Positions 1-22,762 of a stretch of DNA of 22,762 nt are shown here, piece after piece. The number at the start of each line of letters is the position of its first letter. Position 1 is the first letter of the stretch. Under the pieces are notes generated by a model. That model saw only the letters and a program-made list of their open reading frames with translations, ran no database searches and was not told where the DNA came from. This DNA is from a virus: positions 1 to 22,762 of the IMG/VR virus record IMGVR_UViG_3300037847_007603. One strand, 5' to 3'. The position numbers and the translations under genes were made by a program.

Positions 1-16
1 ACCATGTCCTTTTTGT

Positions 17-60
17 AGGCACCCCCCCAAGCTGTCTGGGCTTAAAAACAGGGGGTGCCT
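17..60. repeat. GC-rich inverted repeat after the bet stop codon
   Basis: Positions 17-26 (AGGCACCCCC) and 51-60 (GGGGGTGCCT) are perfect reverse complements, 10 bp, around a 24-nt loop. The loop holds a smaller AAGC/GCTT pair at 29-32 and 40-43. It stands out as a G/C block in AT-rich DNA and begins 9 nt beyond the stop codon of the leftward bet gene. Neither side carries the run of T expected of a Rho-independent terminator. On the minus strand a possible AAAAAGGA and an ATG (5-3) follow it at the window edge, so it may be an intergenic mRNA hairpin that stabilises or separates two leftward genes. Its role is not established. Confidence 0.5.
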
Positions 61-69
61 AGGTTAGAA

Positions 70-873
70 TTATCTTAGTTGATTCTCTAACCAATTCGTT
101 AAATCTTTTTTTGCTTTTTCATCTAGATTAAGTATGTATTGTTTATTTTCTTCGTGACTTTTAATCTCTACATTTAGATGATCTAAAATAGTATGAATGG
201 GGTTAGCCACAGACTCCTGTAATTTAACTTCACAATAAGATATAAGTAGATTTCTAAATTGCGTTGAATCAAATGGCTTTTCCTTTTCTTTTTCTTTTTT
301 TGCCAAAGTTTCAAGGTCTATAATTTTTCCTTGAGGTTCCTTATCGTCTTTAGCCTGATCCATTTCCTCGGTAGTATAAAGACCCGTCATTTCCTCATTA
401 AATCCTTTTTTTAAAGCTAAGGCATGAGCGCATTTTTCTAACATGCGCTTAGGAAATTTATCCCACATAGTACTTTTAAACTTTGGTTTATACTCGTCCA
501 TAAAAACTTTAGCGGTAAACTCTCCTTTTACTCCATTTCTCATTCTGTAAACAGTAACCTCCGCCGAGAGTGGCTGTTTGTCGTTAGGGTTTTTAAATTC
601 AAACGTTGCGGGGCCACAGCCTACATATTCATTTGTTCTATGCGCTATAGTGCTTAAACCGTCTATTCCTATTACTACGACTCGACCACCGCTAAAAGGC
701 AGTGAATAAATTTGTTTAGTAAAAGGATTTAAGTTAAGAGAGCTACACACCTTTAAAAAATGAACTAGTTCATTATCTGTTGCCCCTTTACAAATTTCAT
801 TTTTTAAAAGATCTACTTCTTCCAAAGCAAGTTTTTCTAAGACGCTTGCTTGCGCCTTTACTAATTCACTCAT
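70..873 (-). CDS. bet: Phage recombination protein Bet (RecT-family single-strand annealing protein)
   Basis: This is a 267-residue protein of the RecT/Bet family, which anneals complementary single strands during phage recombination and usually partners a 5'-3' exonuclease. The N-terminal 170 residues carry the family's typical block: ATDNELVHFL, then LNPFTKQIYSLPF, then GIDGLSTIAHR and GCGPATFEF, then a KCAHALALKKGF segment and an EEM(D) end. The C-terminal 90 residues are charged and variable, as usual. AGGGGAG lies upstream of the ATG, and the start overlaps the stop of the upstream 62-residue gene by 4 nt, so the two are probably translationally coupled. No exonuclease partner is seen beside it. 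That partner could lie left of the window, or the VRR-NUC nuclease at 3692 could serve another role. Recognition rests on motifs, not on a search. Confidence 0.88.
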   Translation of the reverse strand: MSELVKAQASVLEKLALEEVDLLKNEICKGATDNELVHFLKVCSSLNLNPFTKQIYSLPFSGGRVVVIGIDGLSTIAHRTNEYVGCGPATFEFKNPNDKQPLSAEVTVYRMRNGVKGEFTAKVFMDEYKPKFKSTMWDKFPKRMLEKCAHALALKKGFNEEMTGLYTTEEMDQAKDDKEPQGKIIDLETLAKKEKEKEKPFDSTQFRNLLISYCEVKLQESVANPIHTILDHLNVEIKSHEENKQYILNLDEKAKKDLTNWLENQLR

Positions 874-1058
874 AATTTTTCTCCCCTAAAGTAAATGTCT
901 ACGTCCATCTCATTTAGTTCTGCCTTAATGGCGTTTAGCATTTCTCTTTTCCTTTCTTCTTTTTCCATGGCTCTTTTTTCCCCGACACAACCACAGAAAA
1001 TATTGCAAGGCTTAAAGCAATATTCGCAGTAATGCCAAATTCCCTCTTCAATCATCAT
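870..1058 (-). CDS. Small cysteine-rich protein, probably zinc-binding
   Basis: This 62-residue protein has five cysteines in a short N-terminal stretch (C11, C14, C18, C22, C24) plus H9, followed by a highly charged helix (residues 26-55). The cysteine spacing suggests a small metal-binding knuckle. It does not match a family I can name. AAGGAG lies before tandem ATG codons at residues 1 and 2, so the start could be 3 nt later. The 3' end overlaps the bet start by 4 nt (ATGA), which ties it to the recombination operon. It may act as an accessory to Bet, but that is inferred from position only. Confidence 0.65.
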   Translation of the reverse strand: MMIEEGIWHYCEYCFKPCNIFCGCVGEKRAMEKEERKREMLNAIKAELNEMDVDIYFRGEKL

Positions 1059-1072
1059 CCTACTCTCCTTTT

Positions 1073-1276
1073 TTATTGGAAGATCTCTTCATTTATAAAT
1101 TCTTTGCATTCGCTTAAGGAAACAAAGTCAGTAAATTTTTTATTATCTAATAGATCCACAACTTCCCAGGCTTGAATCCACTTATCACCACTAGTTTTTT
1201 TTATGTTGTATCTATGAGTGTTATTAACTTTTACTTTATATGATCCTGGATTTTCTCTTTTTAATGTGAATAGCAT
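1073..1276 (-). CDS. Small hypothetical protein of the bet operon
   Basis: This protein has 67 residues if translation starts at the ATG at 1276-1274. That start is preferred because GGAG sits 6 nt before it and because it overlaps the stop of the upstream gene as TAATG. An in-frame ATG four codons earlier (1288) lacks a comparable site. The protein is basic, with an alternating hydrophobic pattern (LFTLKRENPGSYKVKV, then WIQAWEVVDLL) that suggests a small beta-rich fold. A single cysteine lies near the C-terminus. No family is recognised. It is the second gene of the leftward operon and lies 14 nt from the cysteine-rich gene. Confidence 0.55.
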   Translation of the reverse strand: MLFTLKRENPGSYKVKVNNTHRYNIKKTSGDKWIQAWEVVDLLDNKKFTDFVSLSECKEFINEEIFQ

Positions 1277-1458
1277 TATAGACTCCATTCGTTTTTATCT
1301 GCTTTTTGTTTCTTGTATTCGTTTTTTATTACGGCTTCAGCTAAAAGATCCAAAACTTCTCTCTCTTCTATTTTTTTGTCTCTAAATATAGAGATAACTA
1401 AATAGATAATAATATTTTTTAGTTCTTTAATTTCATTTTTTAATTTTTCTTTTTCCAT
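1276..1458 (-). CDS. Small helical hypothetical protein, first gene of the bet operon
   Basis: This is a 60-residue, strongly charged protein predicted to be nearly all helical: EKEKLKNEIKELKN, then a hydrophobic IIIYLVISIF stretch at residues 16-25, then a second charged helix. The hydrophobic stretch is too short and too flanked by charge to be a confident membrane segment, so a small coiled-coil dimer is equally possible. The ribosome binding site is weak (AAAGG about 11 nt upstream). The stop overlaps the next start by 1 nt. It lies closest to the putative leftward promoter at 1497-1525. Function is unknown. Confidence 0.5.
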   Translation of the reverse strand: MEKEKLKNEIKELKNIIIYLVISIFRDKKIEEREVLDLLAEAVIKNEYKKQKADKNEWSL

Positions 1459-1496
1459 CTTTTAGCTTGCCTTTAAATAATAAAAAACATTCAATA

Positions 1497-1525
1497 ATGA
1501 TTAAGTAATGTAATAAACTTGTCAA
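1497..1525 (-). promoter_or_regulatory. Putative sigma70 promoter for the leftward bet operon
   Basis: On the minus strand a perfect TTGACA (1525-1520) is followed after 17 nt by AATCAT (1502-1497), a 4-of-6 match to the -10 box. The predicted start would lie about 30 nt before the first leftward gene. The region 1459-1543 separates divergent genes, so a promoter is expected here. No equally good rightward promoter was found. Confidence 0.35.
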
Positions 1526-1543
1526 ATGAAAAAGGAGATTTAA

Positions 1544-2536
1544 ATGATCTTAAAAATTGAATTAGAAATGATCAAAAAGATAGGCTTAGATGCGACTGTC
1601 TTTTTTTCTTATTTAAAAAAATATGGAGATAATATTAAAGCCGAAGGATTTTTTTCTGTAAAGCTAAAAACCGTGGAAAAAGATTTGGATATAAAAAGAG
1701 TCAGCTTAAAAAATGCTATAAGGCTTTTAGAAAATAAAAAATATATAAAAACCATGACCCTTGCGAAGGGCATTATTACAAATGTAAGATTCAAAATTAT
1801 ACATATACAAAACGAACAAACTCACGGTGTATTTAAATACGTCAACACCGCATCAAAGCCTTTAAAAACCCGTGTATTAGAATACGTCAACACCGCAGCA
1901 TCCACGGTGCATTTAAATACGTCAACACCGCACAAACACGATGCGCCCTCTATATATTCTTATATTACTATAAATAGTAATATACTTAAGAGAAAAAATA
2001 ATCTTGGTGAAAATTCAATTTCATCGGATGTTAGAAAAAATATTTTATCATTGTTAACTTTAAAAGAGGGGGACTCTAAAAAACAAACACCCTCGCCATT
2101 GGTTAAAAAACCTATCAAAAAAGCTTTTAAAAGAGAAACGAATAGCGATGCTAAGGGTGGTATTTCCAAACGTGAAAAAACGCTAATTCTGGCGGAAGAA
2201 ATTTTAAACTATTTAAACCAAAAGACAGGTAAGAAATTTAGAATTAATGCGGTTAGTAACTCCAAACATATTTTGGCAAGAATAAGTGAGGGTTATACTT
2301 TAGAAGAATTTAAACTTGTAATTGATAAAAAAACTCTCCAATGGAGTGATTTAATTTTTTCTAACGGCCAACCGGCATCTAATTATCTAAGGCCTGCAAC
2401 TCTTTTTAACTCTAAAAATTTTGAAAACTACTTGAACGAAAATAATTTGAGTAAACCCAATAACAAAAAATTTAAAAGTGACTTAGATAGAGACCTATAT
2501 AATTTTTTTAAAAAAAATAATTGCCAAGGAAGTTAA
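1544..2536 (+). CDS. Phage replication initiator with winged-helix N-terminus and Phg_2220-type C-terminal domain
   Basis: This 330-residue protein is likely the origin-binding replication protein. Residues 1 to about 85 look like a winged helix (ATVFFSYLKKYG, then TVEKDLDIKRVSLKNAIRLLENKKYI). Residues about 212-300 match the conserved phage replisome C-terminal domain (Phg_2220_C/TIGR02220): ILNYLNQKTGKKFR, then ARISEGYTLEEFK, then YLRPATLFNS and FENYLNE. The linker between them is encoded by three DNA iterons and an AT-rich palindrome, an arrangement like lambda O, where the origin lies inside the initiator gene. AAGGAG lies 7 nt before the ATG. The helicase-like gene that follows fits an initiator/helicase pair. 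Proteins of this type can also act as helicase loaders. Confidence 0.82.
   Translation: MILKIELEMIKKIGLDATVFFSYLKKYGDNIKAEGFFSVKLKTVEKDLDIKRVSLKNAIRLLENKKYIKTMTLAKGIITNVRFKIIHIQNEQTHGVFKYVNTASKPLKTRVLEYVNTAASTVHLNTSTPHKHDAPSIYSYITINSNILKRKNNLGENSISSDVRKNILSLLTLKEGDSKKQTPSPLVKKPIKKAFKRETNSDAKGGISKREKTLILAEEILNYLNQKTGKKFRINAVSNSKHILARISEGYTLEEFKLVIDKKTLQWSDLIFSNGQPASNYLRPATLFNSKNFENYLNENNLSKPNNKKFKSDLDRDLYNFFKKNNCQGS
1823..1932. repeat. Three 30-bp iterons (putative replication origin)
   Basis: Three direct copies begin at 1823, 1868 and 1903. All share ATACGTCAACACCGCA at their right end. Copies 1 and 3 differ at a single base, and copy 2 matches copy 1 at 25 of 30 positions. Each of copies 1 and 3 has internal dyads: CGGTG pairs with CACCG at the two ends, and copy 1 contains the perfect palindrome GTATTTAAATAC (1829-1840). 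Offsets of 45 and 35 bp put the third copy in a different reading frame, so conservation is at the DNA level. This is expected of initiator-binding iterons. Confidence 0.75.
1950..2000. other. AT-rich tract with perfect palindrome beside the iterons (putative unwinding element)
   Basis: Just right of the iterons lies an almost pure A/T tract. It contains a perfect 10-bp inverted repeat (1961-1970 and 1975-1984, TATATTACTA with its complement) around a 4-nt loop TAAA. An easily melted tract next to iterons is the classic layout of a phage origin. It is still inside the coding sequence of the initiator gene. Use as the DNA unwinding element is inferred. Confidence 0.5.
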
Positions 2537-2581
2537 AAACATTAATAATTTTATAATGTATAAATAAAAAAGGATTTTGGA

Positions 2582-3427
2582 ATGATAGAGATTAACAAGG
2601 AATCTTTAGAGGATGTTTTTCACTTATTAAAAGAGAGAGAGAAGACTCACTTTTATTCAGATTTTAAATTTTTAAATGCTCATAGAGGTCACAGACCTGG
2701 CAATCTACATTTATATCTAGGTGTAGCACACGGTGGTAAAAGCACATTAATAAGATCGTTAATTTTAGACGCACTAAAAAGAGTAGATAAAGACAAAAAG
2801 GTATTAGTTTGGCTATCAGAGGAAACCGAGAGCGATTTTTTAATTGAATTTTCAATGGCTGTAAAAAGCTTTGATCAAAAGGACGCAGAAACTATCTTTA
2901 AAAAGCTTTTGATACATTCGGAGTTAAGTTTTTCTAAGCATTTTAAAAGTGAGCCTATGTCGACTAAGTTTAATTATTTTAAAGAGTCTGTTAATCGAGA
3001 AGACGTAGATATTATTTTTTTTGATAACATAACTACTTCTAGTTTTTATATGGATCAACAAATAGAAACACAGAGCTTTTTTATCAAAGAAGTAAAAGAG
3101 ATAATTGGAGAGTGTAGGAAGCCTTTAATCTTTGTAGCTCATACTGGAGCAGACGTTACAGAAAATAGTCATCGTTTAATTAGTATGAATGATATTCGAG
3201 GTTGTAAAAGTATTATTAATGTCGTTCAATATTGTTATATTCTTCAAAGATTCCACATTAACGAGTTTTATTTTCCTACTTTAAGAATTACTAAGCATAG
3301 AGGACAAACAGTTGATGAAAAAATGTATTATATAACATTCGACAAAGAGAAAAATTTATACATTGAGGACCGACACTTAGACTTTGAAGAAATGAAGGAT
3401 AATTTTAAACGAAGGAATGTCTTATAA
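2582..3427 (+). CDS. RecA/DnaB-like replicative helicase ATPase
   Basis: This 281-residue P-loop ATPase of the RecA/SF4 (RepA/DnaB-like) type probably unwinds DNA at the phage fork. Visible motifs are Walker A GVAHGGKST (47-55), a WLSEE segment with a candidate catalytic glutamate (78-82), Walker B VDIIFFDN (142-149), VAHTG (185-189) and a C-terminal ITKHRG (236-241) in the position of the DnaB/RecA arginine-finger strand. It lacks the N-terminal domain of full-length DnaB, so it resembles compact phage and plasmid hexameric helicases. AAGGA precedes the ATG. It follows the initiator gene by 45 nt. A RadA- or Cas-type ATPase role is possible but less likely given the neighbour. Confidence 0.8.
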   Translation: MIEINKESLEDVFHLLKEREKTHFYSDFKFLNAHRGHRPGNLHLYLGVAHGGKSTLIRSLILDALKRVDKDKKVLVWLSEETESDFLIEFSMAVKSFDQKDAETIFKKLLIHSELSFSKHFKSEPMSTKFNYFKESVNREDVDIIFFDNITTSSFYMDQQIETQSFFIKEVKEIIGECRKPLIFVAHTGADVTENSHRLISMNDIRGCKSIINVVQYCYILQRFHINEFYFPTLRITKHRGQTVDEKMYYITFDKEKNLYIEDRHLDFEEMKDNFKRRNVL

Positions 3428-3495
3428 ATATTTTTGACGATGAGCCCTTAGATTTTCCTGAATTCAAAGATCTTAACAAAGACGATAAGGTTAAA

Positions 3496-3753
3496 TTGTT
3501 GCTTTATCGTCTTTATCTTGTTCAGTTTCAAAAAAAACACTTTAATGAAAAAATACAGCTACAATTTAATGAAATATGTAAACATATTTTAGAAAAAGAA
3601 TTATACGAAGTAGATATACCCGAAGAATATGACTCGTTTGAGAGTTTTATAATTAAAATGAAATTAAAAAACCTTATCGAGGACAAAAAGAGTGTCAAAA
3701 AAACTAGTGTTAAAAGAGTATCAAATAGAAGAGTTAATCCTTTCCTATCTTAA
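3496..3753 (+). CDS. Small hypothetical protein of the replication operon, start uncertain
   Basis: This protein has at least 85 residues from the TTG at 3496, which has AAGG 5 nt upstream. The same frame stays open and protein-like back to 3424 (acidic IFDDEPLDFPEF then KDLNKDDKVK). At 3424 an ATA overlaps the helicase stop as ATAA, with AAGGA 7 nt before it. This looks like a 4-nt ATGA coupling in which the ATG has become ATA, so the true product may be about 109 residues. The body is helical and lysine-rich, ending in a basic tail (KKTSVKRVSNRR). It overlaps the next gene by 62 nt in another frame. No family is recognised. Confidence 0.5.
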   Translation: MLLYRLYLVQFQKKHFNEKIQLQFNEICKHILEKELYEVDIPEEYDSFESFIIKMKLKNLIEDKKSVKKTSVKRVSNRRVNPFLS

Positions 3754-4096
3754 TTCCTTAAAAGATTCTTTTTTTTGGAAGAACCCAGCGGGCGGCTTTT
3801 TTGACGGAAAAAAGATAAGAAGTCACGTTTCTAAATTTGTTATAAAAGGTGGGTCCGATATTTTGGGTCTATACCGTGGAGAGTTTTATGCTTTTGAAGT
3901 TAAAACTCCAACTAGTATTAAATTTTATGAAAAAAATCACGAACGATTAAGTAAAACAGCCTCTTGGGCTTTAAAAAATGACCGTGAAAAACATTTTAGG
4001 AGACAGATAGAGTTTCAAAAAAAAATAAATGCCATGGGTGGCTATGCTTTTTTTGTTTGTAGTGTAGAGGACGTTAAAAAAGCTTTACAAAAGTAA
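3692..4096 (+). CDS. VRR-NUC domain nuclease
   Basis: This 134-residue protein has the VRR-NUC (PD-(D/E)xK) layout: an N-terminal helix, GGSDILG (53-59) with the metal-binding aspartate D56, YAFEVK (66-71) with E69 and K71, then a glutamine-bearing helix (RRQIEFQKKI) and GGYAFFV (116-122). Stand-alone phage VRR-NUC proteins cut branched DNA such as Holliday junctions. The start is GTG at 3692 with GAGGA 8 nt upstream, inside the end of the preceding gene. A second GTG five codons later is possible. It closes the replication operon and may resolve recombination or replication intermediates before packaging. Confidence 0.85.
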   Translation: MSKKLVLKEYQIEELILSYLNSLKDSFFWKNPAGGFFDGKKIRSHVSKFVIKGGSDILGLYRGEFYAFEVKTPTSIKFYEKNHERLSKTASWALKNDREKHFRRQIEFQKKINAMGGYAFFVCSVEDVKKALQK

Positions 4097-4126
4097 TTAT
4101 ATAATATAAAAATAAGTCTATTGTAT

Positions 4127-4149
4127 AACACTGAAAATTCTTCAGAGTT
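4127..4149 (+). other. Hairpin in the leader before the terminator
   Basis: AACACTGAA (4127-4135) pairs with TTCAGAGTT (4141-4149) except at one central mismatch, around a 5-nt loop. With the terminator at 4175 it would form a two-hairpin transcript end of about 100 nt. No gene lies between 4097 and 4233. A weak promoter (TTTACA at 4084, TATAAA at 4105, spacing 15) could start a small RNA here, but this is speculative. Confidence 0.25.
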
Positions 4150-4174
4150 ACTTTGTTTCTAAGCAAAAATCATT

Positions 4175-4208
4175 AAAGGGTAGGTGGTCAGCACTACCCT
4201 TTTTTTTT
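4175..4208 (+). terminator. Rho-independent terminator after the replication operon
   Basis: AAAGGGTAG (4175-4183) pairs with CTACCCTTT (4194-4202), a 9-bp stem with a 10-nt loop, followed by eight T (4201-4208). It lies between the VRR-NUC gene and the next rightward gene, whose ribosome binding site begins 13 nt later. It should end most replication transcripts and limit read-through into the two small genes. Confidence 0.85.
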
Positions 4209-4233
4209 ATCTAAGTTGATAGAAGGGTATAAA

Positions 4234-4482
4234 ATGTTAAAAAGGATGACGTTCAATAAGCAAGAATTACAGGTTCTAATAGATGGTTTAAAAAAACAAA
4301 AAAAATATGAGCCAAATACTTTATATAGCGACCTTAAGACAGTGGATGAATTACTAGGTTTATTGGAGAAAATGAAAAACGAATACAAGCCCGAAAAGCC
4401 TTTTGATGTTAGCCCTAGAGTCAAAAAAGCCAGAGAAGAATATGATAAAATTTTTTTTGAGCGTTATGGAGTTAAAAAGTGA
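4234..4482 (+). CDS. Small helical hypothetical protein
   Basis: This protein has 82 residues from the ATG at 4234, which has AGAAGGG 6 nt upstream. An in-frame TTG at 4216 lacks a site and is disfavoured. The protein is charged and helical, with two leucine-patterned helices (KQELQVLIDGLKKQ and LKTVDELLGLLEKMKNEY) and a C-terminal REEYDKIFFERYG segment. This suggests a small helical-hairpin dimer. No family is recognised. The gene lies directly behind a terminator, and its stop overlaps the GTG of the next gene by 4 nt, so the pair is likely co-translated. Confidence 0.55.
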   Translation: MLKRMTFNKQELQVLIDGLKKQKKYEPNTLYSDLKTVDELLGLLEKMKNEYKPEKPFDVSPRVKKAREEYDKIFFERYGVKK

Positions 4483-4727
4483 AGACTCATTTAAGTTACC
4501 GAGAGATCAATCTACTATTGGAAAAAGTAAAAGATATTTTAAGAGAGAATTACATACAGCACTATAAATTTAAAGATGAAACTGGAAAAGTTCCTAGAGT
4601 ACTTTTAATAGAAGCTGACACACTAGAAGACATCCTAGAAAAACTCCTAGTTGCCAAGGCAAAGTGTGAAGTAAAGCATAAAAAAATGGTCGCTCATGCA
4701 AAAGCAAAAGAAAAAAAACTTCATTAA
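4479..4727 (+). CDS. Small helical hypothetical protein
   Basis: This 82-residue protein starts at a GTG that overlaps the preceding stop (GTGA). It is helical, with leucine heptads (YREINLLLEKVKDIL and TLEDILEKLLVAKAKCEV) and a basic C-terminal tail rich in lysine and alanine (HKKMVAHAKAKEKK). It could pair with the preceding protein, which has a similar size and helical character. The stop codon overlaps that of the convergent leftward gene by 2 nt. Function is unknown. Confidence 0.5.
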   Translation: MKTHLSYREINLLLEKVKDILRENYIQHYKFKDETGKVPRVLLIEADTLEDILEKLLVAKAKCEVKHKKMVAHAKAKEKKLH

Positions 4728-4969
4728 TCATATTTTTCAAAGTCTCTTTGATAAGTTTCTATAAAGTCCTTAATTTCTGCGTCAGTAAACATTTCAGAAG
4801 ACTCTAACCACTCGACCGCATCTTCTAAAGTTATTTCTTTTTCAATTTCTTTTAGTTCTTTTTTTAATTTTCTAATGCTAAACTCCATGATTCCTTGGTT
4901 CATAAAATAATGAGTTCTTAAGGGTGCTGACTTATCTTTATATTTATCTGTATAAAAGTTTTTTCTCAT
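4724..4969 (-). CDS. Small acidic hypothetical protein, last gene of the leftward accessory operon
   Basis: This 81-residue protein has a basic N-terminus (MRKNFYTDKYKDKS) and an acidic helical C-terminus (LKKELKEIEKEITLEDAVEWLESS, then TDAEIKDFIETYQRDFEKYD). The ATG overlaps the stop of the 155-residue gene as ATGA, with GGA just upstream, so the two are coupled. No family is recognised. The amphipathic acidic helices suggest a protein-binding adaptor, but this is a guess from composition. Confidence 0.5.
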   Translation of the reverse strand: MRKNFYTDKYKDKSAPLRTHYFMNQGIMEFSIRKLKKELKEIEKEITLEDAVEWLESSEMFTDAEIKDFIETYQRDFEKYD

Positions 4970-5433
4970 ACTTCATCCGCATGGTATATGGTTAGAGTCC
5001 TATAGCTTTTACTTTTTAAATAGTCTTCGGTTTGATGTCTTAATGAATTATCGTCCCAAAATTCTATTTTCCAAAATATTACGGTCTCTTTTTCAATTGT
5101 GCCATTAAAAGATAAATTTTTTAAAGTTATGTCACCAAAGCGTTTTTCTTTATATGGGTCATTATCCTTAGTAAAATTATCGTAATTAGAAACTTTTTTT
5201 AGAATTAGATAAATATTATCACAACTAAGCATTTTGTTACTTAAAATTAAACTACCATTGAAATGATCATACTTATACTTTGTATTTTTTTTCCAAGATT
5301 TACCTACGGGCTTTTGAGAGGTCAGGGCTACCACTTCATGAGTTATAAAGTTGATGGGCAAGTTTTTTCTAAATTCATCGTTTTTAAAGGCGCATTGAGT
5401 TACTAAAAAGGTTGTTAGTTCGTCCATAAACAT
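4966..5433 (-). CDS. Hypothetical protein, leftward accessory operon
   Basis: This 155-residue mixed alpha/beta protein is rich in aromatic and lysine residues, with no signal peptide or membrane segment. Recognisable blocks are VVALTSQKPVGKSW, HFNGSLILSNKMLSCDNIYLILKK and ETVIFWKIEFWDD. AGAGGG lies 4 nt before the ATG at 5433 and 10 nt before a second in-frame ATG (residue 3), so either may be used. It does not match a family I know. Its stop overlaps the start of the 81-residue gene. Confidence 0.55.
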   Translation of the reverse strand: MFMDELTTFLVTQCAFKNDEFRKNLPINFITHEVVALTSQKPVGKSWKKNTKYKYDHFNGSLILSNKMLSCDNIYLILKKVSNYDNFTKDNDPYKEKRFGDITLKNLSFNGTIEKETVIFWKIEFWDDNSLRHQTEDYLKSKSYRTLTIYHADEV

Positions 5434-5478
5434 AAAGCCCTCTTTGTTAATAGCTATAAGTAAACTATAGTTATAAAT

Positions 5479-5700
5479 TTAAGCTGTTTTTTTTCTTTTT
5501 AGTCGGTCGGAAAAACGTTGATAAGCGTCCTCAAAAAAAGCCTGTAGAGTTGGGTAATTCTCATACACTGCAATTTCTTGGCTCTCACTAAGTCTTATAG
5601 TTTTGTTAAACTTTTTTTCAGGGCCCCAGACTGGTGGCCTTCCACGCTTAACCAAAGGTTTTGTTTTTTTTAGGTCTACTATTTTTTTCTTAGTTGTCAT
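5479..5700 (-). CDS. Small basic DNA-binding protein with AT-hook core and RHH-like C-terminus
   Basis: This 73-residue, very basic protein contains KRGRPP (18-23), the core of an AT-hook, which binds the minor groove of AT-rich DNA. It is followed by KFNKTIRLSESQEI (30-43), which resembles the beta-strand and first helix of ribbon-helix-helix repressors, and then by a helix (TLQAFFEDAYQRFSDRLKRK). A role as a transcription regulator of this region is inferred. The start codon lies directly against a perfect 12-bp dyad that contains its AGGAG site and abuts a putative -10 box, as expected of autoregulation. The RHH assignment is by pattern only and could be wrong. Confidence 0.6.
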   Translation of the reverse strand: MTTKKKIVDLKKTKPLVKRGRPPVWGPEKKFNKTIRLSESQEIAVYENYPTLQAFFEDAYQRFSDRLKRKKTA

Positions 5701-5733
5701 CTTTACTCCTAATCAAATTTTTTAGGAGTAAAG
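5701..5733 (-). promoter_or_regulatory. Perfect 12-bp dyad covering the ribosome binding site and promoter edge
   Basis: CTTTACTCCTAA (5701-5712) and TTAGGAGTAAAG (5722-5733) are perfect reverse complements with a 9-nt spacer. On the leftward mRNA the right-hand arm carries the AGGAG used by the gene starting at 5700, and the other arm carries CTCCT. A folded transcript would therefore hide the site. As DNA, the dyad overlaps the putative -10 box at 5732-5737. It could act as an operator, a translation-blocking hairpin, or both. Confidence 0.65.
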
Positions 5734-5760
5734 GATAACAGAATGATTCAATAATGTACA
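5732..5760 (-). promoter_or_regulatory. Putative promoter of the AT-hook/RHH-like gene
   Basis: The minus strand shows TGTACA (5760-5755), a 17-nt spacer and TATCCT (5737-5732), each a 4-of-6 match to sigma70 boxes. Transcription would begin within or just before the dyad at 5701-5733, which is the right geometry for repression. The match is moderate only. Confidence 0.3.
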
Positions 5761-5765
5761 TTTGG

Positions 5766-5987
5766 TTAGTTTTTATATTTTATGATTTTTTGAATAAGCC
5801 ATTTGTATTTTTCGATCATTTTATTGCATTTATTGCACATTATAGCACTAAAACTTAAATGAAAAACTCTAGTGCATTGTTTACAATTGGGACATAATAA
5901 CAATTTACCAAGATGACCTACTCTTGAATACTTTGTCATTTTTTCAAAATAAAAATTCATTTCATAGCCTTTTTTTCCAAATTTCAT
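5766..5987 (-). CDS. Small zinc-ribbon protein
   Basis: This protein has 73 residues from the ATG at 5987, chosen because a strong AAAGGGGGG site lies just upstream. The in-frame ATG at 6011 would overlap the preceding gene and has no site. Two CxxC knuckles, C32-x2-C35 and C51-x2-C54, with an extra C38 and a conserved-looking CPNC/CNKC pattern, indicate a zinc ribbon. A basic helix follows (KMIEKYKWLIQKIIKYK). Such small ribbons in phages often bind nucleic acid or host RNA polymerase, but the target here is unknown. It lies 10 nt downstream of the 146-residue gene. Confidence 0.65.
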   Translation of the reverse strand: MKFGKKGYEMNFYFEKMTKYSRVGHLGKLLLCPNCKQCTRVFHLSFSAIMCNKCNKMIEKYKWLIQKIIKYKN

Positions 5988-5997
5988 AAACCCCCCT

Positions 5998-6438
5998 TTA
6001 GTTTTTATCATCTATAAATTCAATCTCATGAGCCATTCCATGGCTCTCTACCTCGTCCATTGATGAATTTAATGTGTTAGTTTCAAACTCTTGTATTTCA
6101 AAATTTAGTGAATCCCATGGGCAAGCGAATTTTTGTTTTTCCCCTTTAATATATAAGGGCTCAAAAAATGCTGAACGACATTCTCGTAGTTGTTTACAAA
6201 TATTTGTATAAACCTTATCCCAATAAGCTTTGTCATCAATTGATACAAATTTCAAATCAAACCATTTCACAGGATTTTTAACTAACCACCCATTTTCGCC
6301 TTCACTCAAAGCCATAAGTTTTTTATCGCTATTAAGTTTTTGAACATACTTTTTTATAATGTTGACCACTTCTTTTTTATTTGTAGCTACAGCAATATTT
6401 CCATCGTCTTCGCTTTTAATCACAAATACTTTTCTCAT
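5998..6438 (-). CDS. Hypothetical protein, first gene of the leftward accessory operon
   Basis: This 146-residue soluble, acidic protein starts with a beta-strand and a turn (MRKVFVIKSEDDGNIAVATN), followed by a lysine-rich helix (KEVVNIIKKYVQKL). It has two cysteines in a helical ICKQLRECRSAFF segment and ends with an acidic tail (HEIEFIDDKN). No family is recognised. A GGGGGG run lies 4 nt before the ATG, the same unusual G-rich site as the next gene in the operon. A good promoter lies 24 nt upstream (6469-6497). Confidence 0.55.
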   Translation of the reverse strand: MRKVFVIKSEDDGNIAVATNKKEVVNIIKKYVQKLNSDKKLMALSEGENGWLVKNPVKWFDLKFVSIDDKAYWDKVYTNICKQLRECRSAFFEPLYIKGEKQKFACPWDSLNFEIQEFETNTLNSSMDEVESHGMAHEIEFIDDKN

Positions 6439-6468
6439 TAATCCCCCCTGTTTTGTCTATATATATAC

Positions 6469-6497
6469 ATTATATAATGCATATATATATAATGCAA
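6469..6497 (-). promoter_or_regulatory. Putative promoter of the leftward accessory operon, with palindromic -10 region
   Basis: On the minus strand TTGCAT (6497-6492) is followed after exactly 17 nt by a perfect TATAAT (6474-6469), giving a leader of about 24 nt. The -10 box is part of a perfect 12-bp palindrome CATTATATAATG (6468-6479). A regulator could recognise that palindrome. The remaining TA-repeat spacer is low complexity. Confidence 0.5.
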
Positions 6498-6711
6498 ATT
6501 ACTAAGGTTTAAAGTGACTAAAAATCCCAGTTTTGGACATAACCAAACAACTCTTATTTATATGAGTGATTGTATTTTTAGCTCTTTAGCGTAAAAAATT
6601 GAGTAAATATTGATTTGACTGTCTATAAATGGAAAACTTGAAAAAAAATTAATCTAGAATTATGGCTTTTTTTGAGATAATAATTATCCAATAATTAAAT
6701 AAAGGATATTT
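6498..6711. other. Divergent intergenic regulatory region
   Basis: There is no credible gene between the divergent starts at 6438 and 6712. Besides the leftward promoter, the region holds several operator-like dyads: TTTGG/CCAAA (about 6533-6548), ACTC/GAGT (about 6550-6567) and GATAAT-A-ATTATC (6676-6688). The best rightward promoter guess is TTGAGT (6599-6604) with TATAAA (6624-6629), whose 19-nt spacing is long. This is where the switch between accessory and structural transcription would be expected. Confidence 0.35.
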
Positions 6712-7860
6712 ATGGAAAAAAGGATAAAATGGCACCTAGAAAAACGAAAAGTTAAAGATTTAAAACCTTATGATAAAAACCCTAGAGTAATTTCAGAGAT
6801 AGGTTTAGATAATTTAAAAAAAAGTTTTGACGAGATCGGGTTCGCACAACCTATCAACATTAATTTAGATAATACTATTTTAAGTGGTCATGCAAGAGTC
6901 CAACAATTGTTAAAAGAAAATATTTTAGAAGTAGATTGTTATGTCCCTGATAGAAAATTAACACCACAGCAAGAAGAGGCCGTTATTATTAGGATGAATA
7001 AAAATGTAGCCGGTGAATGGGACTTTAAAATGCTACGTGAAGAGTTCAATTTTAGTGATTTGGAAAATTATGGGTTTAGCGAAGCTGAATTAGAAGAAAT
7101 TGAAATTACTGATATTGAAAAAGTCTTTGACGATGAAAAAGAAGACGATATTCCAGAAATAAAAGGTGATCCTGTTACTAAAAAAGGGGATCTCTGGATT
7201 TTAGACAAACATAAAATTTTATGTGGTGATTCAACTTCTATTGACGAGGTTGAAAAGTTAATGAATGGACAAAAAGCATCTATGGTTTTTACTGATCCAC
7301 CTTATGACATAGAAAATGAAGATTATTATAATTCAATTGACATATTTACAGATAATGCACATGTTTTTGTCATGCATGACGATCTTGGGATAGTTAATTA
7401 TTTAAGAAAATCCCAATTAAATTTTTCTAGATTTTATGTTGCGAATTTTGGTTTTTCTAGTCCAAGAGGTAATGATCCTTATTTACAACATATTTTAATT
7501 TCTCAAGAGAAAAAAGGAAAACCAATACCGCATAAAAACATGCATGACGGTTTTTCAAGTATTATTAAAATGGACTATCGTTTTAGGTTAAAAGACGAAA
7601 AAACAGAGCACAAACATCAAAAGTCAATTCAGTTTATACAAAAATTCATTGATCATTTTTCAAACGAAGGCTTTGTTGTTTTAGACTTGTTTTTGGGATC
7701 AGGTTCGACCCTAGTAACTTGCGAAAAAACAAACCGAGAGTGCTATGGCATGGAGTTAGATCCAAGATATTGTGATCTTATTATAAAAAGGTGGCAAAAT
7801 TTAACCGGAAAAAAAGCAATACTAGAAAAAACAAAACAAACTTTTGACGAGTTATTATAA
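6712..7860 (+). CDS. ParB-like domain fused to a DNA methyltransferase
   Basis: This 382-residue protein has two parts. Residues about 10-130 form a ParB/sulfiredoxin-type domain (KVKDLKPYDKNPR, then LSGHARVQQL at 57-66 and TPQQEEAVIIRMN). Residues 158-372 form a class-beta N6-adenine/N4-cytosine methyltransferase: ILCGDST (169-175), catalytic DPPY (195-198), an HKHQKS region (300-305), SAM-binding DLFLGSGST (325-333) and ELDPRY (348-353). Such fusions are common in phages beside the packaging genes and may protect phage DNA from host restriction or mark it. The specificity cannot be read from the sequence. AAGGA lies 5 nt before the ATG. It heads the structural module, just before TerS. Confidence 0.88.
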   Translation: MEKRIKWHLEKRKVKDLKPYDKNPRVISEIGLDNLKKSFDEIGFAQPININLDNTILSGHARVQQLLKENILEVDCYVPDRKLTPQQEEAVIIRMNKNVAGEWDFKMLREEFNFSDLENYGFSEAELEEIEITDIEKVFDDEKEDDIPEIKGDPVTKKGDLWILDKHKILCGDSTSIDEVEKLMNGQKASMVFTDPPYDIENEDYYNSIDIFTDNAHVFVMHDDLGIVNYLRKSQLNFSRFYVANFGFSSPRGNDPYLQHILISQEKKGKPIPHKNMHDGFSSIIKMDYRFRLKDEKTEHKHQKSIQFIQKFIDHFSNEGFVVLDLFLGSGSTLVTCEKTNRECYGMELDPRYCDLIIKRWQNLTGKKAILEKTKQTFDELL

Positions 7861-7963
7861 AAGTTTAACTTATATTTCTTCTCATTGCATTGCGGTGCTT
7901 CGCTTAAATTGATAAGATTAATTAGCGGTATAAAAACCACAAAAAGGAATAAGGAGCCGCACT

Positions 7964-8323
7964 ATGAAAAAGAAACCAGGAAAAAAAAGATTAAATTTTG
8001 ACTGGGAAAAGTTTGACTCTATTTTGCAATTCAAACCAACCAAAGAAGTTTGTTCCGATATAATGGGCGTTTCCGAAGATGTCATAGAGAGAAGAATAAA
8101 AGAAAAATTTAAGTGTACTTTTACAGAATATAGAGCACGTAGGATGGGGCCAATGAAAATAAGGCTTGCGCAAAAAGTTATTCAAATGGCTTTGAATGGT
8201 AATGTCCCATGTCTTATTTATGCATCCAAAGTTTTTTTAGGTTGGAGTGATAAACCAATTGAAGAACAAAATAAGGAAGTCGCTAATGTAGTTCTTAATA
8301 TACCTAGTAACCAAAGGGAATAG
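7964..8323 (+). CDS. terS: Terminase small subunit
   Basis: This 119-residue DNA-binding protein is placed directly upstream of the large terminase gene, separated only by one small gene. Residues 14-60 form a helix-turn-helix (FDSILQFKPTKEVCSDIMGVSEDVIERRI). A helical oligomerisation segment follows (MKIRLAQKVIQMALNGNVPCLIYASKVFLGWSDK), and its final LGW-DK signature is typical of phage TerS proteins. It would recognise the packaging site and feed DNA to TerL. AAGGAG lies 7 nt before the ATG. The 103 nt before it contain no clear promoter. Confidence 0.8.
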   Translation: MKKKPGKKRLNFDWEKFDSILQFKPTKEVCSDIMGVSEDVIERRIKEKFKCTFTEYRARRMGPMKIRLAQKVIQMALNGNVPCLIYASKVFLGWSDKPIEEQNKEVANVVLNIPSNQRE

Positions 8324-8638
8324 ATGCGCATAATTTTTGACGACGATGTTAAAGACAAACCCTTTGAACACTACATAAAAAAAAATCCTACTATAATTAG
8401 GGCATATAAAGTTGATGACGATTTTAAGATCTATAAAGAGGGCAAGGGGTTTTTTGCCACCGGATCTAAAGGCGATTATATAATTATAATGGAGCCTGCC
8501 CAGGATGGGTTTTATGTTATAGGGGAAAAAACTTTTGAAAAATACTATAGACCCTTTGAGGTAACAGAGAGTTTTGGAAATGTTTTATCTTTTAATGAGC
8601 ATATAACAAAAAAAGAAATGGAGTTAGAGTTAGAGTGA
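8324..8638 (+). CDS. PGDYG-like small phage protein
   Basis: This 104-residue protein starts immediately after the TerS stop (TAG then ATG), with AAGGG upstream. Its core (GSKGDYIIIMEPAQ, then FYVIGEKTFEKYYRPFE) resembles the PGDYG-type domain found in small phage proteins between or near terminase genes. The N-terminus is acidic (IIFDDDVKDKP). Its role is unknown. Position suggests a packaging accessory. Its stop overlaps the GTG of terL by 4 nt, so terS, this gene and terL form a tightly coupled set. Confidence 0.6.
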   Translation: MRIIFDDDVKDKPFEHYIKKNPTIIRAYKVDDDFKIYKEGKGFFATGSKGDYIIIMEPAQDGFYVIGEKTFEKYYRPFEVTESFGNVLSFNEHITKKEMELELE

Positions 8639-10032
8639 GTAAAGTTACTTTAGGACCACAACAGGGGCCACAAGAATTATTTTTAAAAAATGATTCGGAT
8701 ATTTGTATATATGGAGGTAGCGCAGGAGGTGGTAAAACCTTTTCACTTTTATTGGATTTCCTAAGGCATTTCCATAATAAGGAAGCCGGAGCCGTTTGTT
8801 TTAGAAGGACAAGCCCCCAAGTTAGAAATGAGGGGGGACTATGGGATACCTCAAAAAACATCTATGGGTTATTAGGCGCAGAACCTAAAGAGAGTATTTT
8901 AACGTGGAAATTTCCTTCGGGTTGTAAATTAAAATTTGGCCATTTGGAATACGAAAAGAATGTTTTAGACTGGCAAGGTAGTCAAATACCGATAATTTAT
9001 TTTGATGAGCTAACTCATTTCACCGAAAAACAATTCTGGTATATGTTATCAAGAAATAGATCTATTTCCTCAATTAAACCCTACATAAGAGCTACAACAA
9101 ACCCAAGCAGTAAATCATGGGTTAAAAAACTTATTGAGTGGTATTTATTACCTAATGGTCAACCGGATTTACAAAAGTCTGGTATTAAGAGATATTTTAT
9201 AAGAGTTGATGACAAGCTCATTTGGAGCGAATGCCCCAATGACTTAGAAAAACAATATCCTGCAAGTATTCCAAAAAGTTTTACTTTTATTCCGGCAAGT
9301 TTAAGTGATAATAAAATTTTAATGAGAGAAGACCCTTCTTATTTAGCCAACCTACAAGCCCTTAGTAAATTTGAACGAATGCAATTATTAGACGGAAATT
9401 GGAATGTCCAGGAAACCGCAGGAATATTTTTTAAAAGACACTACTTTACAGAGGTTGACGCCTCGCCTAAACTTGTTACTATTGTTAGATGTTGGGATCG
9501 AGCCGCTACCGAATGGAAGGAAGGCGACAAAGGTGATCCAGACTATACCGTGGGCTTAAAATTAGGCGTAGACGAAGACGGCATTTATTATATCCTAGAC
9601 ATTATAAGAGAGAGGTATAGTGCTTTAAAAGTTGAAAAGCTTATAGTTAACACTGCAAAACAAGATGGTACTAATTGCATAGTTAAAGGGTTCCAAGATC
9701 CCGGAGGAGCAGGAAAAAATGAAATTGAAAATTTTACTAGAATGTTGGCAGGATTTAATGTGGTGTACGAAAAAATTAATGTCGATAAAATTACAAGTTC
9801 TAAAGCTGTTAGTGCGCAGGCTGAGGCAGGCAATATAAAAATTTTAAAAAGCTGCAAAAACAAAGAAGAGTTTTATTTTGAGAGTGAGAACTTCCCCGAA
9901 GTGTCACACGATGATATAATAGACGCTTTAAGTGGTGCATTTAATTATTTAGCTTTTAAAAGAGTTGACGAGTTTACCGATGATTTTATTCCAAATGATA
10001 TAAGCAACAATAACTTTATAAACGAGTGGTGA
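8635..10032 (+). CDS. terL: Terminase large subunit (packaging ATPase and nuclease)
   Basis: This 465-residue protein has both TerL domains. The ATPase domain has Walker A GGSAGGGKT (27-35), Walker B PIIYFDELTHF (119-129) and motif III ATTNP (153-157). The RNase H-like nuclease has CWDRA (287-291, D289 region), QDPGGAGK (354-361) and SHDDIIDALSGAF (424-436), which supply the expected acidic triad. It pumps DNA into the prohead and cuts it. The start is GTG overlapping the preceding stop (GTGA). The length is normal for the family. It lies 4 nt before the portal gene. Confidence 0.95.
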   Translation: MSKVTLGPQQGPQELFLKNDSDICIYGGSAGGGKTFSLLLDFLRHFHNKEAGAVCFRRTSPQVRNEGGLWDTSKNIYGLLGAEPKESILTWKFPSGCKLKFGHLEYEKNVLDWQGSQIPIIYFDELTHFTEKQFWYMLSRNRSISSIKPYIRATTNPSSKSWVKKLIEWYLLPNGQPDLQKSGIKRYFIRVDDKLIWSECPNDLEKQYPASIPKSFTFIPASLSDNKILMREDPSYLANLQALSKFERMQLLDGNWNVQETAGIFFKRHYFTEVDASPKLVTIVRCWDRAATEWKEGDKGDPDYTVGLKLGVDEDGIYYILDIIRERYSALKVEKLIVNTAKQDGTNCIVKGFQDPGGAGKNEIENFTRMLAGFNVVYEKINVDKITSSKAVSAQAEAGNIKILKSCKNKEEFYFESENFPEVSHDDIIDALSGAFNYLAFKRVDEFTDDFIPNDISNNNFINEW

Positions 10033-10036
10033 GGCT

Positions 10037-11419
10037 ATGGGATTTTTTGATAATTTTTTAAATAAAAAAGAAGAGGATAAATTAGAGTCCGAAGAAAATA
10101 AGGAATTGCCTGCGTTTCACTCAACACCTATTGGGTCCAGTGGTACCGAAAATTATGGCGGCTATTTTGAAGAGGAATATTTAGACGCACTAAGAAATAA
10201 TGAGCGGGCTGACATATTTGATAAAATGCGAAGAAGTGATCCTCAAGTTATGATGTGCCTTAGTGCCGTTAAAAACCCTATTAAAAGTGCATCGGCAGAG
10301 ATTCACGCAGCCGGAGATGATTTTGAATATAAAAACGATGCACGACTAATTGAAAAGATTTTGTTTGAGTCAATGGCAACCCCGTTTCCAAGATTTTTAG
10401 CAGAATCATTGACCATGATTGAGTTTGGCTTTGCCATGTTCGAAGTCACTCATAAAAACTTTATTAACCAACCTATTTATGACGATGAAGGTAATAAAAT
10501 ACTTGATAGCTATACCGGAATAAAAAATATTTCATGGCGAAGTCCTAAAACCATTGAACGATGGAACTTAGATCATGATAGCGGAGAGTTATTAAGCGTT
10601 GACCAGTTAGCCTTTGGCGAAGTGGGAAGACAGGTTACTATTCCGGCTAAATATTTATTGCTATTTACTCTTAATAGAGAAGGTTCTAATTATGAGGGAA
10701 TAAGCGCCTTAAGACCTTGTTACGGTAATTGGTGGCGTAAAAATAATTTTAATAAAATAAACGCCATTGGGATAGAGAAGTTCGCAGTCCCAACTCCTAT
10801 TGCAACAATTCCCCAAGGAAGGCAAGCATCAACCCAATATAGTAAATTAATAACTGCCTTAGAAAAATATACTACCCATCAATCAAACTATCTTATTAAG
10901 CCAGAGGGCTTTGACATAGATCTAAGAACTAACACTTATGATCCTAGTAAAGTTGAGACTTCTATAGAGAACGAGGACAAACGCATGGTTAAAGCTTTTT
11001 TAGCCAACTTTTTAGAATTAGGCATGAGTGGGTCCGGTGCCTATGCATTATCTAATGACCTAAGCGACTTCTTTTTAACAGGTCTACAATTTTTGGCTAA
11101 TGAAATAGCTGATCAAATTAATAAAAACCTTATTCCTGAGTTAGTTAAAATGAATTTTGGTCCTAGAGATAAATACCCTACGCTTAAATTTTCTGGGATA
11201 AGCGACAAAGCAGGAAAAGAGTTGGCTGATATACTAAATGTTTTAACAAACGCTCAAATACTAACGCCCGATGATAAATTAGAAAAACACTTAAGGAAAA
11301 GGTTGGGTATTACAGAAATGAGTGAAGACGGTCAAAGGATTAAAAGCACCCCTGTTATGGACATGAGTTTAAGTGAGAAGTTTCATGCTTTAAAACGAAC
11401 TAGACGGAGAAGGTTTTAA
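10037..11419 (+). CDS. Portal protein, DUF935/Mu gp29-like
   Basis: This 460-residue protein is the dodecameric portal through which DNA is packaged. After a short acidic N-terminus comes the diagnostic MRRSDPQV (64-71) with the SAVKNPIKSASAEI helix, then PFPRFLAESLTMIEFGFAMFE, then a WRSPKTIERW segment, and GSNYEGISALRPCYGNWWRK, which matches the clip/wing region of DUF935-type portals. AGG-rich sequence (GTGAGGCT) precedes the ATG. Its order TerL-portal-MuF is the standard packaging block. The C-terminus is strongly basic (KRTRRRRF). Confidence 0.87.
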   Translation: MGFFDNFLNKKEEDKLESEENKELPAFHSTPIGSSGTENYGGYFEEEYLDALRNNERADIFDKMRRSDPQVMMCLSAVKNPIKSASAEIHAAGDDFEYKNDARLIEKILFESMATPFPRFLAESLTMIEFGFAMFEVTHKNFINQPIYDDEGNKILDSYTGIKNISWRSPKTIERWNLDHDSGELLSVDQLAFGEVGRQVTIPAKYLLLFTLNREGSNYEGISALRPCYGNWWRKNNFNKINAIGIEKFAVPTPIATIPQGRQASTQYSKLITALEKYTTHQSNYLIKPEGFDIDLRTNTYDPSKVETSIENEDKRMVKAFLANFLELGMSGSGAYALSNDLSDFFLTGLQFLANEIADQINKNLIPELVKMNFGPRDKYPTLKFSGISDKAGKELADILNVLTNAQILTPDDKLEKHLRKRLGITEMSEDGQRIKSTPVMDMSLSEKFHALKRTRRRRF

Positions 11420-12366
11420 TGGGCGTTCGAAAAGAATTAGATTTACTTTTAAAAGATAGCGAAAAAGCCGTTTTAGATGTCATGCAAAGTAATTTGGCTT
11501 TTATTGGAGACAGTCTTATAAATAAAGTAGTGGCCAAGGAGTCAGGCCTAAGTAATGCAAAAAAACTCGATGCAATCAAAGGAGTTGATGCATCGGGTCT
11601 TAATGAATATAAAGATGATCTACTAGACGTTTTAACCATTATTGCCTACGAAACTCTTAGACAAAGAAAAAAAGAAGTCCCAAAGGCTAAATATGAATTA
11701 AGCGAAAAAGATATTTATTCCATCCAATTTGTAGAGAGTAAAACCGTAAAAAAAGCCACAAAAAAAGTTAAAAAAACAAATAAGCGTATAGAAACAATGT
11801 GGAAAAAACTCCCGGCTAAAGTTCGCAGAAGAATAAAAACGCAGCAAGAACTTTTAGTAAAAACACAACTCGCAGATTTAGAAAAAGCTATTTATTTCCA
11901 ATACACAACCTCAACGGCACAGGAAAAAGCAATAAATCAAGTCAAAAAAGACATGCAAGATAATGCCGAAGACTTTATTGAGGGTCCATCGGTTAGAGCA
12001 GGCGCACCTTTGACAGCTCATCAAACAATAAGCGAGGCGAGTAGTGCTTTTTTTACTGATCCCGAAGTTGACAAGGAAATCGAGGCTTTTGAGTTTGTAA
12101 ACAACTACACCCAAGATAGGACGCCTATATGTGAAGAATTAAATGGCACTATTTTCGCTAAAGATGATCCAAACCTAATGAAATTTACGCCTCCTCTTCA
12201 TTGGAATTGTAGGTCTTTAATTCTTCCTATCTTAGTGGGTGATTTAAAGGGTAGGAAAATTGAAAAGCTAAAAATTAAAAAAAGTAATGAGAAGTATTTA
12301 CAATTTAGCGAAAAATTAGAGTCTTTTATTTTAGCGCACCAAATGAGTGACCAGGGGATATTATGA
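11419..12366 (+). CDS. MuF/SPP1 gp7-like head morphogenesis protein
   Basis: This 315-residue minor head protein overlaps the portal stop by 1 nt (TAATG), with AGAAGG upstream. The first 185 residues are helical and lysine-rich. The C-terminal part carries the MuF signature: DRTPICEELNG (233-243, C238), then PPLHWNCRSLILP (258-270, C264). MuF proteins sit inside the capsid near the portal and may be ejected with DNA. There is no extra toxin domain, as the sequence ends about 45 residues after the CRS motif. Its stop overlaps the next start as ATGA. Confidence 0.85.
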   Translation: MGVRKELDLLLKDSEKAVLDVMQSNLAFIGDSLINKVVAKESGLSNAKKLDAIKGVDASGLNEYKDDLLDVLTIIAYETLRQRKKEVPKAKYELSEKDIYSIQFVESKTVKKATKKVKKTNKRIETMWKKLPAKVRRRIKTQQELLVKTQLADLEKAIYFQYTTSTAQEKAINQVKKDMQDNAEDFIEGPSVRAGAPLTAHQTISEASSAFFTDPEVDKEIEAFEFVNNYTQDRTPICEELNGTIFAKDDPNLMKFTPPLHWNCRSLILPILVGDLKGRKIEKLKIKKSNEKYLQFSEKLESFILAHQMSDQGIL

Positions 12367-13967
12367 TTAAAAGATATTCTCATATAAATTTTACTCCGCC
12401 TAAAACCGTTTCAAGTAATGCCGACTTAGGTTTAAGGTTAAGGAAAAAGACAGGAAAAGGCGGCTTAACTACAAAGCAAGCCGGAGATTTAAACATAGGG
12501 TCCGGTGTAGCAAGGGCAACAAGTCTAAAAAATAGATCTAAGATAAGCCCAGAGGTCATTAAAAGAATGGTTAACTTTTTTAATAGGCATGAAACCTATA
12601 AAAAAAATCACATTAAAAAAGAACCATATTCAGCATCTTATATAAGTTGGTTACTATGGGGCGGTGATTCTGGTCAAGTATGGGCTAACAAAGTTTTAAG
12701 ACAAATAAAAAAAGCCGACGAAAATCAATTAGCCGAAAAAACTCTTCAGACTGTTATAGTTAAAAAGACACCTAATATGACTTTGGAAAAAGCCAAAGAA
12801 AAATTAGAAAAAGCAGGCGGTAAATTTTTTAAAGTAGACGAGAAGGAAGAGTCTTTTTATTTTAGGCAAAAAGACCCTAATTTATTTATTAAAGACTCTT
12901 TTGCATCGTTTGAAATACCGGAACGGGGTGTTATACTTGTCTATGCATCTCTAAAAAGGAAGGAAGCCATGTCAGAATTTAGATCATCACCGTTTATTAT
13001 AAAATTTAGTGAAGAAATGGCTCCTGCGGATATTCAAATTCTAAGAGCAGGAAAATTTTTTCACGATGGAAGAGAAATTGAAGTCGGTCAAGAAGACTTG
13101 GAAAATATGGTTAAAAATTTTTCCGAAAATGTACGTGGTATAGATCTAATGATTGACTTTTCTCATAATAGCGAAGGCGAAGCCGCAGGGTGGATCAGAA
13201 AATTAAAATTAAGCGAAGACAAAAAAGAGTTATGGGCTGAAGTCGAATGGACTCCTACCGGAAAAAAGAGTTTAGATAATAAATCCTTTAAATATATTTC
13301 TGCGGATTTTTCTTTTGCTTATAAAGATAATGAAACTTTAAAAAATTATGGACCGACTTTATTTGGTGCCGGATTGACAAATCGTCCTGTAGTTAAATCA
13401 ATGGAGCCTATAGTATTAAGTGAGAATAAACCTATTAACCTTAACAAGGATAATTTTATGTACGGAGATGCAAAAAAAATGGAAGAAAAAGAAAAAATGC
13501 AAGAAGAGGAAAGAGAAATGACTCTAGAGGATGCAATGGAAATGATTAAGGCTCTTAAAGACGATCTTTTGAAAAAAGACGAAGAGTTAATTTCTATTAG
13601 AAGAGAACTTGAGGAAGGCAAAATGAAGGATGAACAAAAACTTGCCGAACTTAAAAAAGAAAAAGAACTTATGGAAAAAAACCAAGCTTTTGACAAAAAA
13701 CTAAGCGAAGGCGTTGTTGTAGAGGCACAAAGAGAGGCTTTTATTGCTAACGACATGGAGAAGTTTTTATCTCTTCACTCTGAAATTAAATTGTCAGAAA
13801 AAGGTAACAATGTAGTGCCTAAAGAGTCCAAACTAACAAAAGAAAATTTTGAGGATAAAATTATCGAGTTAGCCGAAAAGAGAGCTAAAGATGAAAATAT
13901 AGCTTTGGATATTGCAATTAGTGAAGAACTTGCAAACCATAGCGAGGAATCAAAATTATACTTATAA
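12363..13967 (+). CDS. Multi-domain head maturation protein: two N-terminal phage domains, Mu I-like protease, scaffold
   Basis: This is a single 534-codon frame with four distinguishable parts. Residues about 28-125 (GGLTTKQAGDLNIGSGVARA, then YISWLLWGGDSGQVWANKV) form a small domain often seen as a separate phage head-region protein. Residues about 135-202 (TLEKAKEKLEKAGGKFFKV, then FYFRQKDPNLF) form a second small domain. Residues 203-360 are a Mu gpI-like prohead protease (DFSHNSEGEAAGWI at 265-278, YISADF at 311-316). Residues 366-534 are a charged coiled coil typical of scaffolds. It cleaves and shapes the prohead. Strong in-frame internal sites precede the protease (ATG 12969) and the scaffold (ATG 13458), so several products are likely. 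Confidence 0.83.
   Translation: MIKRYSHINFTPPKTVSSNADLGLRLRKKTGKGGLTTKQAGDLNIGSGVARATSLKNRSKISPEVIKRMVNFFNRHETYKKNHIKKEPYSASYISWLLWGGDSGQVWANKVLRQIKKADENQLAEKTLQTVIVKKTPNMTLEKAKEKLEKAGGKFFKVDEKEESFYFRQKDPNLFIKDSFASFEIPERGVILVYASLKRKEAMSEFRSSPFIIKFSEEMAPADIQILRAGKFFHDGREIEVGQEDLENMVKNFSENVRGIDLMIDFSHNSEGEAAGWIRKLKLSEDKKELWAEVEWTPTGKKSLDNKSFKYISADFSFAYKDNETLKNYGPTLFGAGLTNRPVVKSMEPIVLSENKPINLNKDNFMYGDAKKMEEKEKMQEEEREMTLEDAMEMIKALKDDLLKKDEELISIRRELEEGKMKDEQKLAELKKEKELMEKNQAFDKKLSEGVVVEAQREAFIANDMEKFLSLHSEIKLSEKGNNVVPKESKLTKENFEDKIIELAEKRAKDENIALDIAISEELANHSEESKLYL
12956..12971 (+). promoter_or_regulatory. Internal ribosome binding site and ATG for a separate protease product
   Basis: AAGGAAGGA (12956-12964) lies 4 nt before an in-frame ATG (12969, codon 203), exactly at the boundary between the N-terminal small domains and the Mu I-like protease. 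It is better than many gene-start sites in this window. It predicts a protease-scaffold polypeptide of 332 residues lacking the first two domains. Confidence 0.5.
13458..13967 (+). CDS. Nested scaffolding protein (internal in-frame start, Mu gpZ-like arrangement)
   Basis: AAGGA (13446-13450) lies 7 nt before an in-frame ATG (codon 366 of the long gene). The resulting 169-residue product is almost wholly a charged coiled coil (EEKEKMQEEEREM, then LKKDEELISIRRELEEG and QKLAELKKEKELMEK) with an acidic, helical C-terminus. This is the composition of a scaffold. In Mu, lambda and related phages the scaffold is made from an internal start within the protease gene. The site, the position at the protease boundary and the composition all agree with this. 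Expression has not been shown. Confidence 0.6.
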   Translation: MYGDAKKMEEKEKMQEEEREMTLEDAMEMIKALKDDLLKKDEELISIRRELEEGKMKDEQKLAELKKEKELMEKNQAFDKKLSEGVVVEAQREAFIANDMEKFLSLHSEIKLSEKGNNVVPKESKLTKENFEDKIIELAEKRAKDENIALDIAISEELANHSEESKLYL

Positions 13968-14001
13968 GATTTATAATTGTTTTTTAAAAAGGAGATAAAA
14001 A

Positions 14002-14385
14002 ATGGCAGTAGCTACACAACCAGTAAACATTACTACTTTTAAAGCAGGTGGCACTATCCGTGCCTATCGTGCGGTTAAGTTGAGCGCAGATGGAACAGTC
14101 GTTGAGTGTACGGCTAACGGTAAAGCAATCGGTATCCACCAAGGTGACTCGTCAGTTTCTTCCGGTGAGTTTTGTGACATTGCAATGGCCGGAGGCGGTG
14201 GAAAATTACAAGTAGCCGAAACGGTCGCACAATCTAACTTCCTAACTTCAACAGGTGTTGGCAAAGGTGAGATAGCCGATGCCGCTAACGAATTCGTATT
14301 CGCCATTGCCATGAATGCCGGAGCGGCGGATGATATTATAGGAGTTAGAATTTGTGCATTCCAAGCTACACAATCGGATGCTTAA
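14002..14385 (+). CDS. Capsid cement/decoration protein (DUF2190-like)
   Basis: This 127-residue beta-rich, small-residue protein has the DUF2190-type pattern: NITTFKAGGTIRAYRAVKLSADGTVV, then GKAIGIHQGDSSVSSGEFCDIAMAG, and an FAIAMNAGAADDIIGVRI end. Such proteins decorate the outside of the capsid and stabilise it. An excellent AAGGAGATAAAAA site precedes the ATG. It sits between the protease/scaffold and the major capsid gene, the usual place. The coding sequence is visibly richer in G and C than its neighbours, consistent with high expression. Confidence 0.82.
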   Translation: MAVATQPVNITTFKAGGTIRAYRAVKLSADGTVVECTANGKAIGIHQGDSSVSSGEFCDIAMAGGGGKLQVAETVAQSNFLTSTGVGKGEIADAANEFVFAIAMNAGAADDIIGVRICAFQATQSDA

Positions 14386-14426
14386 TAATTTTTTTAATTT
14401 TAAAAAATAAATAAGGAGTTTTAAAA

Positions 14427-15356
14427 ATGAGTCAGTATAAAGCGACGGTAGATAAACTTTTAACTCAAGCCTCTGCCGCTTATATTCCAGAGGGCTTCGC
14501 TTGCGAGTCTATTTTACCAGAAATTAGAGTTAAACAATGGTCGGGCAAGCTTGCCAAGTATGGGACTAATCACCTTAGAGTAGAGACAAATTTTTCAGGT
14601 GGGCGTGGTGCTTATAGAAGAGTTAATCCTATTGTTAGAGAACAAAGCACTTATCAAATTGAAGGACATGGGTTGGAGAGCCTGGTTTCCGCATCTGACA
14701 TAGCCAATGCGGATCAACCTTATGACGCCATGAGAGATGAAGTAATTGGTTTAACCTCTCAACTAATTTTGGAAAAGGAAAAAACATTAGGAGACGTATT
14801 GGGAGACACTTCGGTTTTAACTTCCAATACCACATTGAGCGGGACAAGCCAGTGGTCAGACTTTTCCAACTCTGATCCTATTGGTGATGCGGCTACAGCA
14901 AGACAGACAGTAATGGACGGATGCGGAATGGCTCCTAATGTCGCTATTATGTCTTGGTTTGTCTGGAATAAATTGAGATTTTCTTCTAAACTTTTAGACG
15001 CACTAGGGTATAAGTATAATCAGACTGGTGGCCTTAACAATGACGAACTTGCGGTTGCTTTAGGTGTTAAGAAAATTATTCGTTCGGATGCAATGTATGA
15101 ATCGGCAGCCGAAGGTCAAACAAGTAACCTAGAGCCATGTTTTGGCAAAAATACAATTTTTGCAGTTGTCCCTGAGAGAGCCAACCCATACCAAGTTTCT
15201 TTGGGCTATAGAATTCAACAATCAGCTCCAAGAAGAGTTTACAAATACGCACAAAGCAACCCTCCTGGGTCTTTTTGCGTTTTGGTTGAGGACAATTACG
15301 ATCTTTTCCTAAGTAATGTCAAAGCGGCATATTTAGTAAAAGATTGTGTAGCATAA
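14427..15356 (+). CDS. Major capsid protein
   Basis: This 309-residue protein is expected to adopt the HK97 fold and form the capsid shell. Recognised blocks are AAYIPEGFACESILPEIRV near the N-terminus, ASDIANADQPYDA, TLSGTSQWSDFSNSDPI (136-152, a signature of this capsid group), PNVAIMSWFVWNKLR and a C-terminal VEDNYDLFLSNVKAAYLV. The start has AAGGAG 8 nt upstream. It follows the cement gene closely and is followed by a terminator, so the cement and capsid genes form a strongly expressed block. No prohead delta domain precedes the capsid domain, consistent with a separate scaffold. Confidence 0.9.
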   Translation: MSQYKATVDKLLTQASAAYIPEGFACESILPEIRVKQWSGKLAKYGTNHLRVETNFSGGRGAYRRVNPIVREQSTYQIEGHGLESLVSASDIANADQPYDAMRDEVIGLTSQLILEKEKTLGDVLGDTSVLTSNTTLSGTSQWSDFSNSDPIGDAATARQTVMDGCGMAPNVAIMSWFVWNKLRFSSKLLDALGYKYNQTGGLNNDELAVALGVKKIIRSDAMYESAAEGQTSNLEPCFGKNTIFAVVPERANPYQVSLGYRIQQSAPRRVYKYAQSNPPGSFCVLVEDNYDLFLSNVKAAYLVKDCVA

Positions 15357-15369
15357 TTTTAAAATGTTT

Positions 15370-15400
15370 GAGGGAGAGTTGTAACTCTCCCTCTTCTTTT
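15370..15400 (+). terminator. Terminator directly after the major capsid gene
   Basis: GAGGGAGAG (15370-15378) pairs perfectly with CTCTCCCTC (15385-15393) around TTGTAA, whose outer bases can also pair. TTCTTTT follows. It lies 14 nt beyond the capsid stop and just before the ribosome binding site of the next gene. Partial termination here would give more capsid than connector and tail mRNA. Confidence 0.85.
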
Positions 15401-15413
15401 AAAAGGAGTTAAA

Positions 15414-15614
15414 ATGTATAAAGCAATAAAAAACTTTAAATGCAATTCTATTTCTAAACTTAAAGGTGAAGAATTAACTTCTTTTGATGAAGAGGAGATT
15501 GGTTCTATTCTTTTAAGCCAATTGGTTAAAGATCAACTAATAGAATTTAAAGGAATAGAAGAAAAACCAAAACCAGTTAGAAAAAAAAGAGTAACCAAAA
15601 AAAAGGTAACCTAA
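15414..15614 (+). CDS. Small hypothetical protein after the major capsid gene
   Basis: This 66-residue protein has an N-terminal block (YKAIKNFKCNSISKLKGEEL) followed by an acidic helix (FDEEEIGSILLSQLVKDQLIEF) and a lysine-rich tail (KPVRKKRVTKKKVT). Small proteins of this kind are common between capsid and connector genes, but their role is unknown. AAGGAG lies 6 nt before the ATG. It starts just after the terminator and is followed by the connector gene 1 nt later. Confidence 0.65.
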   Translation: MYKAIKNFKCNSISKLKGEELTSFDEEEIGSILLSQLVKDQLIEFKGIEEKPKPVRKKRVTKKKVT

Positions 15615-15615
15615 A

Positions 15616-16047
15616 ATGGCTTATTCAACTAATTCCAATATACAAAGTGAATTTAAGAATTTGACCTATACTAGTGGTGGCATTAGTAGTGCCGAGGTTG
15701 ACGGTTTTATAGAGGAAGAGGACGCTTTTATAGACGGGATAATAGGTCGTAAATATGTAGTCCCTGCCACGGGCACCTACACCTTAAGAATTTTAAAAAC
15801 TATTAGCATCCAACTAGTCGTTTCTAGAATTAAAAGAATTTTAGCGGTTAAGACTGGGCGACCCGAACTGGATCAGGATAGCTCTAGTAATTTATTCGCA
15901 ATGGCAAAAACAAAACTTGATGATATCGCAGAAGGTAGACTTATTTTAAGTGATGCGACTTTAGCCGAGGCGAATGACGGAGTGGATAGTTTTGCTGTTA
16001 GTGATGATATAAAACACGTTGTTAAGAGAGATGAGCAGCAATGGTAA
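15616..16047 (+). CDS. Head-tail connector, Mu gp36/DUF1320-like
   Basis: This 143-residue protein resembles gp36/DUF1320-type adaptor proteins: MAYSTNSNIQSEF, then EEEDAFIDGIIGRKYVVP, a helical LKTISIQLVVSRIKRI and a final AMAKTKLDDIAEGRL. Proteins of this type join the portal to the tail completion ring. AAAAAGGTAAC precedes the ATG. The stop overlaps the next start by 7 nt. The order capsid, gp36-like, gpG-like, terminator-like supports the call. Confidence 0.78.
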   Translation: MAYSTNSNIQSEFKNLTYTSGGISSAEVDGFIEEEDAFIDGIIGRKYVVPATGTYTLRILKTISIQLVVSRIKRILAVKTGRPELDQDSSSNLFAMAKTKLDDIAEGRLILSDATLAEANDGVDSFAVSDDIKHVVKRDEQQW

Positions 16048-16574
16048 AAAAAGGTGAATTTGTAGATTTTAGAGTTGACCCTACAGGGGCTTTTAAAAAA
16101 GCTTTAAAGGATGCCGGTAAAAAAACTCAAGATCTTAGAGTTCCTTTTAAATTAATTAGCCAGGCTTTTTATAAAACGAATAAAATTTTATTTACTTTTA
16201 CAAGTAATGGTCCATTTGATGATCTTAGCGATAATTATCAAAGAGAAAAAGATAAAAAATATGGTTTTATATATCCTATCTTAAAAGCTACCGGAGCCTT
16301 GGAAAAGTCTATAACCAATCCGACCGACCCAAACACAGTCGCAAGCGTTTTGAATAAAACTACTCTTGTCTTAGGGACTAAGTTAACAAAAAAGGGTGCT
16401 CCATACCCAGCATTCTTGCAATTTGGGACAAAGTTTATGCCCGCAAGGCCTTATCTAGTTGTTGGGACCGAAAAAGGAAAATGGGCTAAATCAAGAACTA
16501 TTCAAAGAAGAAAACAAAGGTGGATTGAACTGTTAGAAAAGTATTGCGCAGACTCTTTAAGAAAAGGAAAATAA
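16041..16574 (+). CDS. Tail completion protein, Mu gpG-like virion morphogenesis family
   Basis: This 177-residue protein has the hallmark of the gpG/HK97 gp10-type completion proteins: LKATGALEKSITNP, then LVLGTKLTKKGAPYPAFLQFGTKFMPARPYLVVG (residues about 109-142), in which the FGT...PARPYL motif is typical. The N-terminal part is basic and helical, and the C-terminus is lysine/arginine-rich. It sits at the head-tail joint. It overlaps the preceding gene by 7 nt and precedes the next by 3 nt. Confidence 0.8.
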   Translation: MVKKGEFVDFRVDPTGAFKKALKDAGKKTQDLRVPFKLISQAFYKTNKILFTFTSNGPFDDLSDNYQREKDKKYGFIYPILKATGALEKSITNPTDPNTVASVLNKTTLVLGTKLTKKGAPYPAFLQFGTKFMPARPYLVVGTEKGKWAKSRTIQRRKQRWIELLEKYCADSLRKGK

Positions 16575-16577
16575 ACC

Positions 16578-17051
16578 ATGGCTTATGACTTAGAAAATTT
16601 AATGAGTGATGTTAAAGCAATAATGACCAGTCACCTTAATACTAAAATCACCGATATTAACGACGAAAAGAGTGACTCGGTCACTTTGTTAACGGTTGAT
16701 AGTGATGCTTATTTTTTACAAGAACTAGACAGCACCACAATAAATTACAATCCCTTTGTTTTTTATTCCTGCGAAGAAATAGAAGGGAGTGGGTTCGGTC
16801 CAAATACACCCCAAGAGTTTTTAATTAATTGTGTATTGGTTTTAGCGGATCAATCTGCTTATAGCGACATACCCACTAGAATGTTTAGATATTTAAGAGC
16901 ATTCAAAGAAATATTTGAAGAAAATTTTTCTATAAAAAGCAATAGTAATTTTATTTCTATTAATCAGATAACACCAATACCATTAACAGATTTAAATCAA
17001 AACCAAGAATTTAGAGCTACAGGAATACAAATAAGAACTAGTATAGGATAA
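16578..17051 (+). CDS. Putative tail terminator protein
   Basis: This 157-residue protein lies between the tail completion protein and the tail tube, the normal place of the tail terminator or a related head-tail joining protein. Visible features are an N-terminal helix (DLENLMSDVKAIMTSHL), a central beta region (EFLINCVLVLADQSAYS), a helix (PTRMFRYLRAFKEIFEENF) and a C-terminal strand (ATGIQIRTSIG). The family is not recognised from sequence alone, so the call rests mainly on position and size. It starts 3 nt after the preceding stop. Confidence 0.6.
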   Translation: MAYDLENLMSDVKAIMTSHLNTKITDINDEKSDSVTLLTVDSDAYFLQELDSTTINYNPFVFYSCEEIEGSGFGPNTPQEFLINCVLVLADQSAYSDIPTRMFRYLRAFKEIFEENFSIKSNSNFISINQITPIPLTDLNQNQEFRATGIQIRTSIG

Positions 17052-17070
17052 ACTAACAAGGAGATAAATA

Positions 17071-17946
17071 ATGGCCTTATCAGCACCAAGAAGCCTTTTT
17101 GGGATACACTCGGTTTCCCCCTATTCACGCACCGATGGGACCTTTTTTGGCGAACTACGTGTTTTAGAAAATTCAAGTTTAAGTTTGTCAGGCGAAACGA
17201 TCGACCTTTTAGGTGGTTCAAATAAGTTTCCATGGGAGGCAGCGGACGGAGCAATTACAGCAGAAATGAGCTTAGCTTTTTCAGAATATCCAGACTTTGT
17301 TTTTGAATTATTTTTAGGTAATGCACCTACAAACAATTCTGCGGAAACAGGCGGTAGTGTTTCTGGTTTTGCTAATGTCAAAGGGACCACTGTAAAAGAT
17401 GCGGCAAACGGTATTGACGTTGTTGAGTTAACAAGTGGTGACACTGCCGATTTAAAGTTTGGTAAATATATTATTAAAGCAACAGGAGCCAACACTTTTG
17501 ATCTATTTTTATCGTCTGACATTGACATGGGTAGAGGAACTGACGGTTCTTATTTATCCGACGATCTTAAAATTGCCTCTGCTCTAAGTGTTGCTTCCGG
17601 TGATGCCGTAGAGGCGACCTTTGGTTTAACTTTTTCTAAAGTGGGGACTCCTGCTTTTACTACAGGCGATACGGCTGAATTTTATATTAGACCAATTAAT
17701 ACTAGTTCAATGGACGTTACAATCGGTGCCACGGCTAACCAAACATTTCCTAATTTTGGAGCGGTATTATATGCTCAGAAAAAAGGTGATGGACAAATGT
17801 TGGAAATAGACGCTTTTAATTGTAAAGCCGTTGGAATGCCTATTAATCTACAACGCAATGCTTTTAGTGCGGCGGAAGTTACCGTCAAGATGCTCTATGA
17901 TAGTGCAAAAGATGGAGTCTTTAAGGTTCGTTTTGTCGATGCTTAA
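17071..17946 (+). CDS. Major tail tube protein
   Basis: This 291-residue protein is rich in serine, threonine, glycine and alanine, with alternating beta-strands. The N-terminal LSLSGETIDLLGGSNKFPWEAADGAITAEMSL block is typical of siphovirus tail tube subunits, and a later TFPNFGAVLYAQKK and VTVKMLYDSAKDGVFKVRF fit a closing beta-sheet. The middle (residues about 95-190, TVKDAANGIDVV and GTDGSYLSDDLKI) may be an inserted surface domain. AAGGAG lies 8 nt before the ATG. A terminator follows within 25 nt. It is the main component of the tail. Confidence 0.8.
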   Translation: MALSAPRSLFGIHSVSPYSRTDGTFFGELRVLENSSLSLSGETIDLLGGSNKFPWEAADGAITAEMSLAFSEYPDFVFELFLGNAPTNNSAETGGSVSGFANVKGTTVKDAANGIDVVELTSGDTADLKFGKYIIKATGANTFDLFLSSDIDMGRGTDGSYLSDDLKIASALSVASGDAVEATFGLTFSKVGTPAFTTGDTAEFYIRPINTSSMDVTIGATANQTFPNFGAVLYAQKKGDGQMLEIDAFNCKAVGMPINLQRNAFSAAEVTVKMLYDSAKDGVFKVRFVDA

Positions 17947-17949
17947 AAG

Positions 17950-18177
17950 TCATACCTCTTTACCTCGGTTATGGTGGGCGTTTTTACGCCCCCTAACCCT
18001 TTTTCTTTTTGATTCTTTTAGATCTTCAGGTTTTATAAACTCACGATTGACGTTTAAAGATGCGTAAATCATCCAAAGAGAAACATTCCCATCAGCATAT
18101 TTATTAGCTAACCACTTTAGTCTATTCTTTTCGTAACTAGAAACCCTTATATGTATATATTCATTTAAATTTTCCAC
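17950..18177 (-). CDS. Antisense ribbon-helix-helix-like regulator within the tail operon
   Basis: This 75-residue protein lies on the strand opposite to all surrounding structural genes. Residues 6-13 (EYIHIRVS) look like the DNA-contacting beta-strand, YEKNRLKWLANKYADG the first helix and NVSLWMIYASL (31-41) the second helix of a ribbon-helix-helix protein. A basic tail with VRGRK follows (57-72). The start is GTG with AAAGG 7 nt upstream. A weak promoter with TATAAA (18214-18209) and an adjacent GTGATCAC palindrome lies before it. It has the look of a moron (independently expressed insert). Its target is unknown. Confidence 0.6.
   Translation of the reverse strand: MENLNEYIHIRVSSYEKNRLKWLANKYADGNVSLWMIYASLNVNREFIKPEDLKESKRKRVRGRKNAHHNRGKEV
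17967..18010 (+). terminator. Terminator after the tail tube gene, overlapping the antisense RHH gene
   Basis: GGTTA (17967-17971) with TAACC (17994-17998), GG with CC, and GGGCGT (17976-17981) with ACGCCC (17986-17991) form a 13-bp stem with two single-base bulges and a TTTT loop. T-rich TTTTTCTTTTT (18000-18010) follows. It should stop rightward transcription after the tail tube. The same bases encode the basic C-terminus of the opposite-strand gene. Confidence 0.72.
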
Positions 18178-18208
18178 TTTATAGCCTTTTTAAATTTGTT
18201 TGTTTTGC

Positions 18209-18237
18209 TTTATATTGTAAAACGTGATCACAAAAAA
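18209..18237 (-). promoter_or_regulatory. Possible promoter and palindromic operator of the antisense gene
   Basis: On the minus strand TATAAA (18214-18209) sits about 32 nt before the GTG start. The upstream 17-nt spacer contains the perfect palindrome GTGATCAC (18224-18231). The -35 region is only an A/T run, so the promoter is weak. The palindrome could be an operator for the RHH-like product. Confidence 0.28.
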
Positions 18238-18284
18238 AATAAGATCTAATTTAGTTTTTAGCTTAATATAATAGAGGGGGTTTT

Positions 18285-18770
18285 ATGTTTGAAGACTTTA
18301 AAATAACCGACCTAGTGCCGACAAGAAGTGAGTTTCATTTAAGGATACTAGAAAAAAGCTTTTTTTTAAGGCCATGCACTCCAAAGGACATAATAGATCT
18401 ATCTAAAAAAGGAATAGACGTTGAAAAGGTTTTGCAAAATCCTATTAGTGAGGAACTTTGTAAAGTAGTCCTGTATTTAATGGAATATGAATCAGCAAAA
18501 GAATTTAAAAAAGTATTAGTTAAAACTATTGATGTTGATACCGGAGAAGAAAAAGTTGAGGAGATGGGTGGATTTAATTTATTAATGAAATGTATAGCCT
18601 CGGTAAAAGAACAAATGGAAATGTTTTTTTCTGTTTTAATAAGTATGGGTTTTAGCGATGATAATGTTAATTCACTTCGAAAAGAAACACTAGATTCTAT
18701 AAACTCAAAAGATTTTGACAAAAAAGTTAAAAAAAAAGCGAAACCAACAAAGAAGAAAAAAGCGTCATAG
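18285..18770 (+). CDS. Tail assembly chaperone, zero-frame product (G-like)
   Basis: This 161-residue protein lies between the tail tube and the tape measure, the fixed position of the tail assembly chaperones. It begins with FEDFKITDLVPTRSEFHLRIL, is helical in the middle (CKVVLYLMEYESAKEFKKVL) and ends in a lysine-rich tail (KKVKKKAKPTKKKKAS). Within that tail are nine A in a row (18729-18737), holding the heptamer A AAA AAA in the correct frame. A -1 slip there joins it to the next frame to make a fusion of about 258 residues. AGGGGG lies upstream of the ATG. Chaperones of this type hold the tape measure during tail assembly. Confidence 0.75.
   Translation: MFEDFKITDLVPTRSEFHLRILEKSFFLRPCTPKDIIDLSKKGIDVEKVLQNPISEELCKVVLYLMEYESAKEFKKVLVKTIDVDTGEEKVEEMGGFNLLMKCIASVKEQMEMFFSVLISMGFSDDNVNSLRKETLDSINSKDFDKKVKKKAKPTKKKKAS
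18731..18737 (+). other. Slippery heptamer for -1 frameshift (A AAA AAA)
   Basis: Zero-frame codons at 18729-18737 are AAA AAA AAA, followed by GCG. The -1 frame has a TAA at 18728-18730 and is then open from 18731 to 19060, so this run lies just inside the only window where a -1 shift gives a long fusion. A second, weaker A6 lies at 18756-18761. No clear downstream stimulatory hairpin was seen by eye. Confidence 0.72.
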
Positions 18771-19060
18771 ACTGGGCAGAAGTTTTGGATTTATTTAGTG
18801 CCAACTATGGTTGGACCACCGAATATATTTTAAAATTATCATTATATGAAATTTACTGGCGTTTAAATAGCATATACAAAAGGCTTAATAGCAATAGAAA
18901 ATTTGAGGCGTCTATACATGGTATAGAATTACAAGAACCAGTAAAACAAGCAAAAAAATCCGAAAAAGCTGTATTAAGTAATGACCAGGAAAAGGCTTTA
19001 GAGATAGCTTTAAAAAGAGCCAGAGAGCGTAAAAGAATGGAGTTTCAAAGGGGATCGTAA
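18737..19060 (+). CDS. Tail assembly chaperone, frameshifted extension (T-like)
   Basis: This 107-codon extension is read after the -1 shift, starting SETNKEEKSVIDWAEVLDLF. The block VLDLFSANYGWTTEYILKLSLYEIYWRL matches the T domain of lambda GT-type chaperones, in which a GW-T motif is followed by a Y/W-E helix. A TTG at 18785 could start it alone, but no ribosome binding site supports this, so production as a fusion is favoured. The C-terminus is basic and helical (ALEIALKRARERKRMEF). The stop overlaps the tape measure start as TAATG. Confidence 0.7.
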   Translation, partial: SETNKEEKSVIDWAEVLDLFSANYGWTTEYILKLSLYEIYWRLNSIYKRLNSNRKFEASIHGIELQEPVKQAKKSEKAVLSNDQEKALEIALKRARERKRMEFQRGS

Positions 19061-21165
19061 TGGCCGAGAGTTTAACAATAAAAATTAACGGTGACACTAA
19101 AAATTTTCAGGCCGCCGTTAAGGGCTTAGAAGTTCAAACAGCTAAATTACAAGAGGACTTGAGTGCTATTGCAACAAAAGCCTCAATAGCATTCGCAGGG
19201 TTAACAGCCACGGTTACAGGTTTAATATCTACATATAGGACGCAAGAACAAGCGGAGAGAAAATTAGAAACTGCCTTAACTTCCACTGGCTATGCCGCAG
19301 GAGTTAGTGCCGAAGAATTAAAAAATTTAGCAAGTGAACTACAATCAGTGTCTACCTTTGGAGATGAGGCGATTATAGAGGCGCAGGCTTTACTTTTGAC
19401 TTTTACTAAAGTTGGAAAAGATGTTTTTCCAATGGCTACCGAGTCCATTTTAAATATGTCAGCCGCTATGGGGACGGATCTTAAGTCATCCACAATTATG
19501 CTCGGAAAAGCCTTAAATGACCCTATAGCAGGGGTCACCGCTTTAACTAGAGCCGGTGTTCAATTAACAGAAACGCAAAAAGAACAGATAAAAACTCAAA
19601 CTGAATTAGGAAATGTTTCTAAGGCTCAAAAAATTATTTTACAAGAATTAGAAACACAATTTGGAGGACAAGCCAGAGCCACCGCAGAAGGGACAGGCCG
19701 TTTTATACAACTCTCAAACACTTTAGGCGATGTCGCAGAAAAAATAGGTCAACATTTAGTCCCACCATTATCAAAGTTGGCAAAAATATTAAATGACGTT
19801 TTAGGAAATATTCTTAAAAAAGATGGCGAAGAGTTTGGGAAAATGGCTGCTCGAACTTTAGTTTTTGCAACAAATTTAGCCGGATTAACCGCTGGGTTTG
19901 CTCTTTTTACTAAAGGTATATTAGCCGCAAGACTTGCAATTGCAGGCCTTAGTCTCTCATTTAAAAATTTAGGAAGGGCAATAGTTAGGACTGGGATAGG
20001 TGCTATTTTTGTGAGTATCGGTTTAGCTATAGACCAATTACTCTTTAATTTTGAAAATTTTGTGACAAAAGCACAGCTTATTTTTGTAGAGTTAGCCATA
20101 TTTTTTGAAGACCAATTTGAAATCATACGAAAAGAGTTTAAGAAGACTATGTTTGTTTTAGGTCTACTTAAAGATGCTATTGTAAAATTACCCGGAGCAA
20201 TGTTTAGAACTTTTAAGGGCATAGGCCAAATGATAAAAGATTTTTTTATTAAGCCTACAAAAGAAGCCACAAAAGAATACACAGACTCATGGCGTATGAT
20301 GCTTAAAGATAGTAATGATAAAGCTTTAGAAGATAATAAAAGCTATGGCAATCAATTAGTCGAGAATACAAAAAACACTTATGCCAGACTTAAAGAAATT
20401 GTAACGGAGGATGACGAAGAAAAAGACACAAAAGCAGAAGAGGATAAAATAAAAAGGGATGAAATGATAGCGGCTCGACAAGCCCAAGAAGAAAAAGTTT
20501 TACAAGATAAAGTAAAACGAGAAAATATGCATAGTCTCACGGAAAAAAAGAACGTCATAGAAACAGAAAAATTCATGATGGCCGCACAAAAAAGAGAACT
20601 CGCCAGTTACTTAAGAAGTAAAGAAATACAAAAAAAGATAGATGAAAAAAGAAGTAAAGAACAAAAAGAAAATTTAAAATCAACTCTAGGAACTATTTCA
20701 ACTTTACAATCCTCTTCTAACACAACTCTTTTTAATATAGGTAGGGCAGGCGCTTTGGCTATGGCTTATATAGATGGAAAAGCTGCGGTAGTTAAAGCTT
20801 TGGCATCGGCTCCTCCTCCATTTAACTATGCTTTAGCGGCTGCGGTTGGTTTAGCTGTAGGTGCACAGATTGGACAAATAGTTAGCGCATCACCACCAAA
20901 AATGAATGACGGTGGGATAATAATGGGAGCCCCTGGTATTGATCAAAATATGGCGATGCTCTCTAGAGGAGAGTTAGTGGTCCCTACAAGAAATTTTGAG
21001 GAGGTTGTAGGTGCCGTTGGTGGGAATAGGGATGCTGAAATTTTTGGCGAAGAGAATCAAATGGGTATAGTAATCGGGTTCGATAGTGATGAAGCCGGTC
21101 AAGTCTTAACCGCACAACAAATTGAGAATCAGGCTTTAGGTATTTCAATAGAGGAGTCAGCATAA
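19060..21165 (+). CDS. Tail length tape measure protein
   Basis: This 701-residue protein is the longest in the window. It starts with the typical ESLTIKINGDTKNFQAAVKGLEVQTAKLQ coil. Residues 50-220 carry the conserved tail-length domain (RKLETALTSTGYAAGVS, then ESILNMSAAMG and IMLGKALNDPIAGVTALTRAGVQL). Hydrophobic helices are at about 263-300 and about 590-610. A highly charged helical zone lies between (about 440-545). It sets tail length and helps form the entry channel. At about 1.5 angstroms per residue it would predict a tail near 100 nm. AGGGG precedes the ATG. Confidence 0.92.
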   Translation: MAESLTIKINGDTKNFQAAVKGLEVQTAKLQEDLSAIATKASIAFAGLTATVTGLISTYRTQEQAERKLETALTSTGYAAGVSAEELKNLASELQSVSTFGDEAIIEAQALLLTFTKVGKDVFPMATESILNMSAAMGTDLKSSTIMLGKALNDPIAGVTALTRAGVQLTETQKEQIKTQTELGNVSKAQKIILQELETQFGGQARATAEGTGRFIQLSNTLGDVAEKIGQHLVPPLSKLAKILNDVLGNILKKDGEEFGKMAARTLVFATNLAGLTAGFALFTKGILAARLAIAGLSLSFKNLGRAIVRTGIGAIFVSIGLAIDQLLFNFENFVTKAQLIFVELAIFFEDQFEIIRKEFKKTMFVLGLLKDAIVKLPGAMFRTFKGIGQMIKDFFIKPTKEATKEYTDSWRMMLKDSNDKALEDNKSYGNQLVENTKNTYARLKEIVTEDDEEKDTKAEEDKIKRDEMIAARQAQEEKVLQDKVKRENMHSLTEKKNVIETEKFMMAAQKRELASYLRSKEIQKKIDEKRSKEQKENLKSTLGTISTLQSSSNTTLFNIGRAGALAMAYIDGKAAVVKALASAPPPFNYALAAAVGLAVGAQIGQIVSASPPKMNDGGIIMGAPGIDQNMAMLSRGELVVPTRNFEEVVGAVGGNRDAEIFGEENQMGIVIGFDSDEAGQVLTAQQIENQALGISIEESA

Positions 21166-22007
21166 TGGCTATAACAGGTGGAATAAAATTTTTTAAAAAA
21201 AATCAAATGAGCGATGCAAGCCCTTCGGCGACCTCTGGAGATGCATCGGCAAAATTTATGCTCGACCTAGATGTTGATACATATTGGACTAGTGTAGGTT
21301 CTAGCGATAGCACCACTGAAACCATAACTATAAATTTTGGATCTAATAAAACGATTGATAGAATTTTACTTTTAGATCATAACTTTAAAAACTTTACTGT
21401 AAAATATTTAAGTGGTAGTTCCTACGTTGCTTTTGCGAATGTTATAGGCATCGGTGGCACCTCTTTAAGTGGAATTACAGAAACGTCTTTTTCTCAAGAT
21501 TCATCCTATTATGAATTTGATTCGGTCTCGACTTCTGCGATTCAAATAGCATGTCTATCAACTCAAACAACAAACGCAGAAAAATATTTAGGGCAAGCGA
21601 TTGGGACCAGTGAACTTGGAACGTTCGTTGGATATCCCCAAGTCGGTAAAATAGATTTATCTAGAAATACACGTAGTAAAAGAACTTTAAGTGGTCGGTA
21701 TAGTGTTCAAAAAAGTCAACAAACTCTGGGATATTCTATTAGGTTTCGCAATTATCCTAGTAGTGCTGTTTATAATGTTGACATTGACTTGGCTATTACT
21801 CTTTTTGAGAGTGAAGACCCTTTTTTAATATACCCATGCGGTGGCCGTTATGAGTCGCAACATTTTAGCTATCAACTTCCTGGCTTTAGGTTACGAGACT
21901 GTATTTTATCCCAAGTAAAAAAAGGCTATAGATTAAAATATGTTAAAAATATTTATACTAACCCTTTAGATGTTGGTGGACTAGACACTCTCCCACATAT
22001 TTCTTAA
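21165..22007 (+). CDS. Distal tail protein with discoidin-like N-terminal domain
   Basis: This 280-residue protein directly follows the tape measure (TAATG overlap), the place of distal tail or hub-linker proteins. Residues about 15-150 resemble an F5/8-type (discoidin) galactose-binding fold: a NQMSDASPSATSGDASAKF start, DTYWTSVGSS, then TITINFGSNKTIDRILLLDHNF. Such domains bind carbohydrates, so it may contact the cell surface. Residues about 165-280 form a beta-rich domain (LSGRYSVQKSQQTLGYSIRF, then YPCGGRYESQHFSYQLPGFRLRD). The discoidin call is by pattern and is moderately sure. Confidence 0.62.
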   Translation: MAITGGIKFFKKNQMSDASPSATSGDASAKFMLDLDVDTYWTSVGSSDSTTETITINFGSNKTIDRILLLDHNFKNFTVKYLSGSSYVAFANVIGIGGTSLSGITETSFSQDSSYYEFDSVSTSAIQIACLSTQTTNAEKYLGQAIGTSELGTFVGYPQVGKIDLSRNTRSKRTLSGRYSVQKSQQTLGYSIRFRNYPSSAVYNVDIDLAITLFESEDPFLIYPCGGRYESQHFSYQLPGFRLRDCILSQVKKGYRLKYVKNIYTNPLDVGGLDTLPHIS

Positions 22008-22019
22008 AAAAGGTTTATT

Positions 22020-22762
22020 ATGCCAAAGTCTAATATAACACCCGTTCAATATAAGGTTTATTTCACCCCAAGGTTAGGTTTAAATACTTATGGTAGTGAA
22101 GTCGAAGTTTCTGCCAATATTATTTCAACCTCTAACATGAAAAAATCAATCGATGCGGCTGACTATGATATTGGAGTTTTTTATTTTGGTGATGTTAAGC
22201 TAAAAATAGATAATTACAATGGAAAATTTTCGGATCAATACGACACTAGGTCAATATTTCCTTATGGACGTGACTTGGCAAAAGTACGAGTTACTTATAA
22301 TGATAAAAATGGAGAAACAACCGTTTTTAACGGCTTGGTAGACGATAAGGCAACAAAATTTAATTTTGAAAAGGAAGAAGTTAGTTTAACATGCCCTTCT
22401 AATGATTCTGTTTTAAGAACGGTCAGAGTCGCTGCCGACACTGTTAGTAATGGGTCAACGGCTCAAAACGCTTTTAAAGCTTTACTTAATAAAAGTGAGA
22501 TCACTTCAGTTTTAACCTACGATGAAACTTTAATAAATCCTTCTAGTAATATTACAATTGATGACGGTTCAAAATTTGACAACATTCCAACCAGAGATGC
22601 TATAGCTCGGTTGTTAATTGCTACCAATTCAGTTTTTATTATTACTGATGCCAACAAAATGAAGGTTTCAGCTCGAACTTTTAATGATAAGGTTGCGACT
22701 TCTTTTTATGGTCCATTTTCTAAGCGTGGAAATCAAAATATTTTATCTTTAAAAAAATACAA
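22020..22762 (+). CDS. Tail hub or baseplate-like protein, partial (runs off the right edge)
   Basis: The ATG at 22020 is preceded by AAAGG 6 nt upstream. The frame is open for 247 codons to the window end. It is beta-rich (YKVYFTPRLGLNTYGSEVEV, then VFYFGDVKLKIDNYNGKF and TTVFNGLVDDKATKFNF). DSVLRTVRV and an IPTRDAIARLLIATNSVF helix suggest the ring-forming fold of central tail hub proteins, but this is not certain. Its place two genes after the tape measure supports a tail-tip role. The C-terminal part is missing. Confidence 0.6.
   Translation, partial: MPKSNITPVQYKVYFTPRLGLNTYGSEVEVSANIISTSNMKKSIDAADYDIGVFYFGDVKLKIDNYNGKFSDQYDTRSIFPYGRDLAKVRVTYNDKNGETTVFNGLVDDKATKFNFEKEEVSLTCPSNDSVLRTVRVAADTVSNGSTAQNAFKALLNKSEITSVLTYDETLINPSSNITIDDGSKFDNIPTRDAIARLLIATNSVFIITDANKMKVSARTFNDKVATSFYGPFSKRGNQNILSLKKY

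Follow-up and report, generated by a model that had tools for sequence, protein, structure and literature searches.

Why does a phage replication initiator gene carry three nearly identical repeats and an AT-rich palindrome inside its own coding sequence, and is it the DNA or the encoded peptide that is being kept? We addressed this question in a 22,762-nt stretch of viral DNA (IMG/VR record IMGVR_UViG_3300037847_007603), the whole of which is referred to here as the window. Our analysis of its sequence and of related phages suggests that positions 1823-1984 are very probably the phage's theta-type replication origin, made up of iterons and a DNA-unwinding element and placed where its own initiator gene encodes the linker. 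The features concerned are as follows.

1544-2536, plus strand: replication initiator gene, 330 aa (PF09524 Phg_2220_C, E 7e-24; phrog_428, E 2e-32)
1544-1801, plus strand: predicted winged-helix DNA-binding domain, codons 1-86 (AlphaFold2 H-H-E-H-H-E-E, block-mean pLDDT 58-87)
1808-2158, plus strand: linker, predicted disordered (pLDDT <50), codons 89-205, containing the putative origin
1823-1852, plus strand: iteron 1, core ACGTCAACACCGCA at 1839-1852
1868-1897, plus strand: iteron 2, core at 1884-1897
1903-1932, plus strand: iteron 3, in a different reading frame, core at 1919-1932
1933-1960, plus strand: spacer block CAAACACGATGCGCCCTCTATATATTCT, which recurs, altered, at the equivalent place in relatives
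1961-1984, no strand assigned: AA-centred AT palindrome with 11-bp arms (24 bp), a probable DNA-unwinding element, inside the least stable 40 bp
2201-2437, plus strand: codons of the Phg_2220_C domain, residues 220-298 (Pfam match)
2582-3427, plus strand: DnaB/RecA-like helicase ATPase gene adjoining the initiator (phrog_239, phrog_19)

The identification of the protein as a replication initiator is supported by its family. PF09524 matches residues 220-298 with 84.1 bits against a Pfam cut-off of 27 and is matched by all 10 aligned relatives, and the phrog_428 'replication initiation protein' match spans residues 12-318. An AlphaFold2 model from 10 sequences, which replaced a poor five-sequence model, is of moderate confidence overall (mean pLDDT 62), with a confident C-terminal domain. 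The N-terminal part is predicted to form a winged-helix domain; the Foldseek matches to it are weak (best E 0.04) and are nearly all to winged-helix DNA-binding proteins, including 4pt7 ('Structure of initiator') and 5kbj ('Structure of Rep-DNA complex'). A Pfam search of the window initiator gave no HTH match, and HTH_36 was found in the initiators of two relatives. Both the iterons and the palindrome lie within the codons of the predicted disordered linker, where protein constraint should be low. A RecT-family gene is located upstream of the initiator on the opposite strand, the initiator-helicase gene order is kept in relatives with a Phg_2220_C initiator, and no separate helicase loader gene was recognised. 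The DnaB-like ATPase is only 281 aa long, and its matches in phage primase/helicase families are to their C-terminal part.

The three direct repeats, with a spacing of 45 and 35 nt, are 100, 83 and 97% identical to copy 1 (copies 1, 2 and 3, respectively) and form the only direct-repeat family in 1500-2500. A 28-nt repeat pattern with up to three mismatches has two matches in the window against none expected from shuffles, and a search for ATACGTCAACACCGCA that allowed up to two mismatches found three occurrences in the whole window, all of them at the repeat site. The best in-gene repeat score is 27, compared with a maximum of 15 in 60 synonymous-codon shuffles of the initiator gene. These coordinates and shuffle controls bear out an earlier note on this DNA, which had placed three 30-bp repeats and an AT palindrome inside the initiator gene. 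The same note had described copies 1 and 2 as encoding a similar peptide in one frame, with copy 3 shifted, and indeed the three copies encode YVNTA, YVNTA and TSTPH, the last being one frame off. Its description of internal CGGTG/CACCG dyads in the element fared less well, as conservation of this dyad is incomplete: copy 2 has CCGTG, and relatives have CGATG or CGAGG. The iteron core, the invariant right-hand 14 nt ACGTCAACACCGCA, is asymmetric and describes the element better. An Rfam search of the window returned no RNA family, and neither this specific iteron nor a symmetry-constrained palindrome was matched in the literature searched, which was limited in extent.

Comparison with two relatives bears on what is being selected. 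L015 (IMGVR_UViG_3300030102_008231) has 81% DNA identity to the window over a shared 3.1 kb and encodes a 330-aa initiator, 72% identical to that of the window, with three repeat copies at unchanged spacing. At codons for unchanged residues, synonymous changes between the two affect 1 of 47 in 1820-1995 and 61 of 188 in the remaining gene (Fisher p 4e-6), and the lowest synonymous-change windows along the initiator gene coincide with the origin region. Amino-acid identity to L015 is 80% in the origin codons and 70% elsewhere in the gene, which is a modest gap. Since the synonymous sites of the origin are nearly frozen and amino-acid identity is little raised, the DNA is being held while the residues drift. 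L195 (IMGVR_UViG_3300017909_005241), with an initiator identity of about 36-41% depending on the method, has three identical 14-nt cores at the corresponding place in its gene, and the core is identical in all nine copies from the window, L015 and L195. Its reading phases are 1,1,0 in the window, 1,1,0 in L015 and 1,2,1 in L195, so that the same DNA is read in all three frames, giving YVNTA or NVNTA, TSTPH and QRQHR across the three phages. The L015 and L195 records contained no further copies of ACGTCAACACCG.

It could be argued that what is conserved in the repeats is a protein motif, the recurring peptide YVNTA, as this is encoded by copies 1 and 2 in both the window and L015, and an NTA or TSTAH peptide is retained in most relatives. 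We find this scarcely credible, however, because copy 3 of the window (TSTPH) and copy 2 of L195 (QRQHR) read an identical DNA core in other frames, the synonymous sites are frozen and the linker is predicted to be disordered. On the strength of reading frames and synonymous sites, we reject peptide-level selection. The proposal of the earlier note that selection at the iterons acts on DNA, not peptide, therefore holds at the level of sequence comparison, both in the synonymous conservation relative to L015 and in the single core read in three phases across phages; when the element was searched for in related phages, the middle copy of L195 proved to have retained the DNA and lost the peptide, the reverse of a peptide kept without its repeat.

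With the neighbouring helicase as bait, six more contigs were found (L239, L240, L241, L242, L244 and L246). A Phg_2220_C initiator lies immediately upstream of the helicase in five of the six, and L246 has the helicase with a different upstream gene that shows no detectable match to the window initiator. Diverged iterons are present in L239 (two copies, cores ACGACAACACCGCA and ACATCTACAGCGCA) and L240 (three copies, core ACATCYACASCGCA), in the same place as those of the window, and here too the first and last copies are in different frames. L241 (3261-3359) and L242 (43-141) instead carry three in-frame 33-bp repeats with CATTSCAGTGY, unrelated to the window iterons, and L244 carries yet another in-gene repeat. 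In-gene repeats of other sequence are present in most sampled relatives: in 9 of the 12 family genes sampled, including SPP1 gene 38 and r1t orf11, the best in-gene direct repeat outscores each of 60 synonymous shuffles, while the score of PLg-TB25 ties one shuffle and those of Ray17 and PK2.1 are not outstanding. Another Phg_2220_C gene (L004:600-920) has GCTAGC/CTAGCA motifs densely placed upstream of its conserved domain, possibly in-gene iterons of its own. Scans of viral contigs with 15-mer patterns gave mostly single, valueless matches, with three copies only in L015. Scanning genome contigs for paired cores gave 22 matches, which are without initiator or helicase similarity and look like repeats in other coding genes, so that neither host nor prophage was found.

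The palindrome at 1961-1984 reads TATATTACTAT-AA-ATAGTAATATA. Its probability of arising by chance is 0.0005 in mononucleotide shuffles and, in synonymous shuffles, 0.012 with any loop and 0.0025 when AA-centred. By nearest-neighbour energies, no 40 bp of the whole window is less stable than the stretch that starts at 1950. The last iteron core is separated from the palindrome by 28 bp in the window and L015 and by 27 bp in L195, L239 and L240. In L241 and L242 an AA-centred palindrome follows the different repeats, at 45 bp as measured with the marker used for these two, and the iterons appear to have been swapped in these two contigs and the palindrome retained. The arms of the AA-centred palindrome are 9-11 bp across contigs, and its five sequence versions, spread over seven contigs, change symmetrically, the dyad being retained through symmetric substitutions although the region also encodes protein. 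Counted over these five, 51 of the 55 cells hold Watson-Crick pairs, compared with 14-20 cells when the pairing is slid and 0 of 5000 shuffles reaching 51, and more than one pair type occurs at 9 of the 11 pair positions. These figures overstate independence, since the palindromes were selected for being the best dyads close to a set position and the seven contigs share ancestry. Pairs were counted on ungapped centres because MAFFT misaligned the short palindromes. Taken individually, the versions have synonymous-shuffle P values of 0.012-0.079 (any loop). Downstream of the repeats, no long palindrome was found in SPP1, Ray17, Javan350, Javan271, L087, L028 or L244, and r1t and PLg-TB25 have only one with 7-bp arms.

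Within the arrangement, it is this covarying palindrome that is least familiar. As it persists beside wholly different iterons in L241 and L242, the binding and palindrome modules would be interchangeable, and it is possible, though less likely than not, that the palindrome is an unwinding unit constrained for symmetry and not for sequence in such an exchangeable pair, working either by forming a hairpin or cruciform or by offering a second factor a site to bind as a dimer. Elsewhere in the window, a long AT palindrome (TATATATATACATTATATAATGCATATATATA, located between 6451 and 6495) occupies part of the interval that separates divergent genes (6438 and 6712), and a hairpin (GAGGGAGAGTTGTAACTCTCCCTC, located between 15361 and 15405) found right after an ORF ending at 15356 is probably a terminator.

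The locus brings together several features of an in-gene iteron origin, namely DNA-constrained direct repeats within the gene, an adjacent AT-rich and easily unwound region, and a helicase gene beside the initiator. From this anatomy and from precedents we infer that initiator binding, melting and initiation take place at 1823-1984. The winged-helix domain of the initiator would bind the three iterons, the initiator-iteron complex, once assembled, would strain and melt the adjoining AT palindrome, and the C-terminal domain of the initiator and the helicase encoded next door would then be recruited. GC skew, a check around 1823-2000 proposed in the earlier note, fits such an origin, the cumulative minimum of the window being at 1968; this is weak support, as genes diverge near 1500 and their orientation confounds the skew.

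Initiator binding alone does not prove an origin, as such sites could serve autoregulation. Some 280 nt past the start codon of the initiator, the repeats are transcribed with the gene, and there they could function mainly in autoregulation or copy control, as an operator, a roadblock or a handcuffing site, with replication starting elsewhere. The origin anatomy makes this improbable, since the least stable 40 bp are adjacent and a conserved, covarying palindrome follows at fixed spacing; moreover, no second iteron cluster was found in the window or in the records of two relatives, which are possibly fragments. Partition systems, too, include iterons bound by winged-helix proteins, and TubR binds its own such iterons. 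The N-terminal model weakly matches TubR in Foldseek, and the repeats could accordingly be a centromere-like partition site or another structural site. We consider this very improbable, however, as the gene encodes an initiator with a Phg_2220_C fusion beside a helicase gene, and the ORFs searched included no TubZ- or ParA-like gene.

If 1823-1984 is indeed the replication origin, it would represent an unusually clear natural case of an origin within coding sequence that is indifferent to the encoded peptide, based on a 14-nt core read in three frames across related phages in the codons of a linker predicted to be disordered. Initiator-linker repeats that beat synonymous shuffles could also be a route to origins in uncultivated phages, while the covarying palindrome points to a possible role in melting or helicase loading.

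The arrangement itself is already known from SPP1 oriL, TP901-1/Tuc2009 and the lambda ori in O, and the window adds a new example. In the Bacillus phage SPP1, gp38 binds the oriL direct repeats inside gene 38, beside an AT-rich unwinding element (PMC6316719). This replisome organizer (gp38/G38P) belongs to the same family as the window initiator (tblastn E 2e-17 over the C-terminal domain), and in both loci the initiator gene itself holds the direct repeats, with an AT-rich unwinding element next to them. SPP1 differs in its repeat sequences, in having oriR as a second origin and gp39 as a separate loader, and in lacking a long palindrome downstream of its repeats. TP901-1 ORF13 and Tuc2009 Rep2009 are replisome organizers, each reported to bind a repeat-rich region of the gene that encodes it, and r1t ORF11 was reported as a Rep2009 homologue (PMC8965321). 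ORF11 of r1t, a lactococcal P335 phage, is homologous to the window initiator, and in-gene repeats are present; however, the repeat sequences of these three P335 phages differ from those of the window, and the short palindrome of r1t has a P of 0.07. The lambda ori within gene O likewise contains iterons and an AT-rich region (PMC6022878). The earlier note had named lambda O as the same concept, and this likeness stands, as iterons and an adjacent AT-rich unwinding region lie inside the initiator gene in both. As the closest precedent, however, lambda gives way to the Phg_2220_C initiators of SPP1 (gp38/oriL) and r1t, which are nearer. The lambda ori also differs in having four hyphenated inverted repeats of 18 bp, and the window initiator has a weak O-like PHROG match (E 6e-4).
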